From NCBI RefSeq assembly GCF_011769525.1, contig NZ_CP050440.1:310001-374000 (forward strand): 64,000 nucleotides of DNA. Direction: 5' to 3'. Source of the stretch: Tolypothrix sp. PCC 7910 (GTDB lineage Bacteria > Cyanobacteriota > Cyanobacteriia > Cyanobacteriales > Nostocaceae). The translations under genes were made by a program, and so were the position numbers. Of the stretch, positions 1 through 64,000 are shown one piece after another (within the stretch, counting starts at the first letter, position 1; each line of letters opens with the position of its first letter). The notes beneath the pieces are model-generated. The model made no database searches. It was given only the letters and a program-made list of their open reading frames with translations, and was not told where the DNA came from.

Positions 1-507
1 CTCTCGCTTGCGACTTGTTTCATCGGTAGCCTCAGCATATTGCCCAGTATGCAGTTCAATAAACTTTGCTTGTACTTTGGCAGATGCTGCAATTTGTGAT
101 GGTTCGGCATCGATAAATAAACTTACTGGAATGCTAGCACTCTGCAATTTATCAACTATCTCACCTATTTTAGCAATTTGCCCAACAATATCTAAACCAC
201 CTTCTGTGGTTACTTCTTCCCGTTTTTCTGGTACTAAAGTTACATAATCTGGTTTGATATCGAGGGCTATTCCTACCATCTCCTCGGTAGCTGCCATTTC
301 TAAATTTAAGTGCGTTCTCACCGTTTGCCGTAAGAGTCGCACATCCCTATCTTGTATATGCCGTCTATCTTCCCGCAGATGCACGGTAATTCCATCTGCA
401 CCCCCCAATTCTGCCAACACTGCTGCTGCTACGGGGTCAGGTTCCACCGTTCGCCGTGCTTGCCGAATAGTCGCAATGTGGTCAATGTTTACGCCGAGTG
501 TAGACAC
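1..507 (-). CDS. pdxJ: Pyridoxine 5'-phosphate synthase, C-terminus cut off by window edge
   Basis: PdxJ condenses 1-deoxy-D-xylulose 5-phosphate with 3-amino-2-oxopropyl phosphate to make pyridoxine 5'-phosphate in the cytoplasmic DXP-dependent vitamin B6 pathway. The reverse strand reads 169 codons beginning [18 protein letters not shown], followed by [29 protein letters not shown] and LNLEMAAT, the typical N-terminal two thirds of the roughly 240-residue TIM-barrel family. The GTG at 507 is chosen because GGAG lies 8-9 bases upstream and the family starts just before [10 protein letters not shown]; no ATG is available. The reading frame is open to base 1, so about 70 residues lie outside the window. 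The two open frames on the opposite strand here are shadows. Confidence 0.95.
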
Positions 508-540
508 CCCTAATTTCTCCTGATCCACAGTCTTTAGGAT

Positions 541-685
541 ATTGATTTTACAGGAAAAGTGGGCATGGGGCATTGGGCATGGGGCATTAGTCATTTGGTA
601 ATGGGTAATTGGTAATTGGGATTCTCTTTATCCCCCTCATCTCCCTTATCTCCCTCATCCCCAGTTCCCAATCCCCAGTCCCCAG
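541..685. repeat. Heptanucleotide-type tandem repeats between pdxJ and glycosyltransferase
   Basis: Short tandem runs typical of Nostocales: TGGGCAT/GGGGCAT units at about 564-590, TAATTGG units at about 598-620, and CCCCAGT-like units at about 660-685. They carry no open frame of interest and separate the pdxJ promoter from the 3' end of the next gene, so they could also sit in its 3' untranslated region. Confidence 0.7.
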
Positions 686-1897
686 CTAACGAATCAATAA
701 CGTATCAGACATTTGCTGAATCTGATTAGCTAGATTTTTCAACTCGGCTTCTCTGGATAACATAATTTCGCTAGGCTGAACATCTATTGCCTCAAAAATT
801 GTTCGCAAGCGATATACCCAATCATGTCGCAGTAGGGAGTTGACAACATTTTCTTTTCTAATTCTGGCTAAGCGATCGCGCTGAGTATCTAAGTCAGTTA
901 TAATTTCACCGATGTCAGGAGAATCAAAGGGAACTTTGATAATTGCATCAGGCCAATCAAAATATTTGTAAAATTCCTCTATTGTTGGCGGTTCGCCAAT
1001 CATCACTGCACCAGCCGCTGCACCCTCAAAGAAACGAGAACCAAACTCTTGATTAATTTTGGCTGTATCTAGTTCGTTAACACGTGAGCGATTAGCAAAG
1101 AAATAACGGCTTCTCTTAATTAAATTAGCTAATAAACTGCGGTGTTCTTGAGGATTGTTAACCGCAAATGTTTGTTGTTTAGCTGCATTTTTGATTCCCG
1201 AGGCTTTGATTGTATCGTAGTAATAAAAGATTGGTTGCTGTCGTGCAAATTCTAATAGGGCTTTATGGGTTACCGATGAACGACGACCTAGATAGCAAAC
1301 ATCAATATTACGGTTAGGTAAGGAGGGATAGGGACTGAATTTTAATGTATCAATCCCAGGTGGTAAATAGGTACAAGGCCGACCTGTAATTTTTGCGATC
1401 GCTTCTGTACAATTTTTTGTACCAATAAAAATATGGTCGAAATCCTTTAAAAACTCGAAGAAGTAATTATTAGATGGCTTAAGATACGATTCCCAGCATT
1501 CAACTATGTAACAAACAGACTTTTTACATTTTTGCTGCCAATTTTTGAACGAATGCAGTGCGAACAGTTCAAAGGGGGAATTAAATATGGGAAAGAACAG
1601 TTCGTACTCTTGCTCAAGTAAGAATGGATTATTACCTGGTACAAGGAAGTCAGCCAATTGTTTAGAGTTAGTTAAATACTTGGCTAGCTTGTAAATTTTC
1701 CTTAAGATACCGTCGTTAGGACTCAATGGTTCAACCATATCAACAGCATCGGTATCGTAAAGTACATCTTCAAACTCGTATAGCGTACAAAAAGCGACTA
1801 AGTTAGCCAGTTCACGCATTGATAATAGCAAAATGCGCGATTTTTCATTAGAAAAAGAATTAAATTTAGGTTTTATTAAATATTTATCGTTTGTCAT
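686..1897 (-). CDS. CgeB-like glycosyltransferase (GT family 1 C-terminal fold), paralogue 1
   Basis: A 403-residue cytoplasmic protein that probably transfers a sugar from a nucleotide-sugar donor. The C-terminal half has the arrangement of the CgeB / Glyco_trans_1_2 group: a run like SRFFEGAAAGAVMIGEPP near residues 290-305, where the family has its donor-binding FE..A.G segment, then a PDAIIKVPFDSPD segment and a helical tail with RKENVVNSLLRHDWVYRLR. The middle segment ITGRPCTYLPPGIDTLKFSP matches the LPPG.D...F element that precedes the second Rossmann fold. No signal peptide or membrane segment is visible. A close paralogue of identical length lies at 2803-4014 on the same strand. The acceptor is unknown; a role in surface polysaccharide or glycolipid synthesis is inference. 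The ATG at 1897 is preceded by CAGGG at a plausible distance. Confidence 0.75.
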   Translation of the reverse strand: MTNDKYLIKPKFNSFSNEKSRILLLSMRELANLVAFCTLYEFEDVLYDTDAVDMVEPLSPNDGILRKIYKLAKYLTNSKQLADFLVPGNNPFLLEQEYELFFPIFNSPFELFALHSFKNWQQKCKKSVCYIVECWESYLKPSNNYFFEFLKDFDHIFIGTKNCTEAIAKITGRPCTYLPPGIDTLKFSPYPSLPNRNIDVCYLGRRSSVTHKALLEFARQQPIFYYYDTIKASGIKNAAKQQTFAVNNPQEHRSLLANLIKRSRYFFANRSRVNELDTAKINQEFGSRFFEGAAAGAVMIGEPPTIEEFYKYFDWPDAIIKVPFDSPDIGEIITDLDTQRDRLARIRKENVVNSLLRHDWVYRLRTIFEAIDVQPSEIMLSREAELKNLANQIQQMSDTLLIR

Positions 1898-2505
1898 AAT
1901 ATTACCCTGATTTAATAAAGTGTGTTACAGCAAGTTACTTGTCGTTATAAATCTGTTTCTGTTCCCAATTGGGGATTATTTATCAGTTAAGATTGACTTT
2001 TAGAAATGTAATTTTTGACTTTCACAGGCTTTGAGGAACTTCTTATATCAAAACACGTAACCTAACAGTTAGTAACTAAAAAATAATGAAACTTTAGAAG
2101 CTAATCGGGTAAGAATAAATTTTATTTATATGCATACTACAATTTGTAAAAATAGACAAGGAGTAAAGTAAGTCCAGTAATTTAGAAAAACTTATATGTC
2201 AGGTGCTGGTGATAATCTTTTGGTAAAAAGCTTTTTAAAATTGCATGAAATAATGTTTGCTTCACATCAATATCTTCTAGAGGGTATGGCAATGCAATGG
2301 ACATAAAACCTGTCGTATTCTTTTGTTTAATTGCTATTCTTTCAATCATAAATTGAAATAAGCTGAATATTCTAGTAAATATAATTTGATTCAGCAAGAA
2401 GAAAATAGGAAAAGATAATATTAACCTTTTCCCATATACAAGGCACTTAAAATGGCTTATATGCAGTAGATAATACCAATTTGCCAAAAATAATCATTAG
2501 AGGTT
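1898..2505. other. AT-rich intergenic region without supported gene
   Basis: About 600 bases of AT-rich DNA upstream of the first glycosyltransferase. A 101-codon reverse-strand open frame (2182-2487) is present but has no recognisable motif, no clear ribosome binding site and low-complexity AT-rich composition, so it is not called. A promoter for the gene starting at 1897 is expected in the part nearest that start, but no convincing -35/-10 pair stands out. Confidence 0.5.
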
Positions 2506-2789
2506 ATTTATAAAGTAAAAATAAAATTACTGTAGGGGAGCCAGTCGTGTGGGCGGGTTCCCCGACTTGAGCGAACTGGCGTTGTGTTAGGCGCATATTT
2601 TCGATATTATTTGCCACGAAATAACTATCTTCGCGCCTAACGCACCGTCGCGTGGGTGGTGCGTTACGGCTAAATTTCATTGTCTCTTTGTCCCAAATCC
2701 TTTCATAGCTGTAACACAACGCCACTTGCTACAACGCGGGGAACCCGCGCAACGCAGTGGCTCCCCTACTTAAGATTTACTTTATAAAT
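2506..2789. repeat. Nested inverted-repeat element (MITE-like), copy 1, 284 bp
   Basis: The outer ends are inverted: ATTTATAAAGTA at 2506-2517 against its complement at 2778-2789, each followed inward by GTAGGGGAGCCA (2532-2543 and its partner at about 2755-2767). Inside is a second inverted repeat, GGCGTTGTGTTA near 2578-2589 with TAACACAACGCC near 2711-2722. The core, read on the reverse strand, carries AAAGGATTTGGGACA, GACAATGAAATTTAGC and GTAACGCACC blocks that recur at 4521-4656 and 14612-14748. No transposase is encoded, so it looks like a miniature inverted-repeat element inserted into or around another one. The 73-codon frame inside it is an accident of the repeat. Confidence 0.75.
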
Positions 2790-2802
2790 GGTCTATTAGG
2801 TT

Positions 2803-4014
2803 CTAACTAACCAATAATACATCTGAGGCGTGCTGAATTTCATAGGCTAGTTTCTTCAATTTAGCTTCTCTAGATAACATGATTTGACTAGGTTTAACAT
2901 CTATTGTTTCAAATACTGTGCGTAAGCGATATACCCAATCGTGTCGTAGTAATGTATTAACAACATTATCTCTTCTAATTCTAGCCAAGCGCTCAGGCTG
3001 TGAGTCTAAATCAGTAATAATCTCGCCAATTTCTGGAGCATCAAAGGGAACTTTGATAATGGCATCAGGCCAATCAAAATGTTTGTAGAATTCCGCTGTC
3101 ATTGGTGGATCGCCAATGAGGACTGCACCAGCCGCTGCACCTTCAAAGAAACGAGGGCCAAACTCTTGCTTATTTTTTGTCGCTTCCGCTTCGTTAATAC
3201 GTGCGCGGTTAGCAAAGAAATAACGGCTTCTCTTGTTTAAATTAGCAAACAAAAAGCGGTGTTCTTGGGCATTATTCACCGCAAAAGTTTGTTGTTTAGC
3301 GGCATTTTTAGTGCCAGAGGCTTTGATTGTATCGTAGTAATAAAAAATTGATCGTTGTTTTGCGTACTCTAATAGAGCTTGATGAGTTACAGGTGAACGC
3401 CGACCCAAATAGGAAACATCAATACTGCGGTGAGGTAACTGTGGATAGGGACAGAATTTTAATGTATCAATCCCAGGTGGTAGATAGCTACAAGGACGAC
3501 CTGTGATTTTAGCAACTGCTTCGACTGAATTTTTATTACCGAGAAAAATATGATCGAAATCTTTTAAATATTCTAGAAAATAAAGGCTAGATGGCTGAAG
3601 ATATGTTTCCCAAAATTCATCTATATAACAAACTGCTTGACTGCATTTTTGCCGCCAATTTTTAAAGGCGTGCAGTGCGAACAGTTCAAAGGGAGAATTA
3701 AAGACGGGAAAGAACAGTTCATACTCTTGTTCAATCAAGTATGGATTTGTCCCTGGTACTAAGAAATTTGCTAATTTTTTGGAATTAGTTAAATACTTCG
3801 CCAATTTGTAAATTTTTCTGATGATGCCATCGTCATTACTCAAGGGTTTGAGCATATCAGCAGCATCGGCATCGTAGATAACATCTTCAAATTCATATAA
3901 GCTACAAAAGCCAACTAAATTGGCAATCTCACGCATGGATACTATCAATATGCGTGAGTTTTCCTGAGAAATAGAATGTAGCTTTGGTGTCAGCAAATAT
4001 TTTTCTTTATTCAT
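2803..4014 (-). CDS. CgeB-like glycosyltransferase, paralogue 2
   Basis: A 403-residue predicted glycosyltransferase, collinear without obvious gaps with the protein at 686-1897 and very similar to it throughout. Shared blocks include SRILxxSMRE near residue 20, FELFALHxFKNW near 110, ITGRPCxYLPPGIDTLKF near 165-185, and RFFEGAAAGAVLIGDPP near 290-305. The two genes are on the same strand but separated by about 900 bases containing a mobile repeat, so they are probably transcribed separately. Both starts share a similar leader, AGGGT followed by 6-7 bases and ATG. Differences are spread over the whole length rather than clustered, which suggests an old tandem duplication with retained function. 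Product and acceptor are unknown; the enzyme class is inferred from the C-terminal FE..A.G motif. Confidence 0.75.
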   Translation of the reverse strand: MNKEKYLLTPKLHSISQENSRILIVSMREIANLVGFCSLYEFEDVIYDADAADMLKPLSNDDGIIRKIYKLAKYLTNSKKLANFLVPGTNPYLIEQEYELFFPVFNSPFELFALHAFKNWRQKCSQAVCYIDEFWETYLQPSSLYFLEYLKDFDHIFLGNKNSVEAVAKITGRPCSYLPPGIDTLKFCPYPQLPHRSIDVSYLGRRSPVTHQALLEYAKQRSIFYYYDTIKASGTKNAAKQQTFAVNNAQEHRFLFANLNKRSRYFFANRARINEAEATKNKQEFGPRFFEGAAAGAVLIGDPPMTAEFYKHFDWPDAIIKVPFDAPEIGEIITDLDSQPERLARIRRDNVVNTLLRHDWVYRLRTVFETIDVKPSQIMLSREAKLKKLAYEIQHASDVLLVS

Positions 4015-4520
4015 GGTAAGACCCTAATTAAATGCAAGAATTTATAAATTTGGTTTTCTAGTTTGCTATTGATGCTAAGGCTATGTAAACAATTGATGAT
4101 TAATTTAAGTATTAATTATGAATTGGGGAAATGAACATAAAAAAGCTGCCGATTACTATTCATTTTGAATTAGTAATCAGCATTCTGAAACTAGGGAGAG
4201 GAAAATCAATGATGTACATAGAGAAATATAGAAGCACCTAGAAACTCTCAACAGGAATATCCTGATAAAGCTTGTTACCTACGCATACAAGTTTCAGGGA
4301 AAATCCCCAATCCTGTAATGGCTAATCAATAAAAAGTTTATTAGCTTTTTTATTGATTACTAATTTAGACAATTCATGATTAATACTTAAATTTGATGAA
4401 AATCTATCATGTACCAGAGCAATATCCCAGTATTTTTACGAAGGTTAATGTATTCTTAATACATAATTTATCTAGTCTTTATAAAAAAATGATTTACATT
4501 TTAAGTGAGACAGCAATATA
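4015..4520. other. AT-rich upstream region of glycosyltransferase 2 with a hairpin
   Basis: No gene is supported. The only clear structure is a perfect 12-base inverted repeat, AATCAATAAAAA at 4324-4335 with its complement at 4347-4358 and an 11-base loop, which could be a bidirectional AT-rich terminator or a structured leader. The rest is low-complexity AT-rich DNA presumed to include the promoter of the gene starting at 4014. Confidence 0.4.
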
Positions 4521-4656
4521 CAAGGGTGTGTTACAGCATATGAAAGGATTTGGGACAGTGAGACAATGAAATTTAGCGTAACGCACCATCCGCTCGGCGG
4601 TGGGTTAGGTATTTCATGAGAAATCATCTTGGCAATTAGCGCCTAACGCACCCTTG
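4521..4656. repeat. Inverted-repeat element, copy 2 (core type, 136 bp)
   Basis: Ends are CAAGGGTGTGTTA at 4521-4533 and the complement of CAAGGGTGCGTTA at 4644-4656 (one mismatch). The interior repeats the blocks seen in copy 1 in opposite orientation: AAAGGATTTGGGACAG, GAGACAATGAAATTTAGC, GTAACGCACC. It lacks the outer ATTTATAAAGTA/GTAGGGGAGCC arms of copy 1. Non-coding. Confidence 0.7.
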
Positions 4657-4853
4657 TAGATTAAAAGAAGTGGTAGACCGTCGCACTCTAGGTCATTAAA
4701 GACCGCCTTGTAGCATGGGTCACTTAATTAGTCTTCCCCATGAGCGATCGCTATCTTCGGGATAAATTTTTCATATTCTTTTTTTGTCGGCATGGGAAAT
4801 CCAGCAACTGGGGAAGATAGCGAAGTGATACTATTTTTGTAGTTGGCAGTCCC
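4657..4853. other. Intergenic region with GGGGAAGATAGCG inverted repeat
   Basis: No gene. An imperfect inverted repeat pairs the CGCTATCTTC stretch after the HIP1 site at about 4743-4757 with GGGGAAGATAGCG near 4811-4823. It lies 3' of the coiled-coil gene ending at 4854 and could contribute to its transcription end, but lacks a clean T-run. Confidence 0.3.
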
Positions 4854-5363
4854 TTAAACGATGCGATTGACAATTGTCCAAACTTCTCCATCTGAACGAA
4901 CATGGGGAACTGAAATTGTCTTGAAGCCAGTAATAAATGGTTTGTAATAAACCTGCCAATATATAGGACTGAGTTGATCGGCGCAAGATTTCAGTAGGCG
5001 GATTTCTTGAGCTAGTTCTCCAGCGAGTTGATTAATGCGTTGAGCATGAACTTGCGCCACGTTTCTAGCTTCTTCTAGCTGCTGTTGTAGGGTAAGTTCT
5101 TTGGAGTCGATTTGCCAACGTGCTAACTCAGCTTGTTTTTGTTCTAGCTGAAATTCTAAAGCTGCGATCGCATCATCAATTCCTTTGAGTTCCACAGCTA
5201 AATGGGAATTTTCCCTAGCAAAGCGACGGTAAGCTTCAGATATGGCGGTGGGTGAATCATTGTCGCTCAACACTACATTATTAATAGTAAGGTCAGCACG
5301 TTCCTGGTGGAGAGCCTGAATTTGTTGGCTAAGTGCTGCTATTTCTGAGATAATCTGCTGCAT
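4854..5363 (-). CDS. Coiled-coil hypothetical protein in thrB transcription unit
   Basis: A 169-residue protein of unknown function. Residues 1-30 and about 60-135 are heptad-rich helices with many Q, E, A and L residues (for example ALEFQLEQKQAELARW and INQLAGELAQEIRLL), giving a predicted two-part coiled coil. The C-terminal 35 residues are different, aromatic and probably folded (YWQVYYKPFITGFKTISVP). There is no signal peptide or membrane span. Its start lies 9 bases after the thrB stop on the same strand, so the two are very likely co-transcribed. That says nothing firm about function, since the protein has no motif of threonine metabolism. Confidence 0.65.
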   Translation of the reverse strand: MQQIISEIAALSQQIQALHQERADLTINNVVLSDNDSPTAISEAYRRFARENSHLAVELKGIDDAIAALEFQLEQKQAELARWQIDSKELTLQQQLEEARNVAQVHAQRINQLAGELAQEIRLLKSCADQLSPIYWQVYYKPFITGFKTISVPHVRSDGEVWTIVNRIV

Positions 5364-5372
5364 AATACCTAT

Positions 5373-6296
5373 TTATCCTTGTTTAAGGCTTTTCGCACCT
5401 TGGTTATCCAAAGAAAGCGATCGCACATCAGCTGTAATTCCTGCTGTTTGCCAAGCAGCTTGCATCGCTACTTCTACAGCCTGAGAATTTTTTGCATTCG
5501 CTAAAGCCAACAATGTCGGCCCCGCACCACTAATCACCATGCCATAAGCACCAGCAGCAACAGCAGCTTGATTCACAGCATCGTAACCAGGAATCAAGGC
5601 TTTACGATAAGGTTGATGTAACTTATCTTGCAAAGCCGTCTTTAACCATTCTCCCTTACCAGTTGCCAAGCCCCGCAACAATAAACCCAAATGAGCTGTA
5701 TTGAAAATTGCATCTGCACGGCTGAACTCTGTGGGGAGAACCCGCCGCGCCTCTTGAGTTGAAAGTTCAAAATCAGGAATCGCCACCACCGGCACAACAT
5801 TTTCATCCCAGGGAACATCACAAATTTCCCAACCCTCAGCGCTGCTAGCAGCTAGACGACATCCCCCCAACAAAGCGGGAACGACATTATCAGGATGTCC
5901 TTCCATTGCGATCGCTAATTCCATCACCTGTAACTGCGAAAGAGGTTCGCCAGCCAGTTGATTAGCCGCAACCAACCCACCAACAATTGCTGTCGCCGAA
6001 CTACCCAAACCCCGTGCCAAAGGTACACCTAAATCAATCTCAATTTTCACACTCGGCGGAATCTGCTCTATATGTTGATATAACTTGACAAAAGCCTGAT
6101 AGAGCAGATTACTTTCATCAGTTGTTACCCCTTCTGCTTCTTTACCTATGACGTGAATAATTAACCCGCCTGCATCCAGACGCGTAAACTTAACTTTGTT
6201 GTACAGCGTTAAAGCTGCACCAATACAGTCAAAACCAGGCCCCAGGTTAGCAGTGGTGGCGGGAACAGTAACAGTGACACTAGAAACAACAGACAT
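5373..6296 (-). CDS. thrB: Homoserine kinase
   Basis: ThrB phosphorylates L-homoserine with ATP to O-phospho-L-homoserine, the step before threonine synthase in the cytoplasmic threonine pathway. The 307-residue product is of normal family length and starts with the GHMP-kinase substrate segment VTVPATTANLGPGFD. The ATP-binding GHMP motif PLARGLGSSATA lies at about residues 92-103, a further block EGHPDNVVPALLGG at about 130-145, and the C-terminal GHMP motif VISGAGPTLLALA near 255. A TTG two codons earlier is possible, but the ATG at 6296 follows GTGAG at a good distance and is preferred. A coiled-coil gene follows after 9 bases. Confidence 0.95.
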   Translation of the reverse strand: MSVVSSVTVTVPATTANLGPGFDCIGAALTLYNKVKFTRLDAGGLIIHVIGKEAEGVTTDESNLLYQAFVKLYQHIEQIPPSVKIEIDLGVPLARGLGSSATAIVGGLVAANQLAGEPLSQLQVMELAIAMEGHPDNVVPALLGGCRLAASSAEGWEICDVPWDENVVPVVAIPDFELSTQEARRVLPTEFSRADAIFNTAHLGLLLRGLATGKGEWLKTALQDKLHQPYRKALIPGYDAVNQAAVAAGAYGMVISGAGPTLLALANAKNSQAVEVAMQAAWQTAGITADVRSLSLDNQGAKSLKQG

Positions 6297-6419
6297 CTGC
6301 AAATCTCACTAATCGATCAATAAGCATCCCATGTTGGTTGTCATTTGTCATTTGTCCTTGGGTAATGGGTGTTTGTCGCTCTCATCTTCCTAACCGCCAG
6401 TACCCAGTTCCCTTAGAGT

Positions 6420-7019
6420 TCAATCAAATGGTTTTTCGTAGAGATAAAGCAGTGCTTCACCAAAGGTTTTACCATCAGGACGGGTTACCTCGAGATAAGC
6501 ATTATAGAGATTGTCAGGGCCGCCACCGTCTCGATAAATTGAATAGGTGTAGCCATTATTCTTGAAAATTAATTGTGATGCGTCATCTTCGTCATTACTT
6601 ATAATTGTTAGGCTGCTTTTGCCATTCTTGGCACGGCTAAAGTAATATTTGGGTAGTCTGGGATTGTTTTCTTTAGTACAAATTTCTACCTGATAATTGG
6701 TACTTTCTACATAAGCGTATAAATTTGAATTAGCCGGACAAGCTTTAAACATCCGATTTTTTTTAAACTTTTGTATGGGTTGCCTAATAGTTACCTTACC
6801 AGTTTGCGGTAGGGGGGTAGAAAAGCCATAATCGCGCAAATAATTAGGATTATCTGGATCTGGTTTAAATTTGGCTTTATTTTGAGTGTATTGCACCCGA
6901 TTTTTTAAAGAATATGCAGAAATTTGATTTTGATGCATATTGATGGCATGGGAGGCGCTAAAACCATAAGTGCCAAGTAGTAAAAACAGACTAGCTCCGA
7001 GAACAGGTAATTTTTTCAT
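6420..7019 (-). CDS. Small predicted secreted protein of unknown function
   Basis: About 199 residues. The start at 7019 is chosen because it places a classic Sec signal peptide at the N-terminus: MKKLPVLGASLFLLLGTYG, a hydrophobic core, then an ASHA cleavage site near residue 25. An in-frame ATG 16 codons upstream (7067) would put a polar extension in front of the signal. The mature part is polar and lysine-rich, with a YAYVESTNYQVEIC segment and a repeated pattern of short beta strands (SLTIISNDEDD, YTYSIYRDGGGPDN). No family is recognised. It probably acts in the periplasm or outside the cell. It follows the xisI-like gene on the same strand after about 80 bases. Confidence 0.6.
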   Translation of the reverse strand: MKKLPVLGASLFLLLGTYGFSASHAINMHQNQISAYSLKNRVQYTQNKAKFKPDPDNPNYLRDYGFSTPLPQTGKVTIRQPIQKFKKNRMFKACPANSNLYAYVESTNYQVEICTKENNPRLPKYYFSRAKNGKSSLTIISNDEDDASQLIFKNNGYTYSIYRDGGGPDNLYNAYLEVTRPDGKTFGEALLYLYEKPFD

Positions 7020-7097
7020 TAGCTGAGTTTCACAATATAAAATTAGATTTTTAACTTCATCATTCAAGTTGAGGATTTCGCATTTTTGCGTCAGAAA

Positions 7098-7433
7098 TTA
7101 TGCTACCCCATATCCAGTGTACGGACGTTTATAAGGTGGTTGCAAACCAAGCATAATATCTTCTTTAGATACTCCCATTTCCAAAATTTCCTGTGCCAAA
7201 TCTACATCTGTCATATTCTGCTGAATCCAAATTTTGCAATTTTTAATATCAAAGCGCATCACGCTATGATAGACACGATTTAAATTATTCCAACCTACAC
7301 GTATCAATTGATAATGGTGGTTGAAAGTATCAAATATTAATGAATTTTTATTTTCTTCACGCTTAGGTTTGTAATTACCATATTTTGTTAAAATAGCTTG
7401 GATAATTTGGCTATATTTATCTATTTTTTCCAT
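7098..7433 (-). CDS. xisI: XisI-family protein (fdxN element excision controlling factor-like), no XisH partner
   Basis: A 111-residue protein matching the XisI family from end to end: YQLIRVGWNNLNRVYHS near residues 37-53, DIKNCKIWIQQNMTDVDLAQE near 62-82 and the invariant tail LGLQPPYKRPYTGYG. In Anabaena, XisI is required together with XisH and the recombinase XisF for excision of the fdxN element, and family members are scattered in many copies in cyanobacterial genomes, usually paired with xisH. Here there is no xisH-like gene on either side: the upstream neighbour is a membrane acyltransferase whose stop lies 21 bases before this start. Whether this orphan still acts in element excision cannot be told from the sequence. 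Confidence 0.9.
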   Translation of the reverse strand: MEKIDKYSQIIQAILTKYGNYKPKREENKNSLIFDTFNHHYQLIRVGWNNLNRVYHSVMRFDIKNCKIWIQQNMTDVDLAQEILEMGVSKEDIMLGLQPPYKRPYTGYGVA

Positions 7434-7454
7434 TAAATTCTTAATAAGTAAAAA

Positions 7455-8600
7455 CTAAATTTTTAAATACCAACTACGGCGATACATGAAATAAAGAATC
7501 AGCCACCAAAAAATTACGGTTGTCATAGCAAATAATAAGGAACCATTCAGCGCACCTGCCCAAGGTTTAAACAAATGCTCGTAAATCCAAGTATATGTAG
7601 TTGGTGCATCACTACTATTACCAATGTGCGTTTTAATTAATATTCTAGCTACGAAACCAGAACCGACAAAGGCGAAGATAGCATTTAAGCCCATGATTTC
7701 AAAAGGAAAACCTAACCACTTTAAACCACGAACTTCGATTAATTCATAGCAAGCAGCTAGTAATAACAATGCAAACCCAGAAGTGAAAATAACAAAAGAA
7801 CTTGTCCACAATTGTTTGTTGATGGGGAATAAAAAGCCCCACAAATGCCCGACTAAAATACAACTCATTCCCCCAATAACTAAATTAATGCTGGTACGGC
7901 TTTGCTGAGGTTGTTTACTTAGCCATTCTCCAGTAAAGTAACCAACAAGAACGGTAACTACAGCAGGCAAGGTACTTAATAAACCCTCTGGATCGAAGGG
8001 TTTTCCTCCTAATAAGTGTTGCTGTCCTAAAATTAAGCGATCGCAGTACCCTACCAAATTACCTTCTGGTGTCAAGTTACCTGCACCATAACCCGGAACG
8101 GGAATGAGTTGCATTGCCGCCCAGTAGCCAAGGAGCAAGATTGCCGCTAATATCCATAAAGCACGACGCTGGAGGTTGAGTACAGCGATCGCACTGATGA
8201 AATAAGCGAGACTAATCCTTTGCAATACGCCCATAATCCGAATCGTGGCGAATTTCGATGCAGGCGCACCATTGAGCCAGAAATCTAGAGTTAAGGAAAA
8301 TAACGCTAAAAATAATCCTAATGCAAATAAAATTAAAGCTCTACGCCCAATCCGCCAATACACTGCTTTAGTAGGACGATTTTCTTGTGTGTATTTGGAT
8401 AGGGAAAAAGGCATTGCTGCACCGACAATGAACAAGAAGAACGGAAATATCAAATCTGTGGGTGTACAACCATTCCATTCAGCGTGTTCTAGCGGTGAGT
8501 ATATATGCTCCCAACTACCAGGATTATTAACTAAAATCATGGAGGCGATCGCAATACCACGAAATACATCCAGAGATTTCCAGCGCTGAGATAGTTTCAT
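7455..8600 (-). CDS. HGSNAT/DUF5009-like multi-pass membrane acyltransferase
   Basis: A 381-residue polytopic inner-membrane protein. The N-terminus has the signature of the COG4299 / heparan-alpha-glucosaminide N-acetyltransferase-like group: SLDVFRGIAIASMILVNNPG, then EWNGCTPTDLIFPFFLFIVG with the membrane-embedded polar residues of this family. About ten hydrophobic spans follow, including RRALILFALGLFLALFSL and LWILAAILLLGYWAAMQLIP, ending in FWWLILYFMYRRSWYLKI. Related proteins move acyl groups onto sugars across a membrane, so modification of a cell-envelope glycan is a reasonable guess, but the substrate is unknown. It reads into the xisI-like gene 21 bases downstream. Confidence 0.8.
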   Translation of the reverse strand: MKLSQRWKSLDVFRGIAIASMILVNNPGSWEHIYSPLEHAEWNGCTPTDLIFPFFLFIVGAAMPFSLSKYTQENRPTKAVYWRIGRRALILFALGLFLALFSLTLDFWLNGAPASKFATIRIMGVLQRISLAYFISAIAVLNLQRRALWILAAILLLGYWAAMQLIPVPGYGAGNLTPEGNLVGYCDRLILGQQHLLGGKPFDPEGLLSTLPAVVTVLVGYFTGEWLSKQPQQSRTSINLVIGGMSCILVGHLWGFLFPINKQLWTSSFVIFTSGFALLLLAACYELIEVRGLKWLGFPFEIMGLNAIFAFVGSGFVARILIKTHIGNSSDAPTTYTWIYEHLFKPWAGALNGSLLFAMTTVIFWWLILYFMYRRSWYLKI

Positions 8601-8634
8601 GTAAGTAGGTCTGCGAAATTAAAGATAACTGCTG

Positions 8635-8867
8635 AGGCTGTCATTGGTCATTGGTCATTGGTCATTAGGAAGGCTTTGAAGCTTATTGAGGGTTCTTAAC
8701 ATAGTTTGGTTTTTCATTGATTTATTTCACATCAAGATTTCAGGTAAGCTAGCAATCAGTTTAAGTTAATTAAGTAAGCCGTTGGAAATAAAGCAAACTA
8801 GATTACGAAATCTAAAAAGACCTGAAACTCTTACCAATGACCAATGACCAATGACCAATGACAGCCT
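8635..8867. repeat. 169-bp segment bounded by perfect 32-bp inverted TGGTCAT repeats
   Basis: The left arm at 8635-8666 (AGGCTGTC followed by four TGGTCAT-type units) is exactly complementary to 8836-8867. The interior of about 169 bases is AT-rich and non-coding. This occupies most of the gap between the divergent acyltransferase gene (start 8600) and the glycosyltransferase starting at 9004, so it must contain or flank both promoters. Heptanucleotide repeats are common here, but a perfectly inverted pair of equal length suggests a mobile unit or an inversion product. Confidence 0.75.
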
Positions 8868-9003
8868 TAACTAGTTATCTTTCTTTGCAGCGACCTACTG
8901 AGCGATTGAACATAACTATATTAATCGGGGAAAAACCTTTACCCTTTCCCCTGCAAAAATTTACATATTTTGTTTGAATCGCGCACTTCCTGAGGAGATT
9001 CAA

Positions 9004-10179
9004 GTGGGGTTGAGTTCAGTTTTCGGCTTCCAAATTCCAATTATTGCAGCGTTACTATTCATCTTGTGCTTATCAGCTATCTTTTTTTACTCTTTTGCCA
9101 TATACGCAGCGATCGCTTTTTTTCACCAACCCCGTGATATTGATTTAGAATTCCATCCCCCTGTTAGCATCCTTAAGCCTATTTGTGGCGTTGATCGCGA
9201 TGCTGAGAAGAACCTGGCTTCATTTTGCCAACAAGATTATCCCCAATATCAAATTATCTTTGCGGTGCGCGATCGCCAAGACCCTGGGATAGAAGTTATC
9301 AATAAAATTATTCAGCAGTTTCCTGATGTCGATATTGATTTGGTGATATGCGATCGCATTATTGGCGCTAACCTGAAAGTCAGTAATTTGGCAAATGCTG
9401 TAACTGTGGCGAAACACGAAATTTTGCTCATCGCTGATAGTGATATTTTTGTTGGTAAAGACTATTTGCAACGAGTCATTCAACCTTTCAAAGACGAGAA
9501 AGTTGGCGTAGTTACTTGTTTCTACCGTTCTCTGGCTCAAGGATGGGTAACAATTTTAGAAGCAATTGGTACAGCTTGCGATTTTCATCCTGGTGTTTTA
9601 GTCAGCAATCAACTAGAGGGGATTAAATTTGCTTTCGGTTCCACCATTGTAATTCGCAAGCAAGCCCTAGCCGCAATGGGGGAATTTGAGGCGATCGCCA
9701 ATCATCTGGCTGATGATTTTCAACTGGGTTATTTACCCGCCCAAGCTGGTTATCAAGTGGTGCTATCCGATTACATCGTCGATCATGTTTTAGACGATAG
9801 CAGCTTGGCTGATGTTATCCAACGCCAAATTCGTTGGGCGCGTTGTATCCGCGTTTCTCGCCCTGGGGGTTATGTGGGATTGCTGTTTACTTTCGGTACA
9901 GTTAATAGCTTGCTGTTTTTGCTAGCTACGGGAGGATCAATCTTCGGTTGGGTTGTACTCGCTATTACCTGGGTAATGCGATCGCTGATGGCTTGGGTGG
10001 TTGGTGTAACCATGCTTAACGATCAAGTAGCCAAACAGTTTTTTTGGGTTATTCCTGCACGTGATTTGTTCCACTTTGCGATTTGGTGTAGTGGCTTTGT
10101 TGGTAGCACCGTAGTGTGGCGAGGACAGAAGTTTAAGTTGAGCGCTGGTGGTAAATTAGTTTTCTTAAAAGAATCATGA
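9004..10179 (+). CDS. hpnI: HpnI/ceramide glucosyltransferase-like family 21 glycosyltransferase
   Basis: A 391-residue membrane-bound family-2-fold glycosyltransferase. A long N-terminal span (IIAALLFILCLSAIFFYSFAIYAAIAFF) is followed by the GT-A domain: PPVSILKPICGVDRDAEKNL, then the metal-binding IADSDIF near residues 145-150, LADDFQLG near 230, and QRQIRWARC near 268, which together form the D,D,D,(Q/R)xxRW set of GT21. Two to three C-terminal spans follow. Bacterial members include HpnI, which adds N-acetylglucosamine to bacteriohopanetetrol, and glucosylceramide synthases; no other hopanoid gene is adjacent, so the hopanoid role is an inference. The GTG at 9004 is chosen over an upstream TTG (8974) because GAGGAG sits exactly six bases before it. 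Confidence 0.75.
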   Translation: MGLSSVFGFQIPIIAALLFILCLSAIFFYSFAIYAAIAFFHQPRDIDLEFHPPVSILKPICGVDRDAEKNLASFCQQDYPQYQIIFAVRDRQDPGIEVINKIIQQFPDVDIDLVICDRIIGANLKVSNLANAVTVAKHEILLIADSDIFVGKDYLQRVIQPFKDEKVGVVTCFYRSLAQGWVTILEAIGTACDFHPGVLVSNQLEGIKFAFGSTIVIRKQALAAMGEFEAIANHLADDFQLGYLPAQAGYQVVLSDYIVDHVLDDSSLADVIQRQIRWARCIRVSRPGGYVGLLFTFGTVNSLLFLLATGGSIFGWVVLAITWVMRSLMAWVVGVTMLNDQVAKQFFWVIPARDLFHFAIWCSGFVGSTVVWRGQKFKLSAGGKLVFLKES

Positions 10180-10404
10180 GCATATTTGTGCCGAATTATC
10201 GGTAAAAAGCGCGATCGCCTTTTACAAATAACAAAGGTTTTATTTAGTAAATTCCTTAACTGTAGAGTCAGGCAATCTATTTTTTCAGCAATAATTTAGG
10301 TTAGCTATATATTTGATTATCTATCTTTAAGAAAACGTTGCAATCAATGAGTGAAAACATCTAAGTGGGTAAAGTTTATTTTCAGTATAATTAATCAGAT
10401 TTAA
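10180..10404. other. Intergenic region before the RNA-like repeat array
   Basis: No gene. It carries a HIP1-like site just after the stop codon. From about 10320 it resembles the upstream flanks of repeat units B and C (a GTAAAGTTT..TTTTC segment near 10370), so it is probably the promoter-side part of the first repeat unit. Confidence 0.4.
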
Positions 10405-10711
10405 AGCGTGCTACTTTAAATACATGAAGCTAATAAAGCTTCCCTGGCAGATACAACAGCCAAGTTGATAAAGTCCAAGTTAGTTAAGAGGTAAAAAAGC
10501 TGTTAATTCGTCTGTCTCGTCAGCTAACAACAACACCCAACTCGAAAGCTAATATTTCCTCAATATAGTAAAGAGGGGGATGATACAACTAAATTATTAT
10601 TACATAGCGAGTATGTAGATAATTTTTGTAGCCCCGTTCGTAAAGCCAAAGCAAGAGGAAATTACTAAGCAAGTCGCAGCTTGGGTGTTGTTGTTTTTAG
10701 AAGTTTTTGCC
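10405..10711 (+). ncRNA. Candidate structured RNA unit A (first of three tandem copies)
   Basis: The divergent first copy of a roughly 308-base unit. It keeps the GAAGCT/AGCTTC hairpin (about 10427-10443), the AACAACAACACCCAA stem with its complement TTGGGTGTTGTTGTT (about 10525-10695), the ATTTCCTC/GAGGAAAT, GGGG/CCCC and TTACATA/TATGTA pairings, and an outer stem GGTAAAAA with TTTTTGCC (10704-10711). Relative to copies B and C the last stem changes TTTTTACC to TTTTTGCC, which keeps pairing through a G-U. Several indels destroy the short open frame found in B and C. Strand is inferred from the outer hairpin arrangement and is not certain. Confidence 0.55.
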
Positions 10712-10890
10712 AAAATTTCATATAAGTTCGCTAGATAAGCTAGGGTCATAACAATAGTTATGCCCTTAAAATCATCTAAACATTATGCAGTGATAATCTG
10801 CTGTATTTATTAAAAAGAATTGTTGCCATTTATAAATGAAAATATTTTAAAAAGTAAAGTTTGGTTTCATCCTGAATCTATCAGAATTGA

Positions 10891-11198
10891 AGCGTGTTAT
10901 TTTAAAAATATGAAGCTAATCAAGCTTCACTCGGCGAACAAAACAGCCAAGTTGACCAAGTCCAGTTAGTTAAGAGGTAAAAAACGCTGTTAGATAGTCT
11001 GTATCGCCAACTAACAACAACACCCAACTCGAAAGCTGATATTTCCTCAATGTGGTAAAGAGGGGGATATTACAACTAAATTGTTATTACATAGCGAGTA
11101 TGTAAATCATGGTTGTAGCCCCATTTGTAGAGATAAACGAGAGGAAATAACTAAGCAAGTCGTAGCTTGGGTGTTGTTGTTTTTAGGAGCTTTTTACC
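10891..11198 (+). ncRNA. Candidate structured RNA unit B (second tandem copy)
   Basis: Nearly identical to unit C from the GAAGCT hairpin to about 11218, including the whole nested stem set. The 5' flank has the same GTAAAGTTT..TTTC segment about 40 bases before the unit, a possible shared promoter element. The unit-to-unit period is 486 bases from A and 485 to C. High identity between B and C but not A suggests recent duplication or gene conversion. Confidence 0.55.
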
Positions 11199-11375
11199 AG
11201 AATTAAATACAATTTCTATAGATAGAGTAGGGGAATAACAATGTTATGCCTTGAAAATTATCTGAACTTCACGCATTTACAATCATTGTATTTAGCAAAA
11301 AGAATTATTGCCATTTATAAAGAGCAATATTCTTAAAAGTAAAGTTTAGTTTCAAAGTGAAGCTATTAGAATTAA

Positions 11376-11683
11376 AGCGTGGTACTTTAAAAACATGAAG
11401 CTAATCAAGCTTCACTCGGCGAACAAAACAGCCAAGTTGACCAAGTCCAGTTAGTTAAGAGGTAAAAAACGCTGTTAGATAGTCTGTATCGCCAACTAAC
11501 AACAACACCCAACTCGAAAGCTGACATTTCCTCAATGTGGTAAAGAGGGGGATATTACAACTAAATTGTTATTACATAGCGAGTATGTAAATCATGGTTG
11601 TAGCCCCATTTGTAAAGATAAGCAAGAGGAAATAACTAAGCAAGTCGTAGCTTGGGTGTTGTTGTTTTTAGGAGCTTTTTACC
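11376..11683 (+). ncRNA. Candidate structured RNA unit C (third tandem copy)
   Basis: The clearest copy. Pairings read directly: GAAGCT 11397-11402 with AGCTTC 11408-11413; GGTAAAAA 11461-11468 with TTTTTACC 11676-11683, extended by GCT with AGC; AACAACAACACCCAA 11498-11512 with its perfect complement 11652-11666; ATTTCCTC 11526-11533 with GAGGAAAT 11626-11633; GGGG 11547-11550 with CCCC 11604-11607; TACAAC 11556-11561 with GTTGTA 11597-11602; TTACATA 11572-11578 with TATGTAA 11584-11590 around a GCGAG loop. All stems after the first nest into a single rod of about 223 bases, an architecture like 6S-type RNAs or a retron msd, though no reverse transcriptase is nearby. No RNA family is recognised. 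Homology with B stops at about 11710. Confidence 0.6.
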
Positions 11684-11767
11684 AGAATTAAATACAATTT
11701 CTATAGATAGCTATTTCTAGAGCATCTCTCTTTCCAGTCAACAGTCATCCATCAACAGTCAACACTA

Positions 11768-12914
11768 GACACGTCCGGAATATGAATTGGGTACAAAAAA
11801 ATGGTAGAAAGTAAAATTGACCCTCTACCAAAATTTAATTAAATGATTAGTATATTTGATTATATACAAAAGTATCCACGAAGAGCAAAGCAACTTTTGG
11901 GGATTAGTTATGACCAATTTACTGACCTTGTAAACTATGCTAAAAACAGTCATGAAGAAGAACAACTCAAATTGGAACAGAAGAAAGTTAGAATACATCG
12001 TCGTGGAGGTGGACGCAAAGAATTATTATCCATCCCAGAACAAGTATGTTTGTGCTTGTTTTATCTGAGACAAATACCCACATTTGAAGTTTTAGGAATA
12101 ATGTTTGGTATATCAAAAACTTTATCTAATGATACTTTTCATTACTGGAGAAAAATATTACGTAAGATTCTCCCTTCTAGTTTAATAGAGCAAGTAGAAA
12201 ATAAAGAAGGAGATTTGCTCATTATACAAGAAATATTAACGAATTTTAAGTTGCTAGTTGATAGCGTAGAACAGCCTATAGATAGACCATCTGACAACGA
12301 AGAACAGAAAAAGTTCTTTTCGGGAAAGAAAAAACAGCATACTATAAAAAACCAGATAGTTTCCTTGCCAGAGGGAAAAGATATTATTGATGTTACAGTA
12401 GGCTCTCCAGGGCCAACAGCAGACATAAAATTATTTAGAGAGCAACAAACAAAATTTGATGAAAAACAAGAATTTACGGGAGATAAAGCGTATCAAGGTG
12501 GGAATAATATTACTACCCCTCATAAGAAGAAAAGAAAACAACAATTAAATGAACAACAAAAAGAAGAAAATAAAGCTCTATCAAGTAAGCGTATATTTGT
12601 TGAGCATTTAATACGTATTGTAAAAATTTTCCAAGTGGCATCACAAAGATTTAGATTAAATGCTGATGTTTATAATGAAATAGTTTTGTTAGTTTGTGGT
12701 CTAGTAAGACTGCGAATTGGCACTTTCGTATTACCGAATAGCGCCATAAATTAGTATCAATTAAAAATTGTGTTTGCGTTAGGCAAGATTATGTATTTTT
12801 CTGCTCTAAACTATCAGTAACTATATCAAACACTTATTGTTCCATTGCAACAGAATCTGCAAGGACTGGTCTCAAAGCCTTGTAAATATAGGCTTGCGAG
12901 TTTTCGGACGGGTC
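11768..12914 (+). mobile_element. IS5-type insertion sequence (DDE_Tnp_4 group), 1147 bp, TA target duplication
   Basis: Ends are imperfect inverted repeats GACACGTCCGGAA (from 11768) and the complement of GACCCGTCCGAAA (ending 12914), flanked on both sides by TA (11766-11767 and 12915-12916). One transposase gene of the IS427/ISL2-like DDE_Tnp_4 type lies between. A TA or TNA target duplication is usual for these IS5 subgroups. The element sits immediately 3' of the third RNA-like unit, whose downstream flank is lost just before it. Confidence 0.85.
11843..12754 (+). CDS. IS5-family transposase (DDE_Tnp_4)
   Basis: A 303-residue transposase with an N-terminal helix-turn-helix region (VCLCLFYLRQIPTFEVLGIMFGISKTLSND, about residues 68-97) and an RNase H-like catalytic domain. 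The likely DDE triad is D140 (LLVDSVEQP), D214 (TGDKAYQG) and E254 (IFVEHLIRIVK). The reading frame is intact and 303 residues is a normal length, so the element may be active. A lysine/glutamine-rich patch (HKKKRKQQLNEQQKEE) precedes the glutamate. The gene starts 75 bases inside the left end. AT-rich codon use relative to neighbours agrees with acquisition from elsewhere. Confidence 0.9.
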   Translation: MISIFDYIQKYPRRAKQLLGISYDQFTDLVNYAKNSHEEEQLKLEQKKVRIHRRGGGRKELLSIPEQVCLCLFYLRQIPTFEVLGIMFGISKTLSNDTFHYWRKILRKILPSSLIEQVENKEGDLLIIQEILTNFKLLVDSVEQPIDRPSDNEEQKKFFSGKKKQHTIKNQIVSLPEGKDIIDVTVGSPGPTADIKLFREQQTKFDEKQEFTGDKAYQGGNNITTPHKKKRKQQLNEQQKEENKALSSKRIFVEHLIRIVKIFQVASQRFRLNADVYNEIVLLVCGLVRLRIGTFVLPNSAIN

Positions 12915-13017
12915 TACTATACAAAGTTAAAGTTTTGCGATCGCACTACATAATCTCAACTCATGCCCAATTTATTATGCAACCATCTATAATGGCACTC
13001 CTTTAAATAACTGGCTT

Positions 13018-14019
13018 GTGGAAACGCAGAAACTAAAAGCCTGCAATAGTCCGGCTTGCTACTTCCCACTGATGAATGGACGCTACGAAGTCAAGCCAGG
13101 GATGATGGCTTTTGGCACGTGTTTTGGTAATGGTGAAGCTGATAGCCAAGTGTTTCAAGTGGATGAAAACTTTGCTGATTACCGTCAGGCTAAACTTTTA
13201 GCTCGTGCCGAACGGTTAAGTAAATACTACCAAACTCATAAATATTCTAAAGCTGTGGCAGGTGCGATCGCTCGTTTGATAGTTGAGCTACTCACCCAAG
13301 ATTATCCACAATACTTTAGCTACCAAAAATCTACAGCTAATACCTTGATATTTCATAGCCAACTGACTCAAGAAACGCTTTATCTAGATGCAGACTGGCA
13401 ATTACAGCGAGTTGTGAATAGTTCAGTGTTTCCAGCTTACAGTTCTACCCTTGATGCTTTAGCAGCACAGGTGCAAGAAGACTTGACAGTCATCTGTCGT
13501 GGTAGGGATGGTTGCAATTGGCTAAGTGCAGTTCACTTGTGCTATCCCAATCATTGGTCAGCTGAGGAAAAAATTGGTAAAAACTTTGCAGAAATACATA
13601 CACCTGTAGCCGGTATAGAGAAAATTAATCGCCGGGCAGATGCGATCGTTAATACTATGATTAGCTGTAAACCGATGGTGCGTTTTGCTTGGGGTTTAAG
13701 TACCGACACCCGCCTTAACCACCATCCCGAACCATCGCCTAATTTGTCAGTTAGTCAATGGCAAGGTAGAAGCTTTGATCCGGAAAATCCTCAACTTTAC
13801 TTACGAATTGAGCGACAAGTAATTTGGGGGCTACCAGACTATGAAGCTGCATTATTTACTATTCGTACTTATTTTAGAGATTGCAGCTTAATCAAACAAG
13901 ATTCACTATTAAGGGTTAAGTTATGTGCTGCAATTGAGTCCATGTCAACCGAGTCATTATTTTATAAGGGATTAGTAGATAGCAAAGCCAGTATTTTACA
14001 TTGGCTCAATGAAGTTTGA
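13018..14019 (+). CDS. Heme-dependent oxidative N-demethylase family protein (DUF3445)
   Basis: A 333-residue soluble protein of the DUF3445/HDOD family, in which characterised members bind heme and oxidatively remove N-methyl groups from small amines. Family blocks are visible: YFPLMNGRYEVKPGMMAFGT near residues 15-35, VFQVDENFADYRQAK near 47-60, the central VQEDLTVICRGRDG.NWLSAVHLCYPNHWSAEEKIGKNF stretch near 148-190 and HTPVAGIEKINRRAD near 195-210, then RIERQVIWGLPDYEAALFTIRTY near 262-285. The GTG at 13018 gives the longest N-terminus but has no good ribosome binding site; the true start may lie closer to the NGRYEVKPG segment. The gene begins about 100 bases downstream of the IS5-type element, so its native promoter may have been displaced. 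Confidence 0.8.
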   Translation: METQKLKACNSPACYFPLMNGRYEVKPGMMAFGTCFGNGEADSQVFQVDENFADYRQAKLLARAERLSKYYQTHKYSKAVAGAIARLIVELLTQDYPQYFSYQKSTANTLIFHSQLTQETLYLDADWQLQRVVNSSVFPAYSSTLDALAAQVQEDLTVICRGRDGCNWLSAVHLCYPNHWSAEEKIGKNFAEIHTPVAGIEKINRRADAIVNTMISCKPMVRFAWGLSTDTRLNHHPEPSPNLSVSQWQGRSFDPENPQLYLRIERQVIWGLPDYEAALFTIRTYFRDCSLIKQDSLLRVKLCAAIESMSTESLFYKGLVDSKASILHWLNEV

Positions 14020-14211
14020 AACAGTCCCTATTTTTAATATGTTTTTGATAAGTTTTCAAGCATTATTTAAATTCACAATTTCACATATTTTTGAATATTA
14101 GCCATCATTCCTCAGTTAGAGATGGCAAACCTATCTTAATTCTGTCTAAAGTCAAATATTAAACCAAAGAATATCAAGTTTAATATGGTAGGATATTTTT
14201 TTATACTAACC

Positions 14212-14475
14212 ATGAAAGAATTAGTCACTCTATTTTTTGGTTTGGGTTTTATCTTTAATGCTAGTCTGTTTATTCCACAAGCTCTGCGGATATTAAAAAA
14301 TAGAAGTGCTAAGAGTATTTCTTTAATTACTTTCGCTGGCTTTAATCTTATTCAGCTCGATGGTATTCTCTACGGGTATTATCAAAAAGATGTGATTTTG
14401 ATGTATGGTAATTTAATTAGTTTTATTACTTGTGGCACAGTAACAATCTTGGCAACATATTATAAAAATAAATAA
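14212..14475 (+). CDS. SemiSWEET / PQ-loop family small membrane protein
   Basis: An 87-residue protein with three hydrophobic helices: LVTLFFGLGFIFNASLFIPQALRI carrying the PQ-loop proline-glutamine pair, SISLITFAGFNLIQLDGILYGYYQ, and ILMYGNLISFITCGTVTILATYY. This is the size and layout of bacterial SemiSWEET sugar transporters, which work as dimers in the inner membrane and move small sugars down a gradient. The substrate cannot be read from sequence. An in-frame ATG nine codons upstream (14185) is also possible; neither has a strong ribosome binding site, and the shorter form matches the family length. Confidence 0.7.
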   Translation: MKELVTLFFGLGFIFNASLFIPQALRILKNRSAKSISLITFAGFNLIQLDGILYGYYQKDVILMYGNLISFITCGTVTILATYYKNK

Positions 14476-14905
14476 CTTGGCAGTTTATCTCTTTTCATGA
14501 TTGTCTTTAAAGACAATTTATAAAGTCAATCTTAAGTTGGAGACTTACACGCCTAAAATGATGGATTAGGAGTATTTTTGCTATTGCACCAAATTAGGTG
14601 AGTCATTCCAGAGGGTGTGTTACGGCTATAAAAGGATTTGGAACACAGAAACAATTAAATTTAGCCGTAACGCACCGCCGCGTGGATGGTGCTTTAGGCT
14701 GGCTCCCCCTACAGTAATTTTATTTTTACTTTATAAATAACTTCTTACTCTTAGCTCAAAAATACTAACAGCTTCAGTAAATCAATGATTTGACTCTATT
14801 AATGTTATATATCCACCAGAGTTAATTGTAACTCCTTCAGCATCAGGTAATTCTGGTTCTATATTGAAAGCGCTACATACTATCAACGATAGAAAATGAA
14901 TATTA
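14476..14905. other. Intergenic region with a third copy of the inverted-repeat element
   Basis: About 430 bases with no gene. Positions 14612-14748 hold a hybrid copy of the repeat family: the left part is like the 4521 copy (AGGGTGTGTTACGGC, AAAGGATTTGG, AATTTAGCCGTAACGCACC) and the right end is like the 2506 copy (GGCTCCCCCTACAGTAATTTTATTTTTACTTTATAAAT). The remainder is AT-rich and probably untranslated. Confidence 0.65.
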
Positions 14906-16039
14906 TTATGTTTCTACTTCTAACTTGGTAGCTGAAACTACAGGCAAGCTGATAGTAAATATACTGCCATTACCAGGTTCAGATTCCACATCTAATGAGC
15001 CTTGATGCGATTCAATAATGCAGCGAGAGAGATAGAGTCCTAAACCACTACCTGAACCTAAATGTTTACCTGGACGAAATCGCTCGAATAAAATTGCTTG
15101 GTGTTTTTGCGAAATTCCTGGGCCTGTATCTTGAATGTTAATTATCACATTATTTTTATCTATATTTACTCGAATATAGATATAACCTGTTGCGGTAAAT
15201 TTAATCGCATTTCCAATAATATTAGTTAATACTCGTCTAATTTCTATCCGGTCAGCTGTAACTGTAGTTAATGTTTCTTGCTCTGCATTCAGATTTTCTA
15301 GTAGTTCAGCCTTTAAAACTAAGTTTTTTTCTTCTGCTAGTGGCTTTAATTCTTGTGTTACTTCACCAACTAATTCTTGAATATTAAAGGTAGATACTTT
15401 TAATGTTTTAGAACCTGCTTCATGTCTATAAACTTCCAGTAAGTTATTGACCATTATTAGCAAATCTTCATTACTGCCAATCATTGTATCAATAACTTTG
15501 CCAAAGTCTGATGTAACAGTACAAAACAATCCTTCTCGGATTAATTTTAAGACTCTATTGGCAGCTGCAAGAGGTGTGCGTAAATCGTGCGTAAAGCGTG
15601 AGGCAAAATCTTCTCGTAAACTCGCCATGTGGTCTCGTTCATCTATACTGTGCTTAAGGCGTAAAAGAGAACGAACCCTGGCATTTAGTTCATCGGGATC
15701 AAATGGTTTACGAATAAAATCATCGGCACCAGCATCGAGTCCATCTACAACACTGGAGTAGATGTGAGCGGTAATCAATAATATGGGGATATATGGCAAA
15801 TTTTGGTTGTTTCGGATGCGACGTGTAAACTCATAACCATCGAGTTCTGGCATCATAATATCCAAAAGTATTAAGTCTGGTGGTGACTGCTCCACGAGAG
15901 ACAAAGCATATTTGCTATCTTGTGCCAAGATAACTTCGTAGCTATCTTCCTGTAAAACTGTTTCTAGTAGTACTAAATTGTCATAAACGTCATCAACAAC
16001 TAAGATTTTATCTTTTTTAACCGATTGATGTATTGACAT
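14906..16039 (-). CDS. Response regulator-histidine kinase hybrid (REC-HisKA-HATPase)
   Basis: A 377-residue soluble kinase with an N-terminal receiver instead of a sensor. The receiver spans about residues 10-126, with DD16-17, the phospho-acceptor D60 in LILLDIMMPELDGYEF and K111 in RKPFDPDEL. The HisKA dimerisation helix carries H151 in FTHDLRTPLAAA, and the ATPase domain (about 255-370) has NIIGNAIKFT, DTGPGIS and GSGSGLGLYLSR. Kinases of this layout act inside a phosphorelay, receiving a signal through the receiver. It is divergent from the NarL-type regulator at 16386 across a 346-base gap; the two may form one system. No membrane segment. Confidence 0.9.
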   Translation of the reverse strand: MSIHQSVKKDKILVVDDVYDNLVLLETVLQEDSYEVILAQDSKYALSLVEQSPPDLILLDIMMPELDGYEFTRRIRNNQNLPYIPILLITAHIYSSVVDGLDAGADDFIRKPFDPDELNARVRSLLRLKHSIDERDHMASLREDFASRFTHDLRTPLAAANRVLKLIREGLFCTVTSDFGKVIDTMIGSNEDLLIMVNNLLEVYRHEAGSKTLKVSTFNIQELVGEVTQELKPLAEEKNLVLKAELLENLNAEQETLTTVTADRIEIRRVLTNIIGNAIKFTATGYIYIRVNIDKNNVIINIQDTGPGISQKHQAILFERFRPGKHLGSGSGLGLYLSRCIIESHQGSLDVESEPGNGSIFTISLPVVSATKLEVET

Positions 16040-16385
16040 GGCTGTTTAGACAATAAACTAATTAGTTTTATTAAGTTAACTCTTTTTGGCATACAAATTG
16101 ATTTAATTAAATAATTTTTTTTGTCATCTACCTGAAGACTTTATCTACGAATTAATGTATTTTGTATTTCAACCTCAGTCTATTGATAGGTGCATCAAAT
16201 TGTTACTTAGAAGGGTTGAGATAAATATTTTGGTGTATTAAGAAAGCACTATAAATTTTATCACTTATGGTAGATGTATTTCTTGGTAAATTTGTCATCA
16301 TCTTCCTTTTGGTATAAACTTCACAGTAAAATAGCGAAGATATTTTATTCTGTACTTTAGATAGATCCGGGTAGAGGTAACAGCC
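16040..16385. promoter_or_regulatory. Divergent promoter region between REC-kinase and NarL-type regulator
   Basis: 346 AT-rich bases between two oppositely directed signalling genes. It must carry both promoters, but no -35/-10 pair or palindrome is convincing by eye. Small open frames here have no coding character. Confidence 0.45.
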
Positions 16386-17099
16386 ATGAGTGAGATTAAG
16401 GTCGTTGTGATTGAAGACCACAACCTTACCAGAATAGGCTTACAGGCTGCTTTACAAGCTGAGGCAGATATTAAAATTGTTGGTGAGGCTGCCAACGCTA
16501 CCGATGGGTTGCAACTTTTGTTGACGCTGAAGCCAGATGTTGCCACTATTGATATCGGGTTACCTGATATGGATGGGATTGAATTGACGCGCAAGTACAG
16601 GCAATTTCAACAGCAGAATCCAGAACTAACCACCAAAATTCTCATTCTGACAATGCAAAGCAGTGAGGAAGCTGTGTTAGCTGCTTTTGGGGCGGGGGCA
16701 GATTCTTACTGTAGGAAGGATATTGATAGAGACAGGTTAGTAGATGCAGTCAAAACAACTCATACAGGTAGCCCGTGGATTGACCCGACGATAGCAGATA
16801 TTGTACTCAAGCAGGTACGCCAAGATGATGTTTATGGTGGAACAAGTGGCAAAAGAGTATTAATTGATGGTCTTGACTCAGAAATTGAGAAAACTATAGA
16901 AACTTCTTCTTTAACTCAACGTGAAATGGAAGTTTTAGAGTTAATTGTTGCTGGGTGTGATAATGCAGAAATTGCTCAAAAATTGTATTTGACTATTGGT
17001 ACTGTGAAAACTCATGTGCGGGGAATTTTGAGTAAACTCTGTGTTTCTGATAGAACCCAAGCGGCTGTGAGGGCTTTGCGTGGTGGTTTGGTGCATTAA
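16386..17099 (+). CDS. NarL/FixJ-family response regulator
   Basis: A 237-residue DNA-binding response regulator. The receiver (about residues 4-125) has ED10-D11, the phospho-acceptor D56 in VATIDIGLPDMDG and the conserved T-K positions (LTMQSS, CRKDIDRD). A linker of about 45 residues leads to a LuxR-type helix-turn-helix at about 172-232: LTQREMEVLELIVAG, NAEIAQKLYLTIGTVKTHVRGIL, RTQAAVRALRGG. It lies head to head with the receiver-kinase gene at 14906-16039, a candidate cognate partner. Target genes are unknown. Confidence 0.9.
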   Translation: MSEIKVVVIEDHNLTRIGLQAALQAEADIKIVGEAANATDGLQLLLTLKPDVATIDIGLPDMDGIELTRKYRQFQQQNPELTTKILILTMQSSEEAVLAAFGAGADSYCRKDIDRDRLVDAVKTTHTGSPWIDPTIADIVLKQVRQDDVYGGTSGKRVLIDGLDSEIEKTIETSSLTQREMEVLELIVAGCDNAEIAQKLYLTIGTVKTHVRGILSKLCVSDRTQAAVRALRGGLVH

Positions 17100-17155
17100 A
17101 GCCTGTTCAAGCTCATTATTTCTCATCTCCCTCATCCCCCTGCCCCCTGCCTTTT

Positions 17156-18352
17156 CTACTGCTGCTTCACCCATTCCTCAAACAGGCGAGAGCCGACTGT
17201 ATAAGATTCATCATCACTGCTGCTAATTACACCAGTGCCAGCAATGACTTCTAAGGCTTCTGTGACTTTGGCGCGGCTGAAGCTGGTATATTGTGCTAAC
17301 TCTTGGGGGGTGGTTTTACGGGTATGGATGAGGGCAGAATAAACTGTGCGTTCGTCTTGGCTAAAGCCGCCGGTGAGGTTTTCGTCGTTCCACCAGGCGG
17401 AAAAGTCTTTGTCGTGGTGTTGGAGTAATTTGTCGATGAGATTATCCAAGGAGTATTGCGGGTGGGAGTCGAAAATCAGGTTGAGTGCTTGTTGGGTGAG
17501 GTAGGGGTGACATCCTGACCATTCCAGGATGGCGGAGATGGTATCGTCATTTAAGGTGATGTTTTCTTGTTCGGCGCGATCGCCTATCAATTTTTTGGTA
17601 TCTTCTGCAGTTAAAGCCCCTAACCATTCGATTTCGGCGATGTTTAATAATGGCGAACCGACGCGCTGCTGATATTCTTTTAAGTCGCGGTAGCTGGAGA
17701 GTAATAAACCTAAGCTAGATTTTATCGCGGTGTCGGTATCTTTTAAGCCGCGCAGGTAAGCCCATGCGTCATTCGCCCAAGTTTGTTTGACAATGTACTC
17801 AGCGCCATCGATGAGGAAGCAAACGCCTTGAAATTTGAGCTTTCGCAGTTCTTCTGTGGTTTTTAAGAAAGCTAACCGAAAGTTATCGTTATCTAAACGC
17901 TTTTCAGTATCGGAATTTGTAAAATTTAATTTAATATCTGCTTGAGTGAGGAACTTTAAGGTTACTTCTCCACCTGTGATTTTACCGAGAAAGTCGCGGT
18001 ACATTTGGCGAATTTCGGCTAAAGGAACTTGTCGCCATCTTTCTATGGCTTCGCGCAGTCTGGCGATGAGGAGGTAACGCAGGTTGTCTAAGTCTTTGGG
18101 TTGTTCTAACTGGAGGTTAATTAATACTGGAAAGGCGCGCCGGGGATAATTGCTAGTAGGGTTAAGTAAATTCCATTCCACAGCCCGTAAAGCGCTGGTT
18201 TTACCTAAACGCTTCCCAGCTAACAAAATCCGCACCTGAAAGGGGGATTTGAGCATGGTATTAATTAAGTCGCTGCGTCCGAAGAAGTGGGAGGGATCTG
18301 TAATGGCGACGCGGTAGTTATCGAAGGGACGTTCTCCACCAAAATCCGACAT
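17156..18352 (-). CDS. STAND-like P-loop ATPase, partner of the HEAT-NACHT protein
   Basis: A 398-residue soluble P-loop NTPase. An FFGRSDLINTM entry motif leads to a Walker A (AGKRLGKTS, which fits the [AG]x4GK[ST] pattern) at about residues 45-53, a Walker B FLIDGAE near 185, a sensor-like LGLLLSSYRD near 215 and the GCHPYLTQQ motif near 280 that marks AAA/STAND ATPases. A C-terminal winged-helix-like segment follows (DERTVYSALIHTRKTTPQELAQYTSFSRAKVTEAL). The ATG at 18352 is chosen because AGAGGAAAG precedes it; the ORF could extend 13 codons further. Either way its 5' end overlaps the last 29 or more codons of the upstream giant ATPase in another frame, implying translational coupling. It resembles the C-terminal ATPase of that protein, so the pair may be an ancient duplication acting together. 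Confidence 0.75.
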   Translation of the reverse strand: MSDFGGERPFDNYRVAITDPSHFFGRSDLINTMLKSPFQVRILLAGKRLGKTSALRAVEWNLLNPTSNYPRRAFPVLINLQLEQPKDLDNLRYLLIARLREAIERWRQVPLAEIRQMYRDFLGKITGGEVTLKFLTQADIKLNFTNSDTEKRLDNDNFRLAFLKTTEELRKLKFQGVCFLIDGAEYIVKQTWANDAWAYLRGLKDTDTAIKSSLGLLLSSYRDLKEYQQRVGSPLLNIAEIEWLGALTAEDTKKLIGDRAEQENITLNDDTISAILEWSGCHPYLTQQALNLIFDSHPQYSLDNLIDKLLQHHDKDFSAWWNDENLTGGFSQDERTVYSALIHTRKTTPQELAQYTSFSRAKVTEALEVIAGTGVISSSDDESYTVGSRLFEEWVKQQ

Positions 18353-21300
18353 TGTTCGCTTTCCTCTACTGTCATCTGCATTTGTATCCAACGTGATAAT
18401 AGAGGAATTCGGAGATGGTAGAAATCCTGATGCTCAATTTCCTCTTGATACAACAATCCAACATTTGTGAGCCAATTACAAGCATCTAGGCATTGGTTGG
18501 CGGTAAAGGAGCTGTTTAGGTGGTGGAGTAAGGCTGCTTGGGGGATTTTGTCGTGTAATGGTTCGTTACAGGCGATAACGCGCAAAATTGAGATTGCAAC
18601 TTGAAAGTCGCGTTTTTCTAAGTCTTCCCAAATGCTTTTTTCGAGGTAATTCTTTAACTCACCTTTCTGGGTTAAGGTTCTGGCTAAATATGGCTCTACC
18701 ATTGCCCAGGTAATTAGCAGATTACCATTTTGATTGAGCTTGGTATTATTATCTACTTTCTCTGTTAAAAAGCGAGCTAGTTGACGAGATACAAAGGGAT
18801 GTCCACCGCTTTGGTTGTGGATTTGTTGGGGTGTATCTGCATCAAATTCTAAGCCCATTAACTTACCCAGATTCACAAGCATATCTTGGGTTTCGTCGGC
18901 GGAGAAAGGCGCTAAAAAGATTTCTTTGAAGAAACTATATACTGGATTTGTAGCCACTCCTGGTTGTGACCAGTAGTTAATGCGATTACAATCGGGATGC
19001 ACATCAGAAATCAGCAATGAGATTTGCCGTTGTTGTTGACATAATACTCGCAACGCTCCAAAAACAGCATTAAACTCTTCGGCTTTGTCGCGGCTATCTG
19101 CTGGTGTGGGAATAATCCTTTCGACTTCATCTAAAAAGCAGAGAATCGGCAATTTATATTGATTATTTTTTTGAATTGCGCTTGCAAGTTGATTGACTCG
19201 TTGAATAAATTCACTCGCTAATTCGCTGGCTGGTTTATCGGTGGTGAAAGGTGGAAATTGGGGGAGTGGTTCGGCACTTTCTAGAGTAGAGAGACAATGG
19301 ATAAACTTGTTAAATAAATCCGCACCGTAGCGAGAACCACTATAAGTTTGTAAATCGATGTGAACTATGGGATGTTCCCGCAGCATAAAGCCTAATTGCA
19401 GTAGCACTGAGGTTTTACCTGACTTGCGTAAGCCAAATAAACCCACACCTTGATATCTGAGTAATTCTTCGCCTAAGCGTTGTAGTAATTCTGTGCGCCC
19501 GAAAAATGATAAGGTATCGGTGATGGCGTTTCTATCATCAAAGAAATCAGCCCGTTGCAGGTATCTATCAGTATATTCTTCCAGCAAGCCGATACATTCA
19601 TATTTATCGCTTAATGCTTTTTCTATAGATGTTAAAGGCATGGGAATTAGCAGAAAGTTATCGCGTAACCGTACCTTGGCAATTTCCATTCTGGCTGTAG
19701 TGTCTGGCGGGAGCTTGTAGATTAATAAGCCAGCTTTTTGGGTTTGTTCTGTAGGTAATTGCTGGGCAAGTTCTACTAAATGGATAATATTTTTATCAGT
19801 GGGAGTATCAACAGTAATTAAAACAGGGAAAGGGGCATAACTGCTGAGACTACTGGTAATAGATTCGATAATTAGATGTTCTTTTTCTCGCTTTACCTGA
19901 GCATCAACTTGTTCTAAAAACTTTGCTACTAAATCTAAATATTCAGTTTTCTGTTCGTGTTGTTGTAGGAATTGCTTCAATGGATCGGCTTGAGTCCATT
20001 GGAAAGGTAAGCGTAACTGTACTAACTGGAAAAACTTATCACTTAATGTATGGTCTTTGCTATTAGCGGCGTATTCAATAATGCGTTCTCGCAGTTCCAC
20101 AGCCGCATCTAAAGGCAGTAAATTAGCTAATAAGAGATAGACACCGCGAAACCTGGGATCGTTAATGTGTTGATTAACCCGTTCTTGAACTGCTTCACCT
20201 TCACCCAGAAAGTTTTGCACTAAGAAGAATTCCATAATTTTATCGTGGCGGAAATACCACCTTTTCTCGGCTTCGCCCTGCTCATTTTCCCATTGACGGC
20301 TGATCACCATTTTATATTTTTCATCTTCCAGGCTAGTTAATTCCCGTTGGAATTCCTCAGCGGGTATGATGGTTTCATCATTGAGCCGCATTTGGTAAAC
20401 AGCCTGAGAAAATCGCCTTAAAGGGAATTCCTGATGCCATTCTCGCTGGTATTCCGCCGACATTAGCTGATATTGCTGTTCTTGCAAGCGAAATAAATTA
20501 GGTTGCTGTCCCTGTGATAGCATCAGCGCCACCAGCGTTAAATCCATTGGGTTAGAAAGAATGCGCTTGGCTGCGGCTAAATCTTCGGGTGATTGTTGTT
20601 CGTTGAAGGCTTCCGCGAGGTAGTTGGTACAAGCTTGCGCGTATTTTCTCTGCGTAGGGTGCGTTATGGACGAGAGTCCTAACGCACCGGAAATCTCGCT
20701 GGGTACGTCAGTCTCGGATGGTGCGTTAGCCTGCGGCGTAACACACCCTACAATTTCCCCATTCCCCGTTTCCCGTTCCCCATTCCCCATTCCCTGTTCC
20801 CCAGTCCCCAGTCCCCAGTCCCCAGTCCCCAATCCCCGCGAAAGCAAAAACCGCTCAATCTGCTCCCGCTGCAATGGCTGTAATTCATATTTCTTTGCTG
20901 TGGAAGGGGGTACCCAATCTAGGGGCTGGGTGGTCATAATGATATTGCCCCCAAAAAAGCTTTCGGCAAATTGGGAGACTTTCGCCCTGGTGTCGGCGGT
21001 GACTTCGTTGAGTCCGTCGATGCAGATATCTAAGGCTTGGTTGTAAATCAGGTTTTTGAGGAATTTGGTATCGTCAACCTGTCCCCGTAGCTTGGCATAA
21101 ATTGCTTCTAGTACGCCTTTGTCACACTTTTGGGCGGGGAGGTAAACAAATAAGCGCTGGGAGTTGTTCGCTAAATGGCGAAGAAACATTGATTTACCTA
21201 AACCAGATTCGCCTTCTAAGACGATTTGCCCTTGCAGTGTCGGGATTGCTTGGGTAATTGGTTGAATTTCTGGTGTTAGGTTGTCTGGAGAATTTGTTCT

Positions 21301-24006
21301 TGGCTGTACTTTTCTTCGCAAAATCCTGCTTGTCATTGCGAACGGAGCGACAGCGAAGTGAAGCAATCGCAAGATCCGGAGATTGCTTTCCTGCGGAACG
21401 CTGCGCGAACGCTCCACTTCGTTCCGCTCTCTACGAGACGCTACGCGAACGCAATGACGATTGATAAATTTGGCTAGAATATTTTGATTTTTTCTCTCTT
21501 GTCCCCTTCCCCCTTCCCCCTTCCCCCTTCCCCTTTCCCTTTCCCCCCGTGGAACTTTGACAAAAGACTCACCAAAATAAGCTTGCTCAACGAAATTATC
21601 TAACCCTGCATCTGCTAGCAGCAAAGGTTGAAATGGTTGCAACAGGCGATGACGCAGCCAAGGAACAAAAGTTAAGAGTAAGCCAATATAACCAAAACCG
21701 AGAATACGCCTTGCCCAAGGATGCCAGAATAAAGGTGCGAGAATTTGGGTAAATTTAGGGTAGGCAAGGATGAGGGTAAGCCAAATGGCAAAGTGAATGA
21801 GGATAATGTTTCTGGCGAGGAAAAACCACTTCCAAAATGCTAAATTATCAATGACACGCCGCACGGTATCAGCTTGTTTATAATCGCCATTTGTGAGATT
21901 TCTATGGTGGCGTTCTAGTAAGGTGATATCATTTGCTTGCCAAGTAACTAAGTCAGCAACTACAGCAATTTGTTGTGCTAATTCTTGCTGCAAATCCAGA
22001 GAATCACTGAGTTTCCAAGCTTGCTCAAACAATTCCATGATTTTTCTGCCTTTGTCAGCAGTCAAATCATTAGGTGTATTCTTGGGCTTGCCAATCCATT
22101 GCATTAAAGTTTCTATATCTTGGTCGCCACTACCCATAAAATGAGCTAAGAATCTCAACTGATCAACATCTGAGGGATAATAACGTACTGCATTCAGAAC
22201 TTGCACAATAGTAGGTAAGCCTTGAGGGGCTAGCTTTGGTAGCGCTTCGGCTGCGGCACTACGGACATAAGAGTTAGAATTTTTGAGGAGTGCGGCGACG
22301 TTGGCGGCATAGTCTTTGGCTTGCATCTTTGCCAGTGCATCGGCTGCGGCACTACGGACATCAGAGTTAGAATCTTTGAGGAGTGCGGCGACGTTGGCGG
22401 CATAGTCTTTGGCTTGCATCTTTGCCAGTGCAGAGGCTGCGGCTCTACGGACAGATGTGTCAGAATCTTTGAGGAGTGCGACGACGTTGACGGCATAGTC
22501 TTTGGCTTGCATCTTTGCCAGTGCAGAGGCTGCGGCATTACGGACAGATGTGTCAGAATCTTTGAGGAGTGCGGCGACGTTGGCGGCATAGTCTTTGGCT
22601 TGCATCTGCCCCAGTGCATCGGCTGCGTAATAACGGACATCAGAGTTAGAATTTTTGAGGAGTGCGGCAACGTTGGCGGCATAGTCTTTGGCTTGCATCT
22701 TTGCCAGTGCATTGGCTGTGGCACTACGGACATCAGAGTTAGAATCTTTGAGGAGTGCAGCGACGTTGGCGGCATAGTCTTTGGCTTGCATCTGCCCCAG
22801 TGCATCGGCTGCGTAATAACGGACAGATGTGTCAGAATCTTTGAGGAGTGCGGCGACGTTGGCGGCATAGTCTTTGGCTTGCATCTGCGCCAGTGCATTG
22901 GCTGTGGCACTACGGACATCAGAGTTAGAATCTTTGAGGAGTGCAGCGACGTTGGCGGCATAGTCTTTGGCTTGCATCTTTGCCAGTGCAGAGGCTGCGG
23001 CTCTACGGACAGATGTGTCAGAATCTTTGAGGAGTGCGGCGACGTTGGCGGCATAGTCTTTGGCTTGCATCTTTGCCAGTGCATCGGCTGCGGCATTACG
23101 GACAGATGTGTCAGAATCTTTGAGGAGTGCGGCGACGTTGGCGGCATAGTCTTTGGCTTGCATCTTTGCCAGTGCATCGGCTGCGGCATTACGGACAGAT
23201 GTGTCAGAATCTTTGAGGAGTGCGGCGACGTTGGCGGCATAGTCTTTGGCTTGCATCTGCCCCAATGCATCGGCTGCGGCTCTACGGACAGATGTGTCAG
23301 AATCTTTGAGGAGTGCGGCGACGTTGGCGGCAATGTCTTTAGCTTGCATCTTTGCCAGTGCATCGGCTGCGGCACTACGGACAGATGTGTCAGAATCTTT
23401 GAGGAGTGCAGCGACGTTGGCGGCATAGTCTTTGGCTTGCATCTTTGCCAGTGCAGAGGCTGCGGCATTACGGACAGATGTGTCAGAATCTTTGAGGAGT
23501 GCGGCGACGTTGGCGGCAAAGCCTTTGGCTTGCATCTGCCCCAATGCATCGGCTGTGGCTCTACGGACAGATGTGTCAGAATCTTTGAGGAGTGCGGCGA
23601 CGTTGGCGGCATAGTCTTTGGCTTGCATCTGCCCCAGTGCATTGGCTGCGGCTCTACGGGAAAGGCTCTTTTCTTCTTTTTCTTCTTTGTCTGGCGGCAA
23701 TAACTGCTTAACAAGCAGATTTACAACATCTTGATAGTTGGGGATCTGCTTTTTGGGATCATCTAGCTGATATTTTCCCAATTTCTCTACTGCTTCTAAC
23801 CTCACTCCAGCATAGGGGTCTGCCAGAGCTGCGACAATGCCTTTAATTTCCCAATCTTGAGGCTTGGTTTTGGGTTCTTCTTCGGTGTTTACCAAAATCA
23901 GGCCGGCGTTTACCCAAGTCAGGGAAAAGATAACTGTTAGTAAACAAGTAAAAATAAACAGGAAAATCAGCAATAACCTGCGACGGTTGCCGGCATTTTT
24001 GGGCAT
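18265..24006 (-). CDS. Giant membrane-anchored HEAT-repeat / NACHT / STAND-like ATPase
   Basis: About 1,913 residues from the ATG at 24006, chosen because it starts just before a membrane anchor (RRRLLLIFLFIFTCLLTVIFSL, residues 9-31); longer starts add repeat-derived sequence. Next come fifteen near-identical 31-residue HEAT-like repeats (unit ALAKMQAKDYAANVAALLK plus DSDTSVRxAAAD), about residues 117-580. Two further hydrophobic spans lie near 720-775. A NACHT-type NTPase follows with Walker A LEGESGLGKS near 927 and Walker B LDICIDGLNEV near 985. A second ATPase has Walker A FGLRKSGKTS near 1523-1532, Walker B LCFLDEVERI and GGHPFVSRQL, and then a winged-helix-like tail. Three stretches derived from intergenic repeats are inserted in frame. 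The architecture suggests a sensor-type signalling NTPase, possibly defensive; that role is inference. Confidence 0.8.
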   Translation of the reverse strand: MPKNAGNRRRLLLIFLFIFTCLLTVIFSLTWVNAGLILVNTEEEPKTKPQDWEIKGIVAALADPYAGVRLEAVEKLGKYQLDDPKKQIPNYQDVVNLLVKQLLPPDKEEKEEKSLSRRAAANALGQMQAKDYAANVAALLKDSDTSVRRATADALGQMQAKGFAANVAALLKDSDTSVRNAAASALAKMQAKDYAANVAALLKDSDTSVRSAAADALAKMQAKDIAANVAALLKDSDTSVRRAAADALGQMQAKDYAANVAALLKDSDTSVRNAAADALAKMQAKDYAANVAALLKDSDTSVRNAAADALAKMQAKDYAANVAALLKDSDTSVRRAAASALAKMQAKDYAANVAALLKDSNSDVRSATANALAQMQAKDYAANVAALLKDSDTSVRYYAADALGQMQAKDYAANVAALLKDSNSDVRSATANALAKMQAKDYAANVAALLKNSNSDVRYYAADALGQMQAKDYAANVAALLKDSDTSVRNAAASALAKMQAKDYAVNVVALLKDSDTSVRRAAASALAKMQAKDYAANVAALLKDSNSDVRSAAADALAKMQAKDYAANVAALLKNSNSYVRSAAAEALPKLAPQGLPTIVQVLNAVRYYPSDVDQLRFLAHFMGSGDQDIETLMQWIGKPKNTPNDLTADKGRKIMELFEQAWKLSDSLDLQQELAQQIAVVADLVTWQANDITLLERHHRNLTNGDYKQADTVRRVIDNLAFWKWFFLARNIILIHFAIWLTLILAYPKFTQILAPLFWHPWARRILGFGYIGLLLTFVPWLRHRLLQPFQPLLLADAGLDNFVEQAYFGESFVKVPRGERERGRGKGEGGRGQERKNQNILAKFINRHCVRVASRRERNEVERSRSVPQESNLRILRLLHFAVAPFAMTSRILRRKVQPRTNSPDNLTPEIQPITQAIPTLQGQIVLEGESGLGKSMFLRHLANNSQRLFVYLPAQKCDKGVLEAIYAKLRGQVDDTKFLKNLIYNQALDICIDGLNEVTADTRAKVSQFAESFFGGNIIMTTQPLDWVPPSTAKKYELQPLQREQIERFLLSRGLGTGDWGLGTGEQGMGNGERETGNGEIVGCVTPQANAPSETDVPSEISGALGLSSITHPTQRKYAQACTNYLAEAFNEQQSPEDLAAAKRILSNPMDLTLVALMLSQGQQPNLFRLQEQQYQLMSAEYQREWHQEFPLRRFSQAVYQMRLNDETIIPAEEFQRELTSLEDEKYKMVISRQWENEQGEAEKRWYFRHDKIMEFFLVQNFLGEGEAVQERVNQHINDPRFRGVYLLLANLLPLDAAVELRERIIEYAANSKDHTLSDKFFQLVQLRLPFQWTQADPLKQFLQQHEQKTEYLDLVAKFLEQVDAQVKREKEHLIIESITSSLSSYAPFPVLITVDTPTDKNIIHLVELAQQLPTEQTQKAGLLIYKLPPDTTARMEIAKVRLRDNFLLIPMPLTSIEKALSDKYECIGLLEEYTDRYLQRADFFDDRNAITDTLSFFGRTELLQRLGEELLRYQGVGLFGLRKSGKTSVLLQLGFMLREHPIVHIDLQTYSGSRYGADLFNKFIHCLSTLESAEPLPQFPPFTTDKPASELASEFIQRVNQLASAIQKNNQYKLPILCFLDEVERIIPTPADSRDKAEEFNAVFGALRVLCQQQRQISLLISDVHPDCNRINYWSQPGVATNPVYSFFKEIFLAPFSADETQDMLVNLGKLMGLEFDADTPQQIHNQSGGHPFVSRQLARFLTEKVDNNTKLNQNGNLLITWAMVEPYLARTLTQKGELKNYLEKSIWEDLEKRDFQVAISILRVIACNEPLHDKIPQAALLHHLNSSFTANQCLDACNWLTNVGLLYQEEIEHQDFYHLRIPLLSRWIQMQMTVEESEQCRILVENVPSITTASPLQIPPTSSDAAT
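20654..20838. repeat. Inverted-repeat element plus tandem heptamers inserted in the ATPase gene
   Basis: GTAGGGTGCGTTA at 20654-20666 and the complement of GTAGGGTGTGTTA at 20739-20751 bound a 98-base element of the kind normally found between genes. It is followed by about 87 bases of CCCCATT/CCCCAGT tandem repeats. Both are read in frame as about 60 low-complexity residues rich in G, E, T and N (for example GLGTGDWGLGTGEQGMGNG). Confidence 0.8.
21332..21458. repeat. GTCATTGCGA-type inverted-repeat element inside the ATPase gene
   Basis: GTCATTGCG at 21332-21340 and CGCAATGAC at 21450-21458 bound a 127-base GC-rich palindromic element, a type dispersed in many cyanobacterial genomes. It is translated in frame between the membrane spans and the NACHT domain as a basic segment (RHCVRVASRRERNEVERSRS). 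A purine-rich CTTCCCC-type tandem repeat follows at about 21498-21547, read as RGERERGRGKGEGGRG. Confidence 0.8.
22237..23660. repeat. 15 tandem 93-bp repeats inside the HEAT-encoding region
   Basis: Fifteen direct repeats of 93 bases (31 codons) encode the HEAT-like array. Many neighbouring units are near-identical at the DNA level, with variation concentrated at two short patches (VR plus two or three residues, and DSDTS versus NSNSD). Because 93 is a multiple of three and the units are conserved, long open frames appear on the other frames and on the opposite strand; these are artefacts. Confidence 0.95.
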
Positions 24007-24156
24007 GATGGGGAGACAGAACAAAAGGCTCTTATTTGTCATTTGTTCTTGGTCATTTGTCCTTTGTCCAATTAAGTTAGTGTAGCAGTGGGATCTGCTG
24101 GGTGGGAAGAAGGGGGAATGGGGAATGGGGAAAATTAAGGGATTCACAACCAATTA
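24007..24156. other. Upstream region of the giant ATPase gene with tandem heptamers
   Basis: No gene. Contains TTGTCAT/TTTGTCC-type repeats near 24030-24070 and GGGAATG repeats near 24113-24130. The promoter of the HEAT-NACHT operon must be here or upstream in the 63-bp repeats, but no clear motif is visible. Confidence 0.4.
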
Positions 24157-24397
24157 GATCGGGTTGTTTGTCAATGAGCGCTCATCCATAGAGAACATCG
24201 GTTCCTTCATGACCAACGTGATCGGGTTGTCTATCAATGAGCGCTCATCCATAGAGAACATCGGTTCGTTCACAACCAACGTGATCGGGTTGTCTATCAA
24301 TGAGCGCTCATCCATAGAGAACATCGGTTCCTTCATGACCAACGTGATCGGGTTGTCTATCAATGAGCGCTCCTTCGTTCACAACCAATGAGGTCTC
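24157..24397. repeat. 63-bp direct tandem repeat, about 3.7 copies
   Basis: Units begin GATCGGGTTGT at 24157, 24220, 24283 and 24346, an exact 63-base period, and contain the palindrome ATGAGCGCTCAT and the segment CATAGAGAACATCGGTTC. The third unit varies (CGTTCACAACC for CCTTCATGACC). The period is a multiple of three, which makes open frames of about 70 codons on both strands, but these lack start context and are not called. It lies between the HEAT-NACHT operon and the ISAs1-type element. Confidence 0.85.
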
Positions 24398-24637
24398 ATT
24401 TATTGAAAAGGCGATCGCATTTGTAGCCAATGAGTTGATTTTTTGGCTCAGGGACTTCTAGATTGATTCAAAATCATGCTGGCGACAGATAATCATTCGG
24501 AGGGCAAGGCACTGCCCAGTGGTGTCAACTTAATGTGAAACCCTCTTGGTTGCAAGGTTTCGCCCTCACCCCCAGCCCCTCTCCCACCAGGAGAGGGGAG
24601 CAAGAGATTCAATTCCCCTTCTCTCTGAGGGAGAAGC
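24398..24637. other. Intergenic region between tandem repeat and IS element
   Basis: No gene. It holds a HIP1-like site near 24411 and a CACCCCCAGCCCCTCTCCCA / GGAGAGGGG dispersed cyanobacterial repeat at about 24566-24600. The last bases, CCCCTTCTCTCTGAGGGAGAAG, are a near-palindrome that is mirrored on the far side of the IS element. Confidence 0.5.
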
Positions 24638-25809
24638 AGGGTGGTTTCATACAAACAGAGAAAAATAATAATGATTCATAGGGGGAAATAAAACATTTAC
24701 AACAGGCGAAGTATGAATCTGCTCGAGCAGTTGCAACAAGTTCCAGACTATCGGCATATCCGAGGACGAAGACACGAGCTATGGTTAGTTTTGTTGTTAA
24801 TATTACTAGGAGCAATGACGGGGTACTGGGGTTATCGACCACTGGAGGACTTTACTAAGGTACATCGGCAAAGCTTGATTCAAATGTTAGAACTGACAGA
24901 TGATATTAAGTTTCCTTCATACTCGACATTCCGACGGGTACTAAAAACCATCGATTTTCAGCCATTAACAGACTTATTTAATACTTGGGCATTGGCGATC
25001 GCCTCACCAAAACCAGAGGAAAGATTAGCAGTTGATGCTAAGAGCATTCGTTGCACACTGACAGATTATAGTCAGTCATATCAGAACTTTATCTCGGTTG
25101 TGTCAGTATTTAGTCACCAACGTGGTGTTGTTGTCCAGATGCAAGCATTTGCTAATAAACAAGTCAGCGAAGTCGCAGTTGTGCAACAGTTAATATCTGA
25201 GTTTACAGATTCTAGCGTCATGTTTACCCTGGATGCTCTGCACTGTCAAAAAAAACAGTATCGTTGATTATCAATACAGATAATGATTATTTGATTGGAT
25301 TGAAGGAAAACCAGCCTAAACTCTACAAAATGGCTCAAACTCAATTCCTTCAATCACCTCCACTCAGTTGTGCCACAGCTATTGATTCGGGGCATTCCAG
25401 AATTGTCAAACGCACTTGCCAAGTATTTGCAGTTCCCGAATCACTTCAAAATCAATGGGCTGGACTCAAAACATTTGTTGTTGTCGAGCGTCAGGGTGAA
25501 CGCGATCGCCAACCATTTCACGAATATCAGTTTTACATTTGTAGTCAACATCTCGAAGCTCAACAATTGCTTGCTGATACTCAAGGACACTGGGGAATTG
25601 AAAATCGACTACACTGGGTCAAAGATGTGACATTTTCCGAAGATTTTCCACTGCGTCGTGGTGGCAATGCTCCTGTCAATTGGGCAATTTTGCACACCTT
25701 TTTCATTACGATCGCCAGATTTTTTGGTTTCCGAACTATCCCTCAAGCACAACGTGCCTTATCCAACCAACTCCAAAAGGTTTTTTCTCTGTTTGTATGA
25801 AACCACCCT
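24638..25809 (+). mobile_element. ISAs1-family insertion sequence with 27-bp perfect terminal repeats
   Basis: GGGTGGTTTCATACAAACAG plus GAGAAAAA-type end at 24639-24665 is exactly complementary to 25782-25808 (27 of 27). Both ends abut a CTTCTC.CTGAGGGAGAAG palindrome, so the target, or part of the element end, was this dispersed palindrome. The single transposase gene is frameshifted. The transposase stop codon lies inside the right inverted repeat. Confidence 0.8.
24713..25800 (+). pseudogene. ISAs1-family transposase split by a frameshift at an A8 run
   Basis: The first frame (24713-25267) gives the ISAs1 N-terminal part: LLEQLQQVPDYRHIRGRRHEL, LLGAMTGYWGYR, SYSTFRRVLK, LAVDAKSIRC and FTLDALHCQKK. 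It then runs off at eight adenines (25248-25255) into a stop. The second frame continues as TDNDYLIGLKENQPKLY, then HWGIENRLHWVKDVTFSED, the conserved C-terminal block. A single -1 slip on the A-run would join them exactly, so either the gene is broken or the full enzyme is made by programmed slippage. Most ISAs1 transposases are one continuous frame, so a pseudogene is slightly more likely. Confidence 0.75.
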
Positions 25810-26033
25810 TCTCCCTCAGGGAGAAGGGGTTAGGGGATGAGGGCGAGAGGTATTTGTATAATATTTTATGGCGACCGTAAGTATAAAAAATAGGGCGGGC
25901 AAGATGCCCACCCCATGAGTGTTTTGTGTAATTAGCTATGAGTAACTGTGTAGGAGAGGAGGAAAAACTTTCTTGGGACTGGTGACGGAACAAGGTAACA
26001 TCTTTCCTATGCCCCATGCCCAATGCCCTTAGT

Positions 26034-29000
26034 TTACGTATTCTGCAACTTACGAGAAGCAAGATATTGATACATTTGCCAACGGGTATTGACATCTGCT
26101 TGGGCTTCTTCAAATAAGTGCTTGGCTGCTTCTGGGTGACTCTTGGTTAACATCTTGAAGCGATTTTCTGAGTTCATGTATTCTTCAATTGGTAACTTGG
26201 GAGTGCGAGAGTCAAGCTGGAGTGGGTTGTCCCCTTGCTTAATGCGGTCTGGGTTATACCGATATAGCAACCATTCGCCGGATTCGACGGCGGCTTTTTG
26301 ATGGTGTAAGCCTGTGGTCATGTCGATACCGTGGGCGATGCAATGGCTGTAGGCAAGAATTATCGATGGCCCTTCGTAGGCTTCGGCTTCTAGGAAGGCT
26401 TTAAGGGTGTGTTCGTCTCTTGCGCCTAGAGCAACGCTGGCAATATAAACGTTACCGTAGGTCATGGCCATTAAGCCTAGGTCTTTTTTGGCTGCGGCTT
26501 TACCGCCAGAGGCAAATTTGGCGATCGCAGCTCTGGGTGTAGCTTTGGAGTTTTGTCCGCCAGTATTAGAATAAACTTCTGTGTCCAGAATGAGAATATT
26601 GACGTTGCGGCCGCTGGCGATGACGTGATCTAAGCCGCCAAAGCCGATGTCATAACCCCAACCATCACCACCGATAATCCAAACACTCTTTCTAACTAAA
26701 TAATCAGCAACGAATTTCAGCGATTTCAGATTCCGAGCGATCGCATCTTCTTCATTGAAAGCGGCGGGAAACTCCATCCCCTTGTGGGTGGACGAGGTTG
26801 TTCTCCCCGCCGCTTGGGGCATAGGGCATAGGGCATTGGTATGTTCTTTCCCATGCCCCATGCCCAATTCCCAATGCCCAAAAACTTCATCCCCTTGTGG
26901 GTGGAGTTTTTCATCTTCTCCGGTTTGGGCTGCAAGTAGTTCATCTACCCGTTGCTTGAGTAGGGCGACGCGTTCCCGTTGTTCGACTATGTCAGCTTCG
27001 TCTTTTTGCCGGGCGTTGACAATACTACTAGCGAGATTGTCGCCTAGTTGTGGTGTCAGTTGTTTGACTAATTCGGTGGCAAATTCTGCCTGTTTATCCA
27101 GGGAAATGCGGAAACCCATGCCGAATTCGGCGTTATCTTCAAATAGCGAGTTACACCAAGCCGGGCCTCTTCCTTCGGCGTTAGTTGTCCAAGGGGTAGT
27201 CGGTAAGTTACCGCCGTAAATCGAAGAACAACCTGTGGCGTTAGCCACAATCATGCGATCGCCAAACAATTGGGTAGCTAATTTTACATAAGCTGTTTCG
27301 CCACAACCAGCACAAGCACCAGAGAACTCAAATAAGGGTTCTTGCATTTGCTGCTGGTTAATATGGGAGACTTTCAGGTGCAGTCTGTCAGGATTGGGAA
27401 GATTGAGGAAGAAATCCCAATTTTCTCTTTCTGCATCTCGTAATGGCAATTGCGCTGCCATATTCAAGGCTTTGCGGTTTGGTTCGGCTTTATTCTTGGC
27501 TGGGCAAATATCTACGCAAACACCGCAACCTGTACAGTCTTCTGGTGCTACTTGGAGAGTATATTGCAACCCATGCCAATCGCGGTCTTTAGGATTGGTA
27601 CTCTTGAAAGTTGGCGGGGCATTGGTTAACAGTTCGGGTTCGTAAACTTTACCACGAATTGCACTATGGGGGCAGACCATGATGCATTTAGCGCACTGGA
27701 CGCAGACATCATAATCCCAAACCGGAATGTCTTTGGCAATGTTGCGTTTTTCCCATTTCGCCGTACCTGTAGGATATGTACCATCGGCTGGTAAAGCACT
27801 CACAGGTAAGTCATCGCCTGCACGGGCAATCATTTTACCTAAAACATCATGGACAAATGCAGGTGCTTTATCGGGGATTGGGTATGGGGGACTGGGGATT
27901 GGGGACTGGGGATTGGGGACTGGGAATTGTTCTGTGGGAGTTATATTCAGTTGATGCAGGTTATCTAATGCCATATCAACGGCGTTGATATTTTTTTGGA
28001 CAACTTCGTCGCCCTTCTTACCATAAGTCTTGCGAATCGCCTTTTTAATTGCTGCGATCGCTTCGTCTTTGGGTAATACACCCGATAAGGCAAAGAAACA
28101 AACTTGCATTACCGTGTTAATATGTCCAGCCATCCCCGCAGCACGAGCAACTTGATAACCATTAATTACATAAACTTTCAGTTGCTTTTGGATAATTTGC
28201 TCTTGGACAAACAGTGGTAAATGCTGCCAAACTTCTTCTTGAGAATAGAGCGAATTAATCAAGAATGTGCCACCAGGGACAATATCTTGCAGCATGGAGA
28301 ATTTATCAATGAAATCCCATTGATGACAAGCAAGAAAGTTAGCTTTGGTAATTAAATATGTCGAGTGAATTGGTTGCGGCCCAAAACGGAGGTGAGAAAC
28401 CGTAACAGAACCAGATTTTTTAGAATCGTAAACGAAATAACCTTGAGCGTAATTGTTTGTTTCTTCTCCAATAATTTTGATGGAGTTTTTGTTAGCACCT
28501 ACAGTACCGTCTGCGCCTAAACCATAAAAAATAGCTCTAACTATATTGTCTGCTTCAATATTAAAATCATGGTCATACTCTAAGCTGGTGTGGCTGACAT
28601 CATCGTTGATCCCCACGGTGAAATGATTTTTCGGTTCAGCTAGAGCCAGGTTATCAAACACAGCTTTAATCATCGCTGGTGTGAATTCTTTGGATGATAA
28701 TCCATAACGACCACCAACAATTGATTTTAGATGAGGAATGTAGGCTGTATGATTACCTTCTTGGATAGCAGCAACCACATCTAAATACAGCGGTTCGCCA
28801 GATGCGCCGGGTTCTTTTGTGCGGTCTAAAACGGCGATGGTACGGGTAGTTGCGGGTAAAGCTTCAACAAATCTATTAGTATCAAATGGGCGATACAATC
28901 TAACTTTTAATACCCCAACTTTCTCGCCTAAGCTAGTTAAATAATCTACCGTTTCATGGGCTGCCTCACAACCAGAACCCATGAGGACAATCACTCTTTC

Positions 29001-29810
29001 AGCTTCGGGATCGCCGTGATAATCAAAGAGTTTGTATTGTCGTCCAGTCAGTTTGGCAAATTGATCCATCGCCTTTTGGGTGATGTCTGGACAAGCTGAA
29101 TAATAAGGGTTAACGGTTTCGCGGCTTTGGAAGTAAACGTCAGGGTTTTGGGCTGTACCACGTAACACAGGCCTATCGGGAGTCATCGCCCGCGCCCGAT
29201 GAGCAAAGATGAATTCTTCGGGGATGTGCGATCGCAACTCTTCGTGAGATAATGTTTCAACTTTATCTACTTCATGAGAGGTGCGGAAGCCATCAAAAAA
29301 GTGTAAGAAAGGTATACGAGATTCTAAAGTTGCACGTGTAGAGATTGCCGCAAAATCATAAGCTTCTTGTACTGATGCCGAACACAGCATCGCAAAACCT
29401 GTGGCACGCGCTGCCATCACATCACTATGATCGCCGAAAATAGATAGACCTTGAGTAGCTAGCGATCGCGCTGAAACATGAAATACTGTAGGTGTTAATT
29501 CACCAGCAATTTTGTACATATTGGGGATCATTAACAACAATCCCTGAGATGCGGTAAATGTCGTTGTTAGCGAACCTGTTTGCAAAGCACCATGTACTGC
29601 ACCTGCAACGCCAGCTTCACTCTGCATCTCCACAACTGTAGGTACAGTTCCCCAGATGTTAGGTTTACCTTCGCTAGCCCATGTATCCGACCACTCAGCC
29701 ATGTTAGAAGAAGGCGTAATCGGGTAAATAGCAATAACTTCATTTACACGATAAGCCACTTGGGCTACAGCCTCATTGCCATCTATAGTGGCAAATATTT
29801 TTGTCTTCAT
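26034..29810 (-). CDS. nifJ: Pyruvate:ferredoxin (flavodoxin) oxidoreductase
   Basis: NifJ oxidises pyruvate with CoA to acetyl-CoA and CO2 and passes electrons to ferredoxin or flavodoxin, supporting nitrogenase and fermentation in cyanobacteria. The 1,258-residue chain has the single-chain PFOR order: an N-terminal pyruvate-binding domain (DGNEAVAQVAYRVNEVIAIYPITPSS), a gamma domain near residues 415-600 (GLGADGTVGANKNSIKII), two 4Fe-4S motifs (CVQCAKCIMVCPHSAI and CTGCGVCVDICPAKN), and a C-terminal thiamine diphosphate domain (GACAGCGETAY, GGDGWGYDIGFGGLDHV). It is about 60 residues longer than usual because two repeat-derived stretches are inserted in frame, near residues 623-650 and 970-1013. 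The ATG at 29810 is the natural family start. Confidence 0.95.
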   Translation of the reverse strand: MKTKIFATIDGNEAVAQVAYRVNEVIAIYPITPSSNMAEWSDTWASEGKPNIWGTVPTVVEMQSEAGVAGAVHGALQTGSLTTTFTASQGLLLMIPNMYKIAGELTPTVFHVSARSLATQGLSIFGDHSDVMAARATGFAMLCSASVQEAYDFAAISTRATLESRIPFLHFFDGFRTSHEVDKVETLSHEELRSHIPEEFIFAHRARAMTPDRPVLRGTAQNPDVYFQSRETVNPYYSACPDITQKAMDQFAKLTGRQYKLFDYHGDPEAERVIVLMGSGCEAAHETVDYLTSLGEKVGVLKVRLYRPFDTNRFVEALPATTRTIAVLDRTKEPGASGEPLYLDVVAAIQEGNHTAYIPHLKSIVGGRYGLSSKEFTPAMIKAVFDNLALAEPKNHFTVGINDDVSHTSLEYDHDFNIEADNIVRAIFYGLGADGTVGANKNSIKIIGEETNNYAQGYFVYDSKKSGSVTVSHLRFGPQPIHSTYLITKANFLACHQWDFIDKFSMLQDIVPGGTFLINSLYSQEEVWQHLPLFVQEQIIQKQLKVYVINGYQVARAAGMAGHINTVMQVCFFALSGVLPKDEAIAAIKKAIRKTYGKKGDEVVQKNINAVDMALDNLHQLNITPTEQFPVPNPQSPIPSPPYPIPDKAPAFVHDVLGKMIARAGDDLPVSALPADGTYPTGTAKWEKRNIAKDIPVWDYDVCVQCAKCIMVCPHSAIRGKVYEPELLTNAPPTFKSTNPKDRDWHGLQYTLQVAPEDCTGCGVCVDICPAKNKAEPNRKALNMAAQLPLRDAERENWDFFLNLPNPDRLHLKVSHINQQQMQEPLFEFSGACAGCGETAYVKLATQLFGDRMIVANATGCSSIYGGNLPTTPWTTNAEGRGPAWCNSLFEDNAEFGMGFRISLDKQAEFATELVKQLTPQLGDNLASSIVNARQKDEADIVEQRERVALLKQRVDELLAAQTGEDEKLHPQGDEVFGHWELGMGHGKEHTNALCPMPQAAGRTTSSTHKGMEFPAAFNEEDAIARNLKSLKFVADYLVRKSVWIIGGDGWGYDIGFGGLDHVIASGRNVNILILDTEVYSNTGGQNSKATPRAAIAKFASGGKAAAKKDLGLMAMTYGNVYIASVALGARDEHTLKAFLEAEAYEGPSIILAYSHCIAHGIDMTTGLHHQKAAVESGEWLLYRYNPDRIKQGDNPLQLDSRTPKLPIEEYMNSENRFKMLTKSHPEAAKHLFEEAQADVNTRWQMYQYLASRKLQNT
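26774..26905. repeat. Repeat insertion 2 within nifJ
   Basis: A direct duplication, CATCCCCTTGTGGGTGGA at 26775-26792 and 26888-26905, brackets GGGCATA/GCCCAATG tandem heptamers. It is read in frame as low-complexity sequence (GHWELGMGHGKEHTN and similar) between the last linker and the thiamine diphosphate domain of NifJ. Confidence 0.75.
27866..27935. repeat. Repeat insertion 1 within nifJ (GGGGACT/GGGGATT heptamers)
   Basis: Tandem GGGGATT/GGGGACT heptamers read in frame on the reverse strand as a proline-rich stretch (FPVPNPQSPIPSPPYPIPD). It falls in the linker just before the KAPAFVHDVLGKMIA segment that leads to the ferredoxin-like domain. Confidence 0.8.
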
Positions 29811-30477
29811 AATTGGTTTAACCTTTACCAGTTTGCGAACCCTATCAAAGCCTGACCTTCACTGCGCTGAAACTACAAATGTAAAATTCAACAAACAAGA
29901 AGGGTAGCAAAACAGCGAATTTGAGTTTTTTCATTCACGCTTGCACAGGTAGCCTTTCTAGCTGCTGCACTTTGAAGTTAACAACAAAGGTTGAGGAACT
30001 TGTGAGGAAGATATAGCAAAAATGGAAGAGCAATCTCCGTAAATTTAACGAGAACATCAAGCTTTGACTCCAGCCGATGCAATACCGTTCAGACAAATCA
30101 ATTGACGTTTAAATCTTGTAGAGACGCGATTCATCGCGTCTTCCCAAACCCAAAATCATCACGAAAAATTCCTACCCGAACCCAACACTTGTCGGTTAAG
30201 GGGAAAAGGGGCAAGAAAAAACCTTTAACCCTTACCCTTTCACCTTTTCCCCCAACTAAATTCCGAGTTGAAAATTCCTAACCGAACCGTATTGACAGCC
30301 GATGGACGAAATGCGATCGCTTCCTTGGCGTAACGCACACTCTTGATATAACAGCGTTTTTCCAGTAAACAGACCAGATAGCAGTAGAGGCACGACACCA
30401 AAAAGATTATTCTATGTACTAGAAAATTATCGATGCCGTACCCTGCTTTAAATCCAAACTAACCCTGAAGAGAATTG
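29811..30477. other. Upstream region of nifJ with dispersed palindrome
   Basis: 667 bases without a gene. At 30092-30142 is a 51-base dispersed repeat ending in the GAGACGCGATTCATCGCGTC hairpin; a copy with two differences lies at 51101-51151. A further pair of similar segments (TTCCTACCCGAACC near 30168 and TTCCTAACCGAACC near 30275) brackets a GGGGAAAAGGGG/CCCTTTTCC-type stretch. The nifJ promoter should be close to 29811-29950 on the reverse strand, but no clear nif or NtcA-type box was recognised. Confidence 0.5.
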
Positions 30478-32583
30478 TTAAGCTGTCGCCGCTAAACCAT
30501 TGTGTTTCAGCAAAGGTGCAGTACTTGGTTCGCGTCCCCGGAAGGTTTTAAATACTTCCATTGGATGCTTGCTACCACCCAGCGCCAGAACTGTATCACG
30601 GTAGCGTTTACCTGTAGCTTTAATGGCAGCCTCGTCTTCGAGTCCGGCTTCTTCAAAAGCAGCGAAAGCATCAGCACTCAGGACTTCTGCCCATTTGTAG
30701 CTGTAGTAACCTGCCGCATAACCACCGCCAAAAATATGCCCAAACGCACACAAGAAAGCATCTTCTGGTAATGGGGGTATAACGGTGGTAGTTTTGGCAA
30801 TGCGCTGGCGGACATCGGCGGGAGTTTCCGCGCCACCAGGACGATAGCGAGAGTGGAGTTCTATATCTACGCTGCTAAAGTGAAGTTGCCGCAACATCCC
30901 ACTACCACTCATATAATTACGGGCTGCGATCAGCTTTTGGTAATAATGCTCTGGTAGTGGTTCACCTGTTTCATAATGCTTCGCCATACCAAACAAGGTG
31001 GGGCGTTCGTAACACCAATTTTCCATGAATTGGCTGGGTAGTTCGACTGCATCCCACTCAACGTTATTTATACCAGCCGCACCTGTATAATCTACCTTAG
31101 TGAGCATATGCTGTAAACCATGTCCAAACTCGTGGAATAAAGTTTCCACTTCATTGAATGTCATTAAGCTGGGCTTGCCATCAATGGGGGGAGTTTGGTT
31201 ACAGACTAAATATGCTACAGGTAGGCGAATGCTGCTGCTACCATTTTCTGTAGTTCTACCACGATTAATGCAGATATCCATCCAAGCACCTCCGCGCTTT
31301 TCAGCGGGGCGGCTGTAGGGATCTAAGTAGAAATAAGCTATGGGCGCGCCTGTTTCATCTGCTATTTGGAAATAACGCACATCCTCCTGCCATACTGGGG
31401 CTTGACCATCGGCAGGAGTGACGGTAACGCCAAATAAGCGATTAACTAAGCCAAATAAGCCATCGAGGACTTGGGGAAGGGGGAAGTAAGGGCGTAATTC
31501 TTCCGCAGTAAAGGAGAATTTTTCTTCTCGCTGACGTTCCGCCCAGAAGCTAATATCCCAGTGTTTTAAATCTTCCGCTTCTTTCGTGCCTTTGGAGGCT
31601 GCAAAGGCTTTGAGTTCTGCTAAATCTTTGACGGCTGCATCATAACTAACGCGACGCAGTTCTTCTAACAGCGCTTCCACTGCTTCGACATTAGGAGCCA
31701 TTTTACTAGCTAGGCTCAACTCAGCAAAGTTGCTAAACCCTAGTAACCCGGCTAATTCTTGGCGTAATTCTAATATGCGGTCAATGAGGGGATTATTATC
31801 TAACTCGCCGGATGCAGCACGACTAATAAAAGCTTTGTACAGCTGTTCGCGCAAATCCCGACGGGTGCTGTGCTGCATGAAGGGGCCGTAACTAGGGAAA
31901 TCTAAGGTGATGCGCCAGGGGCCGTTTTCTGGTGTGGCATTTTCTTCCCCAGCAGCACGGGCAGCTTGGGCTGCTAAACTAAGTAAGCTTTGGGGTAAGC
32001 CGTCAATTTCTTCTTTAGTAGTGAGGGTGATGCTAAAGGCTTTAGTAGCATCGAGTACATGGTTAGAGAACTTAGTCGAAAGTTCTGCTAACTCCATTTG
32101 AATGGCGTTGAAACGTTCCTTTGGTTCTCCTTCTAAGCCCACACCGGAAAGTTCTGCATCCCGAATTGCAGCTTCCACAATTCTCTGCTGGGCTGATTCT
32201 AAGCTGTTCCAAGCATCACTAGCACGCAGAGCCTTAAAAGCATTGTAGAGAGGTCGGCTTTGACCCAGTTTGGTGATAAATTGCACCACATCTGGTTGCA
32301 CAGCTTCATAAGCTTCCCGTAGTTCTGGGCTATTCTTGACACCCATTAAATGGTTGACTACACCCCAACTCCAAGACAGCTTATCTGAAATTTTGTCTAA
32401 GGGTTCTACTAAACCACTCCAAGTAGGCTGTACATTGTTTTCTAAAGTGGTAAGCTCGGTATCAAGTTCTGTTAACAGTTCCTTGAAGGCTGGGATTACT
32501 TGCTCGGCTTTGATTTCCGCAAAGGGAGGTAAGCCAGCGCCCTTGAGTAGGGGATTCTGAGAAAGAGTAGCACTTTGAGTCAT
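30478..32583 (-). CDS. prlC: M3 family oligopeptidase A-like zinc metallopeptidase
   Basis: A cytoplasmic thimet-oligopeptidase-type zinc peptidase that cleaves short peptides and signal-peptide fragments. The 701-residue product has normal family length. The zinc motif lies in [14 protein letters not shown] at about residues 483-496 (HEFGH, with the distal glutamate expected in the following helix), and the M3 blocks [18 protein letters not shown] and [21 protein letters not shown]-like ([14 protein letters not shown]) are present near 415-430 and 610-625. The ATG at 32583 starts [13 protein letters not shown], the usual cyanobacterial N-terminus; an upstream TTG at 32616 is less likely. The gene stands alone on this strand. 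Confidence 0.9.
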   Translation of the reverse strand: [701 protein letters not shown]

Positions 32584-32772
32584 GGTTGTGTGTGAGATGC
32601 GATCGCTCTTGGTCAATTATGATTTTTGTTTATATTCTTCTAATGTAGCGATCGCAGTGCTTTTTCGCTGCACATTGGCGTAATTGGGACTTCCTTGTGC
32701 TTTTGTTGCTCAGAATTTGCCCACAGTGCGATCGCACTATGGGCTTGGTAGATGCATTAATTTGATAACAAT

Positions 32773-33630
32773 TTATACTTGTGTGGTGCTTTGAGCCGGA
32801 GGCATAATTACTTTTTTAGCTAAACCTAATGTCTTGAGAAGATGGATACTCCACCAAGTAATATCGACTTCCCACCAAGAAAATCCCGATTTTGCTACAT
32901 GGGGATAAGTATGATGGTTGTTATGCCAGCCTTCACCATAGGTCACAATTGATACCCACCAAAGGTTGCGTGCGTCGTCAGTTGCATCGAAGGAACGATA
33001 ACCCCATTTGTGGGTTGCTGAGTTGACAAACCAAGTAGAATGCCAAAGCAACACTGAGCGCAGAAACATTCCATAGATGACAAAAGACCAACCACCCAAA
33101 GCATATAGCAAAATACCCAAAGGAATTTGCAATAACAAGAAGTAACGGTCTAACCAACGATAAAAGGGTTGACGCGCTAAATCAGGCGCATACTTTTGAT
33201 AGACTTCGTAATCAAAAAACTCGTTACGGGGGTAGAAAATCCACAACATATGACTCCACCAAAACCCACGCTTGGCAGAGTAGGGATCAAGATTGATATC
33301 TTCAGTGTGGGCGTGATGTTGGCGGTGTCCACCCACCCAGAAAATCGGCCCGCCTTGTAATGCTAAAGCACCAATAATTGCGATCGCATATTCTAACCAC
33401 TTCGGTACTTGAAAGCTGCGATGGCTGAGTAGCCGATGATAGCCTAAACAAATCCCAATGCTTCCGAACAACCAGTGCAGAAACAGCATTGTACTTAATG
33501 CTGACCAGGAGAAAAACCAAGGAGCTAGTAAAGCTAAGGCATGAAATGTGCCAAAGAATACTACGTTCGTCCAACTGAGGCGGAGTGACGTTTGTTGCTC
33601 AGGGGCGAACGCCAGCGATTTTGCAGCCAT
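32773..33630 (-). CDS. desC: Acyl-lipid delta-9-type fatty acid desaturase
   Basis: A 285-residue membrane di-iron desaturase that introduces the first double bond into acyl chains of membrane glycerolipids, using ferredoxin. The three histidine boxes are intact: HRLLSH near residues 63-68, HRQHH near 100-104 and HNNHH near 235-239 (EGWHNNHHTYPHVA). Hydrophobic pairs flank them (TMLFLHWLFGSIGICLGYH; YAIAIIGALALQG; FLLLQIPLGILLYALGGWSFVIYGMF). Length and boxes match the DesC group of Nostocales, which often have two or more desC genes, so this may be desC1 or a paralogue. It is divergent from the TetR-type gene at 33842, a plausible regulator. Confidence 0.88.
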   Translation of the reverse strand: MAAKSLAFAPEQQTSLRLSWTNVVFFGTFHALALLAPWFFSWSALSTMLFLHWLFGSIGICLGYHRLLSHRSFQVPKWLEYAIAIIGALALQGGPIFWVGGHRQHHAHTEDINLDPYSAKRGFWWSHMLWIFYPRNEFFDYEVYQKYAPDLARQPFYRWLDRYFLLLQIPLGILLYALGGWSFVIYGMFLRSVLLWHSTWFVNSATHKWGYRSFDATDDARNLWWVSIVTYGEGWHNNHHTYPHVAKSGFSWWEVDITWWSIHLLKTLGLAKKVIMPPAQSTTQV

Positions 33631-33812
33631 AAAAATTCCTGTTGATGAATGATGAAGCGATCTGCTGTGTCACGGATGTACTCTTGCATTGGGTGTATTT
33701 GGCTATTACACTTCACAACCTACAAGGAATCTACCCGTTCTGTATCAAGGTGTTACAGTAAAGTAGAGCAAGTATCACTTACATTTGTTATCCTAACAAC
33801 TCTGAAAATTAT

Positions 33813-33831
33813 ATGCAAGTAGTACTTGCAT
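33813..33831. promoter_or_regulatory. Perfect 9-bp-arm palindrome, candidate TetR operator
   Basis: ATGCAAGTA-G-TACTTGCAT, a perfect palindrome apart from its central base, ends 10 bases before the TetR start codon and lies in the 211-base gap shared with the divergent desaturase gene. Size, symmetry and position fit an operator bound by a TetR dimer, controlling its own gene and perhaps the desaturase. A related half-repeat (TGCAAGTG..ACTTGCTTGCA) occurs inside the coding region near 34108-34128. Confidence 0.55.
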
Positions 33832-33841
33832 TAGTGCTTTT

Positions 33842-35071
33842 ATGGCATCTCCCACCCATTCAGCTCGTCAACGTCTGATTCAAGCAGCACTGGAACTATT
33901 TACTGCTCAAGGAGTCAGCGGTACGACAACTCGCCAAATTGCAGAAAAAGCAGAAGTGAACGAAGTCACCTTATTTCGGCATTTTGGTAATAAGCATGGA
34001 CTGCTGTTAGCGGTTTTAGAAGAATCTGCTGTGTTCAAAAATCTAGGGGAATCTTTGGTACGCCGGGCCAGTCCTCCTGGTAGTGTCTATCAAGCCCTGA
34101 AAGACTATGCAAGTGAAAACTTGCTTGCATTAGAACGAGTCCCAGAGTTAGTTAGGTCTGTTGTTGGTGAAGCTGACCAATACCCGGCAGAAAATCGCCG
34201 CGCCTTGGGGAAGGGATTAACAGAAGCTAACCGCTATGTAGCCCAGTATTTAGCTACAGTAATTGAGCAAGGGCATTTAAATACCTATCTGCCGGCAGAA
34301 AAATTAGCTAGTATGCTGAATGGAATGCTTTTGGGATATGCCGTCATTGAATTTACTAGCGAATTTCATGAACTTTGGGACGATAGGGATGATTTTTTAG
34401 AAACCTTGGTGGAATTGTTTTTACGGGGTGCGATGTCACCCTCACCAGATTTAGCAATCAATAATCCCACAGAAATTAGCGTGACTATAGAGGTAGCTGA
34501 TTTACCTGCTAGTTTAGTTCACGAAATTTTCCGCCAAGCCAGGAAAGCGGGAATCCAAGATTATGCCTTAGCGTATGTCTTATTTGGTGCTGGTTTATCT
34601 GCCAAAGAAATAGTCAACTTACAGCGATCGCATCAAATTTATGACGATCAAGGACACTTTTTACAAATTACTACTCCGGGATTAGTCCGCCAAGTACCTG
34701 TAAATCAGTGGATTATGGGCAAACACTATGGCTCCTATACGAACAATCCCTTAATTAAATGGCTGAAAAGTCGTAAAGACAGTCAAACAGCTATGTTTCT
34801 TAATAATCTTGGAGAACCAATCTCCGATGCAGAAATTCACAATAGCTGGCAAACCTGGATTCAGGGAATGTTAACACCCCAAGGACACCCCCCAGCGATC
34901 GCCCAAGCACAACATACCTGGCGCGTAGAAATGTTAATGCGAGGCATGACTTTAGAAAATTTGAGTATTCTTACAGGTTGCGATCGCACTCAACTGCAAC
35001 CTTATGCACGCAGATCCCGAGAAAAAGCCGCACTAGAACAAGCTACAAGATTAGATCATAAACCGATATGA
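33842..35071 (+). CDS. TetR-type regulator fused to a degenerate tyrosine-recombinase-like domain
   Basis: A 409-residue protein. Residues about 8-57 form a TetR helix-turn-helix (ARQRLIQAALELFTAQGVSG, TTRQIAEKAEVNEVTLFRHFGNKHGLLLAVL), followed by a helical TetR ligand domain to about 200. The second half follows the layout of a phage integrase catalytic domain: ALAYVLFGAGLSAKEIVNLQRS resembles the tGLRisEllaLrw block, and AQHTWRVEMLMRG...LSILTGCDRTQLQPYAR resembles the LRHTFATxLLxRG...LGH...Y block. The catalytic arginines read as serine and glutamine and the second histidine as cysteine, while the terminal tyrosine remains, so strand cleavage is unlikely. The domain may serve DNA binding or dimerisation. 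The fold assignment of the second half is inference. Confidence 0.7.
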   Translation: MASPTHSARQRLIQAALELFTAQGVSGTTTRQIAEKAEVNEVTLFRHFGNKHGLLLAVLEESAVFKNLGESLVRRASPPGSVYQALKDYASENLLALERVPELVRSVVGEADQYPAENRRALGKGLTEANRYVAQYLATVIEQGHLNTYLPAEKLASMLNGMLLGYAVIEFTSEFHELWDDRDDFLETLVELFLRGAMSPSPDLAINNPTEISVTIEVADLPASLVHEIFRQARKAGIQDYALAYVLFGAGLSAKEIVNLQRSHQIYDDQGHFLQITTPGLVRQVPVNQWIMGKHYGSYTNNPLIKWLKSRKDSQTAMFLNNLGEPISDAEIHNSWQTWIQGMLTPQGHPPAIAQAQHTWRVEMLMRGMTLENLSILTGCDRTQLQPYARRSREKAALEQATRLDHKPI

Positions 35072-35082
35072 GGGTTTGTCAT

Positions 35083-35200
35083 TGGGTAATTGGTAATTGG
35101 TAATTGGTAATTGGTAATCGGTAATTGGTAATTGGTAATAATAATTTCCCTTTTTTCCTTTTCCCCTTTCCCCCCTCATCCCCAGTCCCCAATCCCAAAT
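35083..35200. repeat. TAATTGG tandem heptamers between TetR fusion and GTPase
   Basis: About seven TAATTGG units at 35089-35140, then CCCCTTT/CCCCAGT-type repeats at about 35160-35200. Non-coding. Confidence 0.85.
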
Positions 35201-35242
35201 CCCCATTAAGATAAAAAAACATCCGCCTACTGAATACTCACC

Positions 35243-36796
35243 ATGCCTCTCTCGCGCATAGTAACGCTGATTGTTGGTTTGATAGTGATTTTGGGGTTAA
35301 GCCTGTGGCTGATTGATTCCCTGTCACGCCTCTACTGGCAGTTGTCTTATTCGCCACTGCTGGGCAATTTGCTGTTGCTGCTGTTAATTGTGCTCATCGC
35401 CGGATTAGTTGCGGCTTTTGTTTATTATGTGTTGGTACTACAAGCTGGGGAAAAACGTTCTCGCCGCCAGCGTCCGCGCGTAACTCCAGCGCAAATCCCT
35501 GCTGCTAAATCTGATGCGGCTTCTTCCACTTTACAAGCTGTGCGCCAGCAGGTGGCACAAATTCAAGATGAGGTCACAAGACAAGCTTTACTCAGCCGAT
35601 CGCGGGAGATTGAAGTCAATTTAGTACGGGGTGAAATCCAAGTAGTAGTATTTGGGACAGGAAGCGCTGGTAAAACTTCCTTGGTAAATGCCATTATGGG
35701 GCGCATGGTAGGCCAGGTGAATGCACCAATGGGTACAACCCAGGTAGGAGAAACCTATTGTCTACGCTTGAAGGGTTTGGAACGCAAAATTTTAATTACC
35801 GATACCCCAGGGATTTTAGAAGCAGGAGTTGCAGGGACAGAACGGGAACAACTAGCAAGGGCCTTAGCCACAGAAGCTGATTTATTATTATTTGTTGTCG
35901 ATAATGATTTACGACGATCGGAATATGAACCCCTTAAAGGTTTGGCAGAAATTGGTAAGCGATCGCTGTTAATTCTCAATAAAACAGATTTATATACAGA
36001 TGATGATAAGGAAGCTATTTTGGCGCGCTTGCGTCAACGGGTGCGGGGATTTATTGCCCCTAATGATGTGGTTGCGATCGCTGCTAATCCCCAAACTGCC
36101 CAATTAGAAACTGGCGAAATCTTCCAACCTGAACCGGATATTGTGCCGTTGCTGCGGCGAATGGCAGCAATTTTACGGGCTGAGGGTGAAGATTTAGTAG
36201 CAGATAATATTCTCTTGCAATCTCTGCGATTAGGAGAAGAAGCGCGTAAACTCATCGATGCTCAACGTCGTCGCCAAGCAGATAAAATAGTTGAGCGCTT
36301 TCAGTGGATTGGTGCTGGTGTGGTATCAGTTACACCTTTACCAGTTGTAGATTTACTAGCAACTGCGGCTGTGAATGCCCAAATGGTCGTAGAAATTGGT
36401 AGGATTTATGGTTGTGAATTGAACATGGAACGGGGGCGAGAATTAGCCCTATCTTTAGCCAAAACCCTGGCCAGTTTAGGAATTGTCAAAGGTGCAATTC
36501 AACTACTTTCTACAGCTTTGCAAACTAACCCAGCTACTTTTATTGTCGGGCGGGCAATTCAAGGGGTAACAGCCGCTTATTTAACTCGAATTGCCGGGAA
36601 AAGTTTTATTGAATATTTTCGCCACGATCAAGATTGGGGCGATGGTGGGATGACAGAAGTTGTACAGCGACAGTTTCAAATGAATCGCCGCGATGAATTT
36701 ATTAAGGCGTTTGTCCAAGAAGCGATCGCGCGGGTAGTGAAACCTTTAACAGATAAATCGGAAGTTGCGGAAGAAGCTAATGAAGAGCAAATTTAG
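35243..36796 (+). CDS. Membrane-anchored GTPase with DUF697 domain
   Basis: A 517-residue protein with two N-terminal membrane spans (TLIVGLIVILGLSLWLIDSL and LLLLLLIVLIAGLVAAFVYYVLVL, residues 7-26 and 43-66), a basic linker (KRSRRQRPR), then an Era/TrmE-type G domain: G1 GTGSAGKTS at 138-146, G3 DTPGI near 191 and G4 NKTD near 247. The C-terminal third is a DUF697-like segment with hydrophobic helices (GAGVVSVTPLPVVDLLATAAVNAQMVVEIGRIYG; FIVGRAIQGVTAAYLTRIAGK). The family is widespread in cyanobacteria and related to YcjF-like proteins; the cellular role is unknown. The start is the ATG 20 bases after a TACTGAATACTC stretch, without a strong ribosome binding site. Confidence 0.85.
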   Translation: MPLSRIVTLIVGLIVILGLSLWLIDSLSRLYWQLSYSPLLGNLLLLLLIVLIAGLVAAFVYYVLVLQAGEKRSRRQRPRVTPAQIPAAKSDAASSTLQAVRQQVAQIQDEVTRQALLSRSREIEVNLVRGEIQVVVFGTGSAGKTSLVNAIMGRMVGQVNAPMGTTQVGETYCLRLKGLERKILITDTPGILEAGVAGTEREQLARALATEADLLLFVVDNDLRRSEYEPLKGLAEIGKRSLLILNKTDLYTDDDKEAILARLRQRVRGFIAPNDVVAIAANPQTAQLETGEIFQPEPDIVPLLRRMAAILRAEGEDLVADNILLQSLRLGEEARKLIDAQRRRQADKIVERFQWIGAGVVSVTPLPVVDLLATAAVNAQMVVEIGRIYGCELNMERGRELALSLAKTLASLGIVKGAIQLLSTALQTNPATFIVGRAIQGVTAAYLTRIAGKSFIEYFRHDQDWGDGGMTEVVQRQFQMNRRDEFIKAFVQEAIARVVKPLTDKSEVAEEANEEQI

Positions 36797-37211
36797 ACCA
36801 AGGGGCAGGGTTGAGACGCGATTAATCGCGTCTCTAGGCGAAAGGGAGAGAAAGAGAAATATTAGGTCATAGATACCCGACTTTTTCAAAAATTTGGGTA
36901 TCTGAACAACTGCAACCTGTGAAAATCAATCGCGTGGAGTAGTAGGTAGACAACAATCTTGTGACCTCAAAACTTGTATTGCTACAAATCCGAGCAAATA
37001 CTCAAGCACTAGGTTAGATTGCGACTGCATGATCAAAATATCATCCTTTGGCTTTGGTGTTAGGTATGGGAATTGAGCATGGTTAATGGGTAATTGGTAA
37101 CAAGTAATGGGAAATTCTCCTCCTCCCTGCTTCCTCATCCCCCTCATCTCCCTCATTCCCTAATCCCCAGTCCCTAGTCCCCAATCCCCACTCCCCAATC
37201 CCCCATTCCTT
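36797..37211. other. Intergenic region with palindrome and heptamer repeats
   Basis: 415 bases without a supported gene. A perfect 22-base palindrome of the GAGACGCGAT family lies at 36813-36834, just after the GTPase stop. An 11-base direct repeat (GATACCCGAC / GGTATCTG area near 36870-36905) and CCCCAGT/CCCCAAT tandem units near 37155-37205 fill the rest. The 76-codon reverse frame here is repeat-derived. Confidence 0.5.
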
Positions 37212-40200
37212 ATGACAAATGATCGGGCTACCGGGTTAAGACAATTCAGCCTTACCCCCGACCAACTTACGACATTGTTTCCTTTTCATCTGGTGATCGA
37301 TAGAGAGATGAAGATTGTCCAGGTAGGTGAGGTAATTCAACGTATTCTGGAACCGATCGCGATCGCAAATACTTACTTAGAAGATCATTTCCAAGTTACT
37401 CGCCTCAAGTGTTCAAAGCGATCGCTGTTTGTTTTGGAATCCCACGACCATAAAATCCATCTCAAGGGGGAGATGGTATATATGGAAGCATCGGATCAGG
37501 TGCTGTTTCATGGTTATCCTCAAATGAGGGATATTGCTGAGTTGCAAAAGCTAAATTTGCAAGTCAATGATTTTCCTTTATATGACTCTGTTCCTGATGA
37601 TGTTGCCACATTGCAGAACCAGAATACAGCAGACATCACGCATCAGCAAGCTGAATTAGAAGCCACAACCGCAAGATTAAGAACGCTGATAGAAAGTTTA
37701 CATTTTGGTGTTTTGATAGCAGACGAAAATCAAAAGATTTTATTAGTAAATCAGCAATTATGCGATCAGTTTCAGCTTTCTATACCAGCAGCAGCTTTAG
37801 AAGGTTTAGACTGTCGCCAAGCAGTTGAGAATTGTAAGCAACTGTTTGCTGAACCAGAAAAATTTGTGCAGGACTTAGAAGAGATTCATTGCCAAAGGAA
37901 AGTAGTTGTACATCAACAATGGCAACTCCAAGATGGACGAACTATTGCCCAAGATTATGTCCCAATTGTGGTTGAGCAAAAATTTTATGGTCATCTGTGG
38001 AAATATCGCGATATCACTTTAGAGAATCAATCCAAAAATGCTCTGCAACTGAGTGAAGAACGGTTACAGCTAGCTTTGGATGCCGTAGAAGAGGGGCTAT
38101 GGGATTGGAATTTAAGGACAGGGGAAGTATATCGTAGCCCACGTTGGCTTTCTATGCTGGATTATGCCCCAGAAGAAATAGAAAGCAATATCAAAGCTAA
38201 AAATCAGTTGATCCATCCAGAGGATCTAGCTTTAATGCGACAAAAACTGATCGCCCACTTCCGGGGTGAAACTCCTGTTTATGAAGCAGAACTACGTTTA
38301 CTCGCTAAATCTGGAGAATGGAAGTGGATTTTGGATCGGGGTAAGTTGGTGCGTCACAATTCCCAAGGAAAACCCTTGAGAATGGTAGGCACACATTTGG
38401 ATATTACCAAGCACAAACAGGCAGCAGCAGATCTACAGCAGCAATATCAACGTGCTATGCTGCTCCAGCAAATTACCGAAGAAATTCGTCAGTCTTTGCA
38501 AGCGCCGCAAATTCTTCAGACAACAGTCACACAAGTACAGCGAATTTTGCAGAGCGATCGCGTCATTATTTGCCAAATTCACCCAGATGGTTCGGGAAAA
38601 ATTATTCAAGAAGCTGTAGTTCCGGGATGGTTGGTGACTCTCGGTCACGATATTTACGATCCCTGCTTGAAAGATAGATACCTAAATTTGTATCGTCAGG
38701 GCAAGACAACAATGGTTGCTGATTTGGAGGAAGCTGCATTAGAGCCTTGCTATGTAGAAGTTTTACAGCAATTTCAGGTAAAAGCTAATTTAGTCGTACC
38801 GATTCGCGTGCGAGAAAATTTGTGGGGGTTACTGATTGTTCATCAATGCGATCGCCCGAGACAATGGACGCAATGGGAAGTGGATTTGCTCAAATATCTC
38901 GCCGATCAAATGGGTATTGCTCTGACCCAAGCGCAATTACTGGCTCAGGAAACTCATCAAGCCTCTCTCTTAGCACAGCAGAATGAACAGCTGAACTTTG
39001 CCAAGCAAGCTGCAGAAGCTGCCAATATCGCTAAGGGTAATTTTCTGGCTACCATGAGCCATGAAATTCGTACCCCCATGAATGCGATCATCGGCATGAC
39101 AGGACTACTTTTGGATACTCCTTTGCAGCCTGAGCAACTGGATTTTGTGGAAACTATCCGCAACAGTGGTGATGCCTTATTAACGATTATCAATGATATT
39201 CTGGACTTTTCTAAAATCGAGTCTGGCAAGCTGGATCTGGAAGAACAGCCCTTTGACTTGCGGGTATGTATCGAGGAAGCCTTAGATTTGTTGGCTCCCC
39301 AGGCGGCCTCAAAAGGTATTGAATTGATGTATCAATTGGATTCAGACATCCCGACGCAAATTATTGGTGATATTACCCGCTTACGCCAAATTTTCTGGAA
39401 TTTGCTCAGTAATGCTGTGAAATTTACCAATGAGGGGGAAATAGTTGTGGCGATCGCGGCCCAACCATCAGTTCTGCAACGGGGAACTACACCCACCGAA
39501 CCGCAAATCTACGAGTTTCAATTTGCCGTTAGAGACACAGGTATTGGCATCCCGCGCGATCGCCTGGATCGATTGTTCAAGCCTTTTAGCCAAGTTGATG
39601 CTTCCATGACTAGACGTTATGGCGGTACTGGATTGGGGTTAGCTATCAGCACCCGTCTGTGCGAGTTGATGGGCGGGAGAATGTGGGTAGAAAGTGAAGT
39701 AGGTAGAGGTTCTACCTTTTATTTCAACCTAACATTATTAGTTGATCCTGCTGGTCTTAATAGCACCTTAATTTTTGATTTAGATTTACGCGGTCAAAGG
39801 TTACTCTTGGTAGCAGCTAATGCCAATTTAAGAAAATGTTTAACTTCCCAACTTCAAACTTTGGGATTATATGTCCAAGCTGTAGAATCTAACGTGGCAG
39901 CTCTGCACTGGATACGTCAACAAACCACTTTTGACCTAGCTGTATTAGATATTGATAGTCCACAGATCAATGTTCTCAACTTAACATCTCAAATCCGCGC
40001 CATACCCAGACACCAAAATTTACCTTTAATCATGCTCAGTTCTAAAGGCAAGCAAACTCTAGAGGTAAAACAAATGGCAGCTGAGTTTCATGCTTATTTG
40101 CATAAACCAGTGCGGCAGTATCAATTACATCAAACTTTATTAGAAATTATTCGTAGTGCTGGCTCTAACCAAGTTGACCCCAAAGCCACCATACCTTCTT

Positions 40201-40625
40201 ACTCTCGTTTACCGACTGCAACTGTCCCAGAACGCGATAAGCAGACTGTGCAAAACTTACCACTGAAGATTTTGCTGGTAGAAGATGGGTTAGTGAATCA
40301 GAAAGTCGCCCTGAAATTGCTCGAGCGTTTAGGTTACCGAGCAGATGTAGCTAATCACGGACGGGAAGCCCTAGAAGCATTGCAACGACAAATATATGAT
40401 GTTGTGTTTATGGATCTGCAAATGCCAGAAATGGATGGTTTAGAAACCACCCGCCGGATTCGCAAAGAACTCCCACCTGCTGCTCAACCTCGCATAATTG
40501 CCATGACTGCTCATGCGCGCCCAGAAGACCGTCAGGAGTGCTTAAGTGTTGGTATGGATGACTACATTAGTAAGCCTATTAGTCTAGAAGCGATCGCTGC
40601 AATTCTTAAAAAGTCAGATATTTAG
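37212..40625 (+). CDS. HNOBA-PAS-GAF hybrid histidine kinase with two receivers
   Basis: A 1,137-residue soluble hybrid kinase. The N-terminus (about residues 8-135) is an H-NOX-associated domain (HNOBA): LFPFHLVIDREMKIVQVG, then LKGEMVYMEASDQVLFHGYP and LNLQVNDFPLYDS. A coiled coil and two PAS domains follow (about 155-270 and 275-400), then a phytochrome-like GAF (about 420-580), HisKA with the MSHEIRTPMNAIIG box near 614, HATPase (about 720-850, DTGIGIPRDR and GGTGLGLAIS), a degenerate receiver (about 858-975, lacking the paired acidic residues) and a C-terminal receiver (about 1018-1133) with VFMDLQMPEMDG. HNOBA normally couples to an H-NOX nitric oxide or oxygen sensor, usually the preceding gene; none is adjacent here. 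Confidence 0.9.
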   Translation: MTNDRATGLRQFSLTPDQLTTLFPFHLVIDREMKIVQVGEVIQRILEPIAIANTYLEDHFQVTRLKCSKRSLFVLESHDHKIHLKGEMVYMEASDQVLFHGYPQMRDIAELQKLNLQVNDFPLYDSVPDDVATLQNQNTADITHQQAELEATTARLRTLIESLHFGVLIADENQKILLVNQQLCDQFQLSIPAAALEGLDCRQAVENCKQLFAEPEKFVQDLEEIHCQRKVVVHQQWQLQDGRTIAQDYVPIVVEQKFYGHLWKYRDITLENQSKNALQLSEERLQLALDAVEEGLWDWNLRTGEVYRSPRWLSMLDYAPEEIESNIKAKNQLIHPEDLALMRQKLIAHFRGETPVYEAELRLLAKSGEWKWILDRGKLVRHNSQGKPLRMVGTHLDITKHKQAAADLQQQYQRAMLLQQITEEIRQSLQAPQILQTTVTQVQRILQSDRVIICQIHPDGSGKIIQEAVVPGWLVTLGHDIYDPCLKDRYLNLYRQGKTTMVADLEEAALEPCYVEVLQQFQVKANLVVPIRVRENLWGLLIVHQCDRPRQWTQWEVDLLKYLADQMGIALTQAQLLAQETHQASLLAQQNEQLNFAKQAAEAANIAKGNFLATMSHEIRTPMNAIIGMTGLLLDTPLQPEQLDFVETIRNSGDALLTIINDILDFSKIESGKLDLEEQPFDLRVCIEEALDLLAPQAASKGIELMYQLDSDIPTQIIGDITRLRQIFWNLLSNAVKFTNEGEIVVAIAAQPSVLQRGTTPTEPQIYEFQFAVRDTGIGIPRDRLDRLFKPFSQVDASMTRRYGGTGLGLAISTRLCELMGGRMWVESEVGRGSTFYFNLTLLVDPAGLNSTLIFDLDLRGQRLLLVAANANLRKCLTSQLQTLGLYVQAVESNVAALHWIRQQTTFDLAVLDIDSPQINVLNLTSQIRAIPRHQNLPLIMLSSKGKQTLEVKQMAAEFHAYLHKPVRQYQLHQTLLEIIRSAGSNQVDPKATIPSYSRLPTATVPERDKQTVQNLPLKILLVEDGLVNQKVALKLLERLGYRADVANHGREALEALQRQIYDVVFMDLQMPEMDGLETTRRIRKELPPAAQPRIIAMTAHARPEDRQECLSVGMDDYISKPISLEAIAAILKKSDI

Positions 40626-40678
40626 TTGAAACCTTGAATTATGCTAGCGTGGAAGCAAGAAGCAGGGTACAAATAATA

Positions 40679-40915
40679 ATGGATAAAACAGTAACACTCG
40701 AAGACGCATTAAACTTAGTAAAAGAGCTTTCGTTGATAGATAAAATCCGCCTAATTGAACAAATTGCACCTCAAATTGAACATGAGATTGCAAATATTCA
40801 ATCTCCATCTAGAAAGTCATTACGAGGATTGTGGCGAGATAGTAATGTGACTGAATTAGATATTGCCCAAATGCGTCAACAAGTTTGGCAAAACTTCCCG
40901 CGAGAGGATGTTTAA
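40679..40915 (+). CDS. Small VapB-like antitoxin
   Basis: A 78-residue protein, starting at the ATG at 40679 (MDKTVTLEDALNLVKELSLIDK). The N-terminal half is helical and acidic with a VKELSLIDKIRLIEQIAP segment, and the C-terminal part SLRGLWRDSNVTELDIAQMRQQVW is typical of antitoxins encoded directly before PIN-domain toxins in cyanobacteria. It follows the hybrid kinase by 53 bases. Its stop TAA overlaps the toxin ATG by one base (TAATG). It probably neutralises the toxin and binds the operon promoter; the reading is based on gene pairing more than on motif. Confidence 0.7.
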   Translation: MDKTVTLEDALNLVKELSLIDKIRLIEQIAPQIEHEIANIQSPSRKSLRGLWRDSNVTELDIAQMRQQVWQNFPREDV

Positions 40916-41299
40916 TGTCTAATTTGGTAACAGATACTCATGCACTAATTTGGTACTTAGAAGATAGCCCAAACCTTGGTATTGCTGCCAATGAAGCATT
41001 TAAGAAATGCGACAAAGGCGAAATTATAATCTACATCCCTACAATTTACTTAGTTGAAATAGTCTACTTGCAAGAAAGAAAACGAATATCAGCTAGATAC
41101 TGCATTAGCTAGTGGCACTACTGGATTAGTCGTAGTTAACTTAACTACTGAAATAGTTGAAGCACTAACCACAATACCACGCGATACTATTCCAGATATG
41201 CCTAACAGGATTATTGCGGCAACAGCAAAGCAGATGGGTTTACCTTTGATTAGTCGAGATTCCAAAATAGTTTCATCTGGAATCAATATTGTTTGGTAA
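40915..41299 (+). pseudogene. VapC-type PIN-domain toxin, frameshifted
   Basis: VapC toxins are Mg-dependent RNases. The first frame reads SNLVTDTHALIWYLEDSPNL (first catalytic aspartate in the TDTHALIW motif) and IYLVEIVYLQERK (conserved glutamate), then stops at 41112. Continuing from about 41083 in the other frame gives EYQLDTALASG, then IPRDTIPDMPNRIIAATAKQ and MGLPLISRDSKI, the second half of a PIN domain with its remaining acidic residues, ending at 41299. One base change in length near 41080-41085 separates the halves. The gene is probably inactive while its antitoxin is intact. A sequencing error is the alternative. Confidence 0.8.
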
Positions 41300-41477
41300 A
41301 TAAATTGCTATTACAGAGAGTAATAGGCTGAATTACTTGTTCGATTTGAAAATTTTTAATCCAAAATCCAAAATCCAAAATCTAAAATCCCCAATTTTGA
41401 AGGAGCGCACCCTGAAATTACATAAGAAAGGACGCACCTGATGATTTTTAAATTCTTGAAGGAGTCAAATTATTTAT
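41300..41477. repeat. AAAATCC tandem repeats between broken vapC and PAS-like gene
   Basis: CAAAATC/AAAATCC-type units at about 41358-41392. No gene. Confidence 0.6.
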
Positions 41478-42158
41478 TTAAGCCTGTTCCAATACTCCTG
41501 GTGGAATAGGAACAAGTTGAGGTGTTGACAAGGCAGTTCCCTGTCTATACCAAATACCTTCAACCTCAAAAGCCTCGAATTGAGTGGTGAGAATCGCCCA
41601 AGCGCGCTCATTCAATCCCGCAGAATATGTCCAGGTGAACTGGCGATCGTTATGTAATCTTTGTTCCAGTTCTGCTAAATCCTCAGGTAGCCAAAATTGG
41701 GTCATTACCCTTTGGGTAGCAATTTCTGGTGGTGTCTCTAACATATCAGCCATAGGCTGATTCACAATGATTTGCTTGCGAGTATCTTGTCTGACGATAC
41801 TAACAGGACGCTCATTTTCTGCAGCGGCTACCATGCGGTACAACAATTCTGACGGTATTTGTAACTGGCTACAAAACACAGAACCTTGATATTGTAATAT
41901 CCGTTCCGCAGTTTCTGCGGAAGTTGGCGGTTCTTGAGTCGCCATCCACCCAAAAAATTCAATTGGGTTCTTACAACCTCGCCAGCGAATCCGCACTTTC
42001 CCATTAATTCTGTATGCAGTTTCACTGAGAGCGTCTCCGTAACTTTGCGCTAACTGCGTAGCTTCACGCTTAGTAGGAGCAACAATTGAAACTCCCTCGT
42101 GAGACATTTTATAATTCCACCCCGGTAAGTTGAGGATTCTAAGAATACTCACACTCAT
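41478..42158 (-). CDS. PAS-like-domain protein, second gene of an RHH operon
   Basis: A 226-residue protein without recognised name. The middle to C-terminal part (about residues 110-215) looks like a single PAS-type sensor fold: PVSIVRQDTRKQIIVNQPMADMLE, a helical stretch WLPEDLAELEQRL, and a beta-rich end FTWTYSAGLNERAWAILTTQFEAFEVEGIWYRQG. The N-terminal 70 residues (ILNLPGWNYKMSHEGVSIVAPTKREATQLAQSYG) are of unknown fold. The ATG at 42158 is preferred over the GTG at 42170 because GGAGG lies 11 bases before it. It overlaps the upstream gene by 20 bases, so the two are translationally coupled. A regulatory role is inferred from the partner. Confidence 0.6.
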   Translation of the reverse strand: MSVSILRILNLPGWNYKMSHEGVSIVAPTKREATQLAQSYGDALSETAYRINGKVRIRWRGCKNPIEFFGWMATQEPPTSAETAERILQYQGSVFCSQLQIPSELLYRMVAAAENERPVSIVRQDTRKQIIVNQPMADMLETPPEIATQRVMTQFWLPEDLAELEQRLHNDRQFTWTYSAGLNERAWAILTTQFEAFEVEGIWYRQGTALSTPQLVPIPPGVLEQA

Positions 42159-42594
42159 CTTCTTTGACACCTCCAGAATCTCTATACACTTTTACACCCC
42201 TAGTATCTTGATATACGGACAATTTAAAGGTTTCTTGCCAAATCTTTATCCTTTCCTCCTCCGGGATGGCTAAAACCGATGTGATAATGGCAAAGTCCCC
42301 TGGTGTTGGTAAAACTTCACCTTTGGCTAACGCTGATAAGTTTTTTACTCCACAGCGTTTCAGTTCTGCCATATTGGTTCGCACCAAATCAGCAATGGTT
42401 TTGGGAGCAGCATTTCGAGAACTATTCGAGCGAGAACCCGTTTTTTGGGCTATCCACTCTTGGGCCATCTCTTCGATCGCATCGCTTTGGGAAATGCCTA
42501 AACGAGCACAGATGCTCTTGAACTCCAGAGCTAAATCTAGGGGAATATAGCCGCTGATTTGCTTGTAATCATCAGAACGCCTTCTGTCAGTCAT
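42139..42594 (-). CDS. Ribbon-helix-helix-like DNA-binding protein
   Basis: A 151-residue protein. Residues about 12-45 (ISGYIPLDLALEFKSICARLGISQSDAIEEMAQEWI) have the strand-helix-helix pattern of ribbon-helix-helix regulators. A polar linker (KTGSRSNSSRNAA) leads to a second helical domain, with LAKGEVLPTPGDFAIITSVLAIPEEERIKIW resembling the second half of an XRE-type helix-turn-helix. The last 25 residues are acidic. It is the first gene of a coupled pair with the PAS-like gene, and its start lies about 65 bases from an inverted repeat (42658-42703) that could be its operator. Such pairs are common on cyanobacterial plasmids; the function here is unknown. Confidence 0.6.
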   Translation of the reverse strand: MTDRRRSDDYKQISGYIPLDLALEFKSICARLGISQSDAIEEMAQEWIAQKTGSRSNSSRNAAPKTIADLVRTNMAELKRCGVKNLSALAKGEVLPTPGDFAIITSVLAIPEEERIKIWQETFKLSVYQDTRGVKVYRDSGGVKEDECEYS

Positions 42595-42657
42595 ATACCG
42601 AAATCCTGAATATTACGCTTGTCTTTTATTTTCTCTCATGAAGTCACAAATGCAAGA

Positions 42658-42703
42658 CATTTTTTTTTGTCTAAATTAAATGACAGCTTGACAAAAAAAA
42701 ATG
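42658..42703. promoter_or_regulatory. T9/A9 inverted repeat, candidate operator of the RHH gene
   Basis: CATTTTTTTTTGTC at 42658-42671 is perfectly complementary to 42690-42703, with an 18-base centre that adds another TGACA (42681). TGACA thus occurs three times at 42681, 42689 and 42702. The right arm contains the -35 box of the forward small-RNA promoter. Spacing and symmetry fit a site for a ribbon-helix-helix repressor acting on both divergent units; this is inference. Confidence 0.45.
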
Positions 42704-42716
42704 ACAAACTTAGTAT
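42688..42716 (+). promoter_or_regulatory. Sigma-70-type promoter for a small RNA
   Basis: TTGACA at 42688-42693, a 17-base spacer, and TAGTAT at 42711-42716. The -35 is perfect and the -10 matches four of six positions. It points away from the RHH gene into a gap that contains a terminator 50 bases further on, so the expected start is near 42723. Confidence 0.6.
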
Positions 42717-42722
42717 GGGAAA

Positions 42723-42808
42723 TGGAGCAGTAAGCGGCTGAAGACTAAAAACGGTAGATACCCTTAGAAGCTAGCTGCTATATCTGGTAGCTAGCTTCTC
42801 ACTTTTTT
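42723..42808 (+). ncRNA. Candidate small RNA (about 85 nt) between regulator operon and giant kinase
   Basis: Bounded by the promoter at 42688-42716 and a strong terminator at 42766-42808. No open frame with a ribosome binding site lies in between. The body has a GCGGCTGAAGAC segment and an unpaired stretch before the terminator. Not recognised as a known Yfr, NsiR or 6S RNA. Confidence 0.5.
42766..42808 (+). terminator. Rho-independent terminator
   Basis: AGAAGCTAGCT (42766-42776) pairs perfectly with AGCTAGCTTCT (42789-42799) around a 12-base loop, followed by CAC and six T residues (42803-42808). No forward-strand protein gene precedes it, which supports a short RNA gene. Confidence 0.75.
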
Positions 42809-43042
42809 GTAGATGCGAGAGTTTTTTTGAGTCTCTATATATTCAGTATATCTGCTTATAAAAATTTGGCAATAGTAGCTATGCAAATAGTTTTCGGGGA
42901 TTGTTTAATTTTGGGTAGAGAATAAGGCGAGTAGATTTTCATACTTGGGTGAGGTGTAAAAATTATATTGGGGCATGGGGCATTGGGCATTGGTAATTGG
43001 GTGTTTGTTACTTCTCCTTGTCCCCCCATCTCCCTCATCCCA
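42809..43042. other. Remainder of the gap before the giant kinase
   Basis: No gene. GGGCATT/GGGCATG-type heptamers near 42972-43000 and TCCCCCCATCTCCC sequence just before the kinase stop codon. Confidence 0.45.
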
Positions 43043-46000
43043 TTACGAAATATCAAGTTGCTCAGTGAGTTCCATAATTTTTTCAAAATAAAAGTTATCT
43101 GCTAAGTCAGTTAAAAAAGTTTTTAATACAGTATTTTGTAGAGGAATCTGGTCGAGTAAGTCTAAAATCATACCATCGCTGCACTGAGCCGCAGCATGGT
43201 ATAACTGGGTTATCCATTCCGGTGGCATTTGCGATAACAAAGATAGTAATTCACTAGAAGTTACAATTTGTTCTTTTTTATTGAAATTCGCCTTTCCCAA
43301 TTGGTTACTTTCTTGCTGATAAAGATATTTGACTCCCAAATAAGTACTCAGCTTTTCTAGTAAGATTTCTTCGCGGAAGGGTTTATTAATTAAGTCATCA
43401 CAACCAGCTTTGATCATGGCGGCACGTTGTTCTTCAAACGCATTAGCAGTTAAGGCGATAATGATAGTCCGGCGCTGAGGGATAGAAAGTTTGCTTTCTG
43501 AAGCTTTAATCAATTTTGTTGCTTCGTAGCCATCCATGATTGGCATCCGCATATCCATAAAAATTAGGTGTGGTTGCCATTCTTGCCATTGGGCGATCGC
43601 TTCTTTGCCGTTAGTAGCTTCTTGTACCTCAAAACCAATAGATGTTAATAGTTCTACTATCAATAAACGGCTTTCTCTAGCATCATCAACTACTAGGATG
43701 CGAGCGTTTTTTTGATTCGGTGCTAAACCAATAACTGGAGATTTAGTTGGTTGAAGCTGAATGTCACTAGCTGAAGCGAGGTTAATTTGAATATCAAAAG
43801 TAAATTTACTACCTTCTCCCAAAGTGCTATTAACCCTAATATCTCCACCCATCAGTTGTACATATTTACGGCTAATGGCTAACCCTAATCCTGTTCCTTG
43901 TTGCGATTTTCTGCCAGTTTCAGTTTGTCCAAAAGCTTCAAATAATAAATCAATCTCTTGGGGGGCAATACCAGGGCCAGTATCTTGGACTTCAAATAAA
44001 ATTTGTGTGAGATAAGATGAATTTTGCTCAATGGTGTGGGATGTAACTCTCAGTATTACACTACCCTGGTGAGTAAACTTGATAGCATTTCCTAAAAGAT
44101 TGAGCAGAACTTGCAGTAATTTACTTTCATCAGTTTGCACATATTGAGGAATATCAGCAGCATATTCAAATATCAACTCTAAGTTTTTAGAAGCAGCTCG
44201 GAAGTGCAACATATCTTCCAAGCTTTTTAATAAATGAATTAAATCGAAGCTAGTGACATTCAAAGTAGTTCTACCAGCTTCAATTTTCGACATTTCTAAA
44301 ATGTCATTAATTAAATTCAACAGATGCTCACCAGCACGATTAATAATTGCTAAGTGCTGCTGATGTTCGCTGGATAAGCTATTTTCGCGGCTCATGATTT
44401 GGGTGAAACCGAGAATCGCGTTGAGTGGTGTTCGCAATTCATGGCTCATATTCGCTAGAAATTCACTTTTAGCACGATTAGCCGCATCAGCTGCGATCGC
44501 AGCTGCTTGTAATGCTTGTGACTGACTTTGCGTTTGTGCGAGCAATTGTGCTTGCTGTAAAGCAACTCCTAGCTGATTACCAATTTGAACAACAATGTTA
44601 ATTTCTTCTGTCTTCCATTGGCGGGGGCCAGAATTTTGGTAACTGGCTAATAATCCCCAGACTTCATTGCCACATAAAATTGGCACAGTAATATAGGCTC
44701 TGGCTTGCAGACGCTCTAAAAAGCTGATGTAATCATCTTGAAACTTGACTTTGTCAATGTCTGCAACACAGCGGAAATTGGCGACTTGGTTATACTCACT
44801 GTGTGGGATGGTATCTCGCTCTAAATCGAGTACCTCCTGTATACTATCCAACATTTTCCAAATACAGCGCCCTTCTTCTAAAGCACCTTCAGCAAGAGCG
44901 GGGTCATGTTTTTGTGTTTCCATGAGAGAAGACCAACCAAATCCTACCGATTCAGAGACAAATTCCCCAGTCCAATCGGGATGGAAACGGTAAACCGCAA
45001 CGCGATCGCAGTCTAACACTTGTCGTAATTCTTGGGTCGTGGCGGCGAAAATCGTCTCTAAATCTAAGGTTTGCCGCATCCTTTGAATAACTTGGGCGAT
45101 CGCTCTTTCCCGTTCAGCACTTTCTTGTAATGCTTCTTCTGCTAGCTTGCGCTCGGTAATATCTGTAACTGTGCCGATATAGCCCTTGATTTCGCCATCT
45201 TCGCCGATTTCTGGCAATGCCTGGCAAATTACCCAAACTATCCTTCCATCAGGCGTGAGGAAGCGTTGTTCCATTTTATAGGGGCTTTTTCTGAATCTGG
45301 CTTCATTCCATGTAGATAACAATTGCTCGTAATCATCTGGATGCATCGCTTTTGTCCAAGCTTTACCCAGAGACTCGACTAAGGAAAGCCCAGTAATTTC
45401 ACTCCAGCGTTGATTAAAATATAAAACATTGCCATCAACATCAGTATGGAAAATACAAGCTGGTGAGGCTTCTGCTAACAGTTGATATCGTTGTTGACTG
45501 GCTTGCAAAGCTAATTCTGCCAACTTCCGCACATTGACATCTGCTAAATAACCAACACATTCTATAGGGTTACCAGCCTCATCACGGATTAACCGCACTT
45601 GCTCGTATATCCAATGGTAAGTCCCGTCAGCGTGTAAAAAGCGGTATTCGTAAGACCGATACTCCTGCTCAAACAGCTCAGAAAACTTTTTCAAAATAGA
45701 TTCCACATCTTCTGGGTGGACGTGACGCAACCAGAAACTAGAATCTTGAAGAAATTCTCGCGCTTCATAGCCGAGCATTTTCTTCACGTTCTCACTCATA
45801 AAAGTCGTGCCAAAATCCCCAGCAGTTTTGCAGCTATAAATCACCACCGGGCTAGAAGTCAGGAGATATTGTAAGCGTTCGTTAGCTAAACGCAGTTTTT
45901 GCTCTGCATATTTGCGATCGCTAATTTCTACCATGACTGTACCCACACCAGAAGGGCGATCGTCTTCACCAGGAATGGGAAAATAGGAAATCAAGAAGTG

Positions 46001-49000
46001 ACGTACCGTATCTGGTTGCTTGGGTACAGGACTGCTGACTTCTAAGTTGAGAATCGGTTTTCCAGTTGATAACACCTGCTCATAATATGGAGTGACCACA
46101 GGGGCAATATGGGGAATAATTTCCTGAATAGTCTTACCAATGTGGTCTTTTTGCGGATATCCATTAATATCTGCCTGTAATTCGTTGATTTGCACAAACC
46201 GCAGTTGATTATCTAAAATACTCATACCCACAGGCGCACCAGAGAAAAAGGCATTAAGACGCGCTTCTCTCAGGGCAATTTCTTTTTCTAAGGCTTTGCG
46301 TTCAGTGATATCTTTGTTTGTACCTGTCATTCGCAGTGGTACACCCTGTTCATCACGCTCAAAAATTTGCCCGCGAGTTTGAATCCACTTCCAAGTACCT
46401 GAGGCGCATTGCATCCGAAATTCCACTTCATAAATCGGGCTTGCACCTTGCAAATGCTGCGCTAAAACTGCGTTAACTAAAGATAAATCTTCGGGATGAA
46501 CTAATTGCTCAAAAGCTTGGATATTATCTTCAATTTCATGTTCTTCATAGCCCAGCATTTTCTTCCAGCGCCAGTCACGATATATTTTGTTACTAGTGAG
46601 ATTCCAATCCCACAATCCTAAATCGCTGGCTTCTAAAGCCAATTGCAAACGTTCTTCGCTCTTTCTATGGGCTGCTTCTACCTGTTTGCGCTGAATTAAT
46701 CCCCCTAACTGGGCTGCAACCGCAGATACTAGCAATAGCAACCGCTTATCAACTTGTACCGGGCTGCTTTTAAAAAATGCCAAAATTGCTAAGACTTTGT
46801 TACTAGCTAAAATTGGCACACCAAACACAGCTTTTAATCCTACTCTAGCTGCTTGTGGCGATCGCAAAAAAACAGGCTGTGTGACACGAGAAACATCTTC
46901 CAGCCATTCTGGTTGTTTTTGTTGCCAAACTCGCCCTGGCAAATCTTCGCCCAGATTTAAGGTAATAGTTTTACTTTCTAAGCCGAATTCTTCTAAACTG
47001 CTATCTTCACCGTACCAACTGAGAGTATGTTCTAAAACCTTACCATCATCGCTCGGTATCCAAGCTTCGCCAAAATCCCAGCCGATATTTTGGCAAATTA
47101 AGCGCAAAATGACTACTAAAGCTGTGTTTACATCAATAGCGCGAGTTATCGCTTGAGTAGTTAACAGCAATAAACGGCTTTCGTTTTCAGCTTGTTTGCG
47201 CTCAGTAATGTCTTTAGCTGTACCCAATATGTACTGTTGCCCATCAATTTCGATCATTTCCGCGCTGAACAGGGTAGTTTTCACTTCGCCTGTAGCTGTA
47301 CGGACATCAACTTCATGGTTACGAATTGCTTTTGTTTGGCGCAAAATTTGCTGAAGATAAGCATATTCTTCTGGATTTACCCAAATCTGCAATTCTTGGT
47401 TAGTATGTCCAATGACTTGAGCATGGGAATAACCAAAAAATGAACAAAAGCTATCGTTAACTTCGATATAGCGCATCTCCGGAATAATACTGAGGCTAAT
47501 CGGGTCAGGAGATGAGCGAAAAGCTGAACCTAACTTTTCTTCAGAAATGCGGCGTGCAGTTTCAGCGCGTCTACGTTCTCGTGCTTCTAGAGCCAAAGAG
47601 ACTAAATTTCCTAAAGAACGGGCAAAATTTTGGTCTTCTTGTGTCCAATGATGAGCAATTAATACAGATTCTAGGCATAAAACACCGACAGTTTTTCCCC
47701 CTAGCCGGATTGGTGAATCCAGCATCGAAGTAATGTTTAAGGGAGTCAAGTATGACTCCAAGAATTCTCTAGTGCGAGGATCGTTGCAAGCATCATGGGC
47801 AACAATTAACTGGTTTTGATGCAAAGCTTGGAAATAAGCCGGATAATCTGCGGTAACTAGGGAATATCCTTCGCTATGCTGATCTTGGCTTTGCTCAAAT
47901 AAATTTATGCACTGCAGAATTGTTTCGTTTTCTGCATATAGCCAAACGCTAGCTCGTTCCACCGCAATATTTTTTGCCCCTACTTCTGTAATCAGACTTA
48001 CAGCCGCTTTTAAGTCGCCTTGATAAAGCACCTGATTGGTGGCGAGTTCTGTAAGTACTAAATTATGCTGACGGAGTTTAATAGCACTGGCTTGTAATGC
48101 TTGTTCGGCGCGTTTGCGCTGCGTAATATTACTAGCTGTACCAGTGATGCCAACAACTTCGCCCTCATCATTATGTAAAGCGATCGCATTCAGCATCAGA
48201 TACAGGATGCTACCATCTCTCGTAGTACAGGTAATTTCATGCTGAAAAATCGACTCGCCATTGAGAAGACGCAGAAAAACTTCCTGCATTTGGGTAACTT
48301 GGCTGGGCAAAATAAAATCAGTAAACGCCCGCCCAATCATCTCTTGGGGTTCGTAACCATATAACTTTCTCACCGCCGGATTAATAAAAGTAATTAATCC
48401 TTTTATATCCACAGACCAAATGATGTCTTGGGAAGTCTCAACTAAGTGACGATATTTACCTTCGCTGGCTTTGAGAGCAAACAGGCGCGCCTTCCGCGAA
48501 GCTTCACTGATGCGAATTTGCTGCTGGAGTTGGCGATTTTGCTTTTCTAATTCTGTACGTGCTTGTTTTTCTGTTTCTAATAGTTGAGTTTGCTCGTGAG
48601 CAACAGCAATAGCCGCTGCGGTGGCTTGTAAAAGTGAGACTTCTGCAGTTTCCCAAAAACGGGCAGCAACACAGTTATCAAAGCCGATGAAACCAAAAAA
48701 CTCACCTTTAACAAAAATTGGGAGAACCAGAATTGATAAAACTCCCTGACTAGCTAAAATCTCCCGTTCTAATTCCGGACATTCCGCTACGATATCGGAA
48801 ATAATTTCGCCTTGTGATAATAAGGTAGCCCAACGTGGAAAAGACTTATCATAAGCAACACTTTGTAAAGCAGGGTTATGATTTTTTGGCTGAATTCCCG
48901 GTGCACACCATTCAGCACATTGACTCATCACCAAACCACCACTGGCTGCGTGGTAATTTTCAAAAATATATACACGACTTACTTTTGCTGCTGTCCCTAA

Positions 49001-49930
49001 AATTTGCACAATTTCGGTGTAGCATTTTTTATTGCCATCAAAAGTAGACAATTTGCGTTGAATTGCTAGCAAAGCTTCTAAATAGCGTTCGCGAGATTTT
49101 TGGGCAGCTTGTGTAACTTGGCGATCGCTAATATTTATGAGTGTGGTTACCACAAAATATTTGCTATCATCCTGTTGACCAATTACCTGGGTCATCTCTA
49201 CAGGTAAGCGCGAACCATCTTTACGCGTAATAATAAATTCTCTTTTTTCTGACTTAGCCGCGTTAAAAATAAAATTTTTATATTGCTGAATTAAATTAGA
49301 TTTAGCTACATCTGTTAAATTTGCATAATGTAATGTAAATTGCTGATCAATCAGTTCTTCACGGGTAAATCCATACATTTGGCAGTAGGCAGGATTCACA
49401 TCTAAAAAATATCCATTTTCATCCGTCAGGCAAATACCTACTTTGGTATTATGCAACATCGCATCTATATATATGCTGCTGTGCTGTACATCGTCCTTTG
49501 CTGCAAACAAAATAGGATTTTTAGTTGTTAACTGCTTTTGGAAGTTTTGCAGCGTGAGTCTATTTTTTACCCGTAATACAACATCTTCCAAATGTAATGG
49601 CTTAGAAATATAATCAACAGTCCCTATTTCATAAGACTTAAATTTTTTGAAAAATTCATCTGGATAGCTGAGAAAAATTATGGGGATATTTTGTGTAGTT
49701 TTTTCATATATAAGATATCGCCAAAGTTCATATCCATCCATCTCTGGCATTATCAGATCTAGCAAAATTAAATCAGGTTGAAAAGTAGTTACCTGATTAA
49801 TTGCGAGTTTACCCGAATTGACACTTTTAACTTGATACCCTTGACAGCAGAGAATATCTGCTAAAAATTCTAAATCTTCTGGCTGATCGTCAACCACTAA
49901 AATTTTGATTTCTTGAACATTAATTGCCAT
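43043..49930 (-). CDS. Giant multi-PAS/GAF hybrid histidine kinase (2,295 residues)
   Basis: A very long soluble sensor kinase. Visible order: receiver (about 8-125, LILLDLIMPEMDGYEL), PAS (150-275), GAF (285-450), coiled coil, PAS (490-610), GAF (625-790), PAS (805-925), GAF (930-1090), PAS (1105-1225), PAS (1235-1350), PAS (1355-1475), PAS (1485-1600), phytochrome-like GAF (1610-1795), HisKA with NMSHELRTPLNAILGF near 1830, HATPase (about 1930-2045, GTGLGLAISRKYVQLMGG), receiver (about 2070-2190, LIFMDMRMPIMDGYEA) and a C-terminal 100-residue tail of unknown fold. Boundaries are approximate. It has no membrane span and probably integrates several small-molecule or light signals; no GAF shows a clear bilin-binding cysteine by eye. 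The gene is monocistronic. Confidence 0.9.
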   Translation of the reverse strand: MAINVQEIKILVVDDQPEDLEFLADILCCQGYQVKSVNSGKLAINQVTTFQPDLILLDLIMPEMDGYELWRYLIYEKTTQNIPIIFLSYPDEFFKKFKSYEIGTVDYISKPLHLEDVVLRVKNRLTLQNFQKQLTTKNPILFAAKDDVQHSSIYIDAMLHNTKVGICLTDENGYFLDVNPAYCQMYGFTREELIDQQFTLHYANLTDVAKSNLIQQYKNFIFNAAKSEKREFIITRKDGSRLPVEMTQVIGQQDDSKYFVVTTLINISDRQVTQAAQKSRERYLEALLAIQRKLSTFDGNKKCYTEIVQILGTAAKVSRVYIFENYHAASGGLVMSQCAEWCAPGIQPKNHNPALQSVAYDKSFPRWATLLSQGEIISDIVAECPELEREILASQGVLSILVLPIFVKGEFFGFIGFDNCVAARFWETAEVSLLQATAAAIAVAHEQTQLLETEKQARTELEKQNRQLQQQIRISEASRKARLFALKASEGKYRHLVETSQDIIWSVDIKGLITFINPAVRKLYGYEPQEMIGRAFTDFILPSQVTQMQEVFLRLLNGESIFQHEITCTTRDGSILYLMLNAIALHNDEGEVVGITGTASNITQRKRAEQALQASAIKLRQHNLVLTELATNQVLYQGDLKAAVSLITEVGAKNIAVERASVWLYAENETILQCINLFEQSQDQHSEGYSLVTADYPAYFQALHQNQLIVAHDACNDPRTREFLESYLTPLNITSMLDSPIRLGGKTVGVLCLESVLIAHHWTQEDQNFARSLGNLVSLALEARERRRAETARRISEEKLGSAFRSSPDPISLSIIPEMRYIEVNDSFCSFFGYSHAQVIGHTNQELQIWVNPEEYAYLQQILRQTKAIRNHEVDVRTATGEVKTTLFSAEMIEIDGQQYILGTAKDITERKQAENESRLLLLTTQAITRAIDVNTALVVILRLICQNIGWDFGEAWIPSDDGKVLEHTLSWYGEDSSLEEFGLESKTITLNLGEDLPGRVWQQKQPEWLEDVSRVTQPVFLRSPQAARVGLKAVFGVPILASNKVLAILAFFKSSPVQVDKRLLLLVSAVAAQLGGLIQRKQVEAAHRKSEERLQLALEASDLGLWDWNLTSNKIYRDWRWKKMLGYEEHEIEDNIQAFEQLVHPEDLSLVNAVLAQHLQGASPIYEVEFRMQCASGTWKWIQTRGQIFERDEQGVPLRMTGTNKDITERKALEKEIALREARLNAFFSGAPVGMSILDNQLRFVQINELQADINGYPQKDHIGKTIQEIIPHIAPVVTPYYEQVLSTGKPILNLEVSSPVPKQPDTVRHFLISYFPIPGEDDRPSGVGTVMVEISDRKYAEQKLRLANERLQYLLTSSPVVIYSCKTAGDFGTTFMSENVKKMLGYEAREFLQDSSFWLRHVHPEDVESILKKFSELFEQEYRSYEYRFLHADGTYHWIYEQVRLIRDEAGNPIECVGYLADVNVRKLAELALQASQQRYQLLAEASPACIFHTDVDGNVLYFNQRWSEITGLSLVESLGKAWTKAMHPDDYEQLLSTWNEARFRKSPYKMEQRFLTPDGRIVWVICQALPEIGEDGEIKGYIGTVTDITERKLAEEALQESAERERAIAQVIQRMRQTLDLETIFAATTQELRQVLDCDRVAVYRFHPDWTGEFVSESVGFGWSSLMETQKHDPALAEGALEEGRCIWKMLDSIQEVLDLERDTIPHSEYNQVANFRCVADIDKVKFQDDYISFLERLQARAYITVPILCGNEVWGLLASYQNSGPRQWKTEEINIVVQIGNQLGVALQQAQLLAQTQSQSQALQAAAIAADAANRAKSEFLANMSHELRTPLNAILGFTQIMSRENSLSSEHQQHLAIINRAGEHLLNLINDILEMSKIEAGRTTLNVTSFDLIHLLKSLEDMLHFRAASKNLELIFEYAADIPQYVQTDESKLLQVLLNLLGNAIKFTHQGSVILRVTSHTIEQNSSYLTQILFEVQDTGPGIAPQEIDLLFEAFGQTETGRKSQQGTGLGLAISRKYVQLMGGDIRVNSTLGEGSKFTFDIQINLASASDIQLQPTKSPVIGLAPNQKNARILVVDDARESRLLIVELLTSIGFEVQEATNGKEAIAQWQEWQPHLIFMDMRMPIMDGYEATKLIKASESKLSIPQRRTIIIALTANAFEEQRAAMIKAGCDDLINKPFREEILLEKLSTYLGVKYLYQQESNQLGKANFNKKEQIVTSSELLSLLSQMPPEWITQLYHAAAQCSDGMILDLLDQIPLQNTVLKTFLTDLADNFYFEKIMELTEQLDIS

Positions 49931-50238
49931 ATCAATTTTAAATTTGATTTCAAAAACTCAAGAATCAGCCCCTCCGGGGAATTTAAAATGCAAAATTATA
50001 ATACTCACGAAAAAAATTATTTACTCTAAATAAGAACGTTTCATACTTGTGCCAATAGCAGGAAAAGTTATCTGGGGAACATCGTAATTTTAATACCTTA
50101 ATTATTGATGAGGTTTTTTACGACTTTATAGTTCATACTCACAAGTTCCTCAACTTCTAGCTTTAAATTTATGTTAAATCCAAATTTTTAGATTGATTTT
50201 TGATACCAGTTTATGTTTGATTTTATGAAGGGGCAAGT
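49931..50238. other. Divergent region between giant kinase and radical SAM gene
   Basis: About 308 AT-rich bases without a gene. It should hold both divergent promoters. No reliable motif was found apart from a purine-rich AAGGGGCAAGT ribosome binding region before the forward ATG. Confidence 0.4.
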
Positions 50239-51060
50239 ATGAGTGCTACAGCATATAAACAATATCCATCCTGTTCTTCTGTCTATGGCCCAGTAGAATC
50301 ATGGCGATTTGGGCGATCGCTGGGCATCGATCCTATTGGTTCGCAATCTACCTGTTCCTTCCACTGTATCTACTGCCAGTTGGGAAAAATAGAGGCCAGA
50401 ACAACTGAACGCCAAATTTTTGTACCTACATCTCAAATTGTTGATGAGTTGGAGGCTATGGAAACACTAGATAATGTAGATACAGTCACCCTGAGCGGTA
50501 GTGGTGAACCTACACTAGCCCTGAATTTAGAGAAAATTATCGGTGTTGTCAAAAGAATTACTAAAAAGCCAACTGTAGTTTTGACTAATAGTACCTTGCT
50601 ATGCGATCCCACAGTCCGTAGAGATTTGATCGCGGCAGATACGGTAGCTGCAAAACTAGATGCCATTTCGTCAAATCAATTGCAGCAAGTCAATCGCTGT
50701 GTAGAGACAATTAATCTACCCAGCCTTGTGGCAGGAATCAAGCAATTTCGTCAGGAATATTCAGGAAATTTGGCTATTCAAACAATGGTCTTGTCTCCTT
50801 GGACACCAGAAAGGGTCATGGATTACATCCAAATCCTTCATATTCTGCAACCGGATGAGGTTCAACTCAATATTCCTTCCCGTCCCCGTGTTTTGGTACG
50901 CCAATTAGATGCACGTGGTAACGATATTCTCCAACCAGCCCCTTACCTCATGCAAAACCTTAGATGCGTCAGTACAAGCGTCTTAGCTTCGCTAGCTACT
51001 CAAATTTACAATGCAGTGAAAATCCCAGTGCGTTATCCAGGAATGGCTTCGCTGGTTTAG
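50239..51060 (+). CDS. Radical SAM protein
   Basis: A 273-residue radical SAM enzyme. The 4Fe-4S-binding CxxxCxxC is C39, C43 and C46 in STCSFHCIYCQLGK. Next are the SAM-binding glycine motif SGSGEPTLA near 88-96, TNSTLL near 117 and a C-terminal stretch with IPSRPRVLV. This matches the COG0731-like group of uncharacterised Fe-S oxidoreductases. The absence of extra cysteine clusters suggests no auxiliary Fe-S cluster. Start is the ATG after AAGGGGC at a good distance. A second Fe-S protein of the activase type follows on the same strand after about 150 bases that contain two palindromic repeats, so co-transcription is uncertain. Confidence 0.85.
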   Translation: MSATAYKQYPSCSSVYGPVESWRFGRSLGIDPIGSQSTCSFHCIYCQLGKIEARTTERQIFVPTSQIVDELEAMETLDNVDTVTLSGSGEPTLALNLEKIIGVVKRITKKPTVVLTNSTLLCDPTVRRDLIAADTVAAKLDAISSNQLQQVNRCVETINLPSLVAGIKQFRQEYSGNLAIQTMVLSPWTPERVMDYIQILHILQPDEVQLNIPSRPRVLVRQLDARGNDILQPAPYLMQNLRCVSTSVLASLATQIYNAVKIPVRYPGMASLV

Positions 51061-51061
51061 A

Positions 51062-51151
51062 GAGACGCGATTTATCGCGTACAAGAGTTAGTTCGCATAA
51101 GACAAATCGATTGACGTTTAAATCCTGTAGAGACGCGATTCATCGCGTCTT
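51062..51151. repeat. Two GAGACGCGAT-type palindromes
   Basis: GAGACGCGATTTATCGCGT at 51062-51080 and a 51-base copy of the 30092 repeat at 51101-51151, ending in GAGACGCGATTCATCGCGTC. Strong GC hairpins with AT flanks, dispersed in the genome. Confidence 0.75.
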
Positions 51152-51211
51152 GACTGAGTGAACAGTCAGTTATGAGTTTCTTTACAGCTAAAGCTTCAAA
51201 GGAGGAAAAAG

Positions 51212-51838
51212 ATGGAATCCCAGCCAAATCACCCATCGCAACAACTTATGGAAATTCCCCCTGAGCATCTTAATATTATGGGCTACGTTGATGAATCTGA
51301 AGTTAACGGGCCTGGTTGTCGTGCTGTTGTTTGGGTGCAAGGTTGTTCCCGCGAATGTCCTGGCTGTTTTAATCCAGCATCTTGGTCATTTGCGGTCAAC
51401 CAATTAATATCCGTTGATACCCTTGCTGAAAATATCCTGAAAAAGCCGCGCAATACAGGGGTAACTTTTTCTGGTGGCGAACCATTTTGGCAAGCACCTG
51501 CATTAGCATCTTTAGCACGTAAGCTGAAAGCTGCTGGATTAAATGTAATGTCATTTACTGGGTTCACTTTGAAGCAGCTGCAATCGGAATCTGCTCCCCC
51601 AGGTTCGCAAGATTTGTTAGAACAACTAGATATTCTGATTGATGGGCCATTTGTGGAGTCTTTGGCGATTCATTCTCCTAATTCTCCAGTTTCCTCCAGC
51701 AATCAACGAGTTAACATCTTTAATCCTGATTTCCAAGACAAAATTACCTGGGCTAGCGACCAGATAGAAATTCATGTCTTCAAAGATGGTAGCCGGTTGG
51801 TGACTGGCTACCAAAGTTTGTGGCAGCAGGTAGAGTAG
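51212..51838 (+). CDS. NrdG-like radical SAM activating protein
   Basis: A 208-residue single-cluster radical SAM protein. The cluster motif is C45, C49 and C52 in WVQGCSRECPGCFNPASWSF, followed by TFSGGEPFWQ (the GGE SAM motif near 90) and DILIDGPFVESLA near 140. This is the pattern of glycyl-radical activases such as the anaerobic ribonucleotide reductase activator NrdG, but no glycyl-radical enzyme gene is adjacent in the window, so the partner is unknown. Translation is well set: AAGGAGG lies six bases before the ATG, the best ribosome binding site in the neighbourhood. Confidence 0.82.
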   Translation: MESQPNHPSQQLMEIPPEHLNIMGYVDESEVNGPGCRAVVWVQGCSRECPGCFNPASWSFAVNQLISVDTLAENILKKPRNTGVTFSGGEPFWQAPALASLARKLKAAGLNVMSFTGFTLKQLQSESAPPGSQDLLEQLDILIDGPFVESLAIHSPNSPVSSSNQRVNIFNPDFQDKITWASDQIEIHVFKDGSRLVTGYQSLWQQVE

Positions 51839-51929
51839 GGATTGGGGATTGGGGACTGGGGACTGGGACTAGGGAAATAAGGGGATAAATTCCTATTACC
51901 AATTACCCATTACCAATTACCCATGCCCA
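51839..51929. repeat. Heptamer repeats between NrdG-like gene and secreted protein gene
   Basis: GGGGATT/GGGGACT units at about 51838-51870 and CAATTAC/CCATTAC units at about 51898-51923, lying between convergent genes. Confidence 0.8.
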
Positions 51930-52436
51930 TCACTTAATTTCTTTGAAATCTTCGATTGTGAGATATAATTCTTCATCGGCCATCTGACTGTTGTAATCGA
52001 TGTTAATTTGAGTCGGATAGCCGAGTTTTTTATTGTAATTGACATTCATACTGGATGCTCTTTTGGCGATCGCATCCCGAATTACATTGAAAACTTTGGG
52101 CAGTGTACTGTATTCCTGAAATAACTCGGGATTGACTTTTTTACCATTTTTATCGGTAATTGACACTGTTTGCCCGTTACGCACTTCAATTGTTACTGGG
52201 CCTCTAGCTTCTTCTGTACAGAAACAACTTCTACTAACTTTGTAGCGGTAGTTACGGATTCTTTGCTGACTCCATACCCGGCGATTCTGTCTAAATTCCT
52301 GTAAGTTTGTGTTAGCGATCGCTGATGACTGTGCTACCTGTGCTGGAGATTGAGATATTGCTGGTTTGTTTAAACCCAAAGCGAGTAATAATCCTGTACT
52401 AACTAATCCGGCACTAACAATAATACTTAAGCGCAT
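51930..52436 (-). CDS. Secreted DUF6174-like protein
   Basis: A 168-residue predicted periplasmic or extracellular protein. The ATG at 52436 is chosen because it starts the signal peptide directly (MRLSIIVSAGLVSTGLLLALGL, cleavage likely after AISQS or shortly after). The mature domain has RRVWSQQRIRNYRYKVSRSCFCTEEARGPVTIEVRNGQT and LYLTIEDFKEI, the arrangement of DUF6174 proteins (a W..x..NY.Y....C.C motif and a strand-rich core). The two cysteines of CFC may pair or bind a metal. Function is unknown. Confidence 0.75.
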   Translation of the reverse strand: MRLSIIVSAGLVSTGLLLALGLNKPAISQSPAQVAQSSAIANTNLQEFRQNRRVWSQQRIRNYRYKVSRSCFCTEEARGPVTIEVRNGQTVSITDKNGKKVNPELFQEYSTLPKVFNVIRDAIAKRASSMNVNYNKKLGYPTQINIDYNSQMADEELYLTIEDFKEIK

Positions 52437-52944
52437 ATAAATAAATTGAATGATTATTTGAACGGTTATTAAGTTATGAGAATTTGACAAAGCTTTTAAA
52501 GTTCCTGATGAGCTTTGCCAAGGTTAAATTTAGGTTTTTTAGTTAATTTTGCTACTGTCTAATCTTGAGATTCTATGTATGCTGAGTTCGATAGTAGAGA
52601 AAATACGATCGCATCTGTGCCAAAATTGACTCTTCGGTGGATATTGGCGATCGCGAGAAATCAGCAATATCTAGCTTAAAAGTTTTAATATTCCCTTAAT
52701 CTTTAGTGACTGTAATTCTCTTCATTACCTTAACTACAGCACTCTACTTGATAACTAGCGGATTTTTCTGAGGTATGTTTTTAAGTTAGCTATTATACTA
52801 TATTCACTCTATTTACGTCTTATATCTAAAGATAGAGAATATTGTTTATCTTAAATTTGGAAATTACAACCTGAGAAGGGTTAATTTCTAAATGCAACGG
52901 CCCTAGCAAACCTGCCTATTTACTTTTAGCGCAACCGAGGTCAG
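52437..52944. other. Intergenic region upstream of the TPR gene
   Basis: About 508 bases with no gene. It holds two HIP1-like sites near 52608 and 52649. The last 90 bases before the TPR start contain AACCTGAGAAGGGTTAATTT and GGCCCTAGCAAACC segments that could fold, but they match no riboswitch I recognise. Confidence 0.4.
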
Positions 52945-53967
52945 ATGTCGCAAACTTCAAATCCAGTCACCCAGTGGGAACAACGTCGTGATGAAGCAAC
53001 CCGCTATTACAAGCGAGGAGAATTTCAAGAATATCTTGCGCTTGCAACCGAAAATTTAAAGTTAGCTCGAATCATCGCAGATCGCGCCCGAGAAGGTTAT
53101 GCATTGAATGACATTGGACTGGCTCACCTCGGTTGCTGGCAGCCGGAAAAGGCATTGGAGTGCTTTAATGGAGCATTAGCCTTAGCTCAAGAATTTGGCA
53201 ATGTGCGAGCTGAGGCGACTGCACTCAGCAATTTAGGTTCTACCTATAGCCGTATAGGAAAGTTTTCCCTAGCTTTAGCATCTTTTGAAAAAGCACTGCA
53301 AATTTTTCGGCAATTAGAAGATGCTCAAGGTGAAGTTTCTATTCTTAATGATGTAGCACTAGTTTACACCAAATTGGGAGAACCAAAACGAGCGCTATTG
53401 CTACAAAATCAAATTTTGACAATGCGTCGCTTGCTAGGAGACTTTTCTGGCGAGGCGACAACCTTAAACGGGATTGGATTCGCCTACAGTGCTTTAGGTC
53501 AGCAAGAGCAAGCTCTAGAATATTTTCAAGCAGCATTGCCAATTCAAAAAGCTGTTAAGAATATAGTTGGCGAAGCTACTACCTTGAATAATATTGCCTC
53601 TATATACAGTGATTTAGGGCAACCAAAACAAGCACTATTGCTTTATCATCAAGTGCTATTGACACGTCGGGCACTCAAAGACCTCTCTGGTGAAGCCACC
53701 ACTTTGAATAACCTTGGTTTTACCTACAACAGCATTGCAAATCATAGCCAAGCACTCAAATATTACAAGCAAGCTGTGGCGATTTATCAACAACTAGGCG
53801 ATCGCCTAGGAGAGAGTTCGACTCTCTTGAACATGGGTAGCCTTTACGCCACCAGAAGACGTAAAAAATTAGCGCTATCCTGCTACCAAAATGCTCAAGA
53901 GTTAGCCCAGGAAGTCGAATATCAGCCACTATTGGAAAAAGTACAGCAGTTTATTAAGGCGTTGTAG
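52945..53967 (+). CDS. Tetratricopeptide-repeat protein
   Basis: A 340-residue soluble protein made almost entirely of about seven TPR units of 40 residues (TPR_12 type), for example ATALSNLGSTYSRIGKFSLALASFEKALQIFRQLED and EATTLNNIASIYSDLGQPKQALLLYHQVL, with E(A/S)TTLNN(I/L)G at the start of each unit. Such proteins are scaffolds for protein partners, and similar arrays occur in regulators of the Rap/LGN type. No enzyme domain, signal peptide or membrane span is present. It stands alone between an intergenic gap and convergent repeats. Confidence 0.85.
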   Translation: MSQTSNPVTQWEQRRDEATRYYKRGEFQEYLALATENLKLARIIADRAREGYALNDIGLAHLGCWQPEKALECFNGALALAQEFGNVRAEATALSNLGSTYSRIGKFSLALASFEKALQIFRQLEDAQGEVSILNDVALVYTKLGEPKRALLLQNQILTMRRLLGDFSGEATTLNGIGFAYSALGQQEQALEYFQAALPIQKAVKNIVGEATTLNNIASIYSDLGQPKQALLLYHQVLLTRRALKDLSGEATTLNNLGFTYNSIANHSQALKYYKQAVAIYQQLGDRLGESSTLLNMGSLYATRRRKKLALSCYQNAQELAQEVEYQPLLEKVQQFIKAL

Positions 53968-54082
53968 GGATTGAGGACTGTGAAAAGGCAGGGGGGCAGG
54001 GAGCAGGGGAGAAATAACAAACATCCAACACCAAACCCCAATTACCCATGACCCATGCCCGATGCCCAATGCCCCATACCCA
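53968..54082. repeat. Heptamer repeats between TPR gene and outer-membrane protein gene
   Basis: GGCAGGG/GAGCAGG and CCCATGC/CCCAATG units lie between the convergent ends of the two genes. No terminator hairpin is evident. Confidence 0.7.
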
Positions 54083-54598
54083 TTAGAATCTATAACCTAC
54101 TCCAGTTTGGAAGCTAACGGCATCGGCATTACTATTTCTGTAAGCGTCAATACCCCATTTAGCATCGCCATAAACGATGACGTTGTTGGCAACTTCTGAT
54201 TCTGCACCCAAGGTAACTACGGGTGCATTTTGATTACCTAGTGGGGTGTTTTTACCTTCATCAGTAACAAACGAGTAACCGCCACCGAAGTAAACGTTAG
54301 TATTTTTGGCAATGGGCGCATCGTATGTAACTATAGGCATAATTGCAGTGGCATCACCACCAAACAGAACAGAACCCCGAAGCGACACAGGTGTTCTGGG
54401 CATAGTTACCCGTCCTTGCACGTTACCGCCAAATTGAGCATCATCATTTCCTTGTCCGCCACTAGTTGCACCGGCGGCAATACCAACACCGATGTAGTTG
54501 CTGTCAGTACCAGCTGTTTGAGCAGAAGCCATTCCAGCGGAGAGGACAACAGAAGAAACAACAAGGGCTGAAGCTGTCAAAACTTTGAGAAGTTTCAT
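54083..54598 (-). CDS. Small outer-membrane beta-barrel-like protein
   Basis: A 171-residue exported protein. The signal peptide is clear (LLKVLTASALVVSSVVLSAGMASA, cleavage near residue 26). The mature part consists of alternating strands and turns (YIGVGIAAGAT, NVQGRVTMPRTPVSLRGSVLFGG, NVYFGGGYSFVTD, VVTLGAESEVANNVIVYGDAKWGI) and ends in GVGYRF, the C-terminal aromatic residue required for barrel insertion. Eight strands would fit the length, as in OmpA/OmpX-like barrels. It probably sits in the outer membrane; the ligand is unknown. GGAG lies five bases before the ATG. Confidence 0.8.
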   Translation of the reverse strand: MKLLKVLTASALVVSSVVLSAGMASAQTAGTDSNYIGVGIAAGATSGGQGNDDAQFGGNVQGRVTMPRTPVSLRGSVLFGGDATAIMPIVTYDAPIAKNTNVYFGGGYSFVTDEGKNTPLGNQNAPVVTLGAESEVANNVIVYGDAKWGIDAYRNSNADAVSFQTGVGYRF

Positions 54599-55022
54599 AA
54601 TTTCTCCGCACTAGAGTTAAGTGCAATCAATGTTCTCTATTACTAGAATCCTCTTTTTGACAAATTTCACCCTCGCACACTGAGGTCATCCACTTGGTTG
54701 AATTGTTTTTCACACGATTGGGTGAAGCAAGATGAAACATTTTTGCGTAATAATTGATAACTATAAATCAATAAAAGAAATGGCGATTTGTGGCTAAATA
54801 AATGAAGCGATCGCTACGGCTTTGTTGCATGAAACAGAAAAAAGACACACCAATCCGCGATTGGAATTGAAATTAGCCTTCAACTTTATAAGTGTCCGCC
54901 TTGCCTAACTGGATCATGCGATTAAGTGTTGCACATTGCAGGAATAACCCTGTTTTGTCACTCCAGGAAAAGAAAAATCAAAGCCAAATTTTAAACTGTA
55001 GATAGAACGGTCATTTGAGCGT
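54599..55022. other. Intergenic region with IS-end-like sequence
   Basis: No gene. GGCTTTGTTGCATGAAA at 54829-54845 recurs exactly at 58779-58795 and resembles IS terminal sequences; it is followed by AGACACACCAATCCGCGATTGG. The upstream 200 bases should contain the outer-membrane gene promoter (reverse strand). Confidence 0.4.
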
Positions 55023-55313
55023 TTATTTTCTAACACAATGGCTGAAATCATGGTTTTTTGGTAAAAGTCTTATGCTGTAAGCATTCCAGATTATTCTCTC
55101 CCGAAAGTGATAAAAGAGGGATAACTCGACGGCTTGATTGTCAAAAAAGCGTCGTCGTAACTTGCCGCCAAAAATGATCTTGAGCCGAAACATGGCAGTT
55201 TCGGACAAAGAGCGCCGATGATAGCCGCTCTGTTGTTTCCATTGCTTACGTCCCAAAGGGATGCGAAACTGGTTGTGGTCGTGAAAAGTAATTGTGACAA
55301 TTATTCCTAGCAA
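55023..55313 (-). pseudogene. IS5-family transposase remnant (C-terminal part)
   Basis: The reverse strand reads RKQWKQQSGYHRRSLSETAM, then FRLKIIFGGKLRRRFFDNQAVEL, the conserved C-terminal catalytic-glutamate region of IS5/IS4-group transposases (SLSETAM carries the glutamate). The sequence before residue 20 and after about 75 does not fit the family and no N-terminal domain or intact ends are present. It is a dead fragment left by deletion or decay. Confidence 0.7.
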
Positions 55314-55483
55314 ATCTCCTTTTATTGATTTGATAGTACTTTAAATACAACGCTGTTGGTTTGTTTGTTCACGATTACCCCATCCTCTATATATACTATA
55401 GCCGTAGCGTTATATAGTAGGAGTTTCCAGAGCATCTTGCTTAAAATTACACATATCTTGGCTCAATACCAAAGAGGGTTAAT
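55314..55483. other. AT-rich gap between IS remnant and Ser/Thr kinase
   Basis: 170 bases without a gene, with a TATATATACTATAG stretch near 55390. Nothing further is seen. Confidence 0.35.
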
Positions 55484-56875
55484 TCAAGATAATTTATCTA
55501 AAAATGCCCTAATTTCCCAAACTATCCATTTTTTTTCAGATGTGCTTAATAATGAAGCAAAGCGATATTTTCGGAGTGTTTGATTAAATACCGAAATCGT
55601 AATTGGCTGCATCGGTTTGGCAATAATATCCTTAATGTCTAATACATACTCATGACAATTTTGAAAAGACCAAACTAATAACCACCGCTTTAAGTAAAAT
55701 CCATTTTGGTTAATTTTAATTCTAGTTTTTGAGATGGGACTGAGTACATAATCGGCAATCCTTGGTAAAAGCAAGAATAAATATATGTAGAATAAAAGGC
55801 AGATAAAAATAAATCCAAATAAATTAAAAACAGATAAGTATTCAAAAATTAATACCCAGAAAGTGAGTAAAAATAATCCATTTCCTAGCAAGAGAATAAT
55901 AGGAATCAACCAACTAGTATAGTGACGTAATTGCTTGGGAGGAATTTCTATAGTTAATTCTGCTTCGGTTTTATGGAAGATAATAGAACTGTTTTTTGGT
56001 CGCTGCGGTCTTGTTAAATAAAAATGGGATATAACATCTTGAATCTGTTTTTCTCCTCGCAGTACAGCTAAGGCTAAATTGGCTGAGGGAAATCTGTCAT
56101 CACTGACTGGCTCCAGGATAATGTCCAACCAGTTAGCAAAATCTGGGGAAATGCGAACATGGGGACGAAAATCTATTTTGAGATGGCGTTGTGGTAAATC
56201 TGCTGGGGATTTTCCAGTCAGCAAGAAAAGTAGTGTAGTTCCCAAGCCATATAAATCTGTTGCTAACACAGCTTGTCCGCGAAACTGTTCAGGAGCCATA
56301 TAGCCATAAGTTCCTACTACTGTGCTGCCACCTGTGACTGTATTGTGATAGGTATCTTGTACTGCACCAAAATCTACTAAAAATATATCTCCCCGATCTT
56401 TTGCTGTTGGGGAAAAGTTGAGGATAATATTCTGAGGCTTAATATCTCGGTGAATAACTGGGGGTTTGAGGGATTGCAAGTAAATCAGAATTTCTAAAAC
56501 TTGTATGGCGATGTGTCGAACTTGCTTTTCTTGGGGTTGCCAACCATTTTCTATTAATGTGGCTAGAGATTTACCTGGCGCAAGTTGTTGAGCAATATAA
56601 AAGAATCTGTCAGAGCCTGTGTCTACTTGAAAATAATCGAGATAGCGAGGAATTGCCAGATGATAGAGTTGGGAGAGAATTTTTGCTTCTCTTTCAAACA
56701 ATTCTATTTTTTTCCAGTCACTCATCCGCCGGAATGACAAAGCTTTCAGCGCCACGCGATCGCCACTCTCTAAATCTTCGGCTGCATACGTAATACCTAC
56801 CCCGCCTTGTCCCAAAATTTCTAAGATGCGGTAGCGTTGTTGAATTATGTCTCCTGGTTGATGTATTAATTCCAT
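55484..56875 (-). CDS. Eukaryotic-type Ser/Thr protein kinase with C-terminal membrane domain
   Basis: A 463-residue kinase. The catalytic domain covers about residues 15-280: glycine loop LGQGGVGITYAA, K44 in VALKAL, the catalytic loop HRDIKPQN near 143-150, VDFGAV, and the activation segment GGSTVVGTYGYMAPEQFRG. Two to three hydrophobic spans follow (LIPIILLLGNGLFLLTFWVLIF; FNLFGFIFICLLFYIYLFLLLPRI), then a beta-rich cytoplasmic tail to the end. The kinase domain is cytoplasmic and the C-terminal part anchors it. It lies 17 bases after a paralogue on the same strand and is probably co-transcribed with it. Signal and substrates are unknown. Confidence 0.88.
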   Translation of the reverse strand: MELIHQPGDIIQQRYRILEILGQGGVGITYAAEDLESGDRVALKALSFRRMSDWKKIELFEREAKILSQLYHLAIPRYLDYFQVDTGSDRFFYIAQQLAPGKSLATLIENGWQPQEKQVRHIAIQVLEILIYLQSLKPPVIHRDIKPQNIILNFSPTAKDRGDIFLVDFGAVQDTYHNTVTGGSTVVGTYGYMAPEQFRGQAVLATDLYGLGTTLLFLLTGKSPADLPQRHLKIDFRPHVRISPDFANWLDIILEPVSDDRFPSANLALAVLRGEKQIQDVISHFYLTRPQRPKNSSIIFHKTEAELTIEIPPKQLRHYTSWLIPIILLLGNGLFLLTFWVLIFEYLSVFNLFGFIFICLLFYIYLFLLLPRIADYVLSPISKTRIKINQNGFYLKRWLLVWSFQNCHEYVLDIKDIIAKPMQPITISVFNQTLRKYRFASLLSTSEKKWIVWEIRAFLDKLS

Positions 56876-56892
56876 AGATACTTGATTTCAGC

Positions 56893-58626
56893 TTACTCCT
56901 TCGCACCGTTCTTTTTCAAAATGTTGGCGATCGCCTGATCATCTGAAGAGAGTTTTTTATCTTTTAGATCGCCACTATACTTTTTAGAGATGAATTGCAA
57001 TGGTGTGTTACCATCTTTATCCTCAGCGTTGACATTTGCGCCCTGTTTCAGCAATTGTTCGATAGTTGTTGTTTCGTAACTGTAACTTAATACTGCTTGA
57101 TGCAGTGGAGTTCTGCCTTGATTATCTGTGGCGTTGATATTCACTCCCCCTTTAATTAGCTGTTGGATAAGTTGAGGGTCTGTGTTAACTCTGCCATAGA
57201 CTGGCGGCTGATCAATTTTAGATATGGCTAAATGTAGTAAAGTTGCACCACTGCGATCGCGCTGATTGATATCTCCACCTGATTTGAGCAGTAGTTTGAT
57301 TATTTGCGCTTCTGAGTTTTGCACTGCTAATTGTAGAGGGGTTTTACCTTTTTGATTCTGGAGGTTAATATCTGCACCTCTAGCAATTAACATCTTGGCT
57401 ATTTGGTAGTCATCTCCCGGAATATATGGATCAAATGGCTCAAGAAATAGTAGGTGTAAAGGTGTATTACCTTGACGATCTGGAAGTTTAACATCAGCAC
57501 CTTGAGTGATTAAAAATTCCGTTCCCTGAAAGTTATGACGATGAATTGTGCATACCAACAAAGACATTCGCTCATTTTCACCATTCGGCGATGACTCCAT
57601 CACTAAAGCATTGGCATTATGTACTTGGTGATAATAGTCTTTGAGGGTATCAGTATTATCACATATATTGGAAAGTGGTATAATTCCAAACATACCTAAA
57701 AATAGCCATTTGTGAGCATTCAGCAGAGCGATCGCCATTGTTGATGTAGCAATAGTTGCTCCTACTCCAGCGATGGTTTTCCAAGATACAGGAGTACTGA
57801 CCTTAGCTTTAATCGCTTGCTTACCACTCAGAGATGCTAAAGCTTCAATAGCAGAACTAAAACGTTCTTCCACATCCGGCTCTAACATTTTCTCTAACCA
57901 GTCAGCAAATTCATCACTAATCTGCACATGGTGACGAAAATCAATCTTCAGCCGTTCCATTGGCAAATCAGCCGGGGAACGGTGCGTTAGTAAAAAAAGT
58001 ATCGTTGCTCCCAAGCCATACAAATCAGTAGCAGGTACAGCTTGCCCCCGAAACTGCTCTGGAGCCATATAACCATATGTTCCTACTACCGTACTACCAC
58101 GCATAAAGGTATTATAATAGGTATTCTGTACTGCACCAAAATCTACTAAATATACCTTTCCATCATCACGGCGGATAATATTTTGGGGTTTGATGTCCCG
58201 ATGAATAACAACGGGATTAAGGGAGTGGAGATAGACGAGAATTTCTAAGATTTGCGTGGCTATATATCTAACTTCTTCTTCTGTCGTGCGCCAACCATCA
58301 GCAATTAAGGCTGCTAAAGATTTTCCTGGCGCTTGTGCTTGGACAATGTAGAAACAATGCTCTAATGTAGTCTCTGTGTGAAAATAGCCTAGATAACTGG
58401 GAATTGCCTGATGATGGAGTTGTGCGAGAATTTTCGCCTCTCGTTCAAACAACTCCATCAGCTTCCAATCATTCAACCGATGCAGTGATAAGGCTTTCAA
58501 TGCTACCAACTGATGGCTATCTGTATCAAGAGCTAAGTATGTAGTACCGCTACCACCTTCCCCCAAAATTTTGATGATACGGTATCGCTGGGCAACAATA
58601 TCTTCTGGTTGATGCAGCAGTTCCAT
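56893..58626 (-). CDS. Ser/Thr protein kinase with ankyrin repeats
   Basis: A 577-residue protein. The kinase domain (about residues 15-270) has LGEGGSGTTYLA, K44 in VALKALSLHR, HRDIKPQN near 142, VDFGAV and STVVGTYGYMAPEQFRG, almost as in the downstream paralogue. A membrane segment (IAGVGATIATSTMAIALLNAHKWLFLGMFGIIPL) follows at about 280-320. The C-terminal half is five to six ankyrin repeats (TPLHLLF, TPLQLAVQNSEAQIIKLLLKSGGDINQRD, TPLHQAVLSYSYETTTIEQLLKQGANVNAED). Ankyrin repeats bind proteins, so this end may select substrates or receive a signal, on the opposite side of the membrane if there is a single span. It is upstream of the second kinase. Confidence 0.88.
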   Translation of the reverse strand: MELLHQPEDIVAQRYRIIKILGEGGSGTTYLALDTDSHQLVALKALSLHRLNDWKLMELFEREAKILAQLHHQAIPSYLGYFHTETTLEHCFYIVQAQAPGKSLAALIADGWRTTEEEVRYIATQILEILVYLHSLNPVVIHRDIKPQNIIRRDDGKVYLVDFGAVQNTYYNTFMRGSTVVGTYGYMAPEQFRGQAVPATDLYGLGATILFLLTHRSPADLPMERLKIDFRHHVQISDEFADWLEKMLEPDVEERFSSAIEALASLSGKQAIKAKVSTPVSWKTIAGVGATIATSTMAIALLNAHKWLFLGMFGIIPLSNICDNTDTLKDYYHQVHNANALVMESSPNGENERMSLLVCTIHRHNFQGTEFLITQGADVKLPDRQGNTPLHLLFLEPFDPYIPGDDYQIAKMLIARGADINLQNQKGKTPLQLAVQNSEAQIIKLLLKSGGDINQRDRSGATLLHLAISKIDQPPVYGRVNTDPQLIQQLIKGGVNINATDNQGRTPLHQAVLSYSYETTTIEQLLKQGANVNAEDKDGNTPLQFISKKYSGDLKDKKLSSDDQAIANILKKNGAKE

Positions 58627-58803
58627 AGGATTTACACAGTTGGCATAGCGGTGTTGATGATTTATGCTACACCTTGGGTTGGGTAAATTCCAGAAGCTTG
58701 CGTCCAGCTTGACGAATTTAGTGTATACTCTACGTATTTTTCTGCGTCACCGTTTTGGTATTGAAGGCAATGCGGAGTGGCTTTGTTGCATGAAAGCCCT
58801 TTC

Positions 58804-61422
58804 TCACACAAAAATTTTACAAGCTGTGGCACTGCGTACCAAAATCACTGTGCAATTACTTCTACGAGAAATATTTTCGGGAATATTGCCGTGAATAGCT
58901 TGCTTGAGAAGACTTTCACGGCTAGCACCCAGGATAATCACATCACTGTGGTCTTGTTGGGCATAATTAATGACAGCCTCAGGAACAGAACCAGCACAGA
59001 CTGGAGTAGCAGTTACTTTACCGCTAACTCTCGGCTGAAGAAAGCGAACACAGTTATCAAGCAATGTTGTATTAGGAGTTGATTCAGTAGGTTTAAAAAC
59101 CTGATATAGCTTAATAGCAGGTGATGAACTTAAGGAACTTAGAGCAGGTAATAGCTGAATTGCTTGGCTAGAATTGGGGCCGCCTGCCATTGGCAGCAAC
59201 CAACGGTTAAAACTTTTTTGATCGTTTAATTTTACTAATACAACATCACAAGCAGCCTGTCGAATTACAGTATCTACTACTCGGCTGAAAACTCTACCGG
59301 GAGTTGAAGTATTACCTTTCCAACCCATGAGTACTAAGTCAATATGTCGCTCTTTGACAGTCTCCAAAATTGCCCCAGCAACATCATGGGCAACCCGAAT
59401 CTGTGTATGAACAGGAATTCGCCAATCTTCTCCCAACTGTACAGCCTGCTGCAACAGGCGATGACTGTTGATGGTTTGCACTGCCGTTTCGGAGGGAGTG
59501 CGATCGCGTGCCACGATAATTACTTGCAGACATTCTATTTCGTAATTTTTCTGTTTAGCGATCGCTGCTGCCATTTCTAGTAAGGTCTCGGCTGTCTGCG
59601 GATGGGATAATGGCACTAACAACCTGCCTTTTCTAATAGCCGGAGCGCGAGTTTGGTAAATTACATAAGAAGGTTCTAATGTCTTGGTCGGCTCAATTTT
59701 ATCTACATTACCGTTGAGTCGCTCGGCTTCGATGCGGATAATATCAGTGCGTGTAATAATTCCTATGAGTTTGCGCCCTTCGGTAACAGGCAAACAGCTC
59801 AAGTTATAACGGTTGAGTAGATGTAAAACATAAGCCAGGGTAGCCGAGGGGCTGACTGTAACTGGCTCTGGTGTCATAATTTGATTGATCGGTGTATCGC
59901 GAGCTAACTGTTGTGAGCCAGTATTTACCACATCTTTTTGAGTCACAATACCCACAAGTCTGCCATTCTCGACAACTGGGAAATTGCGATGGTGAGAATG
60001 GGAAAATGCCTGTACTGCTTCATCAATACTCATTTTGCTAGAGAGAGTTTCGACACGGCGCTGCATGACATCTGGGGCAGTTAACTGTGCTAAAAGTCCC
60101 TCGACAACGGGTTCTTTTTTAATGTGAATGCCTTTCCATTCAAGTAGCAAATCGTAAAGCGACCTATAGTCTATTTTTTCTGCCACTAAATAGGCAACTA
60201 CAGACACAATCATTAACGGTAGTACCAAATTAAAATCTGTGGTCATCTCAAAGACAATGACAACAGCAGTAATTGGCACCTTGGAGACAGCGCTAAAAAA
60301 TGCCGCCATGCCTACATGGGCGTAAGTTGTGGCTGCACTCATGCCCAGCAAACTCTCTTGCGTAGCACCTACTAGATAGCCAAGGGCAGCTCCTAAGACT
60401 AAGGTAGGAACTAGCAACCCTCCTGGCGCTCCAGAACCGTAAGTTAAAATAATTAAGCTAAATTGAACAACAAAAGCGATCGCAGCCAATACTGAATCAC
60501 TACTACCTGTAAGTAACAGATCTCGCAACCCAGCATGATTGCGAAAGGCTACAGGTAAAAGGGCAATAACAACACCACTGACTAACCCAACAATTCCAAT
60601 TCGCCAGGGTAAACTCAAGCGTAGTAGGCGGCGGTTAACTGCCAAACTAGCAATCACACTTTTATTAAAGATAATTCCTAGTAACCCAGCCAGCACGCCC
60701 AAAATCAAGTAGAAAGGGATTTCCTGAGCAAAGAATGTTGTATGTGTCACAGCTAAATTAATGTTCAGATCTAAGCTGTGACTGCCATAAAGCCGAGAGA
60801 TAACTGAAGCAATAAAAGAAGCCAGAATTGCCGTGCCAAGGGTAATACCTGAGACATCTTGGAGTAGTTCTTCCACTACAAATAAGACACCTGCAATTGG
60901 CGCATTAAAAGCTGCGGCTAACCCTGCACCAGCACCGGCGGCGATCAGTTGACGACGATGTTCTGGGGAAGTCGGCACCCAATTACTCAGTTGATTGGCT
61001 AAAGCCGCTCCAATTTGCACAGTCGGCCCTTCCCGTCCTAAAGGCATACCAGAACCCAGTACTAGGGTGGCACTGATCAATTTGACTAGAGCAATCCGCA
61101 AATTCAATGGCATCGGTACACGAGCTAGTACCGCCTTCACTTCAGACATCCCACTACCAGATGCTTCCGGTGCAAAGCGCTCTACTAGCCAACCAGCTAA
61201 GATTCCGCCTACTAGGCCAATAGCAGGTAACACCAAATAGGCGGGCCAAAGGTAGGAAACATGGATTCGCCATGCCCCAGCCCAGTCCACCGCCTGTCCT
61301 AAAACAACTGCCGCCAGTCCAGAAACCAAACCAATCACACAAGCTTCAAAAAAAGCCAAGCGTCTTGGTTGCAGCATCTGGCGAGAAAGCCTCAACCAGA
61401 GAATTTTTCCCCTGATGAACAT
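58804..61422 (-). CDS. ClC-family chloride channel/transporter with CBS and universal stress domains
   Basis: An 872-residue inner-membrane protein. Residues about 20-430 are a ClC core: GSGMSEVKAVL near 91-101, GREGPTVQIGAALA near 127-140 and GAPGGLLVPTLVLGA near 325, which are the three selectivity-filter loops. Two CBS domains follow (about 450-575, MSIDEAVQAFSHSHHRNFPVVENGRLVGIVT and TPEPVTVSPSATLAYVLHLLNRYNLSCLPVTE), then two universal-stress-protein folds (about 600-870; LVLMGWKGNTSTPG and VIILGASRESLLKQ). CBS and Usp domains bind adenine nucleotides, so gating by cell energy state is likely. The GREGP glutamate at the gating position fits either a channel or a Cl/H antiporter. The gene stands alone. 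Confidence 0.9.
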   Translation of the reverse strand: MFIRGKILWLRLSRQMLQPRRLAFFEACVIGLVSGLAAVVLGQAVDWAGAWRIHVSYLWPAYLVLPAIGLVGGILAGWLVERFAPEASGSGMSEVKAVLARVPMPLNLRIALVKLISATLVLGSGMPLGREGPTVQIGAALANQLSNWVPTSPEHRRQLIAAGAGAGLAAAFNAPIAGVLFVVEELLQDVSGITLGTAILASFIASVISRLYGSHSLDLNINLAVTHTTFFAQEIPFYLILGVLAGLLGIIFNKSVIASLAVNRRLLRLSLPWRIGIVGLVSGVVIALLPVAFRNHAGLRDLLLTGSSDSVLAAIAFVVQFSLIILTYGSGAPGGLLVPTLVLGAALGYLVGATQESLLGMSAATTYAHVGMAAFFSAVSKVPITAVVIVFEMTTDFNLVLPLMIVSVVAYLVAEKIDYRSLYDLLLEWKGIHIKKEPVVEGLLAQLTAPDVMQRRVETLSSKMSIDEAVQAFSHSHHRNFPVVENGRLVGIVTQKDVVNTGSQQLARDTPINQIMTPEPVTVSPSATLAYVLHLLNRYNLSCLPVTEGRKLIGIITRTDIIRIEAERLNGNVDKIEPTKTLEPSYVIYQTRAPAIRKGRLLVPLSHPQTAETLLEMAAAIAKQKNYEIECLQVIIVARDRTPSETAVQTINSHRLLQQAVQLGEDWRIPVHTQIRVAHDVAGAILETVKERHIDLVLMGWKGNTSTPGRVFSRVVDTVIRQAACDVVLVKLNDQKSFNRWLLPMAGGPNSSQAIQLLPALSSLSSSPAIKLYQVFKPTESTPNTTLLDNCVRFLQPRVSGKVTATPVCAGSVPEAVINYAQQDHSDVIILGASRESLLKQAIHGNIPENISRRSNCTVILVRSATACKIFV

Positions 61423-61604
61423 AATTTTTAGCGATCGCTCTGAATAAGTAATGGTGTTTTAGTTGTTAAAATGTTTTTTCTTCTATCAATAGCGTTTCAT
61501 GAAAAAATGAAAATTCAATGAAATTTATATATATCAAAAGCTAGATGTAAGTTAATAATTGCACCAGACTATATTACGCAATGTAATAGACTTGAAACTC
61601 TTAC

Positions 61605-62933
61605 TTATAGGGGAAGGCGGACTGTAAATGTACTACCAAGTCCAGGTTGACTTTGAAGATGAATACTGCCTTTGTGTGCAAGAGCGATCGCCAATGCTAT
61701 AGCTAAACCTAACCCTGAACCACCAGAGGTGCGAGAGCGATCGCGATCGACTCGATAGAAGCGATCAAAAATTCGCGCTTGATGCTCCACAGCAATGCCA
61801 ATTCCTGTATCTTGAACTTTGATAATGGCGTAATGCTCGCTATCTTCTAAAAAAATCGTAACTTTCCCTCCACTAGGTGTTGCTTGAATGGCATTAATAA
61901 TTAAGTTAGAAATTAAACGATAAAGCTGTTCTTCATTTCCCATGACATAGATTTTTTTCGTAACTAGCAATTCCTTAGATAGATTTACCTGATTTTCTAC
62001 AGCTAAAAATGCTAATTCCTCTATTAAATCGCTAATTAAATCATTCAAACAGCAAGGCTGATATTCTCCTATAATTTGTTTTTGGTCTATCCTAGTCAAC
62101 AATAATAAATCTCCGACCAACTGCGACAGGCGACGGTTTTGGCGTTTAAGAACATCTAAAATGCTATTATTTGATTTTGGTTCTTGCTGTAACTTAATAG
62201 CAGCTTCAATAGTAGAATACATCGCGGCTAAAGGCGTGCGAAACTCATGGGCAGCATCAGCAGTAAATTGTTGCATTTGTTGGTATGTATGATATACAGG
62301 TTGCATTGCCCTTCCTGCCAACCACCAACTTGATAAACCAACAAAAATCATGGAAATTGGTAATCCCAGAAGTAAAGTTAATCTTAAATAATTAAGATGT
62401 TGGTCTAAGTCAGTGAGGCTGCGTGCCACCTGGAGATAACCTGAAAGCTGGTTTTGAGTATATAAAGGTAAAGTGATTTGACGGTATCTAGTACCAGAAA
62501 AATCGGTGAGAATTTGCCATTGTTTTGTCGGTGAAGTCATTGGTAAATCATTAAATGACATCCCTGCAATGGCAAACAGCTTTTCTGAACGATCCAATAA
62601 GCGTATATAGTAATTAACTGAATTAGCTGCCTCTGCTATTGGTTGCTTAATAATAGTTGTTTTCGGCAAACAATTTATTGGCGTTAGACATAATTTTAAG
62701 GAAAGTTCTTGAGCAAGTTGCTCTAAATGTCCAGGTTGCTGCCAAGCTGGTTCAATACTTTGATGTAATGCCTTTGCTACTGATTGCAATCCCTGGTCTA
62801 TGGTTTCATAGTAGGTATGGGCAACTACACTATAAACACCCAGTCCAGATAGCCCTAAAATACCACCCATCACGAGTGTGTACCAAGCTGCTAAACGTAA
62901 ACGAGTCTGGTAAAAAATGGGATTGCGTTGCAT
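61605..62933 (-). CDS. rppB: Sensor histidine kinase, RppB/NrsS type
   Basis: A 442-residue inner-membrane kinase. Spans at about 14-36 (AAWYTLVMGGILGLSGLGVYSVV) and 186-208 (LTLLLGLPISMIFVGLSSWWLAG) enclose a 150-residue periplasmic sensor. HisKA has H233 in DAAHEFRTPLAAM (approximate number), and HATPase has NLIINAIQATPSGG, DTGIGIAVEHQARIF and GGSGLGLAIALAIALAH. Gene order and sequence match the RppA-RppB pair, related to NrsR/NrsS in Synechocystis, which answers to redox or nickel. The start lies 12 bases after the rppA stop. The actual signal here is unknown. Confidence 0.88.
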   Translation of the reverse strand: MQRNPIFYQTRLRLAAWYTLVMGGILGLSGLGVYSVVAHTYYETIDQGLQSVAKALHQSIEPAWQQPGHLEQLAQELSLKLCLTPINCLPKTTIIKQPIAEAANSVNYYIRLLDRSEKLFAIAGMSFNDLPMTSPTKQWQILTDFSGTRYRQITLPLYTQNQLSGYLQVARSLTDLDQHLNYLRLTLLLGLPISMIFVGLSSWWLAGRAMQPVYHTYQQMQQFTADAAHEFRTPLAAMYSTIEAAIKLQQEPKSNNSILDVLKRQNRRLSQLVGDLLLLTRIDQKQIIGEYQPCCLNDLISDLIEELAFLAVENQVNLSKELLVTKKIYVMGNEEQLYRLISNLIINAIQATPSGGKVTIFLEDSEHYAIIKVQDTGIGIAVEHQARIFDRFYRVDRDRSRTSGGSGLGLAIALAIALAHKGSIHLQSQPGLGSTFTVRLPL

Positions 62934-62945
62934 ATTTATGTAACT

Positions 62946-63707
62946 TTACAGTGCAGTTTGTTTGCCAGTATGAATGTTGAGACGATAGCCTACACCATAG
63001 ATAGTTTCTATTAAAGATTCGCTGTCTTCTTCTCCTAATTTGCGTCTTAATAAGCGAATTTGTGCAGCTACTACATTGCTACATGGTTCTGCACCAATTT
63101 CCCACAGTTGATTAATAATTTGGTCGCGACTGATAATTTGCTGAGGATGCCGCATAAAATATTCTAGTAATTGGAATTCTTTGGCAGTTAAAGATAATAA
63201 TTGCTTCTCACCATCAGGATAATATCTAGTAAGTTCATGGGTAATGTAATTAAGAGTGAGACAACCTACTTGTAAGCGTCGGGGTTGAATTTGGGGTGTA
63301 AATGTTGTGCCTACATAAGAAGCACGACGTTGTAATGCTCTTAATCTTGCTAGTAGTTCTGCCATATCAAATGGTTTCACCAAATAGTCATCTGCACCGC
63401 TATCTAGACCAATAATTTTTTCTTCCATGCGGTCTTTTGCCGTTAACATCAAAATAGGCAGAATTGATTGGCGCGTTAGCGAAGCTCCTCCCTTGGAGGC
63501 TCGCAAGCATCTACACAACTCTACCCCCGAAATTCCTGGTAGCATCCAATCAAAAATTCCTAGCGTGTACTCAGTCCATCCGGTTTCTAGATATTGCCAC
63601 GCCTGAGTACCATCAAGAAACCAATCAACTACATACGCTTCATGGGTTAGGACTTCTTTGATTGCTGCGCCTAAATCTGCTTCATCCTCAACTAATATCA
63701 GCCGCAT
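62946..63707 (-). CDS. rppA: OmpR-family response regulator, RppA/NrsR type
   Basis: A 253-residue response regulator. The receiver has EDE (residues 7-9), phospho-acceptor D53 in GIFDWMLPGISG and K in LVKPFDMAEL near 112. The C-terminal winged helix (about 150-248) has LTAKEFQLLEYFMRHPQQIISRDQI and RLLRRKLGE...IETIYGVGYRL. The ATG at 63707 is preferred to a TTG two codons upstream. Between the helix after D53 and the ILPILMLTA strand there are about ten extra residues (KGGASLTRQS) encoded by a small palindromic repeat at 63473-63504. It is followed 12 bases later by its kinase partner. Confidence 0.9.
   Translation of the reverse strand: MRLILVEDEADLGAAIKEVLTHEAYVVDWFLDGTQAWQYLETGWTEYTLGIFDWMLPGISGVELCRCLRASKGGASLTRQSILPILMLTAKDRMEEKIIGLDSGADDYLVKPFDMAELLARLRALQRRASYVGTTFTPQIQPRRLQVGCLTLNYITHELTRYYPDGEKQLLSLTAKEFQLLEYFMRHPQQIISRDQIINQLWEIGAEPCSNVVAAQIRLLRRKLGEEDSESLIETIYGVGYRLNIHTGKQTAL
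63473..63504. repeat. Small palindromic repeat inside the RppA receiver
   Basis: GCGTTAGCGAAGC..CTCC and GGAGGCTCGC form an imperfect hairpin of a type dispersed between Nostocales genes. It is read in frame within the response-regulator receiver domain, in a loop before strand 4. Confidence 0.6.
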
Positions 63708-63829
63708 ACTCAACCCAGTGCTAAAAGCCTTCTTTAATTACGCTGGCACGCAAAAGTGAAATCAATATGAAATTTTGATTCTACTTTAGATAGAAACAAT
63801 AAGACCTCAAACGGTTGAAGCTTTAATTA
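63708..63829. other. Gap between rppA and ZIP transporter
   Basis: 122 bases. It probably contains the rppA promoter on the reverse strand and the 3' end of the transporter transcript. No terminator is evident. Confidence 0.35.
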
Positions 63830-64000
63830 TCAAGCAAGTTTGCTCAAAACAAAAGCAGCCAAGAATCCTAATACAACAATTAGCCCAGCAAAATCATGGG
63901 CTTGCTCGAAAGCTTCGGGAATCATAGTGTCTGAAATCATTGCTAAAATAGCACCTGCGGCTACAGCAGTAGTTGCGGCGATAACTTCTTGGGAGAAGTG
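63830..64000 (-). CDS. ZIP-family metal transporter, C-terminal end only
   Basis: The reverse strand reads 57 codons to a TGA: QEVIAATTAVAAGAILAMIS, then DTMIPEAFEQAHDFAGLIVVLGFLAAFVLSKLA. TAVAAGAILAMI.DTMIPEAFE is the conserved helix pair of ZIP transporters with the acidic residues lining the metal path. The N-terminal part lies beyond base 64000. ZIP proteins import Zn or Fe across the inner membrane. It would lie upstream of rppA on the same strand. Confidence 0.85.
   Translation of the reverse strand, partial: HFSQEVIAATTAVAAGAILAMISDTMIPEAFEQAHDFAGLIVVLGFLAAFVLSKLA

What the first reader, a model, noticed from the sequence alone, without database searches (positions are those of the whole stretch)
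10405..11683. Three tandem copies of an unrecognised structured RNA
Seen directly: three units of about 308 bases at 486- and 485-base spacing. In copy C, six stems beyond the first hairpin nest into one long rod, including a perfect 15-bp stem (11498-11512 with 11652-11666). Copy A is diverged, yet its outer stem changes A-U to G-U and keeps pairing, while a 19-codon open frame in B and C is destroyed by indels, so selection appears to act on structure rather than peptide. The rod shape recalls 6S RNA or a retron msd, but no reverse transcriptase is near and triple copies are unusual for 6S. An IS has landed directly after copy C.
Basis: partly seen in the sequence, partly recalled or inferred. 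Interest (0 to 1): 0.82.

Follow-up and report, generated by a model that had tools for sequence, protein, structure and literature searches.

The report
Unlisted structured RNA family of cyanobacteria
The three tandem repeats are three intact copies of a folded RNA gene of about 270 bases that is found in many cyanobacteria, has no match in the Rfam library of RNA families, and is probably a free-standing regulatory RNA kept here in extra copies.

Summary
Three tandem units each carry a ~273-nt RNA gene: 10425-10697, 10911-11183 and 11396-11668, + strand, each with its own promoter-like block. No Rfam family matches.

A covariance model finds the RNA in 189 of 217 genomes of the window's family and 172 of 388 from its class, 91 of 160 genera. 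Covariation supports the fold: 90% of cells pair against at most 47% when slid; 21 pairs show double changes against 8.8 in shuffles. Genuine 6S RNA lies elsewhere in the genome.

One copy often lies just upstream of an uncharacterised 256-aa gene, "FAM0": 67 of 98 genomes with both places printed. But the RNA also occurs without FAM0, and many copies, these included, stand away from it.

Best reading: an ancient, independently transcribed structured RNA acting in trans, its dose raised by tandem duplication. Transcription, targets and mechanism are untested. An unnamed entry in published Nostoc start-site tables cannot be excluded.

The parts
10425..10697 (+). RNA copy A (model R1 positions 1-270)
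   Evidence: G000:C1:320425-320697, 247.8 bits, E 9.1e-77; window starts at C1:310001
10911..11183 (+). RNA copy B
   Evidence: G000:C1:320911-321183, 222.7 bits
11396..11668 (+). RNA copy C
   Evidence: G000:C1:321396-321668, 220.9 bits
10369..10384 (+). upstream element of copy A (family form GTAAAGTTTAGTTGCA), 57 nt before GAAGC
   Evidence: GTAAAG-type motif at -58 to -56 in 106 of 153 family members
10854..10869 (+). upstream element of copy B, 58 nt before GAAGC
11339..11354 (+). upstream element of copy C, 58 nt before GAAGC
10409..10417 (+). extended -10-like TGnTACTTT of copy A
   Evidence: sequence; conserved tg.taa block in 153 members
10895..10903 (+). extended -10-like block of copy B
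   Evidence: sequence, family conservation
11380..11388 (+). extended -10-like block of copy C
   Evidence: sequence, family conservation
11397..11413 (+). P1, 5' hairpin of copy C (GAAGC/GCTTC)
   Evidence: 99.0% of cells paired in 58 homologues
11498..11512 (+). P3 rod, 5' arm, copy C
   Evidence: I9; helix 5: 95.6% of cells paired, 6 of 13 pairs with double changes
11652..11666 (+). P3 rod, 3' arm, copy C, followed by a T run (3' end)
11843..12754 (+). IS transposase gene (DDE_Tnp_4) after copy C; not part of the RNA
   Evidence: Pfam PF13359 E 1.5e-33

Best explanation
A family of free-standing, structured non-coding RNA genes of cyanobacteria, about 245-290 nt, each with its own promoter-like block and ending in a long-range stem (P3) followed by U. 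The RNA has a 5' hairpin P1, a long-range stem P2 enclosing the conserved unpaired AAGAGGUAAAAACGC, and a rod P3-P4-P5/P6. Most likely it acts in trans, on mRNAs or on a protein, through the conserved unpaired stretches, while the rod gives stability and the 3' end. The window's three copies are a tandem amplification that raises its dose. Shown: the family, its distribution, the conserved fold, the positioned upstream motif, the five copies in the own genome and the presence of the RNA without FAM0. Inferred: transcription, termination at P3, trans action and dosage.
For: Own genome: five full-length copies, 3 here plus C1:6082251 and C1:2421410 (minus strand); the other matches at E below 0.001 are weak opposite-strand hits on these same places. 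189 of 217 genomes of the family and 172 of 388 of the class match, with filters that lose weak matches. RNAalifold recovers P1, inner P2, P3 and P4 unguided, 14 of 28 pairs with double changes; for the 50-pair structure 0 of 500 shuffles reach the observed value on any of five measures. The GTAAAG-type motif lies at -58 to -56 in 106 of 153 members. A T run of 4 or more follows P3 in 72% of 87 copies not near FAM0 against 36% of 75 FAM0-adjacent ones (8 of 170 copies near stretch ends left out; adjacency cut at 700 nt). For those 87, the next ATG frame of at least 100 codons is on the opposite strand in 35, which makes a leader role unlikely there. Of 98 genomes with both places printed, 31 have RNA and FAM0 apart. 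Of 19 FAM0-negative genomes fetched (of 37), 16 show over 1 kb downstream of the RNA without FAM0. Arrays of two or three copies occur in six of 113 loci, one from the window's genus.
Against: No expression data were available. In 65 of 98 genomes a copy sits 19-509 nt upstream of FAM0 on the same strand (67 counting two gaps of 1.3-1.5 kb), which looks like a leader. The T run is short and adjacent copies often lack it. P5 and P6 pair in only 75% and 66% of cells. Neither the T-run comparison, the strand counts of neighbours (tandem and sister-species copies counted separately) nor the pair counts correct for relatedness. No target or partner was found.
Confidence: 0.6

Rival explanations
1. 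It is a cis-regulatory leader of FAM0 (attenuator or riboswitch-like), and the standalone copies are secondary duplicates or trans-acting by-products.
For: FAM0 lies downstream, same strand, within 1.5 kb in 60 of 113 pattern-scan loci and in 67 of 98 genomes, with 25 of the 67 gaps only 19-31 nt. RNA and FAM0 co-occur (135 both, 37 RNA only, 89 FAM0 only, 127 neither, of 388; odds ratio 5.2; not corrected for phylogeny). The 3' T run is weaker in adjacent copies.
Against: In 31 of 98 genomes the printed RNA and FAM0 places are not adjacent, 21 of them in one genus. RNA is present without FAM0, including three genomes where the gene that elsewhere follows FAM0 is the next neighbour (L248-L250). 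In many Nostocales FAM0 keeps its own upstream block, with unrelated sequence of varying length between it and the RNA. 35 of 87 other copies are followed by an opposite-strand frame.
Confidence: 0.18
2. RNA-protein partnership: the RNA binds the FAM0 protein, and extra copies titrate it.
For: Frequent adjacency and co-occurrence; each of the 8 genomes of the window's genus searched has one FAM0.
Against: 37 genomes score RNA without FAM0 (at least one, G266, is an assembly edge) and 89 score FAM0 without RNA. No RNA-binding domain seen: PF05014 matches 3 of 16 members, best E 0.0054, below its cut-off; no PDB fold match at E 0.001 or better.
Confidence: 0.1
3. A second 6S-like RNA that binds RNA polymerase.
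For: Rod with a large internal loop between P3 and P4 (structure); stand-alone gene.
Against: No RF00013 match up to E 1 in 10200-11850; canonical 6S present once, elsewhere, in each of 4 genomes tested; the P1/P2 5' domain has no counterpart in 6S as I recall it.
Confidence: 0.06
4. A mobile or retroelement-derived repeat (MITE, retron or DGR-like).
For: Several dispersed copies in the own genome, three plasmid records with copies, an IS next door.
Against: Recurrent position and orientation across distant lineages, compensatory changes, only five copies in the own genome; no match in phage records nor, for one exact pattern, in viral contigs; neighbour clustering shows no recurrent family that I recognise as a reverse transcriptase (no RT model was run).
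Confidence: 0.03

Closest known systems
6S RNA (RF00013, ssaA)
   Same: Stand-alone, rod-like, own gene in cyanobacteria
   Different: No covariance-model match; real 6S is a separate single locus; ~270 nt with P1 and P2 domains; five copies in this genome
NsiR1 (Nostoc tandem-repeat sRNA)
   Same: Cyanobacterial sRNA encoded in tandem direct repeats (title in the PMC4734099 reference list; PMC3610870 passage)
   Different: Heterocyst-specific, from an array of 12 short repeats upstream of hetF (same passages); the present unit is ~486 bases and also occurs in records named Leptolyngbya, Acaryochloris and Spirulina
Nostoc PCC 7120 sRNAs 2462444f (258 nt) and 268249f (340 nt), PMC4734099
   Same: Abundant, Northern-verified, similar size, in 24 and 18 of 27 heterocystous genomes (section 17 read)
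   Different: Identity unknown: no sequence seen in the sections read, supplement not readable here; described as exclusive to heterocystous strains
Structured RNA candidates of cyanobacteria (glnA, Downstream-peptide, psaA, PhotoRC-I; PMC2864571, passages)
   Same: Conserved structured RNAs; like one copy here, they lie upstream of genes
   Different: No Rfam match in the window or in 14 homologous loci; standalone and tandem copies; presence without the gene

Membership tests
6S RNA | Match to RF00013 | tested here: not met
   No Rfam match up to E 1 in 10200-11850; 6S found elsewhere at C1:5736130
6S RNA | Binds RNA polymerase, templates short RNAs | not testable with these tools
   needs biochemistry
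Any Rfam 15 family | Score above the gathering threshold | tested here: not met
   0 matches in the window and in 14 loci with homologues (two of the 14 are overlapping stretches of one genome)
Retron | Reverse transcriptase gene next to the RNA | tested here: inconclusive
   No recurrent neighbour that I recognise as an RT in clusters of 66 and 113 loci; no RT model was run
Cis-regulatory leader of FAM0 | RNA stands upstream of the gene and is lost with it | tested here: not met
   31 of 98 genomes have them apart; 37 of 172 RNA-positive genomes score no FAM0 at E 1e-30, and 16 of 19 of these fetched lack it beside the RNA, two stretches being too short and one cut by a contig end. A leader role for the adjacent copies alone is not excluded
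Structured standalone sRNA | Conserved fold with compensatory changes | tested here: met
Structured standalone sRNA | Own promoter at fixed distance | tested here: met
   motif at -58 to -56 in 106 of 153, none seen in 24; by sequence only
Structured standalone sRNA | Discrete transcript | not testable with these tools
   no RNA-seq at hand
Structured standalone sRNA | No conserved reading frame | tested here: met
   longest ATG frame: median 10, maximum 44 codons in 58 homologues

The most novel reading that the evidence does not exclude
A housekeeping-type RNA old enough to be spread through many cyanobacterial lineages, unlisted in Rfam, that binds a central machine (ribosome or RNA polymerase) through its conserved unpaired Shine-Dalgarno-like AAGAGGU and bubble segments, and whose dose is tuned by repeated tandem duplication.
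Probability: 0.15. Interest if true: 0.9.

Novelty: new variant of a known kind. Interest (0 to 1): 0.72.

Why it matters
Widely conserved, highly structured RNAs of this size are few and usually have central roles. One spread over many cyanobacterial genera, with no Rfam entry, and present in Nostoc and Anabaena records, gives a directly testable gene: delete, overexpress, pull down. The FAM0 link gives a second handle on an uncharacterised, strongly conserved protein.

Tried and rejected
6S membership: rejected. Known Rfam family: none. Viral origin: one exact pattern found 0 viral contigs, blastn found 0 phage records. Identity with Nostoc 7120 sRNAs 2462444f or 268249f: not settled; I looked for a PCC 7120 genome by the lengths of ten contigs of relatives and found none (the 6,413,771-base chromosome length is recalled). 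Nodularia ncRNA beside isiA/psbC-like genes (PMC3610870 passages): in one Anabaena-type relative the RNA lies beside such a cluster, in another genome (L230) it does not, so no link is claimed. FAM0 function: weak PF05014, and one-member PF03574 (E 0.0015) and PF10137 (E 0.13) matches, treated as inconclusive; AlphaFold model mean pLDDT 72, no PDB match at E 0.001 or better. A local terminator-like hairpin CTAAGC/GCTTGG that the scanner found at all three 3' ends pairs in 30-51 of 58 homologues per position, weaker than P3. Strings from the RNA searched in paper texts gave 8 papers, judged unrelated from titles and abstract starts. Searches for print. Mended count: first gave 67 of 73 genomes with FAM0 adjacent, because I had transcribed only part of the printed places and left out non-adjacent genomes; the full printed lists give 67 of 98.

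Full report
Observation. The region holds three tandem units at 486- and 485-base spacing. Copy C folds with z -5.2 on the + strand and -4.4 on the minus strand. No Rfam 15 family matches the window at gathering scores or the 1651-base region up to E 1. Blastn of copy C found matches in 39 of 58 genomes, the own one included. The covariance search of the own genome gives five full-length copies; the five further matches at E below 0.001 are weak, on the opposite strand of these places.

Anatomy. nhmmer collected 76 distinct homologues. I aligned 58, leaving out 18 from the window's genus, copy B among them (A1). RNAalifold, unguided, returned the 5' hairpin P1, the inner half of P2, the P3 rod and P4; 14 of 28 pairs have double changes. 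A named structure of 50 pairs (adding outer P2 and P5/P6) pairs in 90.0% of cells against 36-47% when slid, with 21 doubly changed pairs against 8.8 in shuffles, 0 of 500 shuffles reaching any measure. P5/P6 are weaker (75% and 66%). On 59 matches in 48 chosen loci, some of them the same places as in A1, fitted to the model, 41 of 50 pairs have double changes; this count is inflated by two opposite-strand hits and one truncated match that I did not remove. G-U cells outnumber A-C cells 189 to 94, favouring the + strand. No long conserved reading frame exists. Strongly conserved unpaired parts are AAGAGGUAAAAACGC inside P2 and the UCUC(GUC) segment after P2.

Promoter and 3' end. A GTAAAG-type motif starts at -58 to -56 from the GAAGC of P1 in 106 of 153 members; 24 show no motif and the other 23 have it elsewhere. 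An extended -10-like tg.taa block precedes P1. All three window copies have both. What binds the upstream motif is unknown. P3 ends in a T run: 4 or more in 72% of 87 copies not near FAM0 and in 36% of 75 copies next to it (8 of 170 copies at stretch ends left out; adjacency means under 700 nt); relatedness was not corrected for.

Distribution. Model R1 (270 positions) matched 189 of 217 genomes of the family and 172 of 388 drawn evenly from the class, 91 of 160 genera. Per-genome match counts in those searches can include opposite-strand hits and are not copy numbers. Arrays of two or three copies occur in six of the 113 loci, one of them from the window's genus. Three Nostoc plasmid records hold copies.

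Neighbours. In 60 of 113 loci a 256-aa gene, here called FAM0, lies downstream on the same strand within 1.5 kb. Of the 98 genomes for which print places for both, 67 have FAM0 downstream on the same strand (65 within 19-509 nt, 25 within 19-31 nt) and 31 do not, 21 of these from one genus (printed lists stop at 150 rows each). In 388 class genomes both occur in 135, RNA alone in 37, FAM0 alone in 89, neither in 127 (FAM0 at E 1e-30 or better). The own genome has one FAM0 at C1:173581 and no RNA match in the 9 kb around it. Of 19 RNA loci fetched from FAM0-negative genomes (37 in all), 16 show over 1 kb of downstream sequence without FAM0; L263 and L264 end 450 and 62 bases after the RNA, and L258 shows the start of FAM0 at a contig end. 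In L248-L250 the RNA is followed by the gene that elsewhere lies beyond FAM0. Other copies precede Hsp20 genes at four loci, or are followed by an opposite-strand frame of at least 100 codons (35 of 87). FAM0 in many Nostocales has its own conserved upstream block, with fillers of varying length between it and the RNA.

Interpretation. The data make a real, ancient RNA family nearly certain. A leader role for FAM0 is the chief rival and may be true for the adjacent copy in lineages with 19-31-nt gaps, but it does not explain presence without FAM0, arrays away from FAM0, or convergent neighbours. I therefore favour an independently transcribed RNA acting in trans, amplified in the window's lineage: the array's flank is syntenic in four other species of the genus fetched, two of which also carry three copies and two of which carry two. 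Mechanism beyond that is inference.

Known work. PMC4734099 (abstract, sections 14, 15, 17 and passages read) lists Nostoc PCC 7120 sRNAs by position, including abundant 258- and 340-nt ones; I could not link or unlink them, as the supplement was out of reach. Its pipeline requires a predicted Rho-independent terminator (section 14). PMC3610870, PMC2864571 and PMC6202907 were seen in passages only. In the searches made I saw no description of this RNA in listings or passages; most subscription papers are not in the library.

Noticed in passing
L222 5823-6593; 60 of 113 pattern-scan loci: FAM0, an uncharacterised 256-aa cyanobacterial protein, 60-79% identical to the first of 16 aligned members, with a weak nucleoside deoxyribosyltransferase-like match; found in 224 of 388 class genomes.
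   Followed up: partly
upstream of FAM0 in 72 loci: A GT[AG]N8TAC box, the form of an NtcA site, lies within 100 nt upstream of FAM0 in 32 of 72 windows against 6 of 72 control windows inside the gene.
   Followed up: partly
L231, L233 (two plasmids of one Nostoc commune strain), L156 (Nodularia), L204: An RNA copy lies about 185-453 nt upstream of a small heat-shock protein (Hsp20) gene, same strand.
   Followed up: partly
window 11843-12754: IS transposase gene (HTH_Tnp_4 + DDE_Tnp_4) after copy C; the stretch does not align in two sister species.
   Followed up: partly
window 10426-10442, 10910-10930, 11395-11415, minus strand: P1 with the A-rich stretch before it reads as a terminator-like site on the minus strand, so the 5' end may also stop transcripts from the right.
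   Followed up: no
G020:C1:3255599-3256309: FAM0 carries in-frame stops in this genome, an apparent pseudogene.
   Followed up: no
L222 1099-4088: In an Anabaena-type relative the RNA lies beside a flavodoxin and two CP43/IsiA-like genes (my recognition from sequence), a kind of cluster for which PMC3610870 reports an ncRNA start site in Nodularia.
   Followed up: partly
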